Of a stretch of DNA of 64,000 nt, positions 1-64,000 are shown piece by piece. The notes under the pieces are model-generated. The model was not told the origin of the DNA and made no database searches. It was given only the letters and a program-made list of their open reading frames with translations. The translations under genes were made by a program, and so were the position numbers. How positions within the stretch are numbered: the stretch's first letter is position 1; every line of letters begins with the position of its first letter. This stretch comes from Plantibacter sp. PA-3-X8 (GTDB taxonomy: Bacteria; Actinomycetota; Actinomycetes; Actinomycetales; Microbacteriaceae): the NCBI RefSeq assembly GCF_003856975.1, contig NZ_CP033107.1, forward strand, positions 1,798,001-1,862,000, in the 5' to 3' direction.

Positions 1-908
1 TCCCATCCGGCCGACCAGCCGATGCGGGAGGCGATGGTCCACACGCTCGCGTCGGGGTCGTCCGCGAGGACGGAGCGCACCTCGTCGGCTCGCCGCAGAT
101 GGTGCGCGGACAGCTCATCGCAGCGGTCCGCGAGTCCCGTGAACCGGAAGCCGTGTCCGGGGACCACCTGATCGCCGTCGTATCCGCGGACGCGGTCGAG
201 TGATGACAGGTAGGCCGTCACCGGATTCTCCGAGGTGCGCGCGCCGAGCCCGAGCCCCGAGAAGATCGTCGGCAGCACGTGGTCGCCCGTGAACAGGTAG
301 CCGCGGTCCTCATCGCGCAGGGTGAGGTGGCCCGTCGTATGGCCGGGGGTGTGCAGGACCCTGATCGAGCGACCGGGGAGCGTCAGCAGCTCGCCGTCCT
401 CGAGCGTCCGGTCCGCACGGGTGTCGCCGAGGTGCCCGGCGGGTGCCGTCGCACCAGTGGCCCAGGGGCGCACGGTCGTGTCGTCGGCCGGGACGCCCCA
501 CTCGTCCAACGCCGCAGCGAGGTCGGCCGGGCCCGGTGGCGTCGAGCCCGCCGCCTCGTCTTCGAGACGGTGCATGAGGACGGGTGCGGCGAGCTCGTCG
601 CGGAGGGCGCCGGCGAGGCCGAGGTGGTCGGGGTGCAGGTGGGTCACGACGACGCCCGTGAGCGTCGTCACCCCGATGCCGCGGAGCTCCCGCAACAGGT
701 GCTCGCGGCCCTCGGGGGTGTCGGTTCCGGGGTCGACGACGATCGCGCGACCGTCGGTGCCGAAGAGGACCGAGCAGAGGGTGAAGGGATTGCCGGGGTC
801 GCCGGTCGGGACGGCGATGACGACCGTGTCGGCGTCGAGGTGCTCCGTCGCAGGGATCCGGCCGTCGCGGAAGGCGGCAGCCTGGGACTCGCTCGATGAG
901 GTGATCAT
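1..908 (-). CDS. MBL-fold metallo-hydrolase (3' end outside window)
   Basis: At least 302 residues of a metallo-beta-lactamase-fold hydrolase; the gene runs off the left edge without a stop, so its C-terminus is not visible. The zinc-binding motif HLHPDH lies at about residues 90-95. It is followed by the other expected elements: HTPGHTTGH, a GDH motif after the beta strand, and a late PGHG. This is the glyoxalase II/RNase Z-like arrangement, and family members hydrolyse thioesters, lactones or related esters. The substrate cannot be told. The start is the ATG at 908, preceded by GGAG about 9 nt upstream. No signal peptide is seen, so it is probably cytoplasmic. It is divergent from the small gene at 984. 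Confidence 0.85.
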   Translation of the reverse strand, partial: MITSSSESQAAAFRDGRIPATEHLDADTVVIAVPTGDPGNPFTLCSVLFGTDGRAIVVDPGTDTPEGREHLLRELRGIGVTTLTGVVVTHLHPDHLGLAGALRDELAAPVLMHRLEDEAAGSTPPGPADLAAALDEWGVPADDTTVRPWATGATAPAGHLGDTRADRTLEDGELLTLPGRSIRVLHTPGHTTGHLTLRDEDRGYLFTGDHVLPTIFSGLGLGARTSENPVTAYLSSLDRVRGYDGDQVVPGHGFRFTGLADRCDELSAHHLRRADEVRSVLADDPDASVWTIASRIGWSAGW

Positions 909-983
909 GGTGCTGCTCCGGGTGGTGTCGGGGGACGGACCAACCCTAGTCGTGGGGCCCGTCGGGTTCAGTACGATGGGTGC

Positions 984-1094
984 ATGACCGTCAACGACAT
1001 CCTCATCGGCGTGATCGCCTTCATCACCGTCTTCGGCGGCATCGGCCTGGTCGGGGCGCTCGTCGCCATGGCCAAGTCGGGCTACCACGGCTGA
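984..1094 (+). CDS. Small single-pass membrane protein, 36 aa
   Basis: A 36-residue protein made of one hydrophobic helix (about residues 5-28, rich in Ile, Val, Gly and Ala) and a short basic tail ending KSGYHG. I do not recognise a named family. Support comes from the promoter: TACGAT at 972-977 ends exactly 6 nt before the ATG, the geometry of a leaderless transcript that recurs at many well-supported genes here. It is likely to sit in the cytoplasmic membrane. Its function is unknown; small proteins of this kind often associate with larger membrane complexes, but nothing nearby indicates which. Confidence 0.6.
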   Translation: MTVNDILIGVIAFITVFGGIGLVGALVAMAKSGYHG

Positions 1095-1131
1095 TCCTCC
1101 CCGCAGGAGGCTCGGCCGGTTCCGCGGCGGC

Positions 1132-2037
1132 TCAGCGGGCGACGGCCTCGTCCGTGGCCCGTTGGACGGCTGCGAGCGCTGCCGCGACGGCCGAACGCTG
1201 CAGTGAGCCCTTCCGCGCCGTCGCGACGATCTTCCGCTCGCTCATCCCGGCGATGGGCTTCCGCACGACGTCCGTCCGCGAGCCGATCGCGATGTCCGGG
1301 AGCACGGCGATCGACAGCCCGGCGGCCACGTGGTCGATGACGACCTCGTAACTCGTGAACCGTCCGGCCACCCTCGGCTCGAACCCCGCGCGACGACAGA
1401 TCAGCGGGACGAGTTCGCCGAGGTAGGTGCCCGGTGCGTCGAGGGCCCAGGACTCCGTCTGCAGCTCGCTGAAGGTGACCTGATCCTGCGCGGCCAGTCG
1501 GTGGTCGAGCGGCGCGATGAGCAGGAGCGGGTCGGTGGTGAGCGGCACGCTGTGCACTGAGGGGTCGAGGAGGAACCCGTCCTCCTGATCGACGGTGATC
1601 ACGACGTCGCAGCTGCCCCGCTGGACGGCGGTGGTGCTCTCGTGCGGTTCGACCTCGATGAGTTCGACCTCGAGGCGCGGGTACTGCCGCGCGAGGGAGC
1701 GCGCGGCCGGGATGAGGATCGGGGCGATGACGCTCGCGAACCCGGCGATGCGGAACCGACCGGACGGCTCGGACTCGACCTCGGCCAGTTCGACCTCGAT
1801 GGCGTCCATCTGCGCGAGCAGGGCCCGAGCGCGCTCGACGAGCAGCGCACCCGTCGGCGTCAGGGTGAGCGTCCGGCCGCGTCGTTCCAGGAGCGCGGCG
1901 CCGGTCTCGGCCTCGAGCACGGAGAGCTGCTGCGAGACGGTCGAGGGGCTGAGGTCGAGCTCACGGCCGACGGCGCGGATCGTACCGAGGCGGTCGAACG
2001 CCTCGAGCAGTCGCAGTCGCACGGGGTTCAGGGCCAT
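1132..2037 (-). CDS. LysR-family transcriptional regulator
   Basis: A 301-residue LysR-type regulator. The N-terminal winged helix-turn-helix occupies about residues 3-62 (with SPSTVSQQLSVLE as recognition region), followed by a periplasmic-binding-like effector domain from about residue 85 to the end. Length is normal for the family. Reading could extend upstream to 2076, but the ATG at 2037 gives the usual short N-terminus and has TACTGT (2044-2049) ending 6 nt before it, fitting leaderless transcription. Such proteins bind DNA near their targets and respond to a small ligand. No divergent metabolic gene sits next to it, so the target and ligand are unknown. Confidence 0.9.
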   Translation of the reverse strand: MALNPVRLRLLEAFDRLGTIRAVGRELDLSPSTVSQQLSVLEAETGAALLERRGRTLTLTPTGALLVERARALLAQMDAIEVELAEVESEPSGRFRIAGFASVIAPILIPAARSLARQYPRLEVELIEVEPHESTTAVQRGSCDVVITVDQEDGFLLDPSVHSVPLTTDPLLLIAPLDHRLAAQDQVTFSELQTESWALDAPGTYLGELVPLICRRAGFEPRVAGRFTSYEVVIDHVAAGLSIAVLPDIAIGSRTDVVRKPIAGMSERKIVATARKGSLQRSAVAAALAAVQRATDEAVAR

Positions 2038-2136
2038 GCTGCAACAGTATCGAGCGCGCCAGGGCGCCCTCCACACGGGTGGCAGTCCGATCCGGGTCCC
2101 GTGGCTCCCGGCGGGTGCCGACCGTCGCCGTCCTGG

Positions 2137-2886
2137 TCACTCCCAGACGAGCTCTTCCGGCAGATGGCCGGGCTCGGCGAGTCGGGCGTTCCGGAGCACC
2201 GCACCGTCGGGGCCGAGCGAGAGCGCCGTCACCGAGAGCGAGGCGAGACGCAGGCCGTCGTGGTCGTCGATGCGGACGATCGCCTCGTCGGCATCGGCGC
2301 GCACGGTCGTCGTGGAGCGCAACGTGCGCAACCACGGCTCCCAGGACGCGGCCGTCGCACCGTCCAACGGCCCGATGGGCGACGGGACGTCGAGGAAGGC
2401 CGGCCGCCACCGGTGGACCCGTGGGACGTCGAGGTGGTCGGGGCCCTCGTGCGTCACGAGGTGGAGACCGGGTTCGACGTCGATGGACCGGGGTGAGGTG
2501 CCGTCCCAGCTCGTGACGGTGACGCGGTCAGGACGCAGCTCCACGAGGTTCCAGGACCTGGCGCTGCGGGCGTCGTCCGGGTCGACGCCGGTCGTGACGG
2601 CTTCCAGCGGCAGCACGCCCCGCGAGGTCCACCCGGCGGCGGGCATGTCGAGGTCCTCGCGTCGGTTGAGGACCACCGCCGCCCGGGGGCCGCCCGGGGC
2701 GCCGTCGTTCGTCGCCAGCCACGCGCCGCCCGCTTCGCGGTCGTGGATGCCGCGGACGCTGTCACCGAGTCCGGGCCACCACGCGCCTGGTGGGTCCCAG
2801 GCACGCCCCGGCTGTTCGTCTCGCAGCCCGAGCACGGCGATCGGCCACGCGCGCCCCGGCTCGAAGTCGATGATCACGGTGCACAC
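2137..2886 (-). CDS. NRDE family protein (TANGO2-like)
   Basis: A 249-residue member of the NRDE/TANGO2 family. The start is the GTG at 2886, because the family begins Met-Cys and here the second residue is Cys (VCTVIIDFE), with GGAGGA about 9 nt upstream. The name-giving NRDE segment appears as LRDEQPGRAWDPPG, followed by the conserved Trp-Trp-Pro. The fold is Ntn-hydrolase-like, in which Cys2 could be the nucleophile after Met removal. The biochemical role in bacteria is not established; eukaryotic TANGO2 is linked to heme and lipid handling. It lies alone between the LysR gene and coaBC and is divergent from coaBC. Confidence 0.8.
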   Translation of the reverse strand: MCTVIIDFEPGRAWPIAVLGLRDEQPGRAWDPPGAWWPGLGDSVRGIHDREAGGAWLATNDGAPGGPRAAVVLNRREDLDMPAAGWTSRGVLPLEAVTTGVDPDDARSARSWNLVELRPDRVTVTSWDGTSPRSIDVEPGLHLVTHEGPDHLDVPRVHRWRPAFLDVPSPIGPLDGATAASWEPWLRTLRSTTTVRADADEAIVRIDDHDGLRLASLSVTALSLGPDGAVLRNARLAEPGHLPEELVWE

Positions 2887-2966
2887 GCTGGTTCCTCCTC
2901 GGCCGGCCGGACTAGGACAGACTAGACGAGGACCCGGCGCGGGAGCGCCGGAAGCGAGGAGGCGGC

Positions 2967-4283
2967 ATGGGCGTGCAGGACGCATCGCGGGAGGCGGCGG
3001 GGCGCACGGTCGTCGTCGGGATCACGGGCGGGATCGCCGCGTACAAGGCGGTCGGCGTCGTCCGCGGGTTCGTGCTCGCGGGATTCGACGTCCACGTGGT
3101 GCCGACTGAGAGCGCACTCCGGTTCGTCGGCCTGCCGACCCTCGAGGCGATCAGCCGGAACCCCGTCACGACCTCGCTGTACGACGGCGTCGCCGAAGTC
3201 CGGCACGTCGCCCTCGGGCAGCGCGCGGAGCTCATCGTCGTGGCGCCGACGACGGCCAACACCCTCGCGAAACTCGCGGCGGGACTCTCCGACGACCTCC
3301 TCGGCACCACCATCCTGGCCAGCCGGGCGCCGGTCCTGCTGGCGCCGGCGATGCACACCGAGATGTGGCAGCACCCGGCGACGACCGCGAACGTCGCCCT
3401 CCTGCGATCGCGCGGGGTGGCCGTCATCGGGCCGGCGCACGGCGCGCTGACCGGCGGCGACACGGGGGCGGGACGCATGAGCGAACCCGACGACATCGTG
3501 GCCGCCGGCTTGGCGCTGCTCGCCGGACGCAGCGGTGGAGCGGACGCGCACCCGGACGATTTCCGCGCCGAGCGCGTCGTCGTCTCGGCCGGCGGCACCC
3601 GGGAGCCGCTCGACCCGGTGCGGTTCCTCGGGAACCGGTCGAGCGGTCGGCAGGGGCTCGCCATCGCGCAGGCCGCCGCCGAGCGCGGAGCCGAGGTCGT
3701 GCTCGTCGCGGCGCACCTGGACTCCGACGTCGCGGCCGAAGCGGATGCGGTCGACGGTCTGCGGGTCGTCCCGGTCGGCACCGCAGCGGAACTCGCAGCG
3801 GCCATGGAAGACGTGGCGGCCCACGCGACGCTCGTGGTCATGGCGGCCGCTGTGGCGGACTACCGCGCCGCCGAGATCGCCGAACGGAAGATCAAGAAGG
3901 ACGACACCGGCGACGAGCTCACCCTGCGACTCGTCCGCAACCCCGACGTGCTCGCCGGACTCGCCGCGGCCCGGGTGCCGGGACGGATGGTCGTCGGGTT
4001 CGCCGCGGAGACCGCCACCGACCGCGAGGAGTTGCTGGCCCTCGGCCGGGCCAAGGCGGTACGCAAGGGCGCCGACCTCCTCGTGCTCAATCGCGTGGGG
4101 TGGACGAACGGCTTCGGCACGCCCGACAACGAGGTCGTCGTGATCGACGGTGCCGGCGAGGTGGTCGGTGAGGCGACCGGATCGAAGCGCAGCATCGCCG
4201 ACCGGCTCCTCGACATCATGCTCGCCCACCGGGCGGAGCCGGTTCGTTCCCAGGCGGGCGAGCCTCCCCCCGAACAGGGCTGA
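2967..4283 (+). CDS. coaBC: CoaBC: phosphopantothenoylcysteine synthetase/decarboxylase
   Basis: A bifunctional coenzyme A biosynthesis enzyme of 438 residues. The N-terminal flavoprotein decarboxylase (CoaC, about residues 10-185) shows TGGIAAYKA near the start and PAMHTEMW, the equivalent of the family PAMNxxM motif. The C-terminal ligase (CoaB, about 190-400) shows SAGGTREPLDPVRFLGN, AAAVADYR and the KIKK lysines. It joins cysteine to 4'-phosphopantothenate using CTP, then decarboxylates the product to 4'-phosphopantetheine in the cytoplasm. An AGGAGG site lies 5-6 nt before the ATG. The gene stands alone, followed 19 bp later by the M23 gene. Confidence 0.96.
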   Translation: MGVQDASREAAGRTVVVGITGGIAAYKAVGVVRGFVLAGFDVHVVPTESALRFVGLPTLEAISRNPVTTSLYDGVAEVRHVALGQRAELIVVAPTTANTLAKLAAGLSDDLLGTTILASRAPVLLAPAMHTEMWQHPATTANVALLRSRGVAVIGPAHGALTGGDTGAGRMSEPDDIVAAGLALLAGRSGGADAHPDDFRAERVVVSAGGTREPLDPVRFLGNRSSGRQGLAIAQAAAERGAEVVLVAAHLDSDVAAEADAVDGLRVVPVGTAAELAAAMEDVAAHATLVVMAAAVADYRAAEIAERKIKKDDTGDELTLRLVRNPDVLAGLAAARVPGRMVVGFAAETATDREELLALGRAKAVRKGADLLVLNRVGWTNGFGTPDNEVVVIDGAGEVVGEATGSKRSIADRLLDIMLAHRAEPVRSQAGEPPPEQG

Positions 4284-4302
4284 CCACTGCCACGATGGCA
4301 CC

Positions 4303-5598
4303 ATGCCACGCCTCCGTCCCGCGCGCCGTCGCGCCTCCATCGCCGCGGCCCTCGCCGGAGTCATCGTCCTCTCGATGGGTCTCGCACAGCCGGCCGCAGC
4401 TACGGAGTACCCCAGCTGGGAGGACGTCGAGGCGGCCCGCTCGAGCGAATCCTCGAAGCAGTCGACCATCGGTCAGATCGAAGGGCTCGTCCAGCAGCTG
4501 AAGACCGCTGCGGCGCTCGCCGAAGCCGAGGCCGTCCTCCGTGCCGACGAGTACGAGGCCGCTCAGCTGGCCGTCGACGAGGCGAGCTACCGTGCCGTCT
4601 CGCTCCACGAGCAGGCCGTCGCCGCGACGACCGCGGCGCAGGCCTCCAAACGCCAGGCCGGCGCGCTCGTCGCCGCGTGGTTGCGGTCGGGGAACGTCGA
4701 CCTCAGTACCGCCGCATTCCTCGACGGCCAGGAGCCGGAGTCGCTCCTCGGGCGCTTGAGCACGATCACGAAGCTCAGCGAGTCCACGGACGGCACCTAC
4801 GACCGGGCGAGGACCGATGCGAACACGGCGTCGCTCCTCACCGAGCAGGCGACCATCGCCGAGGCTGCCCTCGGCGAGCTCGCCGCGGCGGCCGAGACCG
4901 CCCTCGGGGACGCGGTCGCAGCCCGTGCCGACGCCGAGACCGCCGTGTCCGAGCAGCAGGAGTACCTCGCGACGCTCGAGGCCCAGCTCGTGGTCCTCAA
5001 GGAGAACCGCGCAGCCACCGAGGCCGACTACCGCAAGGGCGAGGAAGTGAAGGCGGCTGCGGCCGCTGCTGCTGCAGCCGCGGCGGCTGCGGCTGAGGCT
5101 GCACGGGCGGCTGCCGAGGCCGCTGCGAACGCCGGCGGTGGCGGAGGTGGCGGCGGCGGTGGCGGCGGTGCCTCGGGTGCCGTCGGGAGCCAGGGGTGGG
5201 CCCTGCCGATCTCCGGCCGGATCACCGACAACTACGGACCGCGACCCGGTCGCCCCGTGCCCGGCGTCAACCCGTTCCACTCGGGCACCGACATCGGAGC
5301 GGGTTGCGGGCGAGCGGTCTACGCCGCGAACGCCGGCACGGTCGTCTACGCCGGCTGGCTCGGCACCTACGGCAACTGGGTCCTCGTCGACCACGGTGGC
5401 GGCGTCATGACCGGGTACGCGCACAACAGCAGCATCCTCGTCGGCGAGGGGCAGTGGGTGTCCGCCGGTCAGAACATCTCGCTCGTCGGGACGACGGGTG
5501 CCTCGACCGGATGCCACGTGCACTTCGAGGTCAGGATCGGCGGCTCGCGCGTCGATGCCGTCCCGTTCATGGCTGACCGGGGCATCCGCCTGGGCTGA
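4303..5598 (+). CDS. Secreted coiled-coil M23 metallopeptidase (paralogue 1)
   Basis: A 431-residue exported peptidoglycan hydrolase. It has a basic N-terminus and signal peptide ending near AAATEYPSW, then a long helical, Ala/Glu/Gln-rich coiled coil (about residues 40-265). A run of 14 alanines and a run of 12 glycines follow, then a C-terminal M23 (LytM) domain of about 130 residues. The zinc ligands HSGTD and HVHFE are intact, so it should be catalytic, cleaving peptide cross-links. The architecture resembles EnvC/NlpD-type cell-division hydrolases. The start is the ATG at 4303 with CACGAT ending 6 nt before it. A close paralogue lies at 15558, sharing the YPSW(E/D)DV mature N-terminus. 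Confidence 0.92.
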   Translation: MPRLRPARRRASIAAALAGVIVLSMGLAQPAAATEYPSWEDVEAARSSESSKQSTIGQIEGLVQQLKTAAALAEAEAVLRADEYEAAQLAVDEASYRAVSLHEQAVAATTAAQASKRQAGALVAAWLRSGNVDLSTAAFLDGQEPESLLGRLSTITKLSESTDGTYDRARTDANTASLLTEQATIAEAALGELAAAAETALGDAVAARADAETAVSEQQEYLATLEAQLVVLKENRAATEADYRKGEEVKAAAAAAAAAAAAAAEAARAAAEAAANAGGGGGGGGGGGGASGAVGSQGWALPISGRITDNYGPRPGRPVPGVNPFHSGTDIGAGCGRAVYAANAGTVVYAGWLGTYGNWVLVDHGGGVMTGYAHNSSILVGEGQWVSAGQNISLVGTTGASTGCHVHFEVRIGGSRVDAVPFMADRGIRLG

Positions 5599-5619
5599 GC
5601 GGCGACGGACACCGGGGCG

Positions 5620-6288
5620 TCAGAGTCCGAGTCGCTCGAGCTCGGCATCCATCCGCCGAGCCATCTCCGCGTACCCCTCGTCGTTCGGGTGGAGGCCGTC
5701 TGCGGCCATCCACTCTGGGTGCCCCTCGATCCAGTGCGACGCCCCGGGGATGGTGTCGGCGTCGATCTCCTGCGCGGCGTCGTCCACCCAGCCGATGATC
5801 GTCTCGATCGACTGCGGACGCTCGTCGGTGTACCAGAACGGTTCGACGACGATGAAGCGGGCCTCCGGGAGCGCGTCGCGGAGGCGCTGCAGGTCCGTCG
5901 TGATCTGCTCGTGGATCCGGTCGGCGGCATCGTCGAAGCTGAACGCGTCGTTGAGCCCCATCGTGACGAAGACGATGTCGGGCTGCTCGGCGATGATGAG
6001 GGAGGGCAGGTCGCCGCTGCCGTCGCCGAAGCGGTCGCGGTGGTTCACGAACCCGAGGCCGTTGACGCTGGGGTTGAACTCCCGCCAGCCGCGTTCCTCG
6101 CTGACGACGGTGGACCAGCGGTTGGCCGGGTCGCTCGCTCCGGTGCCGAGGGTGTACGAATCGCCGTAGAACGCGACGAGCGGTCCGTCGCCCGGGGCGC
6201 CGCCGGTCCCCGAGCCGGGGGACGCGCAGGCGGTGAGGCCAGTGGCGAGGGCGAGCAGGGTGACGGCGGCGAGCAGTCGTGATCTCAT
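5620..6288 (-). CDS. SGNH/GDSL-type hydrolase lipoprotein
   Basis: A 222-residue predicted lipoprotein. The N-terminal hydrophobic segment ends in the lipobox LTAC (Cys at about residue 21), so the mature protein should be lipid-anchored on the outer face of the membrane. SGNH blocks are all visible: GDSYT (nucleophile Ser), a Gly in the FNPSVNGLG segment, GLND (Asn) and DGLHPND (Asp/His). Such enzymes are esterases acting on acylated carbohydrates, lipids or cell wall acyl groups; the substrate here is unknown. It is convergent with the M23 gene and divergent from the molybdate operon. No clear Shine-Dalgarno precedes the ATG at 6288. Confidence 0.88.
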   Translation of the reverse strand: MRSRLLAAVTLLALATGLTACASPGSGTGGAPGDGPLVAFYGDSYTLGTGASDPANRWSTVVSEERGWREFNPSVNGLGFVNHRDRFGDGSGDLPSLIIAEQPDIVFVTMGLNDAFSFDDAADRIHEQITTDLQRLRDALPEARFIVVEPFWYTDERPQSIETIIGWVDDAAQEIDADTIPGASHWIEGHPEWMAADGLHPNDEGYAEMARRMDAELERLGL

Positions 6289-6413
6289 AGGGATGCTTCG
6301 GAGCGGTGGGCGTCGCGGAGGGTCGAAGCGCCGGTCGGCCGCCGACGACCCGAAGCGCGAATGCGGTTACAGCTAGGTCGTGTCAACGCGAATACGTGCA
6401 CTAGCCTGACTCC

Positions 6414-6818
6414 ATGCCGCAGATCCGTATCCGAGACGCCGCCCTGTTCCTCGGGGTCAGCGACGACACCGTCCGTCGCTGGATCGACCAGGGCGCACTC
6501 GTCAGCGCGAAGGACGACGCAGGCCGTGGCGTCGTCGACGGCCTGTCGCTCGCTCAACTGGCCAGGCAGAACGCCGTCCTCCCCGTCGACCCCTCGGAGA
6601 TCGGACGCTCGGCACGCAACCGCTTCGTCGGCATCGTCACCGACATCACGATGGACACGGTCATGGCGCAGGTGGAACTGCAGTGCGGCCCGCATCGCGT
6701 GGTGTCGCTCATGAGCAGTGAGGCCGTGCGTGAACTCGGCCTCGAACTCGGCTCCACGGCCATCGCCGTCGTGAAGGCCACGACGGTCCTCATCGAGACC
6801 CCGAAGGCGAGCTCATGA
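6414..6818 (+). CDS. HTH-TOBE (Mop-like) molybdate-responsive regulator
   Basis: A 134-residue protein joining an N-terminal MerR/excisionase-like helix-turn-helix (about 1-60, including FLGVSDDTVRRWIDQG) to a C-terminal TOBE/Mop domain (about 67-130, beginning ARNRFVGIVTDI). Mop domains bind molybdate or tungstate, so it probably senses cytoplasmic oxyanion and controls the operon that follows, like a minimal ModE. The stop overlaps the modA start (ATGA). TAGCCT at 6402-6407 ends 6 nt before the ATG, giving a leaderless mRNA that would begin with the regulator itself. Autoregulation is inference; no operator was identified with confidence. Confidence 0.85.
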   Translation: MPQIRIRDAALFLGVSDDTVRRWIDQGALVSAKDDAGRGVVDGLSLAQLARQNAVLPVDPSEIGRSARNRFVGIVTDITMDTVMAQVELQCGPHRVVSLMSSEAVRELGLELGSTAIAVVKATTVLIETPKASS

Positions 6819-7630
6819 ACCGCACCGCACCCCGTCGGTCCTTCCGACTGTTCAGCGCACTTGCCCTCGGCACCGGCGTCTTGCTCGCAGCCTCCGCGTG
6901 CGCCGCCCCCGCCGCGACGCCGACACCCACCGCCTCAACCGCGGTGGCCGAGCTCAGCGGCTCGATCACGGTCTACGCGGCGGCTTCGCTCAAGACGACC
7001 TTCACCGCGCTCGCGGAGGACTTCGAGGAGGCGCACCCCGGTACGACGGTCGAGCTGACCTTCGCCGGATCCTCCGACCTCGTCACGCAGCTCACGAACG
7101 GTGCTCCCGGCGACGTGTTCGCGTCCGCAGACGAGAAGAACATGGCGAAGCTGACCGATGCCGACCTCGTCGAGGGCGACCCGGTCGACTTCGCGACCAA
7201 CGTCCTGCAGATCGCCGTGCCCCCGTCGAACCCCGCCGGCGTGGAGACCTTCGCCGATCTCGCCCGTCCGGGCGTCAAGACGGTCGTGTGCGCGCCGCAG
7301 GTCCCCTGTGGAGCGGCCACCGTCGCCGTCGAGGACGCCTCGGGTGTCGCGCTGAGCCCGGTCAGCGAGGAGTCGTCGGTGACCGACGTCCTCGGCAAGG
7401 TGACCTCGGGCGAGGCCGACGCCGGGCTCGTCTACGTGACCGACGTCATCGCGGCCGGCGACGCCGTGCGGGGTATCACCTTCCCCGAGTCGTCGAAGGC
7501 CGTCAACACCTACCCGATCGCGCCGCTCGCAGGGAGCGCGAACCCCACGGTCGCGGCGGCCTTTGCGGCCTACGTCGTGAGCGCCGAGGGACAGCGGGTG
7601 CTCGCCAAAGCCGGCTTCGGCGCACCGTGA
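6815..7630 (+). CDS. modA: ModA: molybdate ABC transporter substrate-binding lipoprotein
   Basis: A 271-residue periplasmic-type binding protein. The N-terminus has a signal peptide and a Cys at about residue 29 (LAASAC), consistent with lipoprotein anchoring in a Gram-positive envelope. The mature part begins with the ModA signature around [16 protein letters not shown] and GSSDLVTQL. It also contains [11 protein letters not shown] and the late [17 protein letters not shown] typical of ModA. It captures molybdate (or tungstate) outside the membrane and delivers it to ModB/ModC. The start ATG overlaps the regulator stop by 4 nt, and modB begins 4 nt after its stop, so the operon is translationally linked. 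Confidence 0.94.
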
Positions 7631-7634
7631 CCCC

Positions 7635-8446
7635 GTGAGAGGACTCGGCTCGGGGGTGCCCCGCTGGATCGTCGTCGTTGCCATGGTCGGCGCGGCGTTC
7701 GTCCTGCTGCCGCTCGTCGCGATCGTCCTGCGGGTGGACTGGGCGGACTTCGGTGCGCTCGTCAGCTCGGAGTCGTCGGTCGCGGCGCTCGGGCTGAGTC
7801 TGCGGACGTCGTCACTCGCGACGGCCCTCTGCATCGTGTTCGGCGTGCCGCTCGCCCTCGTCCTCGCGCGCACCCGGTTCCCGGGGCAGCGTCTGCTGCG
7901 GTCGCTCGTCCTCCTCCCGCTCGTGCTCCCGCCCGTCGTCGGCGGGATCGCCCTGCTCTACACCTTCGGCCGGCTCGGCCTGCTCGGACCGGCACTCGCG
8001 GACGCCGGGATCGACATCGCGTTCTCCACGACCGCCGTCGTCCTCGCCCAGACCTTCGTCGCCCTGCCGTTCCTCGTGCTGAGCCTGGAGGGGGCGATCC
8101 GCACGACCGGCTCGCGGTACGAAGCCGTCGCCGCGACACTCGGTGCTCGTCCCACCACCGTCTTCCGCACCGTCACGCTGCCGCTCCTCGCGCCCGCCGT
8201 CGTGTCGGGCGCGATCCTCTCGTTCGCGCGGGCCCTCGGCGAGTTCGGGGCGACCCTCACCTTCGCGGGCAGCCTCCAGGGGGTCACCCGGACGCTGCCG
8301 CTCGAGATCTACCTGCAGCGCGAGACGGATCCCGACGCCGCTGTCGCACTGTCGCTCGTCCTCGTCGTCGTGGCCGTGCTCGTCGTCGGCGTCGCTGGGG
8401 CGCAGGGGTCGATCCGCCGTGGACGGACCGTCGCCGGAGTGGTTCG

Positions 8447-8450
<4 letters not shown>
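7635..8450 (+). CDS. modB: ModB: molybdate ABC transporter permease
   Basis: A 271-residue permease with about six hydrophobic segments and the EAA loop ([15 protein letters not shown] followed by TLPLL) that contacts the ATPase. It forms the transmembrane channel for molybdate in the cytoplasmic membrane as a dimer with two ModC subunits. The GTG at 7635 is chosen because it lies 4 nt after the modA stop. A second in-frame GTG 18 nt further on (before the GVPRW region) is an alternative. The 3' end overlaps modC by 4 nt (ATGA). Confidence 0.93.
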
Positions 8451-9523
<1,073 letters not shown>

Positions 9524-9568
9524 GGCGTCCTGCATCGGGACACGGCCGAGACGTGACAGAGTGAGCCG

Positions 9569-10330
9569 ATGAACCGATTCTGGAGACGCTGGTTGCCGAT
9601 CGTCGTCGGGGCGGCCGGCACCCTCGCGATCGGCGGGATCTGCGCGGCGCTCGTCGCCATGGGGCTGGTGCGGCCGAACGCGATCCTGGCCGCCTCGTAC
9701 GCGGTGCGCGGTGTCGACGTCTCCTCCTACCAGGGCGAGATCGACTGGGACGTGCTCGCGGCGCAGCCCATCGACTTCGCGATCATGAAGGCGACCGAGG
9801 GATCCGGCGATCAGGACGAACGGTTCGCCGCGAACTGGGCGGGCGCGCAACGAGCGGCCGACGAGACCGGCTTGCTGATCGGGGCGTACCACTTCCTGAG
9901 TTTCGACAGCCCTGCCGAGACGCAGGCGCAGAACATCTTCGACACCGTGCCGGTCACGGCGGGCGCTCTCCCGATCACCATCGACCTCGAGTGCTACGCC
10001 GATTACTGCCGGACGCCACCGAGTGCGGAGCGGGTCGCTGCCGTGCTCGATCCGCTCCTCACGGCACTCGAGGAGCACTACGGTCGGCCGCCGATCATCT
10101 ACGCCACCATGCGGTACTACGACGCGTTCCTCGCGGGCTCGTACGAGCGGAACCCGATCTGGATCCGCTCGGTCGTCACGCCGCCGGTCCTGTCGGACGG
10201 GCGGGCGTGGGACCTCTGGCAGTACACCAGCCGGGAGCGGCTGCCCGGGTACGTCGGCAAGGAGGAGTTCATCGACGTGAACGTCTTCGACGGCTCCCTG
10301 CGCGACCTCCAGGCCCTCGTCGGCCCCTGA
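9569..10330 (+). CDS. Membrane-anchored GH25 muramidase (lysozyme)
   Basis: A 253-residue glycoside hydrolase family 25 protein. One N-terminal transmembrane helix (about residues 9-33) is followed by the complete catalytic barrel: GVDVSSYQG with the first conserved Asp, IDFAIMKATEG, GAYHFL, and TIDLE carrying the expected acid pair. GH25 enzymes cut the beta-1,4 bond between N-acetylmuramic acid and N-acetylglucosamine, so it is probably an extracellular, membrane-tethered cell wall remodelling enzyme. CAGAGT ends 6 nt before the ATG, consistent with a separate leaderless transcript. No phage genes surround it, which argues against an endolysin. Confidence 0.92.
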   Translation: MNRFWRRWLPIVVGAAGTLAIGGICAALVAMGLVRPNAILAASYAVRGVDVSSYQGEIDWDVLAAQPIDFAIMKATEGSGDQDERFAANWAGAQRAADETGLLIGAYHFLSFDSPAETQAQNIFDTVPVTAGALPITIDLECYADYCRTPPSAERVAAVLDPLLTALEEHYGRPPIIYATMRYYDAFLAGSYERNPIWIRSVVTPPVLSDGRAWDLWQYTSRERLPGYVGKEEFIDVNVFDGSLRDLQALVGP

Positions 10331-10356
10331 TCCGCGGCCCCCGGAGGCGCGTCGGG

Positions 10357-10497
10357 TTACGGGGCGGGAGCGGGACCGGTGGTCGGCTCGGCGATGGGGA
10401 GGAACGTGTCCTCGCCGTCGACCTCCTGCTCGATGGAGTCCTCGGTGGTCTCGTGGTCCTCGGGGAGGTTGTCGTCGTTCGCTGCGTGCTTGCTCAT
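10357..10497 (-). CDS. Small acidic protein, 46 aa
   Basis: A 46-residue, strongly acidic protein beginning MSKHAANDDN and ending in a Pro/Ala tail. It has no membrane segment and no recognised domain, and is probably disordered. It is reported because its promoter geometry is clear: on the minus strand TATCGT (10504-10509) ends exactly 6 nt before the ATG, matching the leaderless pattern of the window. The gene lies between the muramidase and arsC. The start context ggtcgtATGAGC also occurs at the gene starting at 12258. Its function is unknown. Confidence 0.55.
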   Translation of the reverse strand: MSKHAANDDNLPEDHETTEDSIEQEVDGEDTFLPIAEPTTGPAPAP

Positions 10498-10555
10498 ACG
10501 ACCACGATACGACGGGTGTCGCGCTGGGCAATGGGGTTGCGCGCCGCAGGCGTCC

Positions 10556-11161
10556 TCAGGATGCGAAGGCGAGTGAGCGGGACATGAGTTCTTCGGTCAG
10601 GACGTCGACGGCCTTCGGGCCGACGCCGTGGATGCGGAGCAGGGCGGCGGGCGAGACCCGCGTGAGCTGCTCGAAGCGGGTGAACCCGTGCGCGCCGAGC
10701 GCTTCGTGGGCGACCGAGCCGATGGTGGCCGGGAACTCGGATGCCTCGGCGGGCACGAGTTCGACGAACAGTGCGGCGATCCGCTCCTCGATGTCGTCGC
10801 GGATGCGGCGGACGGCCTCGATGCCTTGCCCGGCCGGATCCTCGAGTTCCCAGTCCTCGTAGCGCTTGCCGGGGAAGATCGGGCAGGCGTCGCCGCAGCC
10901 CATCGTGATGACCGCATCGGACGCCCGGACGGCGTCGGTCGTGAGGATGCGGGGCACGGCTGCGGTGATGTCGATGCCGTGTTCGGCCATCGCCTCCACC
11001 GCCACGGTGTTGATCCGGTCCTTCGGTTCGCTCCCGGCCGACAGCACCTCGACCCGGTCGCCGGCGAGGGCGTCGAGGAAGCCGGCTGCGATCTGGGAGC
11101 GACCGGCGTTGTGCACGCAGACGAAGAGGACGGTGGGGGCGGTGGTGGTCGTGCTGGTCAT
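10556..11161 (-). CDS. Arsenate reductase (LMW-PTP type) with C-terminal HhH-like domain
   Basis: A 201-residue protein. Residues 9-135 form a low-molecular-weight phosphatase-fold arsenate reductase with the P-loop CVHNAGRS (nucleophile Cys15) and further cysteines in GCGDACPIF, as in thioredoxin- or mycothiol-linked ArsC. Residues of about 140-201 are extra for this family. The core LLRIHGVGPKAVDVL looks like the helix-hairpin-helix domain found in small stand-alone bacterial proteins. It would reduce arsenate to arsenite. The ATG at 11161 overlaps the stop of the TetR gene (ATGA), and GGAG lies just upstream. No arsenite pump is visible in the window, so an arsenic role for the pair is inferred. 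Confidence 0.85.
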   Translation of the reverse strand: MTSTTTTAPTVLFVCVHNAGRSQIAAGFLDALAGDRVEVLSAGSEPKDRINTVAVEAMAEHGIDITAAVPRILTTDAVRASDAVITMGCGDACPIFPGKRYEDWELEDPAGQGIEAVRRIRDDIEERIAALFVELVPAEASEFPATIGSVAHEALGAHGFTRFEQLTRVSPAALLRIHGVGPKAVDVLTEELMSRSLAFAS

Positions 11162-11757
11162 GGCGTCTCCTGGAGGTGGCGTGAGCCGAGCGCGGACGAA
11201 TGGTCGAGCAGGTCCACGAGGGCAGCGTAGCTGGTGGCGGGGTCGGCGCCGCGGGTGAAGCCGCCGACGAGCTCGAGGGACACGAAGCCGTGGAGGGCGG
11301 CCCGGACGATGCGTCCGGCGTCCGTCATCGCCACGCTGTCGAGACCGCGCCCCGCGAGTGCTCGTTCGACGAGCATCACGAGCTCGCGGTCGGCCGGCTC
11401 GCCGGTGTCGGTGCGGACGTCCTCGATCGAGAACGCGAGGGCGTACCGACCGGGATAGGTGAGGGCGAAGCGGCGGTACCCGTCGGCCAGCGCGGTGAGT
11501 GCGGAGGGCCCGCTCAGGCCGTTCGTCGCGATGTCGAGTCCGCTGGCCAGTTGGGCGAGGGCGAGTTGGGCGACGGCAGCGCGGAGGTCCTCGGTGCTGC
11601 GGACGTGCTTGAGGAGGGCCGGTGCCGAGGTGTCGAGCTCGCGGGCCAGGGCGGCGAGCGTGAGGGCGTCGGCGCCGTGCGTGTCGGCGAACTCGGCGGC
11701 TCCGACGATCACCCGTTGGCGGGAGAGCTTCGTCCGGGAAACGGGTGCATCGGTCAT
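11158..11757 (-). CDS. TetR/AcrR-family regulator
   Basis: A 199-residue TetR-type repressor. The N-terminal helix-turn-helix (about residues 10-57) includes TLAALARELDTSAPALLKHV, and the rest is the helical ligand domain, of a type often annotated as TetR_C/WHG. It is first in a two-gene operon with arsC, joined by a 4-nt overlap, so it probably regulates its own operon. The usual arsenic sensor is ArsR, so a TetR partner is unusual and leaves open what signal it detects. TAGGCT (11765-11770) ends 7 nt before the ATG. Confidence 0.87.
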   Translation of the reverse strand: MTDAPVSRTKLSRQRVIVGAAEFADTHGADALTLAALARELDTSAPALLKHVRSTEDLRAAVAQLALAQLASGLDIATNGLSGPSALTALADGYRRFALTYPGRYALAFSIEDVRTDTGEPADRELVMLVERALAGRGLDSVAMTDAGRIVRAALHGFVSLELVGGFTRGADPATSYAALVDLLDHSSALGSRHLQETP

Positions 11758-11799
11758 CGGATCGAGCCTAACGGCACGCGGCCCTGATGCCGTGCGGCT

Positions 11800-12258
11800 T
11801 CAGACCGTCGGCGGTGTGGCTTCGTGGTGGGGCGCGCCGTGCGTGCGGCGGTCCTCCTTCATGGCGGCTTCCGCGAGGTGGCGTCGGCCGCCCGCCAGTT
11901 CGTTGCGGACCTCCGCCTCGAGCGTGCGGAACGGTTCCCAGTAGTTGCCGTCGTAGTCTTCGACGATCTGGAACGTCCAGCGTCCGTCGATGACGTTGCG
12001 TCCGACCAGCTCGGTGTCGATCCGGTTGGCGAGCGCGTCGTGTCCGGCTTCGCGCAGGGCGTCCGCGGCTTCGCCGAGCGCGAGGTCCGCTTTGCCGGTC
12101 AGGCGATGGAAGCCGTAGAGCATGCCGCGCGCCTGCTCGACCACTTCGAGCGCCTCGGTCACTTTGCCGACCGCTTCCACGGTCGCGTCGTCGACCCCTG
12201 CGGGGACTCGGTGGGCGTCGTCGGGGCCGTCGGTCGCGCGGTCGTCTGCAGAACTCAT
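11800..12258 (-). CDS. Conserved hypothetical protein, 152 aa
   Basis: A 152-residue soluble protein with no signal peptide or membrane helix. The centre is predicted helical (QARGMLYGFHRLTGKADLAL, then a region around AADALREAG), followed by GRNVIDGRWTFQIVEDYD. The C-terminus is charged and His-rich. I recognise no named domain. The frame stays open to 12516, but that extension is made of extragenic repeat sequence and does not look like protein. The ATG at 12258 has CAGACT ending 6 nt before it. It lies just downstream of the TetR gene's promoter on the same strand. Confidence 0.7.
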   Translation of the reverse strand: MSSADDRATDGPDDAHRVPAGVDDATVEAVGKVTEALEVVEQARGMLYGFHRLTGKADLALGEAADALREAGHDALANRIDTELVGRNVIDGRWTFQIVEDYDGNYWEPFRTLEAEVRNELAGGRRHLAEAAMKEDRRTHGAPHHEATPPTV

Positions 12259-12367
12259 ACGACCAGTCTGTCCGGATCGGCCCCGGATGTCTGGGGCTTG
12301 CGGACGGAGGTGCACGATGTGAGCCGGCGGATGTCCTCCCGCGCACCGAGCGAGAGCACCCCGCCTG

Positions 12368-12616
12368 CCCTTCGACAGGCTCAGGGATCGAAGGGATCCG
12401 GCCGTACCGTTCCCGGCCACGGAGCCGGCGCGACCGAGGTGCCCTTCGACAGGCTCAGGGATCGAAAGCGTGCGAGCACAGTCCACCCCGGTCACTGAGC
12501 TTGTCGAAGTGCCCACGAGGACGCCTCATCGTTCCGGGCACACTTTTCTCGGTCGCTGAGCGTGTCGAAGTGCCCACGGGGAACCCTTCGACACTTCGAC
12601 AAGCTCAGTGCGGCGC
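12368..12616. repeat. Cluster of CCCTTCGACARGCTCAGGG-type extragenic repeats (left of DUF222 gene)
   Basis: The gene-free stretch 12259-12636 holds five copies of a short repeat. Forward copies with core CCCTTCGACAGGCTCAGGG start at 12368 and 12442. Reverse-type copies with core CACTGAGCTTGTCGAAGTG or close variants lie at 12491-12511 and 12552-12572. A composite copy runs from 12584 to 12610. The outer CCCT/AGGG ends can pair. The same element recurs on the other side of the HNH gene, at 29.9 kb and at 52.5 kb. No gene is seen in this stretch. Confidence 0.9.
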
Positions 12617-12636
12617 AGCCCAGGGACCGGAAACGG

Positions 12637-13908
12637 TCAGAACGGTGCGGGGTCCGGTTCGGTCCGGTGGTGTTTGCCGTCGGGTGTCGTCCAGTCGAGG
12701 ACCCCGCTGGGTCCGTGTTCGAGGTTCCACCCGGGCAGGTGCTTCATCCGGTGATGATGTCGACAGAGACAGGCGAGGTTACCGACATCCGTCGTTCCGC
12801 CGTCTTCCCATGCGACCGAGTGGTCGAGGTCGCAGGCCCGGGCTCGCCTGCCGCAGCCTGGTGCGCGACAGGTGCCGTCCCGCAGGCGGACCGCGCGTTG
12901 CAGGTCGGCCGGGACCCGGTATTGATTCCGCCCGACGGAGAGGACGGCGCCGGTTTCCGGCTGGACGAGGATCCGGGTGAAGCTGGGCGCGTTCACCGCG
13001 ATGCGAGCCGCGGTCTCGGGGTCGATCGGGCCGTAGCCATCGAGGGTGGCCGGGGCGTCGCTGACGCCGGCCATGCTCAATGCCGGGACGGTGATCTGCA
13101 CGGTGGGCTTGATGTGCTCCTGGACCTCGATCGGGTGCGGGAGCACCGGGCTCGACATCACGTCGTTCGGGGTCACGCCGGTGAGGGCGAGGGTTGCCAG
13201 GGCGTCCGCTTGCAGCTGGGCGCACGTGCGGGTGTCGCCGGCAGCGCGCGACTCCGCGGCGGCTGCTTCGACGCGCTCGATGATGCCCTGCGCGATCGGC
13301 GCCGTGGTGAAGAGGTGCACCCACGCCATGCCGTCGGCTGCGGGTTCGAACTCGACGCGGCGGTCAGCCTCGGAACGGACCGCTCGGGCGGTGATGGACT
13401 CGGGGTGGAGGCGCTCGCGGATGATGCGAGCGCGTTGCCGGAGGTACGAGACGGTCGCACCTTCGGCGACCGGCAGCACCTGCTCGAGGAACACCGCCCG
13501 CCCAGCAGCAGGGACGTCACAGAGCTGGTCGGTGATCACCTGCGCATGCCGCGCCGAGATCCGCCCCGCCTCCAGCGACGCCAGCACGACGGGTGCGTCG
13601 TTGACGAGACGTTCGGCGTCGTTCGTCGCAAGCTGGACGGTCCGCTCCGGCATCCGGGTCGCCATCGCGAGGGCCGCGCACGTTGACCGGCGTGAGAGCG
13701 CCTGACGCTCGGCCGGCGGGAAGATGGCCGGGACTGTGGCGTCCGCGAAGGCAGCCGCATAGGCGGCGGAATGGGCCAGGAGGCGCGCCTTCCGCGCGTC
13801 CAGGACGGCCTGCTGCCGGTGGATCTCAGCCCACTCGTCCGAGAACTCCGCGAGTTGCGCGGCGTATTCGTCGCCTGCGCGGGTCGCGGTTGGGGTGGTC
13901 TCGGTCAT
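12637..13908 (-). CDS. DUF222 / HNH endonuclease (13E12-repeat family)
   Basis: A 423-residue protein with a long N-terminal DUF222 region (about 1-310) and a C-terminal HNH nuclease. The nuclease shows CRAPGCGRRARACDLDH, then WEDGGTTDVGNLACLCRHHH, i.e. two CxxC-like zinc ligands plus the catalytic His and Asn/His. Proteins of this type are abundant and multicopy in high-GC actinobacteria, including the mycobacterial REP13E12 family, where they behave like mobile or repeated genes. The cellular role is not established. Here the gene sits in a nest of extragenic repeats on both sides (12368-12616 and 13981-14224). No Shine-Dalgarno or clear -10 is seen before the ATG at 13908. Confidence 0.92.
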   Translation of the reverse strand: MTETTPTATRAGDEYAAQLAEFSDEWAEIHRQQAVLDARKARLLAHSAAYAAAFADATVPAIFPPAERQALSRRSTCAALAMATRMPERTVQLATNDAERLVNDAPVVLASLEAGRISARHAQVITDQLCDVPAAGRAVFLEQVLPVAEGATVSYLRQRARIIRERLHPESITARAVRSEADRRVEFEPAADGMAWVHLFTTAPIAQGIIERVEAAAAESRAAGDTRTCAQLQADALATLALTGVTPNDVMSSPVLPHPIEVQEHIKPTVQITVPALSMAGVSDAPATLDGYGPIDPETAARIAVNAPSFTRILVQPETGAVLSVGRNQYRVPADLQRAVRLRDGTCRAPGCGRRARACDLDHSVAWEDGGTTDVGNLACLCRHHHRMKHLPGWNLEHGPSGVLDWTTPDGKHHRTEPDPAPF

Positions 13909-13980
13909 GAGACAAGTCCATCATGGACCACTGACATTCCAGATGCCGAGTCGTCTCGGATGTGGGAGTCTCCTCGTGTG

Positions 13981-14224
13981 CCCTTCGACAGGCTCAGGGA
14001 CCGGAGGAGGCATGCCGGATTCGCGGGGTTCTCCCGGGCGCCCTTCGACAAGCTCAGGGGCCGGGGAAGGTTGCGCGGAGACCGGAGTGAGTGCGGGTGC
14101 ACCTCTTCCGGTCACTGAGCTTGTCGAAGTGCCTACGAGTACCCTTCGACAGGCTCAGGGACCGGATGGGTGTCGCTGGTCTTGGATGCTTCTCCGTGCG
14201 CCCTTCGACAGGCTCAGGGAGCGG
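13981..14224. repeat. Cluster of CCCTTCGACARGCTCAGGG-type extragenic repeats (right of DUF222 gene)
   Basis: The gene-free stretch 13909-14270 holds five copies of the repeat: forward cores at 13981, 14041, 14142 and 14201, and one reverse-type copy at 14111-14131. Copies differ by one or two bases (A/G at position 11, ending GGACCGG, GGGCCGG or GAGCGG). Spacing is irregular (about 30-60 bp) and spacers are not similar, which separates it from a CRISPR array. No gene is seen in this stretch. Confidence 0.9.
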
Positions 14225-14270
14225 GGAAGGTTCAGGGATCGGACGGGTGAGACTCGTCTGCCCGGCCGGG

Positions 14271-14747
14271 CTAGTAGTTCAGGCAGCGATCCGGATCCTC
14301 GGTCTCCGGAGGATCACCCTGATACAGGGTGAAGAAGTTCTCGGCCGGGCCGGACAAGGATCCGCGGGCGTGGACGCACAGGCGCGCGAGACCGTCGTCG
14401 CTCCGCACGTCGGAGGTGATCCGGGACGTCTCGCATGCGCCGTCGCCGGGATGGAGGACGAGGTCTCGATTGGTCCCCTCGTTGTCCACCATCCAGGTCC
14501 CGGAGAAGTCGATCGGGTCGTCCGCGCGGGGGTCGTCGTCAAGACTGCACTGGACATCCGAGGGCCAGGCGGTGGCCTCGAAGGTCCCGTCGTCGGCGAG
14601 CTCGAGCCGGGTGTCCCCACCGCGCCAGGTGCCGACGGCCTCACCACGTGGCAGTCCGTACCGCGTGTCCGAGCAGGCGACGAGCGACGTGCCGAGCAGG
14701 ACTGCGAGTACGGAGGCGGTCACCCAGTGTGATGGTTTCGATTCCAC
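14271..14747 (-). CDS. Putative lipoprotein, 158 aa
   Basis: A 158-residue exported protein. A basic start, a hydrophobic core (ASVLAVLLGTSL) and the lipobox LVAC (Cys at about residue 24) predict a lipoprotein. The mature region has four further Cys and a pattern such as GEAVGTWRGGDTRLELADDG, which suggests a small lipocalin-like or META-like beta barrel, but I cannot name a family. The frame stays open to 14921 through the terminator and into tRNA-Phe, which is not credible coding. The GTG at 14747 with CAGACT ending 6 nt upstream is chosen instead. It lies downstream of the tRNA terminator on the same strand. Confidence 0.75.
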   Translation of the reverse strand: MESKPSHWVTASVLAVLLGTSLVACSDTRYGLPRGEAVGTWRGGDTRLELADDGTFEATAWPSDVQCSLDDDPRADDPIDFSGTWMVDNEGTNRDLVLHPGDGACETSRITSDVRSDDGLARLCVHARGSLSGPAENFFTLYQGDPPETEDPDRCLNY

Positions 14748-14819
14748 ACTGCGAGTCTGTCCGCCGCGGGCCAGGAGTGGCAACTCCGGTGGTGGCGTGG
14801 GTGTTCGCGGGCATCCGGG

Positions 14820-14861
14820 CAAAAAAAGAACCCCCACCATGTAGAAGCTAGGTGGGGGTTC
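14820..14861 (-). terminator. Intrinsic terminator after tRNA-Phe
   Basis: On the minus strand an 11-bp stem (GAACCCCCACC paired with GGTGGGGGTTC, arms 14828-14838 and 14851-14861) with a 12-nt loop is followed by seven Ts. It lies directly downstream of the tRNA-Phe gene and should end the leftward tRNA transcript. Confidence 0.92.
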
Positions 14862-14863
14862 CG

Positions 14864-14936
14864 TGGCTCCGACGGGCGTCGATCCCGTGACCTCACGATT
14901 TTCAGTCGTGCGCTCTACCAACTGAGCTACAGAGCC
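14864..14936 (-). tRNA. tRNA-Phe(GAA)
   Basis: A 73-nt tRNA on the minus strand. The acceptor GGCTCTG pairs with CGGAGCC, the D arm contains AGCTCAGTTGGTAGAGC, the anticodon loop is CTGAAAA (anticodon GAA), and the T loop is TCGACGC with one unusual base in the normally TTCGA context. CCA is not encoded. It is the third gene of the Glu-Asp-Phe cluster. Confidence 0.95.
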
Positions 14937-14978
14937 GAGTACATCAGCTGCACGAACGGCGACGATGTCTCAAAAGCA

Positions 14979-15004
14979 GAAGCCCTCCCTTGCGAGAGGG
15001 CTTC
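14979..15004 (-). terminator. Hairpin between tRNA-Asp and tRNA-Phe
   Basis: A 9-bp stem GAAGCCCTC/GAGGGCTTC (14979-14987 and 14996-15004) with an 8-nt loop. On the minus strand it is followed by TGCTTTTG, a weak T tract; on the plus strand by CGACCTTTT. It may be a terminator or a processing signal between the two tRNAs. Confidence 0.55.
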
Positions 15005-15014
15005 CGACCTTTTG

Positions 15015-15088
15015 CGACCCTGACGGGACTTGAACCCGCGACCTCCGCCGTGACAGGGCGGCACGCTAACCAACTGCGCTACAGGGCC
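15015..15088 (-). tRNA. tRNA-Asp(GTC)
   Basis: A 74-nt tRNA on the minus strand. The acceptor GGCCCTG pairs with CAGGGTC (one G-U), the anticodon loop CTGTCAC gives anticodon GTC, the T arm is CGCGGGTTCAAGTCCCG, and the discriminator is G as expected for tRNA-Asp. CCA is not encoded. Confidence 0.96.
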
Positions 15089-15208
15089 ATACATGTTGAA
15101 TTGCTGGTGATGCGAACCACGGTGATGCTGGTGTTACTCGGTGCTTCTCGCAGTCGCGCAGACTCACTATACCTGAATCCGAGCGGCTGTTTTTCCAGTA
15201 GTCGGTGG

Positions 15209-15281
15209 TGACCCCAACGGGATTCGAACCCGTGCTGCCGCCGTGAAAGGGCGGTGTCCTAGGCCGCTAAACGATAGGGCC
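15209..15281 (-). tRNA. tRNA-Glu(TTC)
   Basis: A 73-nt tRNA on the minus strand. The anticodon loop CTTTCAC gives anticodon TTC, the T arm is CACGGGTTCGAATCCCGT, and the acceptor GGCCCTA pairs with TGGGGTC with G-U pairs. CCA is not encoded. It is the first gene of the Glu-Asp-Phe cluster, a common actinobacterial order. Confidence 0.95.
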
Positions 15282-15507
15282 GCGAAGCCCTGAAGCTTCA
15301 TGACTACCGAGCGACAAGCATACGGATGAAACCCCCGAATCCAAAATCGGGTTCGCGGAGCAGCGATCGGCGCTCCATGCCGGATGTGACGACAGGCGCC
15401 GAATGACCACTCCACGGCCCCCGGCCGGGGTTAGCCTCTGGCGTGGACCACTCCCGGATGCCGCGGCCGACGGGAGTGTCCACAGCCGGTCCCGCCCCCC
15501 GTCGGGC

Positions 15508-15513
15508 TAGCGT
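15508..15513 (+). promoter_or_regulatory. Putative -10 box of the second M23 gene
   Basis: TAGCGT 45 nt before the M23 start would place the transcript start near 15520, leaving a 5' UTR of about 38 nt. The imperfect direct repeat ACCGATGTGACCGATGTGAC (15523-15542) lies inside this UTR. The rest of 15282-15557 holds no gene that I can support. Confidence 0.5.
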
Positions 15514-15557
15514 GGACAGTGGTACCGATGTGACCGATGTGACTGCAGCGAACCGAG

Positions 15558-16868
15558 ATGGGCCCCTACTTCATGAGCAAGAAGCTTGCCGGCGCTTGGC
15601 GCCGAAGCCGGACGGCCAACGCCGGATCGGCGTCCTCCGTGCGGTGGCGAGGACGCCTCACCGCCGCCATCGTCATGTCGCTCGCGATCGTCGGCTCCTT
15701 CGGTGTCGCCGGCCCGGCGTCGGCAGCCGACTACCCCTCGTGGGACGACGTCCAGGCCGCGAAGGGCAATGAGGCCGCCAAGGCCGCCGAGGTCACGAAC
15801 ATCAAGAACTTCATCGTCCAGTTGCAGGACGAGCTGCAGGTCGCCCAGGACGAGGCCGAGAAGCGCGGTACGGAGTTCCAGGCCGCTGAGGAGGCCTTCT
15901 TCGAGGCCGACGCCAGAGCCACCGCGATCCAGTCGCAGGCCGACGCCAAGACGGCCGAGGCCGACACCGCGACGAAGCAGGCCGGTCGGGTCGCCTCGCA
16001 GCTCTACCGCTCCGGCGGCGCCGACCTCAGCCTGAGCCTCTTCCTCGACGGCGAGAGCAAGGGCGCGACCGACCTCCTGTCGAAGCTCGGCAACATGAAC
16101 CAGGTCGCCGAGCACAGCAACGGCGTCTACGAGCAGGCGGTCGCCGCGCGCAACACCGCGGCTGCGCTCGGTGAACAGGCCGGTGTCGCCCGCGACGAGC
16201 GCGAGTCGCTCCGGCAGGCGGCGCAGGCGGCCATGGAGGCCGCCCAGGCGGCGGCGTCCGCGGCGGCGGCGAAGCTCGAGAAGAACCAGGAGCTGATCGT
16301 CACGCTGAACGCGCAGCTGACCGCGTTGCAGGACACGACGGCGAAGACGGTTCAGGACTACGAAGCCGGAGTCGCTGCGGCAAAGGCGAAGGCCGCGGCC
16401 GAAGCCGCCGCACGGGGGCAGAGCGCCGACGGCGGTCAGCTCAGCAGCCAGGGCTGGGCGATCCCGGCCTCCGGCAGCATCTCGGGCACCTACGGCTACC
16501 GCGATCCGATCTCCACGGGCGGCGGCAGCTCAGGCAGCTTCCACCGCGGCACCGACATCGCGGGCGGCTGCGGCATCCCGATCTACGCGGCGACCTCCGG
16601 CACCGTGACCTACGCCGGTTGGTACGGCACGTACGGCAACTTCATCCTCATCGACCACGGCTCCGGCGTCTCGACCGGCTACGCGCACATCGTGAACGGC
16701 GGCATCCAGGTCGGTGTCGGCTACCAGGTCTCCGCCGGACAGGTCATCGCCTACGTCGGGACGACCGGCGCCTCCACCGGCTGCCACCTGCACTTCGAGG
16801 TCCGCATCAACGGCAGTGCGATCGACGCGCAGCCGTTCATGGCCGACCGCGGGGCGCCGCTCGGCTGA
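15558..16868 (+). CDS. Secreted coiled-coil M23 metallopeptidase (paralogue 2)
   Basis: A 436-residue paralogue of the protein at 4303. It has an extended basic N-terminus, a signal peptide ending near PASAADYPSW, a long Ala/Glu/Gln coiled coil (about 60-295), a short linker without the poly-Gly tract, and a C-terminal M23 domain. Zinc ligands HRGTD and HLHFE are intact. It is predicted to be secreted and to cut peptidoglycan cross-links, possibly guided by the coiled coil to the division site as in EnvC-type proteins. The ATG at 15558 is used; an ATG 15 nt later is an alternative, and neither has a strong Shine-Dalgarno. It ends in a long perfect hairpin shared with the convergent ppa gene. 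Confidence 0.92.
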   Translation: MGPYFMSKKLAGAWRRSRTANAGSASSVRWRGRLTAAIVMSLAIVGSFGVAGPASAADYPSWDDVQAAKGNEAAKAAEVTNIKNFIVQLQDELQVAQDEAEKRGTEFQAAEEAFFEADARATAIQSQADAKTAEADTATKQAGRVASQLYRSGGADLSLSLFLDGESKGATDLLSKLGNMNQVAEHSNGVYEQAVAARNTAAALGEQAGVARDERESLRQAAQAAMEAAQAAASAAAAKLEKNQELIVTLNAQLTALQDTTAKTVQDYEAGVAAAKAKAAAEAAARGQSADGGQLSSQGWAIPASGSISGTYGYRDPISTGGGSSGSFHRGTDIAGGCGIPIYAATSGTVTYAGWYGTYGNFILIDHGSGVSTGYAHIVNGGIQVGVGYQVSAGQVIAYVGTTGASTGCHLHFEVRINGSAIDAQPFMADRGAPLG

Positions 16869-16882
16869 CCGAGCGCAGCGAC

Positions 16883-16934
16883 CCGCACGACGAAGCGGCC
16901 GGCACCCGAGGGTGCCGGCCGCTTCGTCGTGCGG
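16883..16934. terminator. Long perfect hairpin between convergent M23 and ppa genes
   Basis: Arms 16883-16906 and 16911-16934 pair over 24 bp without mismatch around a 4-nt loop. It lies between convergent genes and probably terminates both, although there is no T tract, as is common in high-GC actinobacteria. Confidence 0.8.
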
Positions 16935-16955
16935 TGTGCGGAGGTCCGCAGTGGG

Positions 16956-17447
16956 TCAGTGACCCTCCGCCTTGAGCTTGTCGAAGCCCGCGAGGATGAT
17001 CTTCTCGGCCGCTGCGGCGTCGCCCCATCCGTCGATCCGCGCCCACTTGCCGGGCTCGGTGTCCTTGTAGTGGACGAAGAAGTGCTCGATCTCGTCGCGC
17101 GTCGCCTGCGGGATGTCGGTCAGGTCCTGGATGTGCGACCAGCGCGGGTCCTTGTACTGCACGGCGATGACCTTGTCGTCGCCGCCGCCGTCGTCCGTCA
17201 TGTGCAGCACGCCGACGGGGCGGACCTTGATGCCGACGCCCGGGAAGGTCGGGAAGTCGAGCAGGACCAGGACGTCGACCGGGTCGCCGTCCTCGCCGAG
17301 GGTGTTCTCGAAGAAGCCGTAGTCGGCGGGGTAGACGAAGCTCGTGAACAGGACGCGGTCCAGGAAGACCCGACCGGTCTCGTGGTCGATCTCGTACTTG
17401 TTGCGGCTGCCCCGCGGGATCTCGATGACGGCGTCGTACTCGGCCAT
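16956..17447 (-). CDS. ppa: Inorganic pyrophosphatase
   Basis: A 163-residue family I soluble pyrophosphatase, which hydrolyses PPi to two phosphates and pulls biosynthetic reactions forward in the cytoplasm. The signature DGDPVDVLVL with its three aspartates, the N-terminal IPRGSRNKYEID and the late HYKDTEPGKW are all present. Length fits the bacterial hexameric form. The frame is open far upstream, but the ATG at 17447 matches the family N-terminus and has AAGGAG 8 nt before it. It is divergent from tilS. Confidence 0.96.
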   Translation of the reverse strand: MAEYDAVIEIPRGSRNKYEIDHETGRVFLDRVLFTSFVYPADYGFFENTLGEDGDPVDVLVLLDFPTFPGVGIKVRPVGVLHMTDDGGGDDKVIAVQYKDPRWSHIQDLTDIPQATRDEIEHFFVHYKDTEPGKWARIDGWGDAAAAEKIILAGFDKLKAEGH

Positions 17448-17506
17448 AAGCCTGCTCCTTGCGCGGTTGGATGACGTTGAGTCGGCGCGGTCGCCGACGA
17501 GGACCA

Positions 17507-17512
17507 ACCATA
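17507..17512 (-). promoter_or_regulatory. Putative -10 box of ppa
   Basis: TATGGT on the minus strand would start the ppa transcript near 17500, giving a 5' UTR of about 53 nt with the AAGGAG ribosome site near its end. The divergent tilS promoter (TAGCGT, 17564-17569) lies 50 bp away. Confidence 0.5.
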
Positions 17513-17576
17513 ACCGATGCGTCCCGGAGCGAACGGTGTGGGGAGGCGCTCGGCGCGGTGCAATAGCGTGGTCCGC

Positions 17577-18584
17577 GTGAACGACGTCCGACCCCCGCTC
17601 CACCCGTCCGTCGCCGCCCTCCGGAAGGCGGTGCGCGACGCGATCGCGGGCACGGCGCCCACGGCGTCGCGTGACGTCGCCGGTGCCGACCTGCTCGTCG
17701 CACTGAGCGGCGGTGCGGACTCGCTCGCGCTCGCCGCCGCGACCGCGTTCGAAGCCGGAAAGGTCGGTCTGCGGGCCGGCGCCGTGATCGTCGACCACGG
17801 ACTGCAGCCGGGCTCGGCGGACGTCGCGGCGCGTGCCGCGGACCAGGCGCGTGCCCTCGGGCTCGACCCCGTCCTCGTCCGGGTCGTCGAGGTGGGCTCC
17901 GAGGGTGGACCGGAGGCCGCGGCACGGGCGGCCCGGTACACCGCACTCGACGCCGCGCGAGTCGAGGTCGGCGCGTCCCTGGTGCTGCTCGCGCACACCC
18001 TCGACGACCAGGCGGAGACCGTCCTCCTCGGCCTCGCTCGCGGGTCCGGAACCGGCAGCCTCCAGGGGATGGCGCCCGTCTCCGGTGCGCTCCTCCGACC
18101 CCTGCTCGGGATCCGGCGCTCCCAGACCCGCGAGGCGTGCGCTGCCGAAGGACTCGAACCGTGGCACGACCCGCACAACACCGACGACGCCTACGCGCGG
18201 GTCCGGGTCCGGGAACGGGTCCTGCCGGTGCTCGAGGCGGAGCTCGGGCCGGGGATCGCCGAGGCCCTCGCCCGCACCGCCGACGCCGCCCGGGAGGACG
18301 CGGAAGCGTTCGAGGAGATGATCGAGGAGACCATCGAGGAGCTCGTCGAGCACGCCGAGGCCGGGATCTCCGTCAGTGCCGGCGCACTCGCGGCCAACCC
18401 TGCAGCGCTCCGCCAGCGGATCATCCGGCACATCGTGCAGAGCGAGTTCGGCGTCTCGCTCACGCGGTCGCAGACGATCGAGGTCGCGCGGCTCGTCACC
18501 GATTGGGCGGGCCAGGGTCCGATCGATCTGCCCGGCCTGACGGCGTCCCGACACGCGGGACGCATCGTCTTCGCGGCCCGCTGA
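17577..18584 (+). CDS. tilS: tRNA(Ile)-lysidine synthase
   Basis: A 335-residue TilS. The PP-loop SGGADS (about residues 44-49) binds ATP, followed by the conserved IVDHGLQPGS and HTLDDQAETVLLGLARGSG segments. It adds lysine to the wobble C of the CAU-anticodon tRNA-Ile, so the tRNA reads AUA. The protein is at the short end for the family and appears to lack the full C-terminal domains of the E. coli enzyme, as in other actinobacteria. The GTG at 17577 is chosen because TAGCGT ends 7 nt before it. It is followed by hpt, the usual tilS-hpt-ftsH order. Confidence 0.94.
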   Translation: MNDVRPPLHPSVAALRKAVRDAIAGTAPTASRDVAGADLLVALSGGADSLALAAATAFEAGKVGLRAGAVIVDHGLQPGSADVAARAADQARALGLDPVLVRVVEVGSEGGPEAAARAARYTALDAARVEVGASLVLLAHTLDDQAETVLLGLARGSGTGSLQGMAPVSGALLRPLLGIRRSQTREACAAEGLEPWHDPHNTDDAYARVRVRERVLPVLEAELGPGIAEALARTADAAREDAEAFEEMIEETIEELVEHAEAGISVSAGALAANPAALRQRIIRHIVQSEFGVSLTRSQTIEVARLVTDWAGQGPIDLPGLTASRHAGRIVFAAR

Positions 18585-18646
18585 CCGCCGGGCTCTCCGA
18601 GCAGGAGGCGCACGGGCTTCCGGGTCATCTCGCATACACTCGACGC

Positions 18647-19198
18647 ATGGAGCAGAGCGACATTTCCGACGACCTCACGACCATCCTCGTCACCGAGCAG
18701 GAGATCCGCGACAAGCTCGCCGAACTCGCCCGGCAGATCGAGACCGACTACGCCGGGAAGGACGTCCTGCTCGTCGGCGTGCTGAAGGGTGCGGTCATGG
18801 TCATGGCCGACCTCGCGCGCGAACTCCGCATCCCGCTCTCGATGGACTGGATGGCCGTCAGCTCGTACGGCGCCGGCACGAAGTCGAGCGGTGTCGTCCA
18901 GATCCGCAAGGACCTCGACGCCGACCTCACGGGCCGCCACGTCCTGATCGTCGAGGACATCATCGACTCCGGCCTCACCCTCTCCTGGCTGCTCGAGAAC
19001 TTCGCCTCGCGCGGAGCCGCGTCCATCGAGGTCTGCGCGCTCCTCCGCAAGCCCGAGGCCGCCAAGGTGCACGTCGAGTGCAAGTACGTCGGTTTCGACA
19101 TCCCGAACGACTTCGTCGTCGGGTACGGTCTCGACTTCGACGAGAAGTACCGTAACCTCCGCGACGTCGGCGTCCTCGCCCCGCACGTCTACGCCTGA
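18647..19198 (+). CDS. hpt: Hypoxanthine phosphoribosyltransferase
   Basis: A 183-residue purine salvage enzyme converting hypoxanthine or guanine plus PRPP to IMP or GMP. The PRPP-binding loop VEDIIDSGLTLS (about 102-113) and the metal- and base-contacting VVGYGLDFDEKYRN near the C-terminus are intact. The reading frame is open well upstream inside tilS, but the ATG at 18647 matches the family N-terminus and has TACACT (18635-18640) ending exactly 6 nt before it, predicting a leaderless transcript independent of tilS. Confidence 0.96.
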   Translation: MEQSDISDDLTTILVTEQEIRDKLAELARQIETDYAGKDVLLVGVLKGAVMVMADLARELRIPLSMDWMAVSSYGAGTKSSGVVQIRKDLDADLTGRHVLIVEDIIDSGLTLSWLLENFASRGAASIEVCALLRKPEAAKVHVECKYVGFDIPNDFVVGYGLDFDEKYRNLRDVGVLAPHVYA

Positions 19199-19274
19199 AC
19201 CACTCCACCGACCTCACACCGCACCCCCGTTAAGCCCACGGCAAACACAGGGGAGGCATCCAGCGGCGAGGGGG

Positions 19275-19280
19275 TAGCCT
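19275..19280 (+). promoter_or_regulatory. Putative -10 box of the ftsH-fol operon
   Basis: TAGCCT 72 nt before the ftsH start suggests a transcript start near 19287 and a 5' UTR of about 65 nt. No Shine-Dalgarno is seen right before the ftsH ATG. I found no folate-type riboswitch in the UTR. Confidence 0.45.
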
Positions 19281-19352
19281 GATTTCCGACGCGGCTCCGC
19301 CCGTCGACCCCTCCTGCAGAAAGGGAACGGGCCAGCCCCGGCCTCTCAACTT

Positions 19353-21371
19353 ATGAACGTCAAGCGTCTCTTCAAGGGTCCCATCCCGTACCTCATCATC
19401 GCCGCCCTGGTCTTCTGGATCGGCATCAGCCTGATGAGCATGAACGGCTTCCGTGAGGTCTCCACGCAAGAGGGTCTCGCCTTCCTCGAGAAGGGTCAGG
19501 TCAAGGAGGCCGTCATCACCGACGGCGACCAGCGAGTCGACCTCACGCTGACGAAGGCGGACGACGAGTTCGGCAAGCAGGTGCAGTTCTACTACGTCGG
19601 CGCCCGTGCGGCCGACGTGGTCGAGGCCGTCGACGCCGCAGACCCGTCCGGTGGCTACAACGACAAGGTGCCCCAGCCGAGCTGGCTCCTGTCGATGCTC
19701 GGACTCCTCCTCCCGCTGCTCCTCATCGGTGTCTTCTTCTGGCTCATGCTCTCCGGCATGCAGGGCGGCGGCAACAAGGTCATGCAGTTCGGCAAGTCGA
19801 AGGCGAAGCTCGTCTCGAAGGAGTCGCCGAAGGTGACCTTCGACGACGTCGCCGGTGCCGACGAGGCGATCGAGGAGCTCGAGGAGATCAAGGACTTCCT
19901 CAAGGAGCCCGCGAAGTTCCAGGCCGTCGGTGCGCGCATCCCGAAGGGCGTCCTGCTGTACGGCCCTCCCGGAACGGGCAAGACGCTCCTCGCCCGCGCC
20001 GTCGCCGGTGAAGCCGGCGTGCCGTTCTACTCGATCTCCGGTTCCGACTTCGTCGAGATGTTCGTCGGTGTCGGTGCGAGCCGCGTCCGCGACCTCTTCC
20101 AGCAGGCCAAGGAGAACTCGCCCGCGATCATCTTCGTCGACGAGATCGACGCCGTCGGTCGCCACCGCGGTGCCGGCATGGGCGGCGGACACGACGAGCG
20201 CGAGCAGACCCTCAACCAGCTGCTCGTCGAGATGGACGGCTTCGACGTCAAGACGAACGTCATCCTGATCGCCGCGACCAACCGCCCCGACATCCTCGAC
20301 CCCGCGCTCCTGCGCCCGGGTCGCTTCGACCGCCAGATCGGCGTCGACGCCCCCGACCTCGCAGGCCGAAAGAAGATCCTCGAGGTGCACGGCAAGGGCA
20401 AGCCGCTCGCCGCGAGCGTCGACCTCGAGGTCGTCGCCCGCAAGTCGCCCGGGTTCACCGGTGCCGACCTCGCCAACGTCCTCAACGAGGCCGCGCTGCT
20501 CACGGCGCGCTCCAACGCCCAGCTGATCGACAACCGCGCTCTCGACGAGGCCATCGACCGCGTCATCGCCGGCCCGCAGCGCCGCACGCGCGTCATGCGC
20601 GAGCAGGAGAAGCTCATCACCGCCTACCACGAGGGCGGGCACGCGCTCGCTGCGGCGGCGATGAACAACACCGACCCGGTCACGAAGGTCACGATCCTCC
20701 CGCGCGGCCGTGCCCTCGGCTACACGATGGTCCTGCCCCTCGAAGACAAGTACTCCGTCACGCGCAACGAGCTGCTCGACCAGCTCGCCTACGCGATGGG
20801 CGGCCGCGTCGCCGAGGAGCTCGTGTTCCACGACCCGACCACGGGTGCGTCGAACGACATCGAGAAGGCCACGGGCATCGCTCGCAAGATGGTCACCGAG
20901 TACGGCATGACCACCGATGTCGGTGCCGTCAAGCTCGGGCAGTCCTCGGGCGAGATGTTCCTCGGCCGCGACATGGGCCACCAGCGCGACTACTCGGAGG
21001 AGATCGCGCAGCGGGTCGACGCCCAGGTCCGCGAGCTCATCGAGGCCGCACACGACGAAGCCTGGCAGGTCATCACGACCAACCGGGCCGTGCTCGACCG
21101 CCTCGCCGCCGAGCTGATGGAGAAGGAGACCCTCGACCACAACCAGCTGGCCGAGATCTTCAAGGACGTCAAGAAGCTCCCGCCGCGCCCCGTCTGGCTG
21201 TCCAGCAAGAAGCGTCCCGTCGGGTCGGGTTCGGCCGTCGGTTCCGCATCGTTCACCGCACCCATCGACTCCGGTGCGGCAGACGGCGGCGTGAGCTCGG
21301 AGCCCGAGCCCGAGGCTCCCGTGAAGCCCAAGCGCACCCGCGCGACGAAGCCGCGACCGGCGACCGCCTAG
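19353..21371 (+). CDS. ftsH: ATP-dependent zinc metalloprotease FtsH
   Basis: A 672-residue membrane AAA protease. Two transmembrane helices (about 9-27 and 110-132) flank a small external domain. The AAA module has Walker A GPPGTGKT (from about residue 204), Walker B IIFVDEID and the second region of homology ending LRPGRFDRQ. The peptidase site is HEGGH (about 426-430), which satisfies HExxH, with the third zinc ligand region downstream. The C-terminus (about 620-672) is low-complexity and charged. It degrades misfolded and short-lived membrane and soluble proteins. It is the first gene of a tightly packed run into folate synthesis; folE begins 5 nt after its stop. Confidence 0.97.
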
Positions 21372-21376
21372 CCCGC

Positions 21377-22039
21377 ATGACCCACGGCGAGCACACCGCG
21401 GACGACGCGGTCGCAGCCGCGCAGGCCGAGCCCGATCAGGGCTCGGCCTCGCGGTCGTCCGTGGACCGCGAGCGGATCGCCGCAGCGGTCCTCGAGATCC
21501 TCGAGGCGATCGGCGAGGACCCCTCCCGCGACGGCCTCGCCGACACCCCGACGCGTGTCGCCGATGCGTACGCCGAGTTCTTCGGTGGCGTCGGTCAGGA
21601 CGCCGGTGTGCACCTGGCGCGCCCCATCCCGATCGAGGAGGGCGCGACCAGCGACGTCGTGCTCGTCCGCGACATCGCCTTCCGTTCCGTCTGCGAGCAC
21701 CACCTGCTCCCGTTCCTCGGCACGGCGCACATCGCCTACCTGCCCGACGAACTCGTCATCGGACTCGGTGCCCTGCCGAAGCTCGTCGACACACTCGCCT
21801 CGCGCCCGCAGGTCCAGGAGCGCCTCAGCGAGCAGATCGCCGACACCCTCGTCGAACGGCTCGCGCCCCGCGGCGTCCTCGTCGTGCTCCAGGCCGCACA
21901 CGGCTGCGTCTCGATGCGCGGGTCACGCCAGCTGACGAGCACCACCGTCACCATCGCCAGCCGTGGAGCCCTGGCCGATCCGGCTGCACGGGCCGAGCTG
22001 ATGGTCCTGATCGGCGCGTCCGCCGACCAGGCGGGGTGA
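21377..22039 (+). CDS. folE: GTP cyclohydrolase I
   Basis: A 220-residue type I GTP cyclohydrolase that opens GTP to 7,8-dihydroneopterin triphosphate, the first step of folate synthesis. Zinc-binding Cys and His are in CEHHLLPF and the later HGCVSMRG, with the substrate site around IGLGALPKLVD. The first 28 residues are acidic, variable and probably disordered. It begins 5 nt after ftsH, and folP starts 4 nt after it, so the genes are likely to be co-transcribed. Confidence 0.97.
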   Translation: MTHGEHTADDAVAAAQAEPDQGSASRSSVDRERIAAAVLEILEAIGEDPSRDGLADTPTRVADAYAEFFGGVGQDAGVHLARPIPIEEGATSDVVLVRDIAFRSVCEHHLLPFLGTAHIAYLPDELVIGLGALPKLVDTLASRPQVQERLSEQIADTLVERLAPRGVLVVLQAAHGCVSMRGSRQLTSTTVTIASRGALADPAARAELMVLIGASADQAG

Positions 22040-22043
22040 TCGC

Positions 22044-22847
22044 ATGTTCCAGATCATGGGCGTCGTCAACGTCACCCCCGACTCGTTCAGCGACGGCGGC
22101 CGGTACCTGGACGTCGACGACGCCGTCGCCCACGGGCTCGAGCTCATCGCGGCCGGCGCGACCATCATCGATGTCGGCGGCGAATCGACCCGGCCCGGTG
22201 CCGCCCGGGTCGACACCCGCGAGGAGCAGCACCGGGTCGCACCCGTCATCGCCGCACTGGCCGCCGCTGGTGCGCGAGTGAGTATCGACACGATGAACGC
22301 GGAGACCGCCCGTGCCGCGGCCGATGCCGGTGCCTCGATCATCAACGACGTCTCCGGTGGCCTCGCCGACGATCGCATGCCGGGCGTCATGGCGGCGTCC
22401 GGTCTCGATTGCGTCATCAGCCATTGGCGCGGGCACTCGGCCGACATGGCGAGCCGCGCCACCTACACCGACGCGGCGGTCGACGTCGCTCGGGAACTCG
22501 ACGACCGGGTGACGACCCTCCGCGGTCAGGGCGTCGACCCCGGCCGGATCGTCGTCGATCCCGGCCTGGGGTTCTCCAAGCACGCCGAGCACAACTGGCG
22601 CATCCTCGCCCGACTCGACCTGCTGCGCGAGCTCGGGTACCCGGTGCTGGTGGGTGCGTCCCGCAAGCGGTTCATCGGAGCGCTCCTCCCCGAGGACGCC
22701 CGGATGGAGGCGCGCGACCTGCCGAGCGCCGTGGTGAGCGTGCTGGCCGCGCAGGCCGGAGCCTGGGGTGTGCGCGTCCACGACGTCGCCGCAACCAGAC
22801 TCGCTCTCGATACCCTCGATGCATGGCAAGGTGGAGCCGATGACTGA
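22044..22847 (+). CDS. folP: Dihydropteroate synthase
   Basis: A 267-residue enzyme condensing p-aminobenzoate with hydroxymethyldihydropterin pyrophosphate; it is the sulfonamide target. Signatures are visible: MGVVNVTPDSFSDGG at the N-terminus, DVGGESTRPGA, the SIDT and NDVSGG strands, DPGLGFSKH and GASRKRFIG. The ATG at 22044 starts only two residues before the first conserved strand, typical of the family. Its stop overlaps the folB start by 8 nt. Confidence 0.97.
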   Translation: MFQIMGVVNVTPDSFSDGGRYLDVDDAVAHGLELIAAGATIIDVGGESTRPGAARVDTREEQHRVAPVIAALAAAGARVSIDTMNAETARAAADAGASIINDVSGGLADDRMPGVMAASGLDCVISHWRGHSADMASRATYTDAAVDVARELDDRVTTLRGQGVDPGRIVVDPGLGFSKHAEHNWRILARLDLLRELGYPVLVGASRKRFIGALLPEDARMEARDLPSAVVSVLAAQAGAWGVRVHDVAATRLALDTLDAWQGGADD

Positions 22848-23229
22848 TTCGATCACCCTCACGGGCCTGCGTGCGTTCGCGCACCACGGCGTCTTCGACT
22901 TCGAGCGCGAGGCCGGACAGGAGTTCGTCATCGACGTCACCGTGTCGCTCGACCTCCGCCCGGCCGCCGGCGGCGACGAGCTCGGCGCGACCATGCACTA
23001 CGGCGAGCTCGCCGAGGCGGTCGTCGCGGCCGTGGAGCGCGACCCGGTCGACCTCATCGAGACCGTGGCCGAGCGCATCGCCGACGTGGTGCTCGCGAAC
23101 GAGCGCGCGGAGGCGGTCCGGGTCACCGTGCACAAGCCGAGCGCCCCCATCACGGTGCCCTTCGCGGACGTGGCGGTGACGATCGAGCGCACCCAGGCCG
23201 ACCGCACGCAGGCCGGGCGGGCCGTCTGA
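22840..23229 (+). CDS. folB: Dihydroneopterin aldolase
   Basis: A 129-residue aldolase converting 7,8-dihydroneopterin to 6-hydroxymethyl-dihydropterin and glycolaldehyde. Conserved features include GLRAFAHHGVFDFERE, YGELAEAV, the catalytic Glu in LIETVAERIAD and a late HKPSAPI (Lys). The reading frame extends upstream inside folP, but the ATG at 22840 has AGGTGGAG just before it and gives the standard length. It overlaps folP by 8 nt, and its stop shares a base with the folK start. Confidence 0.96.
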   Translation: MTDSITLTGLRAFAHHGVFDFEREAGQEFVIDVTVSLDLRPAAGGDELGATMHYGELAEAVVAAVERDPVDLIETVAERIADVVLANERAEAVRVTVHKPSAPITVPFADVAVTIERTQADRTQAGRAV

Positions 23230-23789
23230 TGGTCTCGCGCACACCGATCCACGACCCCGCCCGTCGGCCCGGACCACCGAAGCCGCGCGCCGTCTGGGCC
23301 GTCGTGGCCATCGGGGCCAACCTGGGGGACCGCCGCGGGACGATCGCACAGGCGGTGGACGACCTCGCCGCCGTCGACGGGGTGCTCGAGGTGCGGCCGT
23401 CGCCGCTCGTCTCGAGCGCGGCCGTCAAGTCGTCCGGTGTCGACGAGTCGGCTCCGGCCTACCTCAACGGTGTCGCTGCCGTCCGCACCCGCCTCCAGCC
23501 GCACGCGCTCCTCGACGAACTCCAGCGGATCGAACTCGCGCACGGCCGCGTCCGCGAGGAACGCTGGGGCGATCGGACGCTCGACCTCGACCTCGTCGCC
23601 TACGACGACGAGACGATCGACGACGAACGCCTCACGGTCCCGCACCCGCGAGCCGCCGAGCGCGGGTTCGTCGTCGTGCCCTGGCTGCTCCTCGACCCCG
23701 ACGCGACGCTGCCCGGTGTCGGCCGCCTCGACACCCTCGCGGCCGCCAAGGACGGTTCCGTGGTCCCCGACGACGGCACGCACCCGTGA
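23229..23789 (+). CDS. folK: HPPK: hydroxymethyl-dihydropterin pyrophosphokinase
   Basis: A 186-residue HPPK that transfers pyrophosphate from ATP to 6-hydroxymethyl-dihydropterin, producing the FolP substrate. The signature RWGDRTLDLDL is intact, with GANLGDRRG near the start and PHPRAAERGFV after the active-site strand. About 25 extra residues at the N-terminus are rich in Pro and Arg. The ATG overlaps the folB stop (TGATG), and its own stop overlaps the following GTG start, showing tight coupling. Confidence 0.96.
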   Translation: MVSRTPIHDPARRPGPPKPRAVWAVVAIGANLGDRRGTIAQAVDDLAAVDGVLEVRPSPLVSSAAVKSSGVDESAPAYLNGVAAVRTRLQPHALLDELQRIELAHGRVREERWGDRTLDLDLVAYDDETIDDERLTVPHPRAAERGFVVVPWLLLDPDATLPGVGRLDTLAAAKDGSVVPDDGTHP

Positions 23790-24265
23790 CCCGCACCACC
23801 GCGACACCGCTCATCGTCCTCGCCGGGGTGGGCGTCGTCTTCGGCTTCCTCGTCGAGGTCGCGATGGTCTCCGGCGGACGCGCGTCGATCATCCCGCCCG
23901 TCACCCTCGCGGTCTCGCTCGTGGCGGTCGCGATCATCCTCATCGCCCTGTCCTGGCCGATCCGCCGCAGCACGACCGGTCGCGCCACCCGTCGGATCGA
24001 TCCGTTCCGCGCCATGCGGGTCGCCGCGCTCGCGAAGGCCTCGAGCCATGCGGGCTCCCTGGTGGCCGGGGCGACCGTCGGGATCCTGCTCTTCGTCCTG
24101 ACCCGCCCGATCCTGCCCGCGATAGGCTCGTTGTGGCTGGTGATCGCGTCCATCGTGGGATCCGTCGCACTCGTCGCCGCCGCCTTGGTGGCCGAGTGGT
24201 TCTGCACCGTTCCGAAGGATGATGATGACGACGCCGCACCCGGGGGAGCCCCGTCCCACACCTGA
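23786..24265 (+). CDS. DUF3180 membrane protein
   Basis: A 159-residue integral membrane protein with four hydrophobic segments in two hairpins and the conserved stretch RAMRVAALAKASSHAG between them, as in the DUF3180 family found right after folK in many actinobacteria. The C-terminus is a short acidic tail (DDDDD). The function is not known. The GTG at 23786 overlaps the folK stop by 4 nt (GTGA), and its 3' end overlaps the next gene by about 40 nt, so its place in the operon is clear. Confidence 0.85.
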   Translation: MTRTTATPLIVLAGVGVVFGFLVEVAMVSGGRASIIPPVTLAVSLVAVAIILIALSWPIRRSTTGRATRRIDPFRAMRVAALAKASSHAGSLVAGATVGILLFVLTRPILPAIGSLWLVIASIVGSVALVAAALVAEWFCTVPKDDDDDAAPGGAPSHT

Positions 24266-24836
24266 TCAGCCCGCCGAGCGGCCGCTGATCGAGACGCCGC
24301 TGGAGGAGCTGTCGTCGCCGGAGACGGTCCAGGCCGACCCTGCGGAGCAGAGCGGCAAGCGGCTGGAACTGCCTGATGCCGAGTGGCGACGCGTGAGTCG
24401 CAAGCTCATCGCCGTCGAGTTCATCTCCGAGGGCGCCGGCCTCGTGCTCGTCACGGCGGCCGTGGTCTTCGTCGCGCTCGTCTGGGACTGGACCTGGATC
24501 TGGTGGCCGTTCGCCGCCTTCGCCGTGATCTCCCTGACCGCCGCGGCGTTCATCCCTCGTCGCATCCGATCGATCGGGTACCAACTGCGCGCGGACGATC
24601 TGTTGTTCCGCCGAGGGATCATGTGGCAGCGCTTCGTCGCCGTGCCGTACGGGCGCATGCAGCTCGTCGACATCAACCGCGGGCCCCTCTCGCGGGCGTT
24701 CGGCCTCGCCGACCTCAAGTTCGTGACCGCCTCCGCCTCGACCGGAGTGGTGATCAACGGGTTGCCGGAAGCCGAGGCTGAGGGGCTGCGCGACCATCTG
24801 GTCGCCGTGGCGGAGAGCCGGCGGACCGGACTGTGA
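24225..24836 (+). CDS. Bacterial PH (bPH2) domain membrane protein, YdbS-like
   Basis: A roughly 203-residue protein with a disordered acidic N-terminus (about 1-55), two transmembrane helices (about 65-105) and a bPH2 domain, seen in YQLRADDLLFRRGIMWQR and VPYGRMQLVDINRGPLSRA. Three ATG codons stand in tandem (24219, 24222, 24225). The third has GAAGG at the best distance and is used here, but any could serve. It pairs with the larger bPH2 protein that follows, like YdbS/YdbT of Bacillus. The pair is membrane-associated and of uncertain function. Confidence 0.85.
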   Translation: MTTPHPGEPRPTPDQPAERPLIETPLEELSSPETVQADPAEQSGKRLELPDAEWRRVSRKLIAVEFISEGAGLVLVTAAVVFVALVWDWTWIWWPFAAFAVISLTAAAFIPRRIRSIGYQLRADDLLFRRGIMWQRFVAVPYGRMQLVDINRGPLSRAFGLADLKFVTASASTGVVINGLPEAEAEGLRDHLVAVAESRRTGL

Positions 24837-26653
24837 GCGAGCACCAGGCGGCAGGACCGCCGGAGCGGTTCCAGGCTCCGGCCGCGGGTCCTCGGGTGAA
24901 GCCGACAGCCGAGGCGATCGTCCCACGGGTGGCCGGACAGATTCTCGTCGACGGGCAGTGGCACCGGCTGCACCCGGCGACGCCGTTGCTCCGAGGCGGG
25001 ATCGCGTTCGTCGCCATCCTCGGCATCGTCATCGCGAACCTCCGCGAGCGGCTCATCGAGTTCTTCATCCCCGCCCCGGGGATGGAGCAGCCGACCGACC
25101 CGATCGACTACATCCTCAACCACGGCTTCGTCGGGTGGGTGCTCCTCGCGATCGCCGTCGGGCTCATCGTGGTCATCGCCGTGTTCTGGTTCTCATGGCG
25201 CATGCACACGTTCCGGGTGACCGACGAGGCGGTGGAGGTGCGCAGCGGGATCCTGTTCCGCACGAACCGCAAAGCCAAGCTCGACCGCATCCAGGGCGTC
25301 TCCATCGAGAAGCCGCTCCTCGCCAGGCTCATCGGGGCCTCCCGCATCAACGTGAGCGTCGCGGGCCAGGACGCGAACGTCAAACTCGAGTACCTGTACG
25401 GCGCCGACGCCGACGGCCTCCGCCGGGACGTCCTCACGCTCGCGAGCGGGGTGAAGCTCGCCGAACGCCGGCAGACCGCCGCAGCCGGCGACCCGGCCGA
25501 CCCGACCCCGCCGCCGCAATCGGTACCCGACGGCGCCGGCGGGGTGTCCCGGTTCGTCACCGAGCGCGTCGACGACTTCATCTCGCCCGAACTCGACCCG
25601 GAGGAGGCGGTGCCGGACTCCGTCGTGCGATTGACGCTCGGACGCCTGGTCGGATCCACGCTGCTCAGCCCGTTCACCGTGATCGTCCTGATCTCGGTCG
25701 TGGCCGGCGTCGTGCTCCTCGTCAACGGGCTGGACTGGGCCTGGTTCTGGCTCGTCCCGATGGTGCTGAGTCTCGGGGCCTTCGTCTGGTCGAGCGTGAC
25801 GAAGTCGCTGCGCTACAGCATCGCCGCGACGGCCTCGGGCGTCCGCATCGGCTTCGGGCTCTTCTCGACGACGAACGACACCGTCCCGCCCGGGCGGATC
25901 CACGCGATCGAGGTGTCACAGCCCATCATCTGGCGCCCGTTCGGCTGGTGGCGGGTCCGGATCAACAAGGCCGGCCTGTCACTGGAGCAGGCTGCCCGGG
26001 GTGCGACGAGCAACACGGTGTTGCCGGTCGGGTCGCTCGTGGACGCCGCCCAGGTCGTGGAGCTGATGCTCGCGGGCCGCATCGACGGCAGTGCCTGGGC
26101 ACCCCTGCAGTCGGCTCTCGCCACGCGTGACGGCGTCGGTTTCGTGGGTTCGCCCCGCCGCTCGCGATGGATCAACTGGTTCTCCTGGCGTCGTACCGGC
26201 TACGCCCTGCGCGACGGGATGCTGCTGTTCCGGCAAGGGGTGGTCTGGCGCAAGCTCCACATCCTCCCGCTCGCACGCCTGCAGAGCATCCGGATCGACC
26301 AGGGGCCGCTCCTGCGCGCGCTCGACCTCGCCTCCGCGACCGCGCACACGGTCCCTGGCCCGGTGATCGCCAAGCTCCCGGCCATGGCCCGCGACGAGGC
26401 GGTGCGGATGTTCGACGCGGCGTCGGCGGCGATCGTGGTCGCGCAGTCGACCGACCGCAGCCACCGGTGGGCGAGCTTCGACCCCGAGCACCAGCCCGAC
26501 GAGGCGCAGGCGACGGCGCCCTACCTCGATGAGCCGGTGGCGCAGTCCGGCACCGAACCGACGACGCGGGCGCACGCCGAGCCGTGGCAGGAGCAGCGCC
26601 CGGCACCGTCCGTGCCGTTCCCGACGACCGACCAGGACCGGAGGGCCACGTGA
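24833..26653 (+). CDS. Large bPH2-domain membrane protein, YdbT-like
   Basis: A 606-residue membrane protein with three repeats of a two-helix membrane unit followed by a bPH2 domain. The bPH2 copies are recognisable at FRVTDEAVEVRSGILFR, YSIAATASGVRIGFGLFS and YALRDGMLLFRQGVVWRK. The typical later motif, (L/V)xRLQSIRIDQGPLLRAL, appears in the third copy, and RKAKLDRIQGVSIEKPLLA in the first. The C-terminal 80 residues are low-complexity. The GTG at 24833 overlaps the previous stop (GTGA). Homologous YdbS/YdbT proteins are linked to membrane stress, but no reaction is known. Confidence 0.85.
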   Translation: MSEHQAAGPPERFQAPAAGPRVKPTAEAIVPRVAGQILVDGQWHRLHPATPLLRGGIAFVAILGIVIANLRERLIEFFIPAPGMEQPTDPIDYILNHGFVGWVLLAIAVGLIVVIAVFWFSWRMHTFRVTDEAVEVRSGILFRTNRKAKLDRIQGVSIEKPLLARLIGASRINVSVAGQDANVKLEYLYGADADGLRRDVLTLASGVKLAERRQTAAAGDPADPTPPPQSVPDGAGGVSRFVTERVDDFISPELDPEEAVPDSVVRLTLGRLVGSTLLSPFTVIVLISVVAGVVLLVNGLDWAWFWLVPMVLSLGAFVWSSVTKSLRYSIAATASGVRIGFGLFSTTNDTVPPGRIHAIEVSQPIIWRPFGWWRVRINKAGLSLEQAARGATSNTVLPVGSLVDAAQVVELMLAGRIDGSAWAPLQSALATRDGVGFVGSPRRSRWINWFSWRRTGYALRDGMLLFRQGVVWRKLHILPLARLQSIRIDQGPLLRALDLASATAHTVPGPVIAKLPAMARDEAVRMFDAASAAIVVAQSTDRSHRWASFDPEHQPDEAQATAPYLDEPVAQSGTEPTTRAHAEPWQEQRPAPSVPFPTTDQDRRAT

Positions 26654-27363
26654 GCGCGGAACGACGGAGCGCCAGGCTCGGCGTCGGGATCATCGGGAGT
26701 GGTCGCGTCGGCCCGGTCATCGGAGCGGCGCTCGGGGGAGCCGGACATGCGATCGTCGGCATCACCGCGGTGTCGGAGGAGAGCCTCGAACGGGCGAACG
26801 CCCTGTTGCCGGATGTGCCGGTGCTCGATCCGACCGAGGTGGTCGAGCGGAGCGAACTCGTCGTCATCGCCGTACCCGATGCGCAACTCGCGTCGTTGGT
26901 CGAAGGGCTCGCGGCGGTCGGTGCGTGGCAGCCGGGTCAGCTCGTCGCGCACACCTCGGCTCGGTTCGGGACGGCGGTGCTCGCTCCGGCAGCGCGCGCC
27001 GGTGCCATCCCGTTGGCGTTGCACCCCGCGATGGTGTTCACCGGGACGAGCCTCGACCTCGCCCGGCTCCACGAGACGTCGTTCGCCGTGACCGCACCGG
27101 CCCCCGTCCAACCGATCGGGCAGGCGCTCGTGGTCGAGATGGGTGCGGAGCCCGTGATCATCGCCGAGGCCGATCGTGCGGCCTACGCCGAAGCGGTGGA
27201 GACGGCCGCGAGCTTCTCCCGCGCGGTCGTGCAGCAGTCGACGGCTCTGCTCCAGGACATCGGCGTGGAGAACGCCGGCGGCTTCCTGTCGTCGCTCGTG
27301 CGGTCGTCGGTCGACGAGGCGCTGCGCGGGGCGACCACGCCCGACGTCGACGAGCTGCTCTAG
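26650..27363 (+). CDS. Rossmann-like / DUF2520 protein
   Basis: A 237-residue protein with an N-terminal NAD(P)-binding Rossmann fold (GIIGSGRVGPVIGAALGGAGH near residue 10; VVIAVPDAQLAS as the later strand) and a C-terminal DUF2520 helical domain (LHPAMVFTGTSLD onward). The family resembles ketopantoate and pyrroline-carboxylate reductases in fold; the substrate is unknown. In many actinobacteria it lies next to panC. Here it ends the ftsH-fol operon and no pantothenate gene follows. The GTG at 26650 overlaps the preceding stop (GTGA), which decides the start over an upstream ATG. Confidence 0.87.
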   Translation: MSAERRSARLGVGIIGSGRVGPVIGAALGGAGHAIVGITAVSEESLERANALLPDVPVLDPTEVVERSELVVIAVPDAQLASLVEGLAAVGAWQPGQLVAHTSARFGTAVLAPAARAGAIPLALHPAMVFTGTSLDLARLHETSFAVTAPAPVQPIGQALVVEMGAEPVIIAEADRAAYAEAVETAASFSRAVVQQSTALLQDIGVENAGGFLSSLVRSSVDEALRGATTPDVDELL

Positions 27364-27379
27364 CCGGGTGGACGGACTG

Positions 27380-27413
27380 CCGCCCGCCCACCCGAGTCCG
27401 GGCAGGCGGGCGG
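27380..27413. terminator. Hairpin between convergent DUF2520 and DoxX genes
   Basis: CCGCCCGCC (27380-27388) pairs with GGCGGGCGG (27405-27413) around a 16-nt loop. It separates convergent genes and is the likely terminator of the nine-gene ftsH-fol run; there is no T tract. Confidence 0.6.
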
Positions 27414-27420
27414 GCCCGTG

Positions 27421-27918
27421 TCAGCGGCTGCGGCGGCGACGGATCAGCGCGTCGATCGCGAATCGGCCCGGGCCGGCGAGGGTGAGCGCGAGCGACGCGA
27501 GCGCGAGCAGCATGACGTACTCGAAGCCACCGTCTGCGGCGTAGAACCCCGCCGGCAGGTGCACGAGCACCATCGCCACGGCCATCGTCACCGCCAGCAG
27601 GGCGCCCACGATGCGCGTGCCGAGGCCGACGATGAGCAGCAGGCCACCGACCACCTCGAGCCCGGCGACGACGACCGCCGCGATCTCCGGTGCCGGGATG
27701 CCCATGCCTCCGAAGCCGGAGGCGACGCCTGGAATGGAGTCGACGAGGAACTTCTGGAGGCCGTGGGCGATGAAGACCACACCGAGGGCCAGGCGCAGGA
27801 GGAGGAGACCGGCGTCGATCCCCGCCTGTCCGCGCGGCGCGGCGGGGGAGGCCGGTACCGGTGGGACGGTGGTGGCTTCACGGTGGTCGGTGTGCTGGTG
27901 GTCGGAGAGCGTCGTCAT
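27421..27918 (-). CDS. DoxX-family membrane protein
   Basis: A 165-residue membrane protein with four hydrophobic helices after a 30-residue soluble N-terminus. The DoxX pattern is visible as LLLRLALGVVFIAHGLQKF, a Gly-rich loop, then AGLEVVGGLLLIVGLGTR. DoxX proteins act in membrane redox or sulfur/thiol homeostasis; in mycobacteria a DoxX partners superoxide dismutase. No partner is seen here. The ATG at 27918 has AAAGG upstream; a longer frame to 28233 runs into the lysS promoter and is rejected. It interrupts the stretch between the folate operon and lysS and is on the opposite strand. Confidence 0.85.
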   Translation of the reverse strand: MTTLSDHQHTDHREATTVPPVPASPAAPRGQAGIDAGLLLLRLALGVVFIAHGLQKFLVDSIPGVASGFGGMGIPAPEIAAVVVAGLEVVGGLLLIVGLGTRIVGALLAVTMAVAMVLVHLPAGFYAADGGFEYVMLLALASLALTLAGPGRFAIDALIRRRRSR

Positions 27919-28099
27919 GACGAGCCTTTCGAGTTCGTTTCCGGCGTCGGTGCCCCCGATCGGGACTCCTGTCCTTCGAGCCAAGCACGGCCCGGGTACC
28001 CGGCCATGTCCTCCGAATGGTTGTTCGCAGACCCTTGTCAGGGCGTCGATAGCCGGTTCATAGGAAACCGGCCGTGCGCGCGGCCCGCACGGTCCCCGG

Positions 28100-28105
28100 T
28101 AAACT
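28100..28105 (+). promoter_or_regulatory. Putative -10 box of lysS
   Basis: TAAACT 30 nt upstream of the lysS ATG predicts a transcript start near 28112 and a 5' UTR of about 24 nt containing GAGGAG. Confidence 0.5.
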
Positions 28106-28135
28106 CCAGTGACCGCACGAGGAGAATCCCACCGC

Positions 28136-29656
<1,521 letters not shown>

Positions 29657-29697
29657 CGGCCACCCGGCAGCACGACCACCGACAGTCAGGCGCGACG

Positions 29698-29844
29698 ATG
29701 AGCATGATGGACCCCGGCGACCACCAGGACCCGAAGAAACAGGGGCCGACGACGGCGCGCATCACCATCTGGATCGTGGTCGGCGGGATCGGCCTGTACC
29801 TCGTCGTCAGCGGCTTGTGGGGTGCCCTCGCCGGAGGCTCCTGA
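29698..29844 (+). CDS. Small single-pass membrane protein, 48 aa
   Basis: A 48-residue protein with a polar N-terminus (MSMMDPGDHQDPKKQG) and one transmembrane helix (about residues 22-44). The gene follows lysS by 41 nt. An ATG three codons later is possible. No family is recognised. Its composition and position directly downstream of lysS suggest a real short gene, but no strong ribosome site is visible. Confidence 0.55.
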   Translation: MSMMDPGDHQDPKKQGPTTARITIWIVVGGIGLYLVVSGLWGALAGGS

Positions 29845-29890
29845 GTTGGCTGCGCGCCCGTTCGGGATAGCGCCACCACGTCGTTGAGCG

Positions 29891-29940
29891 AACCCTCCGG
29901 TCCCTGAGCGAACCCTCCGGTCCCTGAGCCTGTCGAAGGG
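29891..29940. repeat. Tandem partial and one full extragenic repeat
   Basis: Two 20-bp direct copies, AACCCTCCGGTCCCTGAGCG at 29891 and a version ending GAGCC at 29911, differ by one base. The second runs into a complete reverse-orientation repeat, CCCTGAGCCTGTCGAAGGG (29922-29940). It belongs to the family around the DUF222 gene and ends only 3 bp before the -10 box of the next gene. Confidence 0.85.
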
Positions 29941-29955
29941 CGGTACGATTGACGA

Positions 29956-30153
29956 GTGATCGAAGACTACTGGCTCAATGCGCTCTGGTCGCTGCTGCCC
30001 ACCGTGGTCGTCGGCATCATCTTCTGGGTCGTCATGCGCGCCATCCTGCGGTCCGACCGCAACGAGCGCAAGGCGTACGCGCAGGTCGAGGCGGAGCAGC
30101 GCGCGAAGCTCGGTCTCCCGCCGGTCGAGCCCTCCGCCCCTCGCGAGGTCTGA
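29956..30153 (+). CDS. Small membrane protein, 65 aa
   Basis: A 65-residue protein with one transmembrane helix (about 12-28) and a charged helical cytoplasmic tail (RSDRNERKAYAQVEAEQRAK). It resembles small lysyl-tRNA synthetase-neighbour membrane proteins of Microbacteriaceae, but I cannot give a family name. The GTG at 29956 is supported by TACGAT (29944-29949) ending exactly 6 nt before it. It is probably inner-membrane. The gene is followed by the cls-type gene in the same direction. Confidence 0.7.
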   Translation: MIEDYWLNALWSLLPTVVVGIIFWVVMRAILRSDRNERKAYAQVEAEQRAKLGLPPVEPSAPREV

Positions 30154-30204
30154 CCCGCCCGTATCACGTGGCGATGTCGCCCCACAGCTGTCCGGCATGG
30201 TCAG

Positions 30205-30210
30205 TAGGCT
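30205..30210 (+). promoter_or_regulatory. Putative -10 box of the cardiolipin synthase gene
   Basis: TAGGCT would start transcription near 30217, about 15 nt before the first possible start codon. The same hexamer serves as the -10 at several other genes here. Confidence 0.5.
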
Positions 30211-30231
30211 GGAGCCTCGGCAGCTGAGCGG

Positions 30232-31701
30232 ATGGGCGACATGACGATCGAGTTCTCCTGGAACTGGCTGGGCATCACGGCCCTCGTCCTGGACTTCATC
30301 ATCCGTGTCATCGCGGTGATCGTCGTCCCGCGCAACCGGCGCCCGACCGCGGGGATGGCCTGGCTGCTCGCGATCTTCCTCATCCCGTACATCGGTGTCC
30401 TCGCCTTCCTCCTCATCGGCAACCCGAAACTCCCACGGGTGCGCCGGCGGAAGCAGTACGACATCAACGTCTACATCCGCCAGACGACCCGCGACCTCGT
30501 CAAGGCGAACCTGACGTCGAACGCCCCGGCCTGGTTCCGGTCGGTCGTGACGCTCAATCGCAACCTCGGGTCGATGCCGCTGCAGGGCGGGAACACCGCG
30601 AGTCTCATCGGTGACTACGAGGCCTCGCTCCATGCCATGGCCGACGAGGTCGACCGTGCCGAGCAGTTCGTGCACGTCGAGTTCTACATCCTGACCTGCG
30701 ACCGCACCACGAAGCCGTTCTTCGACGCGCTCGAGCGCGCGGTGGCCCGCGGCGTCACGGTCCGGGTGCTGCTCGACCACTTCGCGAGCTGGCGGACCCC
30801 CGACTACAAGCACACGCTGAAACGCCTCACCGCGATGGGTGCCCAGTGGGCGCTCATGCTGCCGCTCCAACCGTTCAAGGGCAAGTTCCAACGTCCCGAC
30901 CTCCGGAACCACCGCAAGATGGTGATCGTCGACGGCGCGGTCGCGTTCATGGGCTCGCAGAACATGATCGACCGGAGCTACAACAAGCCGGGCAACATCA
31001 AGCGGGGTCTCCAGTGGCAGGAGCTCATGACGCGGGTGGAGGGCCCCGGGGTCGCGGGGATCAACACGATCTTCCTGAGCGATTGGTACAGCGAGACGGG
31101 CGACGTCCTGTCTCATGAGGTCGGTCTGCTCGAGGCCCGACCGGTGGGCGACCTCGAGCTGCAGGTCGTGCCGAGCGGGCCGGGGTTCGACGGCGACAAC
31201 AACCTCAAGCTGTTCCTCACGCTCATCTACGCGGCGCAGCGGCGCATCGTCATCACGAGTCCGTACTTCGTGCCCGACGAGTCGTTGCTCGCAGCGGTCA
31301 CGACGGCGGTCCAGCGTGGTGTGCCGGTCGACCTGTTCGTCTCGGAGATCGGCGACCAGGCGATGGTCTGGCACGCGCAGCGCTCCTACTACGAGGCGCT
31401 CCTGCGAGCCGGCGTGCGGATCTTCCAGTACCCGGCGCCGTACATCCTCCACGCGAAGCACTTCACGATCGACGACGACGTCGCCGTGATCGGGTCGAGC
31501 AACATGGACATGCGTTCCTTCGGTCTCAACCTGGAGGTCTCGCTCATGGTCCGCGGGCGCGAGTTCGTTCAGGAGATGCGCGGCGTCGAGGACGGGTACC
31601 GGGAGATCAGCAAGGAACTGACGCTCGCGGAATGGTTGAAGCAGCCCCTCCGGTCGACGGTGCTCGACAACCTCGCCAGATTGACGTCCGCGCTGCAGTA
31701 A
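30232..31701 (+). CDS. cls: Cardiolipin synthase-type phospholipase D protein
   Basis: A 489-residue bacterial Cls-type enzyme. Two N-terminal transmembrane helices (about 10-27 and 40-60) precede two PLD domains, each with an HKD motif: HRKMVIVDGAVAFMGSQN and HAKHFTIDDDVAVIGSSN. It would condense two phosphatidylglycerols (or PG with another lipid) into cardiolipin plus glycerol at the membrane. Actinobacteria often use a CDP-alcohol-type enzyme instead, so a role with other substrates is possible. The start may be the ATG at 30232 or the one at 30241. The stop lies directly at the edge of the AT-rich region upstream of the surface-protein gene. Confidence 0.9.
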   Translation: MGDMTIEFSWNWLGITALVLDFIIRVIAVIVVPRNRRPTAGMAWLLAIFLIPYIGVLAFLLIGNPKLPRVRRRKQYDINVYIRQTTRDLVKANLTSNAPAWFRSVVTLNRNLGSMPLQGGNTASLIGDYEASLHAMADEVDRAEQFVHVEFYILTCDRTTKPFFDALERAVARGVTVRVLLDHFASWRTPDYKHTLKRLTAMGAQWALMLPLQPFKGKFQRPDLRNHRKMVIVDGAVAFMGSQNMIDRSYNKPGNIKRGLQWQELMTRVEGPGVAGINTIFLSDWYSETGDVLSHEVGLLEARPVGDLELQVVPSGPGFDGDNNLKLFLTLIYAAQRRIVITSPYFVPDESLLAAVTTAVQRGVPVDLFVSEIGDQAMVWHAQRSYYEALLRAGVRIFQYPAPYILHAKHFTIDDDVAVIGSSNMDMRSFGLNLEVSLMVRGREFVQEMRGVEDGYREISKELTLAEWLKQPLRSTVLDNLARLTSALQ

Positions 31702-31742
31702 CTGATATGTGTTGTTTTCAACAGATATATCTGTCTGATATT
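31702..31742 (+). promoter_or_regulatory. AT-rich control region of surface protein 1, with 14-bp palindrome
   Basis: This AT-rich stretch contrasts with the surrounding GC-rich DNA. It contains CTGATATGTG (31702-31711), the perfect palindrome ACAGATATATCTGT (31721-31734) and GATATT (31737-31742) as a possible -10. CTGATATGTG recurs as its exact reverse complement upstream of the paralogous gene. The palindrome would lie between -35 and -10, a position suited to a repressor; that is inference. Confidence 0.6.
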
Positions 31743-31776
31743 CTCGCAGGGTTCACCCCCTCGAGAAAGCGACTCC

Positions 31777-34700
31777 ATGTCACTTCTGTTCTCCCCGCCA
31801 CGCGCACTCGCGGCCTGCACCGCCGTTGCGGCAGCAGCGGTGATCGGCTTCGGCGCGATCGTGCCTGCGTCGGCCGCGACCGATCCGCCGACGACCGACG
31901 ACACCTCGTCGGCGTCTCCCGAGGCGCCGACGGCGCCCGACCAGGCGCCCGCAGCTCCGACGGCGGTGACGCCTGACGCCGGTCCACTGACGCTGTTGAC
32001 CAAGCTGCAGCGCACGGTCACGGGTACGGCTCCCTTCGACGACGATGCAGGGCCCGGTCGCGACATCAGCGGCGAGGATCTCATCGTCCGCTCGCACGAC
32101 ACGGTGTCCTATCGCATCGAGGTCCAGGTGAACGGCACGGCCCAGGACGGTGTCGTGACGATCCGTCAGGAGCTCCCCGGCGGCATGACGTGGCCTGCCG
32201 TCGGGTCCCTACCCGGCTACTGCGGCGACGGTTCGGTCGTGAGCGATGATGCGCGCACCGTCGACTGCGTCGTGCACGACGTCGCGCCGAACTCTGTGTC
32301 GACCTACGACCTGATCGCCTCCGCCAGCACGGCACGGCCCGACGGAACCGTCCTGCCGGCTCCGGCGGACGCCATCCAGGTGTCGGCCGCCGACGCGACG
32401 AGTGGGCGGGCCGCGTCTTCGACGGTGACGCCGGACGACCTCGTCATGAGTACGGGTCCCCGCCTCAATCTCGGCGTCAAGCGGCACACCACCGACCAGG
32501 TCGCGGTCAACGCGGAGGGGGTCAGGGGGTACCGCGTGTACTTCGACACGTTCCTCGACCTCGCCGACTACAACGCAGCGGGCGGACTCGGCGCACGGGG
32601 CCAGTCGGCCATCGTCGGCGACGTGACGTTCGACATCGACCTGTCCGACTTCAGCGACCACGCCGAAGCCGTCGATCTGGCCGGGCAGCGGTGCGCGCTG
32701 AACCCCTACGACGGCAGTGCGTTCCCCTGGAGCGCCGGCGGTGCGGAGAACAGCGTCACCGACTCGGGCACCTGGACGTGCACGCCCGATGCGGCGAATC
32801 CCCAGCTGATCCACGTGGTCGTCTCGGGTGCCGACCTCAGCGCGGATCACATCCCGACGAAGACCGCGGCCGGTGCCAACATCACCACTCGGGGCTACGT
32901 CGCGATCGGCAAGTTCGCGGTCTTCGTGCCGCACACCGACGTCCCGTCCGACGGGAGTATCGACTCGCTCGTCACCCTGCGCGACCTCGTGGCGTTCGGT
33001 GAGAACGCAGCCGGTGAGCCCATCGCGAACCGTGCGGAGCCGCTGACCGACAACACCGTGACGACGCGCCTCACCCGACGCGTGGGTGCGGGCCACAGCA
33101 CGCGGTATCTCGACAGTGCGTCCAACCTCACCAAGGTCCCCGGCCAGAGCACGGTCGGTTCCGGAGACGGCCCGGTGACCAGCGGGCAGACCTTCGTCGC
33201 ACACACGGCCGTCATCAACTCCTCGGTCGAGGCGCCGATGACGGGCGCGATCGTGTGCCAGGTCTTCGACCCCAAGACCCAGTTCGTCGCGACCGCGGGT
33301 GCCAGCGCTCCTCCGGTCACCGTCCGGGCGAGCGGGGCTGCCGACGGGTTCAACCCGAGTCAGGTCATCGTCGAGTACGGCACGACGCCGGTCGTCGACG
33401 CCACCGCCGACGACGAGACCCGCTGGAGCGGCCTCGACGCCGCGACCTGCGACGATTCAGACGACACCTGGACCGCGAACTGGCAGTCGCTCGATCTCGA
33501 GGACGTCACGCGGGTGCGCTACCGTCCCGTCGGCGGCGAGTTGTCTGCGGGAGCGCAGTTCAACGGGTCGCTCACGCTGCAGCTCCGCGATGGTCTGCCG
33601 GTCGGCGAGGCCACCATGGAGACCTACTCCGTGAAGTCGACCTCGATGTACAGCGACGACGCCGATGCGCCGACCCATTGGATCGAGGACGCCTGGTACC
33701 ACGGGAAGTACAATCCGGTGCAGTCGACGAACAAGGACTTCCCCCGTGGAGACCGCCTCCTCGTCTCGGAGGGGTCCGTCGCCATCGCCAAGCGCGCGAT
33801 CGCGCCCGCCGTCGATGCGGGATCGCCGGCGCACGTCGCCTCAGGAGAGCGCGTGCAGTTCGAACTGACCCCGCAGATCGCCAGCAAGTCCGGTCTCGCC
33901 GACGCCGCGCGCGACGTCGTCGTGGTCGACCGACTCCCGAAGGGGCTCGCCTTCGACCCTGCAGACGTCTCGTCCGCTCCGGACTCGGTGGTGACCGCGG
34001 AGGACGGCACGACCGAGCTCACCTGGTCGTTCGAGCGGATCGACCGCGGGAGCGAGCCCGTCATCACCTACTGGGCCAAGACCGACTCGACGATCGTCGG
34101 CGACCTCGTCAACCAGGTCATCGTCTCGAGCTCCGACGATCCGTCGTCCCTCGAGGAGATCCCGGCCTCCCCGACGATCTCCGACGCGCACTACTCTCGT
34201 CAGACGGTCTCGCTCAGTGCTCCCGGCGGGCTGCGCATCGAGAAGTCGGTGGCACAGCAGGTGGTCGAGTCCGGCGACGACCTCGATTACACGGTCGCGT
34301 TCGCGAACATGAACGCCGACACCCCGCAGCAGGGCGCCTCGTCGATCGACGTGCTGCCCTACGCCGGTGATGCACGCTCGTCGTCCGTCGAGGGCGTGCT
34401 GGCAGCAGCGGTCGAGGCACCGTCCGGCGTCACGGTCCGGTACACGGACGCCGATCCGGCGGCCGTCGCCGCGGCATCCGTCGTCGACGGCAGTGCCGGA
34501 TACGGTGAGCTCCCGGCCGGTTCGGCCTGGTGCACCGCGTCCGAGCTCGGCGCCGAGGGTTGTGCCACGTCCTTCGCCGACGTCACCGCGATCCGGATGG
34601 ACGTCGATTCGCTCGCGGCCCTGGAGCGCGTCGAGGTCCGGTACACCCTCGTCTCACAGGGTGCGCCGAGCGGTGCCACCTTCTCGAACGACGCGACCGT

Positions 34701-35355
34701 CCGCTCGGCGACCCAGACCCTGGGGGCCCGGTCGCCGCTCGTGAGCACCCGCGTGGTGTCCTCGTCGATCGGTCAGCGTCTGTGGTGGGACACGAACGAG
34801 GACGGTCTCGACAACGACGGCCCGGAGGGGGCGCCCGGTGAGGGCGTCGCCGACGTGCCCATGCACCTGTCCGGAGTCGACAAGTTCGGTGAAGTCGTCG
34901 AGGCCGAGACGGTGACCGACTCGACCGGCTCATACCGGTTCTCGGGTCTGGTGTCCGGTGAATACGCGATCGTCGTGGACGTCCCGGTGAACGCGGGTGT
35001 GACCACCTTCCGCGTCGGCGACGACGACCTGCTGAACTCCGCCGTGGACACCGCTGCGGGCGTGATGGAGGACATCACGATCATCGATCCCTCACCCACC
35101 GGTGCGGACGGTGAGGACCTGACCTGGAACGGTGGGCTGGTCGTCGGAGCCGAGCCCCCGGTTGCGCCCGTGGATCCGCCCGGCATTCCGAAGGTCGACG
35201 AAGCTGCTGCGAAAGCAAACCGCGGCGGCCTTGCCGACACCGGCACGGCCTGGGTGTTCGCGGGGTCCGTGACGGCCGCGCTGCTCCTGGCGATCGGAGC
35301 CGGTCTCGTCCTCGCCCGCCGTCGTCGGATGGAGCCTGAGACGACGGCCGAGTGA
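31777..35355 (+). CDS. Large sortase-anchored surface protein 1 (DUF11-like, SdrD B-like, LADTG)
   Basis: A 1192-residue secreted protein. The signal peptide ends near PASAA (about residue 35). A Thr/Pro/Ala linker follows, then a domain starting LTLLTKLQRTVTGTAPF, a long middle region (about 225-680), and two DUF11-like conserved repeat domains with KRAIAPAVDAGSPAHVASGE and IEKSVAQQVVESGDDLDY. Next comes an SdrD B-like domain (IGQRLWWDTNEDGLDNDG to about 1105). The C-terminus is a sorting signal: LADTG at 1152-1156, a transmembrane helix and RRRR. LAxTG is the motif of class E sortases of high-GC Gram-positives. GAGAAAG lies 7 nt before the ATG. Probably a cell-wall-linked adhesin or structural protein. 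Confidence 0.85.
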   Translation: MSLLFSPPRALAACTAVAAAAVIGFGAIVPASAATDPPTTDDTSSASPEAPTAPDQAPAAPTAVTPDAGPLTLLTKLQRTVTGTAPFDDDAGPGRDISGEDLIVRSHDTVSYRIEVQVNGTAQDGVVTIRQELPGGMTWPAVGSLPGYCGDGSVVSDDARTVDCVVHDVAPNSVSTYDLIASASTARPDGTVLPAPADAIQVSAADATSGRAASSTVTPDDLVMSTGPRLNLGVKRHTTDQVAVNAEGVRGYRVYFDTFLDLADYNAAGGLGARGQSAIVGDVTFDIDLSDFSDHAEAVDLAGQRCALNPYDGSAFPWSAGGAENSVTDSGTWTCTPDAANPQLIHVVVSGADLSADHIPTKTAAGANITTRGYVAIGKFAVFVPHTDVPSDGSIDSLVTLRDLVAFGENAAGEPIANRAEPLTDNTVTTRLTRRVGAGHSTRYLDSASNLTKVPGQSTVGSGDGPVTSGQTFVAHTAVINSSVEAPMTGAIVCQVFDPKTQFVATAGASAPPVTVRASGAADGFNPSQVIVEYGTTPVVDATADDETRWSGLDAATCDDSDDTWTANWQSLDLEDVTRVRYRPVGGELSAGAQFNGSLTLQLRDGLPVGEATMETYSVKSTSMYSDDADAPTHWIEDAWYHGKYNPVQSTNKDFPRGDRLLVSEGSVAIAKRAIAPAVDAGSPAHVASGERVQFELTPQIASKSGLADAARDVVVVDRLPKGLAFDPADVSSAPDSVVTAEDGTTELTWSFERIDRGSEPVITYWAKTDSTIVGDLVNQVIVSSSDDPSSLEEIPASPTISDAHYSRQTVSLSAPGGLRIEKSVAQQVVESGDDLDYTVAFANMNADTPQQGASSIDVLPYAGDARSSSVEGVLAAAVEAPSGVTVRYTDADPAAVAAASVVDGSAGYGELPAGSAWCTASELGAEGCATSFADVTAIRMDVDSLAALERVEVRYTLVSQGAPSGATFSNDATVRSATQTLGARSPLVSTRVVSSSIGQRLWWDTNEDGLDNDGPEGAPGEGVADVPMHLSGVDKFGEVVEAETVTDSTGSYRFSGLVSGEYAIVVDVPVNAGVTTFRVGDDDLLNSAVDTAAGVMEDITIIDPSPTGADGEDLTWNGGLVVGAEPPVAPVDPPGIPKVDEAAAKANRGGLADTGTAWVFAGSVTAALLLAIGAGLVLARRRRMEPETTAE

Positions 35356-35361
35356 TCCCAT

Positions 35362-35398
35362 CGAAGGGGGTCGACCGCATCGCGGTCGGCCCCCTTCG
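35362..35398 (+). terminator. Terminator of surface protein 1 gene
   Basis: A 17-bp stem (35362-35378 with 35382-35398, one G-T pair) with a 3-nt loop starts 6 nt after the stop codon. It probably separates transcription of the two paralogous genes. Confidence 0.75.
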
Positions 35399-35456
35399 TC
35401 GTGCTCCGGATGTCGCGCCCGTCCCCGACAGCCGTCCTGCATCGTAATGAAGGTCG

Positions 35457-35493
35457 AATATCTCACATATCAGTCGACCAATTTGTGTATTGT
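35457..35493 (+). promoter_or_regulatory. AT-rich control region of surface protein 2
   Basis: An AT-rich patch upstream of the second surface-protein gene containing AATATCTCACATATCAG. CACATATCAG (35464-35473) is the exact reverse complement of CTGATATGTG upstream of the first gene. TATTGT (35488-35493) is a possible -10. Shared elements suggest joint regulation; the factor is unknown. Confidence 0.55.
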
Positions 35494-35529
35494 GTGACGG
35501 CCCCCTCTCCTCCAGAAGGTCGGACCCAC

Positions 35530-38500
35530 GTGAACACCATCCTCTTCCGCAGGGCGCTCGGCGCCCTGTCCATCGTCGCCGTCGCCGGCGGCGCCATGTT
35601 GCCGGTCACGGCACCGGACACCACCTCGACTCCCGCTGCCGCCGCGACCCAGGCGCTCGGGCTCAACACCTCGCTGCAGCGGACCGCCACCGGGAGCGTT
35701 CCCTTCGATCCGGCGCCCGGTCCGGGGCTCGACCTCTCACCCGACGACGCGGTGCTGCGGTCCCACGACGCCGTGACATACACGATCGAGGCGCAGCTGC
35801 GCGGGGCCGCCCGCGACAACCGGGTGGTCGTCCGACAGCAGCTGCCCGAAGGGTTGCAGTGGCCCACCGTCGATCAGTTGCCGGGGTACTGCGTCGCCGG
35901 ATCGACGGTCAGTCCCGACCGCGCCGTCCTCGACTGCGTCCGCTCCGACGTCCTCCCGAACTCCGTGAGCGCCATCGAGCTCACCGCGATGCTCACCACC
36001 GCGCCGGCGAACGGCACCGTCATCAGCGCGCCGCAGGACGGTATCGAGATCATCGCCGCCGACGCCGCCGACGGGTCCGAGATCCGGGCCAGCACGACCG
36101 CACCGGATCTGGTGGTGAGCAGCGGCCCGCGCGTCAACGTCGGCGTCCGACGGGGCCCGGTCGTCGACGGCGTGCAGGAGCAGGACGGCACGGTGGGTTG
36201 GTACATCGCACACGACACCTACCTCTCGATCACCGATTTCGGCACCGATGAGGGACGTGGCGCCCGCGGATCCGGGAACGTCGTGGGCGACGTCACCTTC
36301 GTCATCGATCTCAACGGGTATCCAGCCGGCACGCGGCTCGCGACCGTGAACCCTGAGGGGAGGCCAGTGCCGCAGAGCTGTCTCACCGGGGCCTTCGACT
36401 CCGCGGTCTTCCCGAAGGCGGCGGGCGGAGGCGACGACGCGGTCTCGGATTCCGGGACCTGGACCTGCGAACCGGCAGCCGACGGCCGTTCCGTCCTCGT
36501 CACGGTCAGTGGGGCCGACCTGAGCGGCGACCACATCCCCTCGCGGTCCGCTTCCGGCTCCGCGATCACGGCGCAGGGCTACCTCGCCATTGGACGATTC
36601 GGCGTGTTCGTGCCCGAGGACGACGTCCCGGCGAACGGCGCCCTGCCCGTGCGGCTGGACCTCGCCGATCTCCGCGTGACCGGTGTCGCCGCCGACGGGA
36701 CGCCCCTGCCGAACGCTCCGGAGCCGCTGGCGGACAACGTCGCCACCGCGACGATCGCCCAGCGCACCGGCGGCGGAGACCACGCGAGCCGGTACTCGGA
36801 CCGCCGGACCGACAACCGCATGGTGCCCGGACAGAGCACGGCCGGCTCCGGCGACGGGCCTGTCGCCGGCGGCCAGCGGTTCGAGCAGACCGTCGCCTGG
36901 AACAACACCACGACGAGTGCCCTGACCGGCGCCGTGCTCTGCGCGGTGTTCGACCCGGCCACCCAGCAGGTCGGTGAGCGTCCCGGCGGAGGAGACCCTG
37001 CAGAGTTCCGCTCAACCGCCGGGGCTGTGATCGTCGAGTACGGGACGACGCCCAGCGTCGACGCCGCGGCCGACGCCGAGACCCGGCAGGCGCAGATGGA
37101 TGCGACCACCTGCGACGACGCCGACGACACCTGGATCGCCGACCCGTCACTCGTCGACACCGACGACATCACGAAGGTCCGTCTTCGTCCCGTCGACGGC
37201 GAGCTCCCTCCTCGCACGAGCGTGACCCTGTGGGTGCAACTGCAGGCCGAACAGGGCCTCGACGTGGGCACCATGATCACCGAGACCTACAGCATCAAGT
37301 CCTCCGGCAACGGTCCGGACCGGGAGTCGGCGACCGCCTGGGTGGAGGACGGATGGTGGCACGGCCGGTACCGCGCGTCCGAGGGCAACGCACAGTACCC
37401 CCGTGGCGATCAACTGGTCGCCGCGAACGCGGCGGTCACGCTCAACAAGCGGGCCACCTCACCGGAGGTCGCGCCTGGCGCTCCGGCACCGATCGCGGCT
37501 GGCTCACCCATCACCTTCGAGGTGCGTCCGCAGATCATCACCCCCGACGGGGTGGCCGATCGAGCCGACGCCGTGACGGTCACGGACTCCCTGCCGGCCG
37601 GATTCCTCTTCGACGAGGGTTCGGCGACCCCGGCGGCCACGACCGTGGTCCCGCAGGCGGACGGCAGCACGCTCCTCACCTGGGACCTCGGGCGGATCCG
37701 ACAGGGAGCCGAGCCGGTGATCGCCTACACCGCGGTCTCGGACCGCTTCTCCGTCGGACAGTTCCTCAATCGTGCGATCGTCGCGAGTCCGGACGACCCG
37801 GGGTCCCTGACGGACTTCCCCGCGGAGCCAGGACGACTCGACTCCCACTACTCCTGGCAGTCGATGGTGGTCACCACCCCATCCGGACTGCAGATCGACA
37901 AGCACGTGGCCCGGTCCGTCGTCGAGTTCGGCGACGCGGTCGAGGTCGACGTCGTCTTCGGGAACATGAGCGCCGGGGCCGTGCAGCGCGAGGTGCGGAT
38001 GATCGACGTCCTCCCGTACCCGGGCGACGAACGTGGCTCGACCGGGCAGGGCGTCCTGGCGGGTCCGGCCTCGTCGGACGGAGCGGACCTCCGCTACACG
38101 GCGGCCCCCGGTGATGCGGTCGCGAGCAACGTCGACCCCGTCGTCGACGACGGCTTCGGCACCCTGCCGGACGGAGCGCGGTGGTGCGCGGCGGACGAGT
38201 TCGGCATGACCGGGTGCCCGGCGTCCATCGCAGAGGCGACCGCGATCGAGGCCACCGTCGCCGAGCTCGCGCCGTTCGCGCCGGTGGTCGTCGACTACGA
38301 GCTGACGACCTCCGGTGCCGCGGTCGACGCCCGGTTCGTGAACGACGCCGTCGTGCACTCCGCGACGCAATCGCTCGGCGCACAATCGCCCCAGGTCGCG
38401 GCGCAGCTGGTGAGCTCGGCGCTCGGCGAACGCATCTGGTGGGATCTCGACGCGAACGGGCTCGACGACGACGGGCTCGACGGGACGCCCGGGCCCGGTG

Positions 38501-39045
38501 TCGCAGACGTCGAGCTCGAACTGACCGGCACCGACAAACGCGGGGAGCCGGTCACCCGGACCGCCACGACCGACGTCGACGGCCGATACCGGTTCGATGC
38601 GCTCCGCTCCGGTGCCTACCGGATCGACGTGCGACTCCCGGACGACCTGATGGCCGACGCCACGTCGCCTCGGGTCGGCGACGACGATCTCCGGAACTCC
38701 GCGATCAACCCGGCGGAGTGGGTCATGCCGGACATCGTGATCGCGGACCCGTCGCCGAACGGAACCGACGGCGAGGACCTCCGTTGGAACGGCGGTCTCA
38801 TCGCGACCGAGCCCGGGACCGGCCCGGCTCCGGAGGGACCGGGAGCGACGCCGGGTGCGCCGGAGGCCACGACCGGCCGGGACACCGCGAGTCCGCTCGC
38901 CGTCACCGGCGCCGGGCTCACGACCGGCGCGCTCCTCGCGGCCGGCCTGCTCGTCGTCGCCGGTCTGCTCGTCCTCGCGCTGCGGCGGACGCGACGCCTC
39001 GTCGCATCGGAGCAGCCGACGGACAGCTCGGTCACGACCGAGTGA
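35530..39045 (+). CDS. Large sortase-anchored surface protein 2 (DUF11-like, SdrD B-like, LAVTG)
   Basis: A 1171-residue paralogue of the preceding protein, with the same order: signal peptide, a domain beginning LGLNTSLQRTATGSVPF, a long middle region, two DUF11-like domains (NKRATSPEVAPGAPAPIA; IDKHVARSVVEFGDAVEV), an SdrD B-like domain (LGERIWWDLDANGLDDDG) and the sorting signal LAVTG (1123-1127), helix and RRTRR. The first surface protein has an extra Ser/Thr/Pro linker after its signal peptide that is shorter here. The GTG at 35530 follows AGAAGG at 10 nt and gives a proper signal peptide, unlike the longer frame from 35401. The tandem pair looks like a gene duplication that has diverged. 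Confidence 0.85.
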   Translation: MNTILFRRALGALSIVAVAGGAMLPVTAPDTTSTPAAAATQALGLNTSLQRTATGSVPFDPAPGPGLDLSPDDAVLRSHDAVTYTIEAQLRGAARDNRVVVRQQLPEGLQWPTVDQLPGYCVAGSTVSPDRAVLDCVRSDVLPNSVSAIELTAMLTTAPANGTVISAPQDGIEIIAADAADGSEIRASTTAPDLVVSSGPRVNVGVRRGPVVDGVQEQDGTVGWYIAHDTYLSITDFGTDEGRGARGSGNVVGDVTFVIDLNGYPAGTRLATVNPEGRPVPQSCLTGAFDSAVFPKAAGGGDDAVSDSGTWTCEPAADGRSVLVTVSGADLSGDHIPSRSASGSAITAQGYLAIGRFGVFVPEDDVPANGALPVRLDLADLRVTGVAADGTPLPNAPEPLADNVATATIAQRTGGGDHASRYSDRRTDNRMVPGQSTAGSGDGPVAGGQRFEQTVAWNNTTTSALTGAVLCAVFDPATQQVGERPGGGDPAEFRSTAGAVIVEYGTTPSVDAAADAETRQAQMDATTCDDADDTWIADPSLVDTDDITKVRLRPVDGELPPRTSVTLWVQLQAEQGLDVGTMITETYSIKSSGNGPDRESATAWVEDGWWHGRYRASEGNAQYPRGDQLVAANAAVTLNKRATSPEVAPGAPAPIAAGSPITFEVRPQIITPDGVADRADAVTVTDSLPAGFLFDEGSATPAATTVVPQADGSTLLTWDLGRIRQGAEPVIAYTAVSDRFSVGQFLNRAIVASPDDPGSLTDFPAEPGRLDSHYSWQSMVVTTPSGLQIDKHVARSVVEFGDAVEVDVVFGNMSAGAVQREVRMIDVLPYPGDERGSTGQGVLAGPASSDGADLRYTAAPGDAVASNVDPVVDDGFGTLPDGARWCAADEFGMTGCPASIAEATAIEATVAELAPFAPVVVDYELTTSGAAVDARFVNDAVVHSATQSLGAQSPQVAAQLVSSALGERIWWDLDANGLDDDGLDGTPGPGVADVELELTGTDKRGEPVTRTATTDVDGRYRFDALRSGAYRIDVRLPDDLMADATSPRVGDDDLRNSAINPAEWVMPDIVIADPSPNGTDGEDLRWNGGLIATEPGTGPAPEGPGATPGAPEATTGRDTASPLAVTGAGLTTGALLAAGLLVVAGLLVLALRRTRRLVASEQPTDSSVTTE

Positions 39046-39056
39046 CGAGGCCGTGA

Positions 39057-39090
39057 GTCGGGCCGCGGGATCGAGGTCCCGCGGCCCGAC
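39057..39090 (+). terminator. Terminator of surface protein 2 gene
   Basis: A perfect 14-bp stem (39057-39070 with 39077-39090; GTCGGGCCGCGGGA and its complement) and a 6-nt loop, 12 nt after the stop codon. It has no T tract. Confidence 0.8.
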
Positions 39091-39142
39091 CCGGCTCCGA
39101 ATGTCCGCAGAATCGACCCCGGATCGAGGGGTTGGCGCTCCC

Positions 39143-39148
39143 TATACT
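39143..39148 (+). promoter_or_regulatory. Strong -10 box (TATACT) of the baeRF-like gene
   Basis: TATACT is the closest match to the vegetative consensus in the window. Transcription would begin near 39155, giving a 5' UTR of about 70 nt ending in AAGGAGG. No clear -35 was found. Confidence 0.6.
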
Positions 39149-39224
39149 GGGGTCAAGTCAGGCCCACGACGGCGTCGCCTGCTCCCGGTCGACCCTTCGC
39201 CTGACGCGATCGAAGGAGGCATCA

Positions 39225-40358
39225 GTGCACCACACCGATATTCCGACCCGCTCCGACATCGTCGAGCTCGCGACCGCCCGAGAAGCGTCGAGCGTGTCGA
39301 TCTACCTCGAGACGAGCACCAACCCCGCGGACACGAGCCACATCCGGCTCGACCTGAAGAACCAGGTCAAACAGGCCGTCGAACAGTTGGCGTCGGCCGG
39401 GGCGGACCGCACCGACGTCAGCCGGTTCACCGACGAGATCGATCGGCTCCTCGAAGACCCCGACTTCCTGCGGTACCTGTCGTCGAGCCTCGCGATCTTC
39501 GTGAGCCCGTCGACGACCAGGTACTTCCGAGTGCCCAACGTCCTGCGCTCGTGCAACGAGGTCTCCGACCGCTTCTACATCAAGCCGCTCATGCGCGCCC
39601 TCACGTTCCCGCAATCCGCCTACGTGCTCGCCCTGGCGCAGAGCGGCGTGCGGCTCGTCGCCGTGGCACGGGACCTCCCGGCGACGAGCATCGAACTGGA
39701 CATCCCCGACGACGTCGCGGCGGCCGCCCCCGTGGACTCCATCCGTGGGCGTGGATCGAACGGTCGGGAGCAGCTCGGACGCATCCAGGGGTCGGAGGGC
39801 CAGAAGATCCGGATGCAGGAGTATGCACAGGTGATCGACAAGGCGCTCGCCCCTATCCTCGCGAATTCGAAGGAGCCGTTGATCCTCGCCGGAGCCGAGC
39901 CGATGACCGGAATCTTCCGATCGGTGTGCACCTCGAAGCAGTTGGTGAAGCCCGAGATCGAGGGCAATCAGCAGGAGCGCTCGGACGAGCAGCTCGCCGC
40001 GGCGGCCCGCCCGATCCTCGACGAGCTGTACGCCGCCGAACTGCACGCACTGTGCGAGGAGTTCGGCACCCGCGCGTCGAACGGCCGTGCCGTGACCGAC
40101 CTCGGCGACGTGGCACGCGCCGCGACGGCGAACGCGGTCGACACCCTGTTCGTCGACATCGACAGCAACCTGCCGGGCACGGTCGACGAGACCACCGGTG
40201 TCGTCACCCTCGCCGACGACGCCGACGCGACGAACTACGGCGTGATCGACGAGATCCTCCGCCGGGCGCTGCTCTCCGACGCCCGGATTCTCGCCGTCCG
40301 CGCCGACGACGTCCCCGGTGGGGGCGCCCTCGCGGCGACCGTCCGGTTCCCGGTCTGA
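39225..40358 (+). CDS. baeRF-like protein (archaeo-eukaryotic release factor superfamily)
   Basis: A 377-residue cytoplasmic protein resembling the bacterial archaeo-eukaryotic release factor (baeRF) families. Visible traits are SVSIYLETSTNPADTSHIRLDLKNQ... near the N-terminus, an FVSPSTTRYFRVPN strand, and the turn AYVLALAQSGVRLVAV that is typical of the group. The second half carries an eRF1-like alpha/beta fold with DTLFVDIDSN. These proteins are predicted ribosome-linked factors acting on stalled translation; activity is unproven. The GTG at 39225 has AAGGAGG 5 nt before it, which decides the start over the ATG at 39132. It lies directly upstream of clpC, separated by a hairpin. Confidence 0.75.
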   Translation: MHHTDIPTRSDIVELATAREASSVSIYLETSTNPADTSHIRLDLKNQVKQAVEQLASAGADRTDVSRFTDEIDRLLEDPDFLRYLSSSLAIFVSPSTTRYFRVPNVLRSCNEVSDRFYIKPLMRALTFPQSAYVLALAQSGVRLVAVARDLPATSIELDIPDDVAAAAPVDSIRGRGSNGREQLGRIQGSEGQKIRMQEYAQVIDKALAPILANSKEPLILAGAEPMTGIFRSVCTSKQLVKPEIEGNQQERSDEQLAAAARPILDELYAAELHALCEEFGTRASNGRAVTDLGDVARAATANAVDTLFVDIDSNLPGTVDETTGVVTLADDADATNYGVIDEILRRALLSDARILAVRADDVPGGGALAATVRFPV

Positions 40359-40380
40359 CCGAGCCGCGATCCTCCGACAC

Positions 40381-40415
40381 CCGCAGCGCACGTGCCCGGT
40401 GCACGTGCGCTGCGG
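40381..40415 (+). terminator. Terminator after the baeRF-like gene
   Basis: A perfect 15-bp stem CCGCAGCGCACGTGC/GCACGTGCGCTGCGG (40381-40395, 40401-40415) with a 5-nt loop, 22 nt after the stop. It probably separates this gene from clpC transcription. Confidence 0.75.
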
Positions 40416-40531
40416 CGTTCCCGGTGGCCGCGCATCACGCCCACGGCGAACAGGGGCGAAGAGAGCTGCGGCGGTCGTTACGCTCCTACTAACGGCATCA
40501 CCACCCTGCCCGGTGCCGGAGGAGAGTGATC

Positions 40532-43060
40532 ATGTTCGAGAGATTCACCGACCGTGCGCGTCGTGTCGTCGTCCTGGCCCAGGAAGAGGCCAAGATGCTC
40601 AACCACAACTACATCGGGACCGAGCACATCCTGCTCGGCCTCATCCACGAGGGAGAAGGAGTCGCCGCCAAGGCGCTCGAGTCCCTCGGGATCTCCCTCG
40701 ATGCCGTGCGCGAGCAGGTCACCGACATCATCGGCACCGGCCAGCAGCAGCCGACGGGACACATCCCGTTCACGCCGCGCGCCAAGAAGGTGCTGGAGCT
40801 GAGCCTGCGCGAAGCGCTGCAGCTCGGCCACAACTACATCGGCACGGAGCACATCCTGCTCGGCCTCATCCGCGAGGGCGAGGGCGTCGCAGCCCAGGTC
40901 CTCGTGAAGCTGGGTGCCGACCTCAACCGCGTGCGCCAGCAGGTCATCCAGCTGCTGTCCGGCTACCAGGGCAAGGAAGCAGCCCCGGTCGGCGGCAACC
41001 AGAGTGAGCAGCAGGCACAGGGCGGGTCGCAGATCCTCGACCAGTTCGGCCGTAACCTCACGCAGGCCGCGCGCGACAACAAGCTCGACCCGGTCATCGG
41101 TCGTGACAAGGAGATGGAGCGGGTCATGCAGATCCTCTCCCGTCGCTCGAAGAACAACCCGGTCCTCATCGGTGAGCCCGGCGTCGGCAAGACCGCCGTC
41201 GTCGAGGGTCTCGCCCAGGCGATCGTCAAGGGCGATGTCCCGGAGACGCTGAAGGACAAGCAGCTGTACTCGCTCGACCTCGGCTCGCTCATCGCCGGCA
41301 GCCGCTACCGCGGTGACTTCGAGGAGCGCCTGAAGAAGGTCACCAAGGAGATCCGCACCCGCGGCGACATCATCGTCTTCATCGACGAGATCCACACCCT
41401 CGTGGGTGCCGGTGCCGCCGAGGGCGCGATCGACGCGGCCTCCATCCTCAAGCCGCTGCTCGCTCGCGGTGAGCTCCAGACCATCGGTGCCACCACGCTC
41501 GACGAGTACCGCAAGCACTTCGAGAAGGACGCCGCACTCGAGCGTCGCTTCCAGCCGATCCAGGTCATGGAGCCGTCGCTGCCCCACACGATCAACATCC
41601 TCAAGGGGCTGCGCGATCGGTACGAGGCACACCACAAGGTGTCCATCACCGACGGCGCGCTCGTCTCGGCGGCGAACCTCGCCGACCGGTACATCTCCGA
41701 CCGCTTCCTGCCCGACAAGGCCATCGACCTGATCGACGAGGCCGGTGCACGCCTGCGTCTGTCGATCCTCTCGAGCCCCCCGGAGCTGCGCGAGTTCGAC
41801 GACAAGATCGCCGGCGTCCGCGAGGCCAAGGAGACGGCCATCGAGGAGCAGGACTTCGAGAAGGCGGCGTCGCTCCGCGACGAGGAGAAGAACCTCCTCG
41901 GCGAGCGTCTTCGCCTCGAGAAGCAGTGGCGCTCGGGCGACGTCAAGACGACCGCCGAGGTCGACGAGGGTCTGATCGCCGAGGTCCTCGCCCAGGCGAC
42001 CGGCATCCCCGTCTTCAAGCTCACGGAAGAGGAGTCCTCGCGACTCGTCTTCATGGAGAAGGCGCTGCACCAGCGGGTCATCGGTCAGGAGGAGGCCATC
42101 TCGGCGCTCTCCAAGACCATCCGCCGCACGCGTGCCGGCCTCAAGGACCCGAAGCGTCCCTCGGGCTCGTTCATCTTCGCCGGCCCCACGGGCGTCGGTA
42201 AGACCGAGCTCGCGAAGGCGCTCGCCGAGTTCCTGTTCGACGACGAAGGCGCGCTGATCTCCCTCGACATGTCGGAGTACGGCGAGAAGCACACGGTCTC
42301 GCGGCTGTTCGGTGCTCCTCCCGGGTTCGTCGGCTTCGAAGAGGGCGGCCAGCTCACCGAGAAGGTGCGTCGCAAGCCGTTCAGCGTCGTGCTCTTCGAC
42401 GAGATCGAGAAGGCCCACCCCGACATCTTCAACTCGCTCCTCCAGATCCTGGAAGAGGGCCGGTTGACGGATGGTCAGGGTCGCGTCGTCGACTTCAAGA
42501 ACACCGTCATCATCATGACCACCAACCTCGGTGCTCGCGACATCGCCGGTGGTCCCGTCGGCTTCCAGATCGAGGGCAACGCCTCGACCGGGTACGACAT
42601 CATGCGCGGCAAGGTGAACGAGGAGCTGAAGAAGCACTTCAAGCCCGAGTTCCTGAACCGTGTCGACGACATCATCGTGTTCCCGCAGTTGTCGAAGCCG
42701 GAGCTCCTGCAGATCGTGGACCTGTTCACGAAGCGTCTCTCGGAGCGTCTGCTCGACCGCGACATGACGATCGAGCTCACGCTGCCGGCGAAGGAGCGCC
42801 TCATCGAGGTCGGCTTCGACCCGACCCTCGGTGCTCGTCCGCTGCGTCGTGCGATGCAGCGCGAGGTCGAGGACCAGCTCAGCGAGCAGATCCTCCACGG
42901 CGAGCTCAACGCCGGCGACCACGTGCACGTCGACTTCGTGAACGGCGCGTTCGCCTTCACGACCTCGGCTCGTGGTGAGTCGGTCGGTGCCGGCGTCAAC
43001 GCGCAGGCGTCGCTCGGTACGGGTTCGGCCACGCCGGACCTCGCCATCACGGGCGAGTAG
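40532..43060 (+). CDS. clpC: Clp protease ATP-binding subunit ClpC
   Basis: An 842-residue Hsp100 unfoldase that feeds substrates to ClpP. Two Clp N repeats (about 1-145) are followed by AAA+ domain 1 with GEPGVGKT (about residue 214), a middle domain with a UVR-like segment ([20 protein letters not shown]), and AAA+ domain 2 with GPTGVGKT (about residue 551) and the LDMSEY and [10 protein letters not shown] segments. ATG 40532 is used because GGAGGAG lies 7 nt before it, rather than the GTG two codons upstream. TACGCT at 40479-40484 may be its -10. The gene is monocistronic, ending in a strong hairpin. Confidence 0.97.
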
Positions 43061-43071
43061 TCCCGAGTCAC

Positions 43072-43105
43072 CGAAGGCCCCCACTCCGCGGAGTGGGGGC
43101 CTTCG
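43072..43105. terminator. Terminator between clpC and the convergent phosphatase gene
   Basis: The arms 43072-43087 and 43090-43105 form a 16-bp inverted repeat centred on CCGCGG (functional loop about 6 nt). It lies 12 nt after the clpC stop and could serve both strands. Confidence 0.82.
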
Positions 43106-43187
43106 TCGTGTCTGGTCGTGTTCGTTCGCCCATCTTCGGGCGCGCGAGCACTGGAGCGCCCGAACCTGGGCGAGCGAACGGCGGCGG

Positions 43188-44114
43188 TCAGCCGAGGCGG
43201 TCGAGGTAGCGGAGGATGATGCCCTCGCGGAGCGCCCACGGGGAGACGTCGAGCTCGCGGACGCGGAAGGCGGCCATCGCCTCGGACAGGACGATGCCGC
43301 CGGCGACGATCTGGAAGGTTCGGTCGGCAGTGATCCCGGGGAGCGCGGGGCGGGCCTCAGCCGGAATGCGGGCGAGCCGGGGGATCCAGTCGTCGAGCTG
43401 GCTGCGCCGGAGCAGCGACCGTTCGGTGCCACCGATGCCGTCGGCCACCGATCCAGCGAGGCGTGCGAGGGAGCGGATGGTCTTGGACGACCCGACGACG
43501 TGATGGGCGTCGGGCTCTTCGGCGAACGCGGGGAGTGCTGCGGTGAGCACCTCGCGGGCGTGTAGGCGGAGTGCCTCCTGCTGTGCGGCGGTCGGTGGGT
43601 CGTCGTGGAGGAAGCCGACGGTGGAGCGTCCGGCGCCGAGCGGGAGGGAGATCGCGACATCAGGGTACTCGTCGCCGCCGGCCGCGATCTCGAGTGAGCC
43701 GCCGCCGATGTCGAGGAGGAGCATCTCGCCGGCCGACCAGCCGTACCAGCGGCGGACGGCGAGGAAGGTGAGCTTCGCCTCGTCGTCACCGGAGAGGACC
43801 TGCAGGGCGATGCCGGTCCGTTCCTCGACGAGGGCGAGGACCTCCGGCCCGTTCGTCGCCTCACGGATGGCCGAGGTCGCCATCGAGAGGAGCTCGTCGA
43901 GGCCGCTCTCGCGGGCGATCGCTGCGGCTGCACCGATCGACTCGAGGATGACCGCGACGCCCTCATCGCTGATCGATCCATCCGGCGTGAGGTATCGCAT
44001 GAGTCGCAGCACCGACTTGTGCGACGACTGGGGGATCGGCCGTGCTCCCGGGTGGGCGTCGACGATGAGCAGGTGGACGGTGTTCGATCCCACGTCGAGG
44101 ACTCCGAGTCGCAT
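43188..44114 (-). CDS. Ppx/GppA family phosphatase
   Basis: A 308-residue short-form Ppx/GppA protein with the actin-like ATPase fold: LGVLDVGSNTVHLLIVD at the N-terminus, the LDIGGGSLEIA phosphate loop, and the later VVGSSKTIRSLARL and AGGIVLSEAMAAF. Family members hydrolyse polyphosphate or the pppGpp 5' phosphate; the short actinobacterial forms include active exopolyphosphatases. The frame extends far upstream, but the ATG at 44114 matches the family start and TACTGT (44121-44126) ends 6 nt before it. It is convergent with clpC. Confidence 0.9.
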   Translation of the reverse strand: MRLGVLDVGSNTVHLLIVDAHPGARPIPQSSHKSVLRLMRYLTPDGSISDEGVAVILESIGAAAAIARESGLDELLSMATSAIREATNGPEVLALVEERTGIALQVLSGDDEAKLTFLAVRRWYGWSAGEMLLLDIGGGSLEIAAGGDEYPDVAISLPLGAGRSTVGFLHDDPPTAAQQEALRLHAREVLTAALPAFAEEPDAHHVVGSSKTIRSLARLAGSVADGIGGTERSLLRRSQLDDWIPRLARIPAEARPALPGITADRTFQIVAGGIVLSEAMAAFRVRELDVSPWALREGIILRYLDRLG

Positions 44115-44160
44115 GCGCTCACAGTACTGCCTGCCCGCCCGGGTCTGCTGTGGTCGGTCG

Positions 44161-44325
44161 CCAGCGCGGTGCGCTGACGTGAGCGCGGGTCCAGCGCGTG
44201 AGCGCGGGTCTCCGGAGGGGCGCGCCCACGTCCCTGACCCGCGGCGAGGCCCATACCGCGCCACTCGCGTCAGCGCACCGCGCTGACGCCCACACCCTCG
44301 CGCTCGCGTCAGCGCACCGCACTGG
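44161..44325. repeat. Dispersed palindromic element, copy A
   Basis: About 165 bp between the phosphatase and G6PDH-like genes. It starts with CCAGCGCGGTGCGCTGACG (44161-44179) and ends with inverted versions, CGTCAGCGCACCGCGCTGA (44268-44286) and GTCAGCGCACCGCACTGG (44308-44325). Each unit is itself a hairpin (CAGCGC ggt GCGCTG). The middle holds GAGCGCGGGTCTCCGGAGG. Two further copies lie at 45795 and 62060. The remaining 44115-44397 shows no gene. Confidence 0.85.
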
Positions 44326-44397
44326 GCCGGGGTGGGGCGGACCTCGGGAGGGCGCAAGGCCGCGCGACGTCGTCGGCCCACCGCGTAGGATCGCCGC

Positions 44398-45774
44398 ATG
44401 ACCGCCGCCACCTCGGAATCCTCCGCCCCTCGAACCCTCGTGATCCTCGGTGCCGGGGGCGATCTCACGGCCCGACTCCTGTTGCCGGGACTCGCGTCGC
44501 TCCTCGCCTCCCCGCGTGGCGAGGCGGTGCGCCTCATCGGGGTCGACCGCTCCGAGTCGAGCGACGAGGCCTGGCGGAAGCGTGTCGAGACCGCATTCGC
44601 CGACGCCCCGTCGAAGCTCGCCGAGACGATCGTCGCCGAGACCACCTACGTGCAGGCCGATGTCTCCGACCCGGCGTCGCTCGAACGGGTCCTCGCGGCC
44701 GCGGGAGCGAACGTTGCCCTCTACTTCGCTCTGCCGCCCGCCATCACCCTGCTCGCCTGTAAGGCGCTCCGGAAGCTGGAGCTCCCCAAGGGCATCATGC
44801 TCGCCCTCGAGAAGCCGTTCGGCACCGACTACGCCTCCGCCCGCTCGCTCAACCGCCTGCTCCAGCACCTGGTGCCGGAGGAGCAGGTGTTCCGCGTCGA
44901 CCACTTCCTCGGCAAGTCGACGGTCCTCAACCTGCTGGGCCTCCGCTTCGCGAACCGCATCTTCGAACCGCTCCTCTCCGCCGACAACGTCGAACGCGTC
45001 GACATCGTCTTCGACGAGCAGCTGGCCCTCGAGGGCCGCGCCGGGTACTACGACCGTGCGGGCGCCCTGATCGACATGATCCAGAGTCACCTGCTCCTCG
45101 TCCTCGCGTTCGCGGCCATGGAGCCACCGGCGAGCGTCGACGCCGAGGATCTGCGCGGCGGCATGGCCCAGGTGCTGCGGGCGACCCGTCCGTGGAAGGC
45201 GAACGGCACGGAGAGTCGTCGTGCACGCTACGGCGCCGGGACGATCGGCGACCGCAAGCTGCCCGCCTACATCGACGAGCAGGGCGTGGACCCGTCGCAC
45301 CACACGGAGACGCTCGCCGAGATGACCCTCGCGATCGACAACTGGCGTTGGGCCGGTGTCCCGTTCGTGCTGCGGTCCGGGAAGGCGTTGGCGGACACCC
45401 GTCAGGAGATCGTCTTCACCTTCAAGCCGGTGCCGCACCTCCCGTCCGGCCTGCACGGCATGAAGACCCCGGCGCGGCTCCGTATCGGCCTGAAGCCGGC
45501 GTCGCTCGACCTCGACCTGATGATCAACGGCGAGGACGACCCCTTCGAACTGGACCCGGTCGCCCTCCACGCAGAACTCCAGGCGGGGCAGCTCAGCGCC
45601 TACGGCGAGGTCCTGTCGAGCATCCTCGAGGGAGACCCGACCCTGTCGGTGCGCGGTGACGTGGCCGAGCAATGCTGGCGGATCGTCGCGCCCGTCCTCA
45701 AGGCGTGGCGCAAGGACGAGGTGTCGATCGACACCTACCCGGCCGGCACCGCGGGCCCGAGGTCCTGGCATTGA
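44398..45774 (+). CDS. Glucose-6-phosphate dehydrogenase-like protein
   Basis: A 458-residue member of the G6PDH family. The N-terminal NADP-binding motif is GAGGDLTARLLLPGL and the active site RVDHFLGKST (about residue 168) retains the catalytic His and substrate-binding Lys, followed by the conserved RFANRIFEPLL and a late RSGKAL. It is shorter than typical Zwf (about 500 residues), lacks the neighbouring opcA, tal and tkt genes of the usual actinobacterial zwf operon, and replaces the Glu after LGK by Ser. It may therefore be a second, specialised paralogue oxidising glucose-6-phosphate or a related sugar phosphate. TAGGAT (44386-44391) ends exactly 6 nt before the ATG. Confidence 0.85.
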   Translation: MTAATSESSAPRTLVILGAGGDLTARLLLPGLASLLASPRGEAVRLIGVDRSESSDEAWRKRVETAFADAPSKLAETIVAETTYVQADVSDPASLERVLAAAGANVALYFALPPAITLLACKALRKLELPKGIMLALEKPFGTDYASARSLNRLLQHLVPEEQVFRVDHFLGKSTVLNLLGLRFANRIFEPLLSADNVERVDIVFDEQLALEGRAGYYDRAGALIDMIQSHLLLVLAFAAMEPPASVDAEDLRGGMAQVLRATRPWKANGTESRRARYGAGTIGDRKLPAYIDEQGVDPSHHTETLAEMTLAIDNWRWAGVPFVLRSGKALADTRQEIVFTFKPVPHLPSGLHGMKTPARLRIGLKPASLDLDLMINGEDDPFELDPVALHAELQAGQLSAYGEVLSSILEGDPTLSVRGDVAEQCWRIVAPVLKAWRKDEVSIDTYPAGTAGPRSWH

Positions 45775-45794
45775 TCGTACTTCCTGCGTTGGCG

Positions 45795-45964
45795 CCAGCG
45801 CGGTGCGCTGACGTGAGCGCGCCCCACCGGACCGAGCGCGCCCCTCTGGAGGCTCGCGCTCGCGCGGCTGGGTAGCGCTCATGCCGCTTCGGCAGCGCTC
45901 GCTCGAGCGCACCGCGCTGGCGCCCACCAACCCGCGCTCGGTCGGGCGCACCGCGCTGGCGTCA
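45795..45964. repeat. Dispersed palindromic element, copy B
   Basis: About 170 bp between the G6PDH-like and argA-like genes. It begins CCAGCGCGGTGCGCTGACG (45795-45813) and has two inverted right-end units, GAGCGCACCGCGCTGGCGC (45905-45923) and GGCGCACCGCGCTGGCGTCA (45945-45964). The middle contains CCCCTCTGGAGGCTCGCG. The last unit ends 1 bp before the -10 box of the next gene, so the -35 region lies inside the repeat. Confidence 0.85.
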
Positions 45965-45965
45965 G

Positions 45966-45971
45966 TAGACT
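45966..45971 (+). promoter_or_regulatory. Putative -10 box of the argA-like gene
   Basis: TAGACT would start transcription near 45978, leaving about 23 nt with AGGAGG before the ATG at 46001. It touches the right end of dispersed element B. Confidence 0.55.
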
Positions 45972-46000
45972 TCTCGGAGGTTCTGACAGGAGGAGGCGGG

Positions 46001-46519
46001 ATGGTCGAGCAGGCTCAGCAGGGGTATGTGGTCCGTCGCGCCCGCACGAGCGACGTCCGCCGCATCCAGGCGCTCGTCGAACCACTCGTGCAGCAGCGCA
46101 TCCTCCTCGGCAAGGACGACGTCGTCTTCTACGAAGCGGTCCAGGAGTTCCGCGTCGCCGAGACACCCGACGGCGAACTCATCGGCTGCGGCGCGCTGCA
46201 CGTCATCTGGGAGGACCTCGGTGAGGTCCGCACGCTCGCCGTCTCCGCAGACCACCTCGGCACCGGGGTCGGCCACGCGCTCGTCGAGCGCCTCGAGCAC
46301 GACGCGGTCGAGCTCGGTCTGCGTCGCCTGTTCTGCCTGACCTTCGAAACCGGCTTCTTCACGAGGCACGGCTATCAGGAGATCGGCGAGGAGATCGTCC
46401 CACCCGAGGTCTACGCACAGCTCGTGCGCTCGTCGGACGAAGGTGTCGCGGAGTTCCTCGACCTCGCGCGGGTCAAGCCGAATACGCTCGGTAACACGCG
46501 GATGCTCAAGCTGCTCTGA
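46001..46519 (+). CDS. argA: ArgA-like amino-acid N-acetyltransferase (GNAT)
   Basis: A 172-residue GNAT acetyltransferase closely resembling the short actinobacterial N-acetylglutamate synthase (such as Rv2747 of M. tuberculosis). Recognisable stretches are VRRARTSDVRRIQALVEPL, DDVVFYEAVQEF, LGEVRTLAVSADHLGTGVGH (acetyl-CoA site) and TFETGFFTRHGYQEIGEE. It would acetylate L-glutamate (or glutamine) to start arginine synthesis; no arginine gene is nearby. The ATG at 46001 with AGGAGG 6 nt upstream decides the start; the longer frame from 45881 is translated repeat DNA. Confidence 0.85.
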   Translation: MVEQAQQGYVVRRARTSDVRRIQALVEPLVQQRILLGKDDVVFYEAVQEFRVAETPDGELIGCGALHVIWEDLGEVRTLAVSADHLGTGVGHALVERLEHDAVELGLRRLFCLTFETGFFTRHGYQEIGEEIVPPEVYAQLVRSSDEGVAEFLDLARVKPNTLGNTRMLKLL

Positions 46520-46687
46520 ACCACAGCTTGAAGGTTGGTGCTCGTCGGAGTGACCGATGAGACCGTTCACAATGCCGCGCTGATCAGCGCTTTCCTTCGT
46601 TTCCAGCGCGAAGCCCGTGCTCAGATGAGCAGGCCCGGATTTACGTGCCGTTCACATTCGCGGTGGTCTTCCGTCACGCATGTCGGT

Positions 46688-46693
46688 TAGCTT
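46688..46693 (+). promoter_or_regulatory. Putative -10 box of the surface nuclease gene
   Basis: TAGCTT in the 260-bp upstream region (46520-46779), which holds no gene, gives a 5' UTR of about 80 nt. The direct repeat CCGTTCACA occurs at 46563-46571 and 46648-46656, the latter overlapping the -35 zone. Confidence 0.45.
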
Positions 46694-46779
46694 GTGAGGC
46701 ACTACCCATCGTCTGTGCCTCGAATGGGGGGTGCGTTGTCGCGCGCTCCGAACGAGGACGGCCCTCGATTCGGAGCCAC

Positions 46780-49700
46780 ATGTCGTTCAAACACCCGTGG
46801 AGGCTGTCCGCCTTCGCCGCCCTTGCCGGGCTCGTCGCCGCGCCCCTCGTGGCGACACCAGCCGTCGCCTCGACCGACGGCCTCGGTGTCGTCATCAACG
46901 AGGCCTACCTCTCGGGCGGGAGCGCGAACGCGCCCTACCTGAACAAGTTCGTCGAGCTCTACAACCCGAGCGACGCGGTGGTCGACGTCAGCGGCTGGTC
47001 GATCCAGTACCGCAAGCTCGACGGCGTCGGCGCCTCGTCCACCGTCGTGCCACTCACCGGCTCCATCGCGGCCGGCGGCTACTACCTCGTCTCCGGCTCC
47101 TCGAACGGCGCCAACGGCGTCGCCCTGCCGACCCCCGACGTCACGAGCACCCTCAGCCCCCAGGGCCAGAACGGCACGCTCGCGCTCGTCGCCTCGACCA
47201 CTGCGGTCACGCTCACGCCCGGCTCCGTCGTCGGCGACCCGGCTGTCGTCGACCTCCTCGGCTACGGCACGTCGAACACCTTCGAGACGGCCGCGTCGCC
47301 GTCCCCGTCGGGCAACACCGTTCCGCAGTCGATCGTGCGCACCACCTTCGCCGACACCGACAGCAACGCCGCCGACTTCACGCTCAGCGACACGGTCACG
47401 CCGCAGAACAGCGCCGGCGACACCCCGGTCGACCCCGAGCCCACGCCGGAGCCGACCCCCGAGCCCACCGACCCGACCACCCCGGTCGAGCCCGGTACGG
47501 CGACGATCGCGGAAATCCAGGGCACCGGTGCCGCGAGCACGATGGTCGGCCAGACGGTCACCACCACGGGCTTCGTCACCGCGAGCTTCCCGACCGGCGG
47601 CTTCAACGGCTACTACCTGCAGACCGCGGGCACCGGTGGAGCGATCGACCCCGCGACGCACCTCGCGTCCGACGGCGTCTTCGTCTACTCGCCGGCCACC
47701 GTCGGCTCCGTCGCCGTCGGCCAGTACCTGCAGGTCACCGGCGTCGTGGACGAGTACTACGGCCTCACGCAGCTGAAGGTCACCGACCCGGCCGCCGTCT
47801 CCGTGCTCGACGCCACCGGTGTCAGCGCTCCGACCGCCGCCAGTGTCGCCTTCCCGGCCACCGATGAAGAACGCGAGCGTCTCGAGGGCATGCTGCTCGA
47901 CCCGGCCGGCGACTACTCGGTCACCGACACCTACAGCACGAACCGCTACGGCGAGGTCGCGCTCGCGGCATCGACGACGCCGTTCGTCACGCCGACGGTC
48001 CTCGGCAAGCCCGGTTCCGCTGAGGCGCTCGCGGCCGCGGCCCGTGTGCCGGCGGAGAAGGTCGTCCTCGACGACGGCTCTACCGTGGACTTCTCGAAGG
48101 CTGAGAACACGGGCATCCCGCTCCCGTACGTCTCGACCACCGCGCCCGTCCGGGTCGGTGCCGCCGTCGACTTCACCGCACCGGTCGTCTTCGACTTCCG
48201 CAACAGCAACTGGAAGTTCCAGCCCACGCAGCACCTCACCGGCGCCAACGCCGCGGATGTGCAGCCGGCGTCCTTCGAGAACACCCGCTCCACCTCGCCT
48301 CGCGGGGTCGGCGGCGACGTGTCCCTCGCGACCTTCAACGTGCTCAACTACTTCGCCACCACCGGCGACTCGCGCACCGGCTGCACCTTCTTCACCGACC
48401 GCGAGGGCGGCAAGACGACCGTCGACGACTCCGATGCCGCCGGTTGCGGCGTCCGAGGAGCGGCGACGGCCGAGAGCCTGGCGCGTCAGCAGGCGAAGAT
48501 CGTCTCGGCGATCAACGCCCTCGACGCCGACGTCGTCTCGCTCGAGGAGATCCAGAACTCCGCCTCGATCGGCCTCGACCGCGACGACGCGCTGAAGACC
48601 CTGACCGCGGCGCTCAACGCCGATGCCGGTGCGGGCACCTGGACGTTCGTCCCGTCGCCCGCGAAGGTCCCCGCGGACGAGGACGTCATCCGGACGGCGT
48701 TCATCTACAAGTCGGCCGCCGTCGAGACCGTCGGCGAGTCGCGCATCCTGCTCGACGAGCCGGCCTTCGACAACGCCCGTGAGCCAGACGCGCAGGCGTT
48801 CAAGCCCAAGGGTGCGGACGACGCGGCGACGTTCCTCGTCATCGCGAACCACTTCAAGTCGAAGAGCACCTCGAAGGCCGCGACGGGCGACAACGCCAAC
48901 ACCGGCCAGGGCGCCTTCACCGGCGACCGCACGCGTCAGGCCAAGGCCCTCGTGACCTTCGCCGACACGGTCTCGAAGGATATCGGCACGAAGAAGGTCT
49001 TCCTCGTCGGCGACTTCAACTCCTACGACGCCGAGGACCCGCTGGACGTGCTCCGCGACGCCGGCTACATCAGCCAGGAGGCCAAGACCGGCGAGTACAC
49101 CTACGCGTTCGACGGTGCGGTCGGGTCCCTCGACCACATCTTCGCGTCGCCGGAAGCAGACCAGAGCGTCACCGGTGCCGACGTGTGGAACATCAACTCC
49201 GTCGAGTCGATCGCCCTCGAGTACTCCCGCTACAACGCGAACGTGACCGACTTCAACGTGCCGGACATGTTCCGTTCGAGCGACCACGACCCCGTGATCG
49301 TCGGCATCAGCGCCGACGCGAGCGAGACCGCGACCGTCAACCTGCTCAACATCAACGACTTCCACGGTCGGATCGACGCCAACACGACGAAGTTCGCGGG
49401 CACGATCGAGCAGCTCAAGGCGATGTTCGCACCCGACCAGACGGCGTTCATCTCCGCTGGTGACAACATCGGTGCCTCGCTCTTCGCTTCGTCGTCGCAG
49501 CAGGACCAGCCGACGATCGACGTGCTCAACGCACTCGGCCTGAAGGCCTCCGCGGTGGGCAACCACGAGTTCGACCAGGGCTACGGCGACCTCGTCGACC
49601 GCGTCATGGCCGACGGGAAGAACGCGGCCTGGCCGTACCTCGGGGCCAACGTGTACGAGAAGGGCACGAAGAAGCCCGCGCTCGAGGAGTACACGATCCT

Positions 49701-51693
49701 CGACATCGACGGAGTGAAGGTCGCCGTCGTCGGTGCCATCACCCAGGAGACGCCGACGCTCGTGTCGCCTGCAGGCATCGCCGACCTCGACTTCGGGGAC
49801 CCGGTCGAGGCCGTGAACCGCGTCGCGGCGCAGCTCACCGACGGCGACGAGTCCAACGGTGAGGCGGACGTCATCGTCGCCGAGTACCACGAGGGTGCTG
49901 GAGCAGGCACGCCGGACGGCGCGACCCTCGAGCAGGAGCTCGCCGAACAGAGCGCCTTCACCGAGATCGTCACCACGACGAGCGCGGACGTCGACGCCAT
50001 CTTCACCGGCCACACGCACAAGCAGTACGCGTGGGACGCTCCGATCCCCGGCGTGACCGGCAAGACCCGTCCGGTGCTCCAGACCGGCAGCTACGGCGAG
50101 TTCATCGGTCAGATCACGCTGACCGTCGACCGCGCGTCGGGTGACGTCACCGCCTACACGGCGAAAAACGTCGCACGCACCACCGTTGCCGAGGCCGACC
50201 TGGTCAAGCAGTTCCCCGCGGTCGCGACGGTCAAGACGATCACCGACAAGGCCCTCGCGGTCGCGGCGGAGATCGGCAACCAGAAGATCGGTGAGGCGAA
50301 GGCCGACATCACCCGCGCGTTCAACAACGGGGTGAAGGACGACCGCGGCGCCGAGTCGACGCTCGGTGCGCTCGTCGCCGACTCGCTCCGCGCCTCGCTC
50401 TCGAGTGCCGACCGGGGCGGAGCCGACATCGGCATCGTCAACCCGGGTGGCATGCGTGAGGAGATCCTCGCGGGCGACATCACGTACGCCGAGGCGAACG
50501 CGGTGCTGCCGTTCCTCAACAACCTATGGACGACCTCGCTCACGGGTGCACAGTTCAAGACCGTGCTCGAGCAGCAGTGGCAGCTCGACGCGGCCGGGAA
50601 CGTGCCGTCCCGTCCGTACCTGCAGCTCGGACTGTCGTCGAACGTGCAGTACACGTTTGACCCCACGAAGGCCCAGGGGCAGCGGATCACGAGCATCACG
50701 GTGAACGGTGCGCCGATCGACCCGAGCAAGAGCTACCGGATCGGCTCCTTCAGCTTCCTGCTGCAGGGTGGCGACAACTTCCGTGAGTTCGCGAACGGCA
50801 CGGACACGCGCGACTCCGGTCTCGTCGACCGCGACGCGTGGATCGCCTACCTGACGGCGAACAGCCCGGTGTCCCCGGACTTCGCCCGCCAGAGCGTGCA
50901 GGTCACGAACGCGCCGACCGCAGCGGTCGCCGCTGGGAAGACGGTCTCGTTCGACGTCGCGAAGCTCGACCTCACCTCGACCGGCAGCCCGGTGAACACC
51001 TCGCTGGCGATCGAACTCAACGGCTCGCCGATCGGGACGGTCCCGGTGACCGCGGGGGCCGCGACGGTGTCCTTCACCGTCCCGGCGGGTACCGCCGACG
51101 GCGCGGCGACGGTGCGCCTCACGGCACTCGAGTCGGGGACGACGCTGACGGTGCCGCTCACGGTCGCGACGCCGCCGGTGGTCACGCCGCCGACGCCCGC
51201 ACCAGAGTCCGCGCTCATCCAGGCGCTCAAGGACCTGATCAAGGCGATCACCGACTTCATCATCGGCAAGCTCGCCACGATCCACGTCGGCAAGGAGTAC
51301 GCCGGCACCTGGGTCAGCGTCTGGCTGCACTCCGACCCGATCCTCGTCAGCGACGGCCTCGTGCAGGTCGACGCGGACGGCAACGTGCAGGTCACGGTTC
51401 CTGAGGACGCCCCGGTCGGTGCTCACCGCCTCGTCGTCCAGGACGCCGACGGCAACGTCATCGGCTGGCAGGACATCGTCGTGCAGGCTGCGGCGGTCGA
51501 CCCCGGCACCGACCCGGGCACCCAGCCCGGCGCGGGCGGCGGGACCGGTTCGGGAACGGCCGGCGGCAGCCAGGACGGCAGCCTGAGCAAGACCGGTGCC
51601 GAGCCGTGGGGGAACGCGGCGCTCGCCGCACTGCTCCTCGTCGGCGGCCTCGCGCTCGTGATCGCCCGTCGTCGCTCGGCGCAGCAGCTCTAG
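46780..51693 (+). CDS. Sortase-type surface nuclease / 5'-nucleotidase, 1637 aa
   Basis: A multidomain exported enzyme. The signal peptide ends near PAVAS. Then come a lamin-tail-like domain (VVINEAYLSGGSANAPYLNK to about 160), a PEPTPEPT linker and OB-like region (about 225-500), and an ExeM/NucH-type endonuclease/exonuclease/phosphatase domain (LATFNVLNYF near 511; LEEIQNS; HFKSKSTS; GDFNSYD; SSDHDPV). A 5'-nucleotidase follows, with its metallophosphatase half (NINDFHGRID near 855, GNHEFDQ near 927, GHTHKQYAW) and C-terminal half (about 1160-1370). Ig-like segments and the LSKTG sorting signal (1602-1606), a helix and RRR end the protein. It would degrade extracellular DNA and strip phosphate from nucleotides. 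ATG 46780 gives a proper signal peptide. Confidence 0.9.
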   Translation: MSFKHPWRLSAFAALAGLVAAPLVATPAVASTDGLGVVINEAYLSGGSANAPYLNKFVELYNPSDAVVDVSGWSIQYRKLDGVGASSTVVPLTGSIAAGGYYLVSGSSNGANGVALPTPDVTSTLSPQGQNGTLALVASTTAVTLTPGSVVGDPAVVDLLGYGTSNTFETAASPSPSGNTVPQSIVRTTFADTDSNAADFTLSDTVTPQNSAGDTPVDPEPTPEPTPEPTDPTTPVEPGTATIAEIQGTGAASTMVGQTVTTTGFVTASFPTGGFNGYYLQTAGTGGAIDPATHLASDGVFVYSPATVGSVAVGQYLQVTGVVDEYYGLTQLKVTDPAAVSVLDATGVSAPTAASVAFPATDEERERLEGMLLDPAGDYSVTDTYSTNRYGEVALAASTTPFVTPTVLGKPGSAEALAAAARVPAEKVVLDDGSTVDFSKAENTGIPLPYVSTTAPVRVGAAVDFTAPVVFDFRNSNWKFQPTQHLTGANAADVQPASFENTRSTSPRGVGGDVSLATFNVLNYFATTGDSRTGCTFFTDREGGKTTVDDSDAAGCGVRGAATAESLARQQAKIVSAINALDADVVSLEEIQNSASIGLDRDDALKTLTAALNADAGAGTWTFVPSPAKVPADEDVIRTAFIYKSAAVETVGESRILLDEPAFDNAREPDAQAFKPKGADDAATFLVIANHFKSKSTSKAATGDNANTGQGAFTGDRTRQAKALVTFADTVSKDIGTKKVFLVGDFNSYDAEDPLDVLRDAGYISQEAKTGEYTYAFDGAVGSLDHIFASPEADQSVTGADVWNINSVESIALEYSRYNANVTDFNVPDMFRSSDHDPVIVGISADASETATVNLLNINDFHGRIDANTTKFAGTIEQLKAMFAPDQTAFISAGDNIGASLFASSSQQDQPTIDVLNALGLKASAVGNHEFDQGYGDLVDRVMADGKNAAWPYLGANVYEKGTKKPALEEYTILDIDGVKVAVVGAITQETPTLVSPAGIADLDFGDPVEAVNRVAAQLTDGDESNGEADVIVAEYHEGAGAGTPDGATLEQELAEQSAFTEIVTTTSADVDAIFTGHTHKQYAWDAPIPGVTGKTRPVLQTGSYGEFIGQITLTVDRASGDVTAYTAKNVARTTVAEADLVKQFPAVATVKTITDKALAVAAEIGNQKIGEAKADITRAFNNGVKDDRGAESTLGALVADSLRASLSSADRGGADIGIVNPGGMREEILAGDITYAEANAVLPFLNNLWTTSLTGAQFKTVLEQQWQLDAAGNVPSRPYLQLGLSSNVQYTFDPTKAQGQRITSITVNGAPIDPSKSYRIGSFSFLLQGGDNFREFANGTDTRDSGLVDRDAWIAYLTANSPVSPDFARQSVQVTNAPTAAVAAGKTVSFDVAKLDLTSTGSPVNTSLAIELNGSPIGTVPVTAGAATVSFTVPAGTADGAATVRLTALESGTTLTVPLTVATPPVVTPPTPAPESALIQALKDLIKAITDFIIGKLATIHVGKEYAGTWVSVWLHSDPILVSDGLVQVDADGNVQVTVPEDAPVGAHRLVVQDADGNVIGWQDIVVQAAAVDPGTDPGTQPGAGGGTGSGTAGGSQDGSLSKTGAEPWGNAALAALLLVGGLALVIARRRSAQQL

Positions 51694-51727
51694 GCGCTCG
51701 CACCACCGAGCACCACCCGGCACCATC

Positions 51728-51780
51728 CCGATGCCCCGTCATCGGTCGGACCACGGTCCGCACCGACGGCGGGGCATCGG
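51728..51780 (+). terminator. Terminator of the surface nuclease gene
   Basis: Outer arms CCGATGCCCCG (51728-51738) and CGGGGCATCGG (51770-51780) enclose a second inner inverted repeat, CGGACC/GGTCCG. It lies 35 nt after the stop codon. Confidence 0.75.
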
Positions 51781-51813
51781 GCGTTTCCGCGCCACTGCAC
51801 TTAATCTGTGAGC

Positions 51814-52479
51814 ATGTCGAGCCTCACGAATCCCCGCGGACCGGAGCGGCCCGCCGTCTACTGGCGACGCAGGTTGATCGTGTTCGGTGTCCTGCTCGCC
51901 GTCATCGTCCTGGTCATCGTGCTCATCGTCCGGCTCGCGTCGGGTCCGGGCACCGAGAACACCGCCGCGACGCCGACCCCGACGCCCACCGCGACCCCCG
52001 CGCCGACGGCTGCGCCGGAAGCGTCGACGACCGCACCGATCGATGAGGCCGCGACGACCGACCCCGGTTCGGCGGCCGCGTGCACGGCCGACCAGATCCG
52101 CGTCGAGGCGGTCGTGAACGGGACGAGTTTCGCGGCGGACGAACTCCCGCAGCTCTCGCTCAGTGTGACGAACACCGGTTCGGCCGCGTGCACGATGAAC
52201 GCCGGCACGAGCCAGCAGGTGTTCACCGTTTCGAGCGGTGAGGAGCCGTACTGGACGTCGACCGACTGCCAGACCGCACCGAGTGACCAGCAGGTGCTCC
52301 TCGAGCCGGGGAAGACGGTCTCGTCGAACCCGCCGATCACCTGGGACCGCACGCGGTCGGCGCCCGACACCTGCGACCAGCCGCGCGACCCGGTGCCCGC
52401 CGGCGGTGCCTCCTACCACCTGAACACGTCGATCGGTGGGTTCGCCTCCGCCGACAGCGCGCAGTTCCTGCTCAACTGA
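51814..52479 (+). CDS. Membrane-anchored extracytoplasmic protein, 221 aa
   Basis: A 221-residue protein with one N-terminal transmembrane helix (about 22-45), a Thr/Pro/Ala-rich spacer (about 50-85) and a C-terminal globular part carrying four cysteines that could form two disulfides outside the cell. The strand pattern QLSLSVTNTGSAACTM suggests an Ig-like or DUF4232-like beta sandwich; I cannot give a firm family. TAATCT (51802-51807) ends exactly 6 nt before the ATG at 51814, which decides this start over the GTG two codons upstream. It follows the nuclease gene but has its own promoter. Confidence 0.75.
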   Translation: MSSLTNPRGPERPAVYWRRRLIVFGVLLAVIVLVIVLIVRLASGPGTENTAATPTPTPTATPAPTAAPEASTTAPIDEAATTDPGSAAACTADQIRVEAVVNGTSFAADELPQLSLSVTNTGSAACTMNAGTSQQVFTVSSGEEPYWTSTDCQTAPSDQQVLLEPGKTVSSNPPITWDRTRSAPDTCDQPRDPVPAGGASYHLNTSIGGFASADSAQFLLN

Positions 52480-52502
52480 CGGAACCTGCTCGCCGAGCCG
52501 CC

Positions 52503-52545
52503 CCGGTCACTGAGCCCCCCCCGGTCACTGAGCCTGTCGAAGTGC
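52503..52545. repeat. Extragenic repeat, one partial and one full copy
   Basis: CCGGTCACTGAGCC (52503-52516) is followed by a complete CCGGTCACTGAGCCTGTCGAAGTGC-type copy, 52521-52545. It is the same family as around the DUF222 gene. Confidence 0.8.
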
Positions 52546-52584
52546 TCGACCCGCAGCCCCGCACCAGCCTGCGACAATGGACGC

Positions 52585-52992
52585 ATGGCGAAGCAGAAGC
52601 GACCCGAGTTCCGTTCCGAGCCTTTGGCCGCGGCCCTCGCCGCCGGCGACATGGTGGCCGTGGCCCTCGCCCTGCGGAACGGGCGGTTCGTCGTCCCGCT
52701 CATGAAGCCGGGTAACCCCGACAAGCCGACCGAGACCGGTGAGGTCTGGATGTTCCGTCAGCCCGAGACCGCGAGGCTCGCGCTGCTCCTCTTCTCCGAT
52801 GCGAAGAACAAGCCGGCCGCTCTGCCGCCCTACGTCGGCCTGCACGACGGCACCTGGCTGGCGAGCTTCCTCCGCACCTACGGCGACGACATCGAGACGG
52901 TGCTCTTCGACGTCGCCGGTCCGCACTCGCTGCAGGCCTCGCCGGAGGAACTGCTGCGGGTCCTCGAGCTCGAGGCGCCGGCCGCCGAATAG
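52585..52992 (+). CDS. SseB-like N-terminal domain protein, 135 aa
   Basis: A 135-residue soluble protein resembling the SseB N-terminal domain: short helices, GRFVVPLMKPG, then VWMFRQPETARLAL and a late IETVLFDVAGPHSLQASPEELLRVL. SseB-type proteins are linked to secretion or stress in other bacteria, but the function of this form is unknown. GACAAT ends 6 nt before the ATG, consistent with a leaderless transcript. It converges on radA across an 81-bp nested palindrome. Confidence 0.7.
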   Translation: MAKQKRPEFRSEPLAAALAAGDMVAVALALRNGRFVVPLMKPGNPDKPTETGEVWMFRQPETARLALLLFSDAKNKPAALPPYVGLHDGTWLASFLRTYGDDIETVLFDVAGPHSLQASPEELLRVLELEAPAAE

Positions 52993-53035
52993 CCCGACCC
53001 CGACCGCAAGTCCCGCTCTCTGCGTCGTCCGCGGT

Positions 53036-53116
53036 TCACAACTCCTGCACGTCGTCCTCCGAACCCCGGCAGGTCCCGTTCTGGGGCCCTGCGGGACCAG
53101 TCCGCAGGAGTTGTGA
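53036..53116. repeat. Nested 81-bp palindrome between convergent genes
   Basis: The outer arms TCACAACTCCTGC (53036-53048) and GCAGGAGTTGTGA (53104-53116) match perfectly. Inside lies a second pair, GGTCCCG (53072-53078) and CGGGACC (53092-53098). It may terminate both convergent genes, but its size and layered structure look more like a dispersed palindromic element. Confidence 0.8.
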
Positions 53117-53163
53117 GCAGTACGCCCCCGGGCCTGGTTCGTGGACCAGGTGCGCGGGTGCGC

Positions 53164-54540
53164 TCAGAAGGCCGCGTCGAGCTCGCGTTCGCGTCGGGCG
53201 GGCTGTACTGCCTCGGCTGCGGTCTTCGCGATGCCCAGCACCGACTTGAGGTCGTTGCTGACGTCGGAGTTGAGCAGCAGCCTGTAGCCGAGGCGGTTGC
53301 CCTCCGAGCCGCGCTGCTTCGCGACGCTCACCGGGCGCACTTCGCCGCTGAGGCTGATCTCGCCGTAGGCCGCGAGGTCGCGGGGAAGGGCGAGGTCGCG
53401 GATGACCGAGACCAGGGCGAGGGCGATCGCGAGGTCGGCTGCCGGTTCGCTGATCTTCACGCCGCCGACGGTGGAGATGTAGACGTCGTGGTCGGTGAGG
53501 TCGTAGGAGTAGCGGCCGTGCAGCACCGCGAGGATCATCGCGACGCGGGAGGGGTCGACGCCGTTGGTGACGCGACGGGGGTTCGGTGCCTGCGTCTTGT
53601 TGATGAGCGCCTGGACCTCGACGGGCAGGGCGCGTCGGCCTTCCATGACGATGGTGACGCAGGTGCCGGCCACGGGTTCGTTCTGGCTGAGGAAGAGGGC
53701 GCTGGGGTCGGGGACCTCGGCGATGCCGTCGCCGGCCATCTCGAAGCAGCCGACCTCGTCGGTGGCGCCGAAGCGGTTCTTCTGCGCGCGGAGGAAGCGG
53801 AGCGCGGTGTGGCGGTCGCCTTCGAACTGACACACGACGTCGACGAGGTGCTCGAGGAGCCGGGGGCCGGCGATCGAGCCGTCTTTCGTGACGTGGCCGA
53901 CGAGGAGGATCGGGAGGTCGCGTTCCTTGGCGATACGGGTGAGCACGGCGGAGACTTCGCGGACCTGGCCGGGTTGCCCGGCGAGGCCGTCGGACTGCGA
54001 GGAGGACACGGTCTGGACGGAGTCGACGATGAGGAGCTTGGGCTGCACCTGGTCGATGTGGCCGAGGATGGTGGCGAGGTCGGTCTCGGAGGCGAGGTAG
54101 AGGTCGTCGTGGAGTGCCCCGGTGCGTTCGGCGCGGAGGCGGACCTGGCCGACCGACTCCTCGGCGCTGACGTAGAGGACGCGGGCGCCGGTCTTCGCCG
54201 CTCGGGACGCGACCTCGAGCAGCAGGGTCGACTTGCCGACGCCCGGCTCGCCGGAGAGGAGGATCGCGGCGCCGGGGACGATGCCGCCGCCGAGCACCCG
54301 GTCGAACTCGGCGATGCCGCTCGACCAGCGTGGTGCCTCGTCGGCACTTGCCTGGGTGATGGGGCGTGCGGCGCGTTCGTCCGTGGCGCGGATCGGGGTC
54401 AGCTTGCCGAGGACGCCGGTGGGAGCCGAGGCTTCGACGACCGTGCCCCACTGCTGGCACTCACCGCATCGGCCGGCCCACTTGGCGGTGGTCCAGCCGC
54501 ATTCGGTGCAGCGGAATGCGGGGGAGGGTGCCTTGGCCAT
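53164..54540 (-). CDS. radA: DNA repair protein RadA
   Basis: A 458-residue RadA (Sms). The N-terminal C4 zinc finger has cysteines at 11, 14, 25 and 28. The RecA-like ATPase has Walker A GEPGVGKST (about residue 98) and Walker B LLIVDSVQT. The RadA-specific KNRFG motif is present (QKNRFGAT), and the C-terminal third is the Lon-like domain. It promotes branch migration and processing of recombination intermediates. TAGGCT (54547-54552) ends exactly 6 nt before the ATG. It is divergent from tRNA-Ser. Confidence 0.96.
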   Translation of the reverse strand: MAKAPSPAFRCTECGWTTAKWAGRCGECQQWGTVVEASAPTGVLGKLTPIRATDERAARPITQASADEAPRWSSGIAEFDRVLGGGIVPGAAILLSGEPGVGKSTLLLEVASRAAKTGARVLYVSAEESVGQVRLRAERTGALHDDLYLASETDLATILGHIDQVQPKLLIVDSVQTVSSSQSDGLAGQPGQVREVSAVLTRIAKERDLPILLVGHVTKDGSIAGPRLLEHLVDVVCQFEGDRHTALRFLRAQKNRFGATDEVGCFEMAGDGIAEVPDPSALFLSQNEPVAGTCVTIVMEGRRALPVEVQALINKTQAPNPRRVTNGVDPSRVAMILAVLHGRYSYDLTDHDVYISTVGGVKISEPAADLAIALALVSVIRDLALPRDLAAYGEISLSGEVRPVSVAKQRGSEGNRLGYRLLLNSDVSNDLKSVLGIAKTAAEAVQPARRERELDAAF

Positions 54541-54636
54541 GCGGCCAGCCTAAGCGCGGCCGCCGACACCGCCGGCCCTCCGCGCCGCCTGTGGATGACC
54601 GGCATCGCTCAATTCGCGTCGGCGCTCGTCTTCTAT

Positions 54637-54642
54637 TACACT
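54637..54642 (+). promoter_or_regulatory. -10 box of tRNA-Ser
   Basis: TACACT ends 7 nt before the first base of the tRNA, so transcription would begin at or next to the mature 5' end. Confidence 0.65.
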
Positions 54643-54649
54643 CGACCCC

Positions 54650-54739
54650 GGTACCGTGTCCGAGCGGCCGAAGGTGCAACTCTCGAAAAGTTGTGTGCTT
54701 GAAAGAGCACCGTGGGTTCAAATCCCACCGGTACCGCCA
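54650..54739 (+). tRNA. tRNA-Ser(CGA)
   Basis: A 90-nt class II tRNA with encoded CCA. The acceptor GGTACCG pairs with CGGTACC, the anticodon stem-loop holds CGA, there is a long variable arm (TGTGTGCTTGAAAGAGCAC region), and the T arm is GTGGGTTCAAATCCCAC. The discriminator is G. Its last 19 nt recur with one mismatch 1845 bp downstream, marking it as an integration site. Confidence 0.95.
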
Positions 54740-54740
54740 T

Positions 54741-54770
54741 AGAAAACCCCTGGTTGTCCAGGGGTTTTCT
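54741..54770 (+). terminator. Intrinsic terminator after tRNA-Ser
   Basis: A perfect 13-bp stem AGAAAACCCCTGG/CCAGGGGTTTTCT (54741-54753, 54758-54770) with a TTGT loop begins right after the tRNA CCA plus one base. The arms carry A-rich and T-rich ends, so it can work on both strands. Confidence 0.88.
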
Positions 54771-54929
54771 GTATTTCTGGCTGTGGCGTGGTGCGAGCGT
54801 CATGCAGGTCTTCGGACAAGTGTGCCGATCAAGGTTCATTCGGCGGGGTTCGAACGGGGTCAGATCCGACCTCGCATGACGGCTCAGGTGTCGAGGATGT
54901 ACGAAGCTTGAGAAGCGCACTCGGGTGAG

Positions 54930-56108
54930 TCATCGACTCGCCTCCGCAGCAGCCTTCGTGAGCGCGTGCCCCGCGAGGAGCATGATGACGAGAGCGATCG
55001 CTGTCAGCGTCGATGCGATCCAGATCGGAGCGAGTAAGCCCGGCCCGGTCGCGAGCCCGAACGCGCCAAGCACGGGCCCCGCGGCAGCTCCGATGTTCAA
55101 TGCTGCGGTTGCGTACGAACCGCCCATCGTTGGCGCACCCGACGCCGCATACAGCACACGAGTGATCACGGTGCTACCCACGCCGAACGACAGGAAGCCC
55201 TGAACGAAGACGAGGATGATAAGCGCGACGGGATGCGACGCGACCAATGCCAATGCGATCCAGCCTGTCAGCAGCAGCGGACTGCCGACCGCAAGCACGA
55301 CGCCGGGGCGTCGATCCGACAGTCGCCCTGCAATCGTGACGCCAAGGAACGATCCCATGCCGAACATCACCAGCGCGACGGACACCCACCCACCAGCCAT
55401 CCCCGCGGTCTCGGTCACGACGGGTGCGAGGAAAGTGAATGCCGCGAAGGTCCCTCCGTTGATCACCGCTCCAAGTGCCATGGCCAGGATGAGCCGCGGC
55501 TGTGCCAACTGGCTGAGCTCGGCATGAAGCCGTGGCGAGGAAGCGCTTGAATCGGTCTGACCGGCGTTATTCGTGATCCCTCGGATGACTCCGCAGACCG
55601 CCGGAATACAGAGGATTGCGATCGCCCAGAACGTCGTTCGCCAGCCCAGCGCTGTGCCGAGCAAAGACCCCGCGGGGACACCCGCGACGGTTGCGATCGT
55701 CGTGCCGGAGAGCAGGATCGACAGTGCCCGCCCCTTCTGGTTCGCTGGCACGAGGGTAGTTGCCGCGCTCAGTGCTACGGCGAGGAATCCTGCGTTTGCA
55801 AGAGCGCTGAGCACCCGGGTGATGAGGAGGAGCGAGAACACGGGTGTCATCGCTCCGACCACGTGACTTCCCGCGAACACGAGAAGGCAGACGATCAACG
55901 TGAGCCGCGGTGGCCAGCGGCGAGCGAACGCCGCCATTACTGGCGCGCCGATGACCATACCGACCGCGAAGGCCGAGGTCAGCAGGCCGGCCGTGCCGAC
56001 CGAGACGTCAAGCTCGGTCGCGATCGCGGGGAGCAATCCCGCGAGCATGAATTCTGAGGTGCCCATGACGAAAACCGCCAGAGCAAGCATGTAGAGAGCA
56101 AAAGGCAT
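54930..56108 (-). CDS. MFS efflux transporter, Cmx/chloramphenicol-resistance-like
   Basis: A 392-residue major facilitator with 12 predicted helices. The N-terminus LAVFVMGTSEFMLAGLLPAI, the first cytoplasmic loop with ARRWPPRLTL, and the motif-C-like GVPAGSLLGTALGWRTTF are typical of DHA1 drug:proton antiporters, and it most resembles the Cmx/CmlR chloramphenicol exporters of corynebacteria and Streptomyces. The substrate is inferred only. It has codons (CTT, GCT, TTT, ATT) that are rare in the neighbours, in line with recent acquisition. CGGAG lies 9-10 nt before the ATG. A long leader (about 100 nt) may allow attenuation, but no convincing leader peptide was identified. Confidence 0.85.
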   Translation of the reverse strand: MPFALYMLALAVFVMGTSEFMLAGLLPAIATELDVSVGTAGLLTSAFAVGMVIGAPVMAAFARRWPPRLTLIVCLLVFAGSHVVGAMTPVFSLLLITRVLSALANAGFLAVALSAATTLVPANQKGRALSILLSGTTIATVAGVPAGSLLGTALGWRTTFWAIAILCIPAVCGVIRGITNNAGQTDSSASSPRLHAELSQLAQPRLILAMALGAVINGGTFAAFTFLAPVVTETAGMAGGWVSVALVMFGMGSFLGVTIAGRLSDRRPGVVLAVGSPLLLTGWIALALVASHPVALIILVFVQGFLSFGVGSTVITRVLYAASGAPTMGGSYATAALNIGAAAGPVLGAFGLATGPGLLAPIWIASTLTAIALVIMLLAGHALTKAAAEASR

Positions 56109-56565
56109 CGAGTACTCCGAGGTGAGAGATCAAGAAATGGTTCTTCTTGTCACCACGGCCAGTACCCCGGGCACGCCAGAAATACGCGCACACCGATCGT
56201 GGGCGTCGCAACTACTGGTTCACGGGGCTGGCGGTGTGACCGACAACCCCTGGCCTGTCTGACTCGGGACTCGACATGTCCCAAACTCTACAGCGCTCAA
56301 CTGCGCGTGGCGTGGAGCGATCGGTCCCCCTCGGTCCGGCGTCATCCGACCGCGCGTGAGCTGATCTTGAGACGGCGACGCGTCAGCAAAGTCCAATCGG
56401 ACCCGGGTCCTCACGGCAGCGGATCGCATGCGCCGTGGTGCATTTCTGGTGCAGATCTCCCCGTGGACGGGTGCGTGTACCTGTGAGGCGACGCTGGCAT
56501 TTGCGCTGATCTGGCGGGGCTTTTCGCAAGGGCGCGATGGTTTCGTGACGGCGCAAATGGAACTG

Positions 56566-56584
56566 AATCCCATCGGTACCGCCA
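56566..56584 (+). repeat. Direct copy of the tRNA-Ser 3' end (candidate att site)
   Basis: AATCCCATCGGTACCGCCA matches AATCCCACCGGTACCGCCA at the tRNA 3' end (54721-54739) except for one base. It is directly followed by a terminator-like hairpin, as if it were the displaced original tRNA end. Confidence 0.75.
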
Positions 56585-56591
56585 CGATGAG

Positions 56592-56634
56592 GCCCCGTGC
56601 ATCCCCGAGCAACACCGGGACGGAGGGGGCTTTT
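56592..56634 (+). terminator. Terminator-like hairpin after the displaced tRNA end
   Basis: GCCCC (56592-56596) pairs with GGGGC (56626-56630), with an inner CCCG/CGGG stem, followed by TTTT. It could be the terminator that once ended tRNA-Ser transcription before the insertion. Confidence 0.55.
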
Positions 56635-56657
56635 CGGTGCAGGCCCGGCGTCATCCG

Positions 56658-57068
56658 CTAGGGCGCGTCCCGCCGATAGTCGCCGCGCACGACCCAGACG
56701 TCGTCGCCGAACTCCTTTGCCGAGACGCTGATCGGCTGCGGGTCCCAGAGGGTCCCGGGCACTCGTCCGAACTCGACGAGGTAGGTGTCCTCGAACGCGA
56801 CACGCGCTTCACCGATCGGTGGTCGCACGGTGAAGAGAGACCAGCAACCGCCGTTGCCGGCGTTCGTGCATTCGTTCCGCACGCGAAGCAGTTCGGTGCC
56901 CTCCGGGAATTGCATAGCCTCACTCGGCGGCACCGCGGTGCCGCCGAACCGTTCGAAGTCGAGCGCCAGGAGGCGTAGCGGATAGACGTGCATGGCGACG
57001 TCCAGAACAAGAGCCATGGTGATGATGAGCGCCGTCGACCAGGCACGACGACGTGCCCTACCCTGCAT
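56658..57068 (-). CDS. Hypothetical membrane-anchored protein, 136 aa
   Basis: A 136-residue protein with a basic N-terminus (QGRARRRAW), one hydrophobic helix (about 11-30) and an extracytoplasmic domain with two Cys (NECTNAGNGGCW) that could form a disulfide. No family is recognised. The ATG at 57068 follows a purine-rich GGGGGAACT. It lies just outside the tRNA-Ser island and shows GC content between that of the island and the core genome. It is divergent from the 82-residue gene. Confidence 0.65.
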   Translation of the reverse strand: MQGRARRRAWSTALIITMALVLDVAMHVYPLRLLALDFERFGGTAVPPSEAMQFPEGTELLRVRNECTNAGNGGCWSLFTVRPPIGEARVAFEDTYLVEFGRVPGTLWDPQPISVSAKEFGDDVWVVRGDYRRDAP

Positions 57069-57142
57069 AGTTCCCCCGCCCCCGGGTCCAGCCGAAGCTT
57101 CGACCGTACCAGGGGCCGGACCGGTGCTCGGTAGAGTCGAAT

Positions 57143-57391
57143 ATGGCTACCTTCGATGAGGAACGTGACCGAAGCGCGCATCTGCCGACGGGAGAAGCGG
57201 CGCCTCCGAGCCCACCAGGAGAGCCCGAGCCGCCGTTTCAGGCGATCTTCCCGAATCTGGACCGCGTGTCCCGAGACTCGTTGCGGAAGGGCACGTTCAG
57301 TCGCCGCCGAATCATCCGCGCAGCGATCGGGTTTCTGATCGTCGTCATCACGATTGTCGTCATCGTCTGGCTGACCCGGCCGAGCGGCTAG
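57143..57391 (+). CDS. Small C-terminally anchored membrane protein, 82 aa
   Basis: An 82-residue protein with a Pro-rich soluble N-terminal half (about 1-58) and a single C-terminal transmembrane helix (about 60-77), so it is probably tail-anchored with the N-terminus in the cytoplasm. No family is recognised. TAGAGT (57132-57137) ends 5 nt before the ATG. It is divergent from the 136-residue gene. Confidence 0.65.
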   Translation: MATFDEERDRSAHLPTGEAAPPSPPGEPEPPFQAIFPNLDRVSRDSLRKGTFSRRRIIRAAIGFLIVVITIVVIVWLTRPSG

Positions 57392-57464
57392 CCCAGTCTG
57401 AGGGTTCTCAGGCCTGCAGCCGGAACGGTTTCGTTGTTGTGGGCAAGGAATGCCTGCGTCCTCG

Positions 57465-57581
57465 CTACACCCTCCCAATGGTGTTCACGGCTATCCAGAT
57501 GATCAAGGCGATGAGGATCAGGCCAGCGACACTGCCGATGATCTTCGTCGACAATGGACGCTTGTTTGAAGGGGCATTCAT
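57465..57581 (-). CDS. Small single-pass membrane protein, 38 aa
   Basis: A 38-residue protein with a polar, basic N-terminus (MNAPSNKRPLSTK) and one transmembrane helix (about residues 14-33, IIGSVAGLILIALIIWIAV). On the minus strand TAAGAT (57588-57593) ends exactly 6 nt before the ATG, a near-consensus leaderless promoter. No family is recognised. Nothing else is seen in 57582-57788. Confidence 0.65.
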   Translation of the reverse strand: MNAPSNKRPLSTKIIGSVAGLILIALIIWIAVNTIGRV

Positions 57582-57788
57582 GAGCGGATCTTAGCCACCG
57601 CCTCGCGAGCAGCGGCCTACCGTGCTCGGCGCGGACGGTTGGCGTGGGAAGCCGCGCAGATCCGATGAAACACCCGGAATGAAAGACCTCGCGGGGCGGT
57701 AACCGCCGCAGAACTGAAAGACACGGATTCCCAGCGAAGCCCAGGGACACCTCACCTGAGGTTCAGAACGCCGTCGCACAGTGATTCC

Positions 57789-58754
57789 ATGACCAGATCA
57801 CGCGCCCTCGTCGTCCCCCTCGTCCGCACCGCCGCCGTCCTCGCCGGCGTCTCACTGCTCGCGGGGTGCCAGGCCACCTCGGCAGCCGTGCCCGATCCGT
57901 CGTCCTCGGTCTCGACAGCGCGGAAGGGAAGTGCCGACGGCGGCTCGACGGGCGACCGCAGCGACTCGAAGACCGAGCAGAAGAACCTCGCCGCCGTGCT
58001 CAAGCTCTATACGGACGCCTTCCCCGACCCCGCCTCCTCGAAGGCGGTTGCCACGACCGACAAGCTGGTCGCGGCCGACGCCGTCGCGCACGGTTCCGGG
58101 CAGAAGTCTGGTCCGAGCGGCGTCCTCGCCGAGTTCACCGCCGACCGGACGCGGGTCCCCGGGGCGCAGGCGGTCGTCAAGCACACCGCGGCTGACGGCG
58201 ACCTCGTCGCCGTGCACTACCAGGTCGCCTCCGACCCGGCCGATGAACGAACAGGCGAGGCCGCTGTCGACCTGTTCCGGGTGCGGGACGGCGCCGTCGT
58301 GGAGCGCTGGGCGTTCGATCAGCCGATCGCGACCGGGACGCCGGCGAGTGGGAACACCAACACGATGTTCAGCGACCTCTACAGCCCGGCGAAGCCCGCG
58401 GTCGCGCCGTCGGAGTCGCAGGAGGAGCAGAACCGGACGTTCGCGGTGAGCGCGTACAACACGCTGTTCCGCGACCAGGACGTCTCCATCCTCGACAAAG
58501 CGTTCGACCCTGCCTACCTCCAGCACAACCCGGTCGCACCGAACGGCACGGCAGCGCTCAAGTCCTTCTTCTCGGGTTCCGCGACCTTCCCGCCGCAGGA
58601 GTCGGTCATCTCGCTGAGCGACGGCGACCTCGTGTGGACGTTCTCGCAGAGCGTCGGCGCGAAGGCGGACGACCCCGTTCTGGCAGCGGACATCTTCCGC
58701 GTCGACGACAAGCTCATCCGCGAGCACTGGGACGTCGTGCCGGCCGCCGGGTGA
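57789..58754 (+). CDS. Lipoprotein with two SnoaL-like domains
   Basis: A 321-residue predicted lipoprotein (lipobox LLAGC, Cys at about residue 27) followed by a Ser/Asp-rich linker and two SnoaL/NTF2-like domains (about 65-175 and 200-320). Each domain ends with the recurrent strand pattern, DLFRVRDGAVVERWAFD in the first and DIFRVDDKLIREHWDV in the second, which shows an internal duplication. Such domains bind small hydrophobic ligands or act as cyclases or isomerases; the role here is unknown. CACAGT (57777-57782) ends 6 nt before the ATG. Confidence 0.82.
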   Translation: MTRSRALVVPLVRTAAVLAGVSLLAGCQATSAAVPDPSSSVSTARKGSADGGSTGDRSDSKTEQKNLAAVLKLYTDAFPDPASSKAVATTDKLVAADAVAHGSGQKSGPSGVLAEFTADRTRVPGAQAVVKHTAADGDLVAVHYQVASDPADERTGEAAVDLFRVRDGAVVERWAFDQPIATGTPASGNTNTMFSDLYSPAKPAVAPSESQEEQNRTFAVSAYNTLFRDQDVSILDKAFDPAYLQHNPVAPNGTAALKSFFSGSATFPPQESVISLSDGDLVWTFSQSVGAKADDPVLAADIFRVDDKLIREHWDVVPAAG

Positions 58755-58794
58755 TTGTCGGGCCTCCAAGCTGCGCGCTCATTAGGCTCTGGGG

Positions 58795-59163
58795 ATGACT
58801 CAGGACTTCGCAACGCTGAATGCCCACGCGATGGAGGTCGCCGCCGCCTACGACGATCTCAGCACGAAGCGGATCGGACGCCCGTGGACGAACCAGGAGG
58901 TCGCCCTCGGCTTCGTCGGCGACGTCGGTGACCTCGCCAAGATCGTGATGACGCTCGAAGGGACGCGTCGCATCGACGGCATCGGACTCGAACAGCTCGA
59001 GCACGAACTGTGTGATGCCATCTGGTCCTGTCTCGTGCTCGCCGACCGGTTCGGCATCGACATCGGCGAGGCGTTCCCCCGTCAGATGCAGCACTTGGTG
59101 CGGCACGTGTCCGAGCTCCGGGCCGACGAAGCGAGCACTGACTCCGCGACGCCCGCTGGCTAG
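58795..59163 (+). CDS. MazG-like protein, 122 aa
   Basis: A 122-residue all-helical protein with the pattern of MazG-like nucleoside triphosphate pyrophosphohydrolases. GFVGDVGDLAKIV replaces the usual ExxE-type first helix motif, and HELCDAIWSCLVLADRFGID carries the conserved E..D pair of the second. The first helix has fewer acidic residues than active MazG, so catalysis is uncertain. TAGGCT (58783-58788) ends exactly 6 nt before the ATG. Its TAG stop codon is also the start of the -10 box of the next gene. Confidence 0.75.
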   Translation: MTQDFATLNAHAMEVAAAYDDLSTKRIGRPWTNQEVALGFVGDVGDLAKIVMTLEGTRRIDGIGLEQLEHELCDAIWSCLVLADRFGIDIGEAFPRQMQHLVRHVSELRADEASTDSATPAG

Positions 59164-59172
59164 AATCGCGAC

Positions 59173-59436
59173 ATGAGCGACGACAGCACGGCCAGCACCG
59201 ACGACGGCGAGTCCTTCGGCGTCGAGCCCGGCACCTACCGGCACTTCAAGGGTGCGCGCTACGAGGTCATCGGCGTCGGACGCCACAGCGAGACCGAGGA
59301 GCCGTACGTCTTCTACCGGACGACCACGACCCCGCCGACGTCGTGGGTGCGACCGCTCGCGATGTTCGTCGAGCCCGTCTCGCGCGACGGCTACGAGGGA
59401 CCGCGATTCGCCCGCGTCGAGGACGACGACGACTGA
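59173..59436 (+). CDS. DUF1653 protein, 87 aa
   Basis: An 87-residue protein with the DUF1653 core: GTYRHFKGARYEVIGVGRHSE, then EPYVFYRTT and the tail with a Trp (SWVRPLAMFVEPV). The fold is a small beta barrel of unknown function that is widespread in bacteria. TAGAAT (59161-59166), a near-consensus -10, ends exactly 6 nt before the ATG and includes the stop codon of the preceding gene. The next gene starts 17 nt after its stop with a strong ribosome site, so the two may be co-transcribed. Confidence 0.85.
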   Translation: MSDDSTASTDDGESFGVEPGTYRHFKGARYEVIGVGRHSETEEPYVFYRTTTTPPTSWVRPLAMFVEPVSRDGYEGPRFARVEDDDD

Positions 59437-59453
59437 CCACGGAGGAGCACCGC

Positions 59454-59945
59454 ATGAGCGACACCGATCACACCCAACCCGAACCGGCCGACGAGCGCGA
59501 CCTGTTGGTCGAGCGCATCATCCACGCGCCGCGATCGGCCGTCTGGGCGGCGTGGACCGACCCCGCGACGCTCGGTCAGTGGTGGGTGCCGTCGCCGGCG
59601 GTGTGTCGGGTCGTCGAGTTCGAGTTGCGACCCGGCGGGTCCTTCCGCACCGAGTTCAGCGAGGACGGCGTCGACTTCGTGCCGCAGATCACCGGATGCG
59701 TGCTGGAGGTCGTTCCGGAGCAGCGTCTCGTCTGGACGACGGCGCTGACCGCAGGCTGGCGGCCAGCCGAGCAGCCGTTCATCACCGCCGTGATCGACCT
59801 CGCCGACCACCCCGACGGCACCCGCTACCGAGCGACCGCGCTCCACAGCGGGGTCGCCCAGCGCGACGAACACCTCGAACTCGGCTTCCACGCCGGCTGG
59901 GGGATTGTCACGGAACAACTCGCCGCGCTGGTGGAGCAGCGCTGA
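59454..59945 (+). CDS. SRPBCC/AHSA1-like protein, 163 aa
   Basis: A 163-residue START-like (SRPBCC) protein of the AHSA1/YndB type. It contains IIHAPRSAVWAAWTDPATLG and the WW at the end of the first helix, a GG turn before FRTEF, and a long C-terminal helix beginning HLELGFHAGWG. These proteins have a deep hydrophobic cavity; ligands vary. The ATG at 59454 has GGAGGAG 6 nt upstream, which decides it over the longer frame from 59343. It follows the DUF1653 gene by 17 nt. Confidence 0.88.
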   Translation: MSDTDHTQPEPADERDLLVERIIHAPRSAVWAAWTDPATLGQWWVPSPAVCRVVEFELRPGGSFRTEFSEDGVDFVPQITGCVLEVVPEQRLVWTTALTAGWRPAEQPFITAVIDLADHPDGTRYRATALHSGVAQRDEHLELGFHAGWGIVTEQLAALVEQR

Positions 59946-59958
59946 GCAAGCCCTCCAC

Positions 59959-60276
59959 TCACGCCGTCTCCGGATCGGTCGCAGTGCTGGGTTCTGGCGT
60001 CAGCATCATGCCGCCCGGCGTGTAGGAGGAGTCGAGCAGGGCGCGCACCCACGCCTGGTTGACCGACGGCTCCGGCTGCGCGAACCGGAACTGCAACGGG
60101 ACGTCGCTCGTGATCCAGAGACTCACCCGCCCGCCGCCGTCCACAGCCCCCTTCGTCCATTCGACGAAGAAGGACTCCCGACGACGCAGCTTGTTGCCGA
60201 TCGCCGCCCTGAGGTGGGCGAGCACGCGGTCGTCGAAGTCGTAGTGACTTCCGGCACCGTAGATGAGAACCCCCAT
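59959..60276 (-). CDS. Small conserved Microbacteriaceae protein (DUF7882-like), 105 aa
   Basis: A 105-residue cytoplasmic protein beginning MGVLIYGAGSHYDFDDRVLA, with LRAAIGNKLRRRESFFVEW and a late LQFRF and MMLTPEP. I know this pattern from a multicopy family in Microbacteriaceae sometimes mislabelled as ATP-dependent DNA ligase; function unknown. The frame stays open upstream to 60375, but the ATG at 60276 matches the family start and CACAAT (60283-60288) ends 6 nt before it on the minus strand. It converges on the SRPBCC gene and is divergent from the next. Confidence 0.78.
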   Translation of the reverse strand: MGVLIYGAGSHYDFDDRVLAHLRAAIGNKLRRRESFFVEWTKGAVDGGGRVSLWITSDVPLQFRFAQPEPSVNQAWVRALLDSSYTPGGMMLTPEPSTATDPETA

Positions 60277-60347
60277 GCAGTGATTGTGCCGCATCGGCCC
60301 CGCCGCACCGCTCGGCGACGCCCCGCCACTCCACGTAAACTCGTGGG

Positions 60348-60698
60348 ATGCCGAGTCCGACCCCCGCACCCGCACCCTTCGCCCTTCGCCCGGCGCTCAT
60401 CCCGGGCATCATGGGTGCGGTCGCGCTCATGCTCGGGCTCGCACTGCTCGAACTCGACGCCTTCACGATCGTGCTGTTCGTGGTGAGCATCCTCGCGCTC
60501 ATCATGGCCGTGTTCGCCTGGCAGGCCAAGCAGCCGCTCTGGATGATCCCGACGCTGCTCGTCGCGATCGTGTGGAACCCGGTCCTCCCGCTCCCGTTCA
60601 GCGGCATCCCTTGGATCATCGCGCAGTTCCTCGGCGCGGTCGTGCTCGTCTCGGTCGGCATCCTGCTCGAGAACAAGCACGCCGCCCCGCCCGCCTGA
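60348..60698 (+). CDS. Four-helix membrane protein (DUF6804-like), 116 aa
   Basis: A 116-residue integral membrane protein with a Pro-rich N-terminus and four hydrophobic helices (about 16-34, 38-57, 63-80 and 85-105). The pattern WMIPTLLVAIVWNPVLPLPF is typical of the DUF6804 group; no function is known. TAAACT (60336-60341) ends exactly 6 nt before the ATG, predicting a leaderless mRNA. Confidence 0.75.
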   Translation: MPSPTPAPAPFALRPALIPGIMGAVALMLGLALLELDAFTIVLFVVSILALIMAVFAWQAKQPLWMIPTLLVAIVWNPVLPLPFSGIPWIIAQFLGAVVLVSVGILLENKHAAPPA

Positions 60699-60754
60699 CC
60701 GGAAATGTTTCGGGAACGCCTGCGGGTCGCCCCGGCTCTGGCAAGCTTGCGCTC

Positions 60755-62038
60755 ATGACGCTTGAACGCAACTGGGCCGGCACGCACACCTTCGCAGCGC
60801 CGCGGATCGTGAACGCCACGTCGATCGACGAGGTCCGCGCACTCGTCGCGGAGGCCGCCAGGACGGGCACGCGCGTCCGCGCCCTCGGCACCCGACACTC
60901 GTTCACCGACCTCGCCGACTCCGACGGCACGCTCATCACGGTGCTCGACATCCCCGCCGACCCGGTGTTCGACGAGGCCGCCGGCTCGGTGACGATCGGA
61001 GCCGGGACCCGCTACGGGATCGCCGCCGCCTGGCTCGCCGAACAGGGCCTCGCCTTCCACAACATGGGCTCGCTCCCGCACATCTCCATCGGCGGCGCGA
61101 TCGCGACCGGCACCCACGGATCCGGCAACGACAACGGCATCCTGTCCTCAGCGGTGAGCGGCCTCGAGTACGTCGACGCCACGGGCGAGCTCGTCCACGT
61201 CCGTCGTGGGGACCCCGGTTTCGACGGACTCGTCGTCGGGCTCGGCGCGTACGGCATCGTGGTGCGCGTGACGGTCGACGTGCAGCCCGCCTACCGCGTG
61301 CGTCAGGACGTCTACCGCGACGTCCCGTGGGACGCCGTCCTCGCCGACTTCGAGGGCGTCACCGGCGGCGCCTACAGCGTCAGCATCTTCACGAACTGGC
61401 TCGGCGACACCGTCGAGCAGATCTGGTGGAAGACCCGCCTGGCCGCCGGTGACGACGAGCTGCCCGTGGTCCCGGAGTCGTGGCTCGGCGTGCAGCGGGA
61501 CTCCCTGACCGCCGGCAACCTCGTCGAGACGGACCCCGACAACCTCACGCTGCAGGGTGGTGTCCCCGGCGACTGGTGGGAGCGGCTGCCGCACTTCCGG
61601 CTCGAGTCGACGCCGAGCAACGGTGACGAGATCCAGACCGAGTACTTCATCGACCGCGCCGACGGACCCGCCGCGATCACGGCCCTGCGTGCGCTCGGCG
61701 ACCGCATCGCTCCGCTGCTGCTCGTGACCGAACTGCGCACGGCAGCGCCCGACAAGCTCTGGCTGAGCGGTGCGTACCACCGGGAGATGCTCGCCGTGCA
61801 CTTCACGTGGCGCAATCTGCCCGAGGAGGTCCGGGCGGTGCTGCCCGCGATCGAGGAGGCGCTCGCGCCCTTCGGTGCCCGCCCGCACTGGGGCAAGCTC
61901 AACCTCCTGACCGCCGAGCGCATCGCCGAGGTCGTGCCGCGGCTGGCCGACGCGCGGGACCTCTTCGAGGAGTTGGACCCGGCAGGCACCTTCTCGAACG
62001 CACACCTGGAGCGCATCGGGGTCCGTCTGCCCCGGTAG
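60755..62038 (+). CDS. Alditol oxidase (AldO/xylitol oxidase-type flavoenzyme)
   Basis: A 427-residue FAD-dependent oxidase of the vanillyl-alcohol-oxidase fold. The FAD-linking His lies in ALGTRHSFTDLA. Other conserved stretches of the alditol oxidase group are NMGSLPHISIGGAIATGTHG, GLGAYGIVVRVT, AYSVSIFTNW, a central ERLPHFR and a late ARPHWGKLN. Pattern and length match Streptomyces AldO closely. Such enzymes oxidise the terminal CH2OH of xylitol, sorbitol and related alditols with O2, releasing H2O2. CAAGCT (60742-60747) ends 7 nt before the ATG. The gene stands alone, followed by dispersed element C. Confidence 0.9.
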   Translation: MTLERNWAGTHTFAAPRIVNATSIDEVRALVAEAARTGTRVRALGTRHSFTDLADSDGTLITVLDIPADPVFDEAAGSVTIGAGTRYGIAAAWLAEQGLAFHNMGSLPHISIGGAIATGTHGSGNDNGILSSAVSGLEYVDATGELVHVRRGDPGFDGLVVGLGAYGIVVRVTVDVQPAYRVRQDVYRDVPWDAVLADFEGVTGGAYSVSIFTNWLGDTVEQIWWKTRLAAGDDELPVVPESWLGVQRDSLTAGNLVETDPDNLTLQGGVPGDWWERLPHFRLESTPSNGDEIQTEYFIDRADGPAAITALRALGDRIAPLLLVTELRTAAPDKLWLSGAYHREMLAVHFTWRNLPEEVRAVLPAIEEALAPFGARPHWGKLNLLTAERIAEVVPRLADARDLFEELDPAGTFSNAHLERIGVRLPR

Positions 62039-62059
62039 CGGGTGCCGATGGCTCGGGTG

Positions 62060-62185
62060 CCAGCGCGGTGCGCTGGCGCGAGCGCTGGGGAACCGGCGTG
62101 GGCGCGGGGCACACGCGTGAGCGCGGGCCTCCGGAGACCCGCGCCCACGCGTCAGACCCGCGGTGACGTCAGCGCACCGCGCTGG
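62060..62185. repeat. Dispersed palindromic element, copy C
   Basis: About 126 bp between the alditol oxidase and pentapeptide genes. It starts with CCAGCGCGGTGCGCTGGCG (62060-62078) and ends with CGTCAGCGCACCGCGCTGG (62167-62185), the exact reverse complement of the left unit of copies A and B. The middle has CGGGCCTCCGGAGACCCG, an inner palindrome. Same family as 44161 and 45795. Confidence 0.88.
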
Positions 62186-62199
62186 CGCAACCCGGGAGG

Positions 62200-62862
62200 T
62201 CAGTCCTCGACTCGGATGCCGAACTGCTCGGCGAACATCGCCGCGAGCTCGCCGACCTGGAACGGAGTCATCGTCGCGCCCCGCAGATGCTCGATGCCGG
62301 CGATGCGCCGGAGCTCGAGCGTCCGGAGGTCGACGTCGGTGAGCCTCGCCCGCGTGACGTCGAGACTGTTGAGGGTGCAGTCGACGAACCGCACCCGGGT
62401 GGCCGTCGCATCGGCGAGGTCCAGTTCGTCGATCGTGCAGTCCTCGAACAGGACGTCCTGCAGGACAGCACCTCGCAGGTTGACGAACCCGAGCTTGCAC
62501 CCGGTGACCCGCACCGACTGCCAGTTCGCGTCGTAGCAGTCGGCGGAACCGACCCGGGAGCCCTCCAGCTCGACGTCGCGCAGCCGAATCCGAGGGGCGA
62601 GGAGGATGGGCGCGTCCCATCGTTCGAGCCGGGTGTCGAGGAACGACGCCGCCCGGAAGTCGGTCTGGTCGGCTCGAATGCCGGTGAGCAAGGACTCAGA
62701 GATCGTGATGCCCGAGAGGTCGCGGTGCGACAGGTCGAGGTCGGCGAACCGCAGGCCTTCGACGCTGTCGTGCGCGTCGAGGGCGCCCTCGTCGCCGTCG
62801 GTCAATCCGATGAGACGGACGGGGTCGAGCCGTGGTGCCGTCGTTCCGGTGCGTTTCGCCAT
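62200..62862 (-). CDS. Pentapeptide-repeat protein, 220 aa
   Basis: A 220-residue protein built of A(D/N)LxX-type repeats, clearest at LRFADLDLSHRDLSG, VNLRGAVLQDVLFEDCTIDELDLADATATRVRF and DVTRARLTDVDLRTLE. The repeats fold as a right-handed quadrilateral beta helix. Some relatives (Qnr, MfpA) mimic DNA and protect gyrase from quinolones; whether this one does is unknown. It lacks the clean central-Phe spacing of MfpA. The ATG at 62862 has GGAGAA about 6 nt upstream. The C-terminal 35 residues form a non-repeat helical cap. Confidence 0.88.
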   Translation of the reverse strand: MAKRTGTTAPRLDPVRLIGLTDGDEGALDAHDSVEGLRFADLDLSHRDLSGITISESLLTGIRADQTDFRAASFLDTRLERWDAPILLAPRIRLRDVELEGSRVGSADCYDANWQSVRVTGCKLGFVNLRGAVLQDVLFEDCTIDELDLADATATRVRFVDCTLNSLDVTRARLTDVDLRTLELRRIAGIEHLRGATMTPFQVGELAAMFAEQFGIRVED

Positions 62863-62905
62863 GCCGTGTTCTCCCGATGCCCGTGCGTGATGGGGTGATC
62901 CGGCC

Positions 62906-62911
62906 AGCCTA
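62906..62911 (-). promoter_or_regulatory. Putative -10 box of the pentapeptide-repeat gene
   Basis: TAGGCT on the minus strand gives a predicted start near 62900 and a 5' UTR of about 38 nt with GGAGAA. Confidence 0.5.
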
Positions 62912-62944
62912 GGGGCGGCCGCCGACGGGCTTCCGAGCCACCGC

Positions 62945-63250
62945 TCAGCTCGCTGTGAACCGACCGGGGAGGAATGGCAGGAGTGGAGCGCGGTAGACGA
63001 GCGACGTGTCGACGCCGGCGGTCAAGGTGGTCCGGGCCGCGCCGTACCGCCAGACCCGGTTGAACAGGAAGACCTCGAAGGAGACGTCCGTCCCGCCGAC
63101 CTGCCAGCTCCCCGTGCCCCACTGCGCCGGCTGGCCGCGCCCGTCGAACACCACCGTCGGACGCTGGAGGGCGCCGTACCAGGGACGTCGGAGTGTCACT
63201 TCGACGCGATGCTGCGTCGGCGACGGGTCCTGGGTGACTTCGCTGCTCAT
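62945..63250 (-). CDS. Hypothetical protein, 101 aa
   Basis: A 101-residue soluble protein rich in beta strands and aromatic residues (RRPWYGALQRPTVVFDGRG, GSWQVGG, FEVFLFNRVWRYG). I recognise no family. It has no signal peptide. TAGGCT (63257-63262 on the minus strand) ends exactly 6 nt before the ATG at 63250, so an independent leaderless transcript is likely. The preceding gene on the same strand ends 9 bp upstream of the start. Confidence 0.7.
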   Translation of the reverse strand: MSSEVTQDPSPTQHRVEVTLRRPWYGALQRPTVVFDGRGQPAQWGTGSWQVGGTDVSFEVFLFNRVWRYGAARTTLTAGVDTSLVYRAPLLPFLPGRFTAS

Positions 63251-63259
63251 CGGCCCAGC

Positions 63260-63511
63260 CTAGGGCGAGCGGCGGCGTTCCCGTGGTGCCGGTGCCGGCG
63301 GGACGCGCTTCGCCGCGATGACGTCGGCGTCGGCGATCACGACCGGTCCGCGCTTGGTCTCGACCGTGCAGCCCGTGTCCGACCGCTCGACGAGCTCGCC
63401 GAGGGCGTCGGTCGCACCCGCCTCGGCGCCTTCGGGCAGCGCGAACCGCACGACGACCCGCGAACCGAGCGGTGCCTCCCGGAGGAAGCGGACGGCGTCC
63501 GGACCGATCAT
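63260..63511 (-). CDS. Small SH3-like domain protein, 83 aa
   Basis: An 83-residue protein with a small beta-barrel pattern: GSRVVVRFALPEGAEAGATDALGELV, then TVETKRGPVVI and the C-terminal AKRVPPAPAPRERR. It resembles the SH3-like N-terminal domain found before some actinobacterial acetyltransferases (as in Rv0428c) and in stand-alone small proteins; function unknown. The start is uncertain: ATG 63511 (used), GTG 63529 or further upstream. It lies just downstream of the SDR gene on the same strand, probably in one operon. Confidence 0.6.
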   Translation of the reverse strand: MIGPDAVRFLREAPLGSRVVVRFALPEGAEAGATDALGELVERSDTGCTVETKRGPVVIADADVIAAKRVPPAPAPRERRRSP

Positions 63512-63545
63512 CGCCTGGACCTCGACCACGACCGCGCGTCGAAGC

Positions 63546-64000
63546 TCACCAGGAGCTCGGGCGGTAGTCCTTGAGGAAGACGCCGAAGAGGTTCTCGCCG
63601 GCCTCACCGCGGACGATCGGGTCGTACACTCGCGCCGCGCCGTCGACGAGGTCGAGCGGGGCGTGGAAGCCCTCCTCCGCCAGTCGCACCTTGGTCGGGT
63701 GCGGGCGCTCGTCGGTGATCCAGCCGGTGTCGACGCTCGTCATCAGGATGCCGTCGGTCTCGAACATCTCCCGCGCGCTCGTCCGGGTGAGCATGTTCAG
63801 CGCGGCCTTCGCCATGTTCGTGTGCGGGTGGCCCGGGCCCTTGTACCCGCGACCGAAGACGCCCTCCATCGCGGAGACGTTGACCACGTAGGTGCGCGGG
63901 AAGTCGGATGCGGCCATCGAGGCACGCAGGCGACTGATGAGGATGAACGGGGCGGTGGCGTTCGCCAGCTGGACCTCGAGCATCTCGATGGGCTCGACCT
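63546..64000 (-). CDS. SDR-family oxidoreductase, C-terminal part (5' end outside window)
   Basis: The last 151 or so residues of a short-chain dehydrogenase/reductase; the reading frame continues past the right edge. The catalytic Ser strand is VVNVSAMEG. Where the usual YxxxK stands, the sequence is HPHTNMAKAALNMLTR, so the Lys is kept but the Tyr is replaced by Thr. The end (VDTGWITDERP, then LDLVDGAARVYDPIV) is typical of SDRs, including the PG-loop equivalent after the sixth strand. Enzymes of this subgroup are annotated as oxidoreductases but their reaction is not known. Confidence 0.82.
   Translation of the reverse strand, partial: VEPIEMLEVQLANATAPFILISRLRASMAASDFPRTYVVNVSAMEGVFGRGYKGPGHPHTNMAKAALNMLTRTSAREMFETDGILMTSVDTGWITDERPHPTKVRLAEEGFHAPLDLVDGAARVYDPIVRGEAGENLFGVFLKDYRPSSW

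Follow-up and report, generated by a model that had tools for sequence, protein, structure and literature searches.

A single-gene cmx islet at tRNA-Ser(CGA) in Plantibacter sp. PA-3-X8 retains both ends of a family of integrative elements

Here, we describe a 1.85-kb islet at the 3' end of a tRNA-Ser(CGA) gene in a 64,000-nucleotide stretch of Plantibacter sp. PA-3-X8 (contig NZ_CP033107.1, positions 1,798,001 to 1,862,000 of the forward strand; hereafter the window), which belongs to a genome (G000) of 4.08 Mb in a single contig (features in Table 1). An initial annotation, made from the letters of the DNA, had proposed that this tRNA gene served as the integration site of an island with a drug-efflux gene and no integrase. 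Repeat comparison confirmed that the last 19 bases of the tRNA gene recur, with one mismatch, at the right edge of the islet, and the pattern AATCCCAYCGGTACCGCCA has two matches only in the whole genome, which are these two cores, with none for the reversed control pattern. All five bases ahead of the right 19-mer differ from the tRNA. Folding bore out the two terminators that had been proposed: the tRNA end now runs into a hairpin of its own, with a perfect 14-bp stem (-23.9 kcal/mol, z -6.65), and the right core is followed by a different hairpin with TTTT (-24.1 kcal/mol, z -2.24).

Table 1. Features of the islet and its target, in window coordinates. Locus labels L033, L181, L182 and L186 stand for genomes G004, G227, G309 and G083.
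Feature	Position	Strand	Basis or remark
tRNA-Ser(CGA), integration target, 3' end regenerated	54650..54739	+	ARAGORN; Rfam tRNA 48.8 bits
Left core (attL), 19-mer closing tRNA-Ser(CGA)	54721..54739	+	Repeat comparison, genome pattern scan
Terminator hairpin of the incoming element	54740..54771	+	Fold; alignment shows this design in 8 other left ends too
TGGTGC box, +50 after core, proposed left arm-type integrase site	54789..54794	+	Same offset in L033, L181, L182, L186
Second left box position (+61), degenerate here (TCATGC)	54800..54805	+	TGGTGC at +61 in L033, L182, L186
cmx block, 88-89% DNA identity with Tn5564-type cmx loci	54901..56292	-	Homology mostly ends near the edges
cmx, chloramphenicol efflux MFS transporter, 392 aa	54930..56108	-	NCBIfam NF033135 499.2 bits (cut-off 400)
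21-codon cmx leader ORF, MSSPESDRPGVVGHTASPVNQ	56212..56277	-	Start 169 bases ahead of cmx
Paired TGGTGC boxes, -130/-119 before right core, proposed right arm-type sites	56436..56452	+	5/398 genomes including the window's
Right core (attR), 1 mismatch; 5 preceding bases also unlike tRNA	56566..56584	+	Repeat comparison
Displaced original tRNA terminator, weakened stem	56585..56636	+	Fold versus four congeners

Between the cores (54741-56565), cmx is the one recognised gene; its protein is full length and meets the broader NCBIfam model NF033135, with a score against NF000510 (Cmx) of 757.7 bits that falls short of the cut-off of 800. The seven other ORFs within or overlapping the islet (92-144 aa) gave zero family matches in a Pfam scan, and neither gene calls nor profile scans found a recombinase in the islet, so that one clear Cmx-like transporter gene and no recombinase in 1.8 kb both stand as first read. 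The atypical codon use ascribed to the gene is supported by its third-position GC of 0.753 against 0.917 in the neighbouring radA, these two genes being the ones compared. The lower GC reported between the repeats holds against the upstream DNA (about 0.62-0.66 over the islet, about 0.70 upstream) and is not specific to the islet, since the right flank (56500-57750) is as low at 0.61-0.66; low GC alone therefore does not delimit the islet. Just beyond the edges of the cmx block lies a 17-base direct repeat (54783-54799 and 56307-56323, 88% identical), possibly a further integrase box or a chance match.

Six congeneric genomes (G001-G006) were compared at this site. Five of them (G001, G002, G003, G005 and G006) have an empty site, in which tRNA-Ser(CGA) directly abuts a terminator that, measured from the core across 67-83 bases, is 86-92% identical to the window's hairpin at 56585; this is the arrangement that the initial annotation had predicted for an unoccupied site, the tRNA followed by the 56592 hairpin. 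Folded in G001, G003, G005 and G006, the same terminator reaches -30.3 to -34.1 kcal/mol (z -5.2 to -6.0), and the weaker hairpin of the window, taken with the perfect stem now beside the tRNA, fits lost selection on the displaced copy. The remaining congener, G004, is occupied at the same bases by a 13.6-kb island; its two exact cores are separated by 13,557 bases, and it encodes a Mob_Pre/MobV-like relaxase together with a tyrosine integrase. Two findings in relatives had been named as speaking against insertion, the transporter gene at this position in all related genomes with normal base composition, or the right-hand copy in a different arrangement in genomes without the gene; neither was made, because cmx has no ortholog in any of the six congeners (best match 34%), and the empty site is present. 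The proposed layout, a site-specific insertion into the tRNA 3' end, is thus supported by the empty site, the duplicated core and the displaced terminator, and the tRNA gene and its displaced fragment stand in the correct order for an island as set out in the accessible text on Islander (PMC4383910). To the right of the islet, the 136-aa product of 56658-57068 (minus strand) matches neither Pfam nor NCBIfam; the DNA of this region has a 74% identical stretch elsewhere in the same genome (G000:C1:2680612), and in G006 the stretch between the terminator and the next gene is missing.

The islet retains both ends of the G004 element family, which is new here. On the left, a GAAAACCC hairpin and a TGGTGC box at exactly +50 after the core are common to the window, G004, G227, G309 and G083. 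On the right, a pair of TGGTGC boxes lies at -130/-119 in the window, -129/-119 in G004, G309 and G240, and -130/-120 in G117, so that the window's box-to-core distances match those of G004 and G309 within one base; the right ends of G227 and G083 are of another type. Scans of 398 genomes drawn from the family Microbacteriaceae, each with a reversed control pattern, detected a core accompanied by the right pair in five (G000, G004, G309, G240 and G117) and by its control in none. The left pattern occurs in 12 of the 398, eight of which also have the hairpin (G000, G004, G083, G151, G227, G271, G309 and G353) and four of which do not, and by itself it is unspecific, since its reversed control matches 10 genomes. 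Within the 64-kb window, the spaced box pair occurs once on the plus strand (56436) and twice elsewhere on the other strand. The arrangement of direct boxes spaced 10-11 bases apart on both sides of the core suggests that they may serve as integrase arm sites. G353 and G271 have the left end, with neither a second core nor a related integrase found within 19 kb; the G151 contig stops 2.2 kb beyond the tRNA; and a search of G117 over 19 kb showed neither the left end nor the tRNA.

The 19-mer is present in 160 of the 398 genomes, 27 of them with at least two copies (counted from the table), and at least 16 genomes have two copies on a single contig and strand, at spacings from 1.85 to 75.8 kb, of which that of the window's islet is the shortest among the matches listed. 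Besides G000 and G004, 20 stretches from 16 genomes with at least two copies were compared; a G004-related tyrosine integrase adjoins a core in five of these (L188, L190, L192, L195 and L197), whose ends are without the right pair and whose integrases are 46-49% identical to that of G004. The G004 integrase itself is a 374-aa ORF with a full-length match (Pfam 69.1 bits, cut-off 27.1). Its counterparts in G117 (82% identical) and G309 (78-81%, the gene lying between transposase genes) are ORFs without N-terminal parts, leaving G004 as the only one of the five right-pair islands with a full-length integrase ORF; as these two are partial and none was found in G000 or G240, three cases underlie the link between this integrase clade and the boxes. 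Counter to a simple rule, G227 combines the left hairpin and the +50 box with an integrase fragment of only 39.5% identity (129 aa). Among phage records, all 1782 that match the G004 integrase are below 60% identity, with 43% the best among the matches listed. A phage origin of the left end was considered and rejected, as 54690-54930 has no match among 50,697 phage records.

The cargo of the related islands differs from one to the next. The G004 island encodes a cytosine methyltransferase, a BbrUII/HgiDII-type restriction enzyme, a weak helicase match and the relaxase, which scores 75 bits with Pfam Mob_Pre (cut-off 25.5) and 92.9 with NCBIfam MobV, under the cut-off of 100. G309 carries an N6 methylase matching type IIG models, and G117 a KAP NTPase matching PifA.

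The islet is most likely a remnant of an integrative mobilizable element at the tRNA-Ser(CGA) 3' end, resembling a CIME (cis-mobilizable element), which the accessible text of PMC5704250 describes as a decayed ICE or IME that retains attL and attR. A tyrosine integrase would have recombined the tRNA 3' end and inserted a parent element that supplied both a copy of the tRNA end and a terminator of its own, pushing the original end and terminator downstream, by 1.85 kb in the present islet. The parent would have been an integrative mobilizable element resembling that of G004, and a deletion would then have removed its integrase and mobilisation genes and left cmx as the only cargo; derivation from such an element draws on the match of both islet ends to the IME-like G004 island. 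The initial annotation had offered a remnant or a non-autonomous element mobilised in trans, and these options are not fully separable, but a remnant is favoured by the divergence of the right core, by the weakening of the displaced terminator and by a genome that has no matching integrase, its nearest more-than-short match to the G004 enzyme being just 28% identical. The islet is probably immobile now; its mobilisation in trans is possible, though unproven. One point counts against slow decay: the mismatch at every one of the five bases before the attR 19-mer looks more like a single event or a different attP.

The strongest competing account, which we nevertheless consider unlikely, is that a non-autonomous cassette arrived already small, its movement driven in trans by an integrase from a related element that the same cell formerly harboured. 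It draws on G240, from another genus, which has a 5.76-kb island (L231, 219-5999; GC 0.596) at the same tRNA with both ends present, a one-base core variant as tRNA end, left boxes at +51 and +62, and different cargo; an integrase was not found in it, so that it and the window's islet both keep their ends and have no recognised element genes. Against it, no close G004-type integrase exists now anywhere in the genomes of G000 or G240 (the latter a 50-contig assembly), the window's attR is diverged, and the two cases are equally explicable as two independent decays. A more tentative proposal still is that a class of such cassettes exists at tRNA-Ser(CGA) in the family, with fixed arm-site ends and exchangeable cargo (a drug pump, a RES/HEPN module); such cassettes would lack an integrase and depend for their spread on full elements with the same ends, acting in trans. 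The G240 cargo encodes a RES/HEPN protein and, at a Pfam score under the cut-off, a DUF4365-like one; the two genes are a candidate defence or toxin module, and PADLOC gives no match for the island.

It is improbable that a transposon of the Tn5564 kind put cmx beside the tRNA and that the repeat is a separate relic, even though the gene itself has close transposon-borne relatives. The closest full-length DNA placings of the cmx block reach 89.4%, and in pTP10 the Tn5564 cmx block, 88-89% identical to the window's, is flanked by the IS5564 transposase gene and IS1513. The similarity extends about 30 bases beyond the cmx stop, to where the transposase gene begins in pTP10, and that transposase adjoins 22 of 80 cmx loci at 88-100% identity and one more weakly, the 22 ranking among the nearest to the window's by DNA. 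However, the transposase has no match in the whole window, which accordingly lacks the IS5564 (IS481-like) enzyme expected of a Tn5564-type transposon, and such an insertion leaves the element ends, the empty site and the displaced terminator unexplained. Delivery of cmx by transposon into the parent element may well have occurred and is compatible with the remnant reading; with similarity ending where the pTP10 transposase gene begins, the cargo may derive from a transposon unit stripped of its transposase. For soil actinobacteria, Jiang et al. (2017; PMC5467266, accessible text) report cmx as a free gene as well as within transposons. The copy of Arthrobacter sp. MYb214 (L063) was dropped as an example of free cmx, having a transposase relative beside it, and none of the 80 cmx loci has a tRNA-Ser(CGA) gene within the at most 6 kb, often less, available on each side. 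An origin of the 19-mer repeat by chance or from a stray piece of tRNA, as the short and imperfect right copy might suggest, is ruled out by the empty site in relatives, and is opposed by its two matches in 4.08 Mb and the matching ends in other islands.

Read as a remnant, the islet resembles CIMEs as characterised in the accessible text of PMC5704250 in keeping attL and attR (here with one mismatch in attR), in having no integration or transfer genes found and in targeting a tRNA gene 3' end, and differs in its 1.85-kb size and single cargo gene, with no accretion with an incoming element seen. It has the same target and the same left and right ends as the G004 integrative mobilizable element, but the integrase, MobV-like relaxase and BbrUII-type restriction-modification of that island were not found in it, and it is not itself an IME, which has its own integrase and relaxase, both present in G004. 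With Tn5564 and Tn45 (IS481-like transposase plus cmx) it has cmx and the leader in common at about 89% DNA identity, and it differs in having no transposase and in being flanked by tRNA-derived cores instead. The ssrA islands of Dehalococcoides, according to the accessible text of PMC3146451, are likewise site-specific for an RNA gene, and some have no recombinase or integration module, but they use a serine recombinase at ssrA where the islet points to a tyrosine recombinase at tRNA-Ser(CGA). The literature covered, in part, comprises general CIME and IME papers, none of which was recognised as treating islets at tRNA-Ser(CGA). The case shows how a chromosomal islet can consist of one resistance gene known from transposons, and it defines both ends of a family of integrative elements, three other examined members of which (G004, G309 and G117) carry restriction or defence-like genes. 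Such ends let integrase-free members be found that integrase-requiring island finders would skip; Islander, in the accessible text (PMC4383910), looks for an integrase gene inside, and the scans of the islet revealed no such gene.

The leader ORF upstream of cmx starts 7 bases past a TAGAGT box, a spacing from which its mRNA may be leaderless. In a sample of the window and 80 cmx loci, many near-identical, the leader start is present in 81 of 81 upstream regions and the length is exactly 21 codons in 72, and three different stop codons are used among 46 distinct leaders. A published description of this leader was not found in the literature searched. Variation per codon position is 0.166/0.220/0.165, without a third-position excess, which indicates that RNA constraint also acts on the leader. 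Over 56070-56277 (minus strand; MFE z -2.09), base pairing is possible between the first codons of the leader and the cmx ribosome-binding site and start. Across 43 distinct rows, three with misplaced starts, such pairing holds in 83.0% of 559 cells, whereas shifted partners give 25-43%; with shuffled partners the mean is 81.2%, so close that there is almost no covariation, and 0 of 500 shuffles reach 83.0%. This pairing would fit translational attenuation of cmx.
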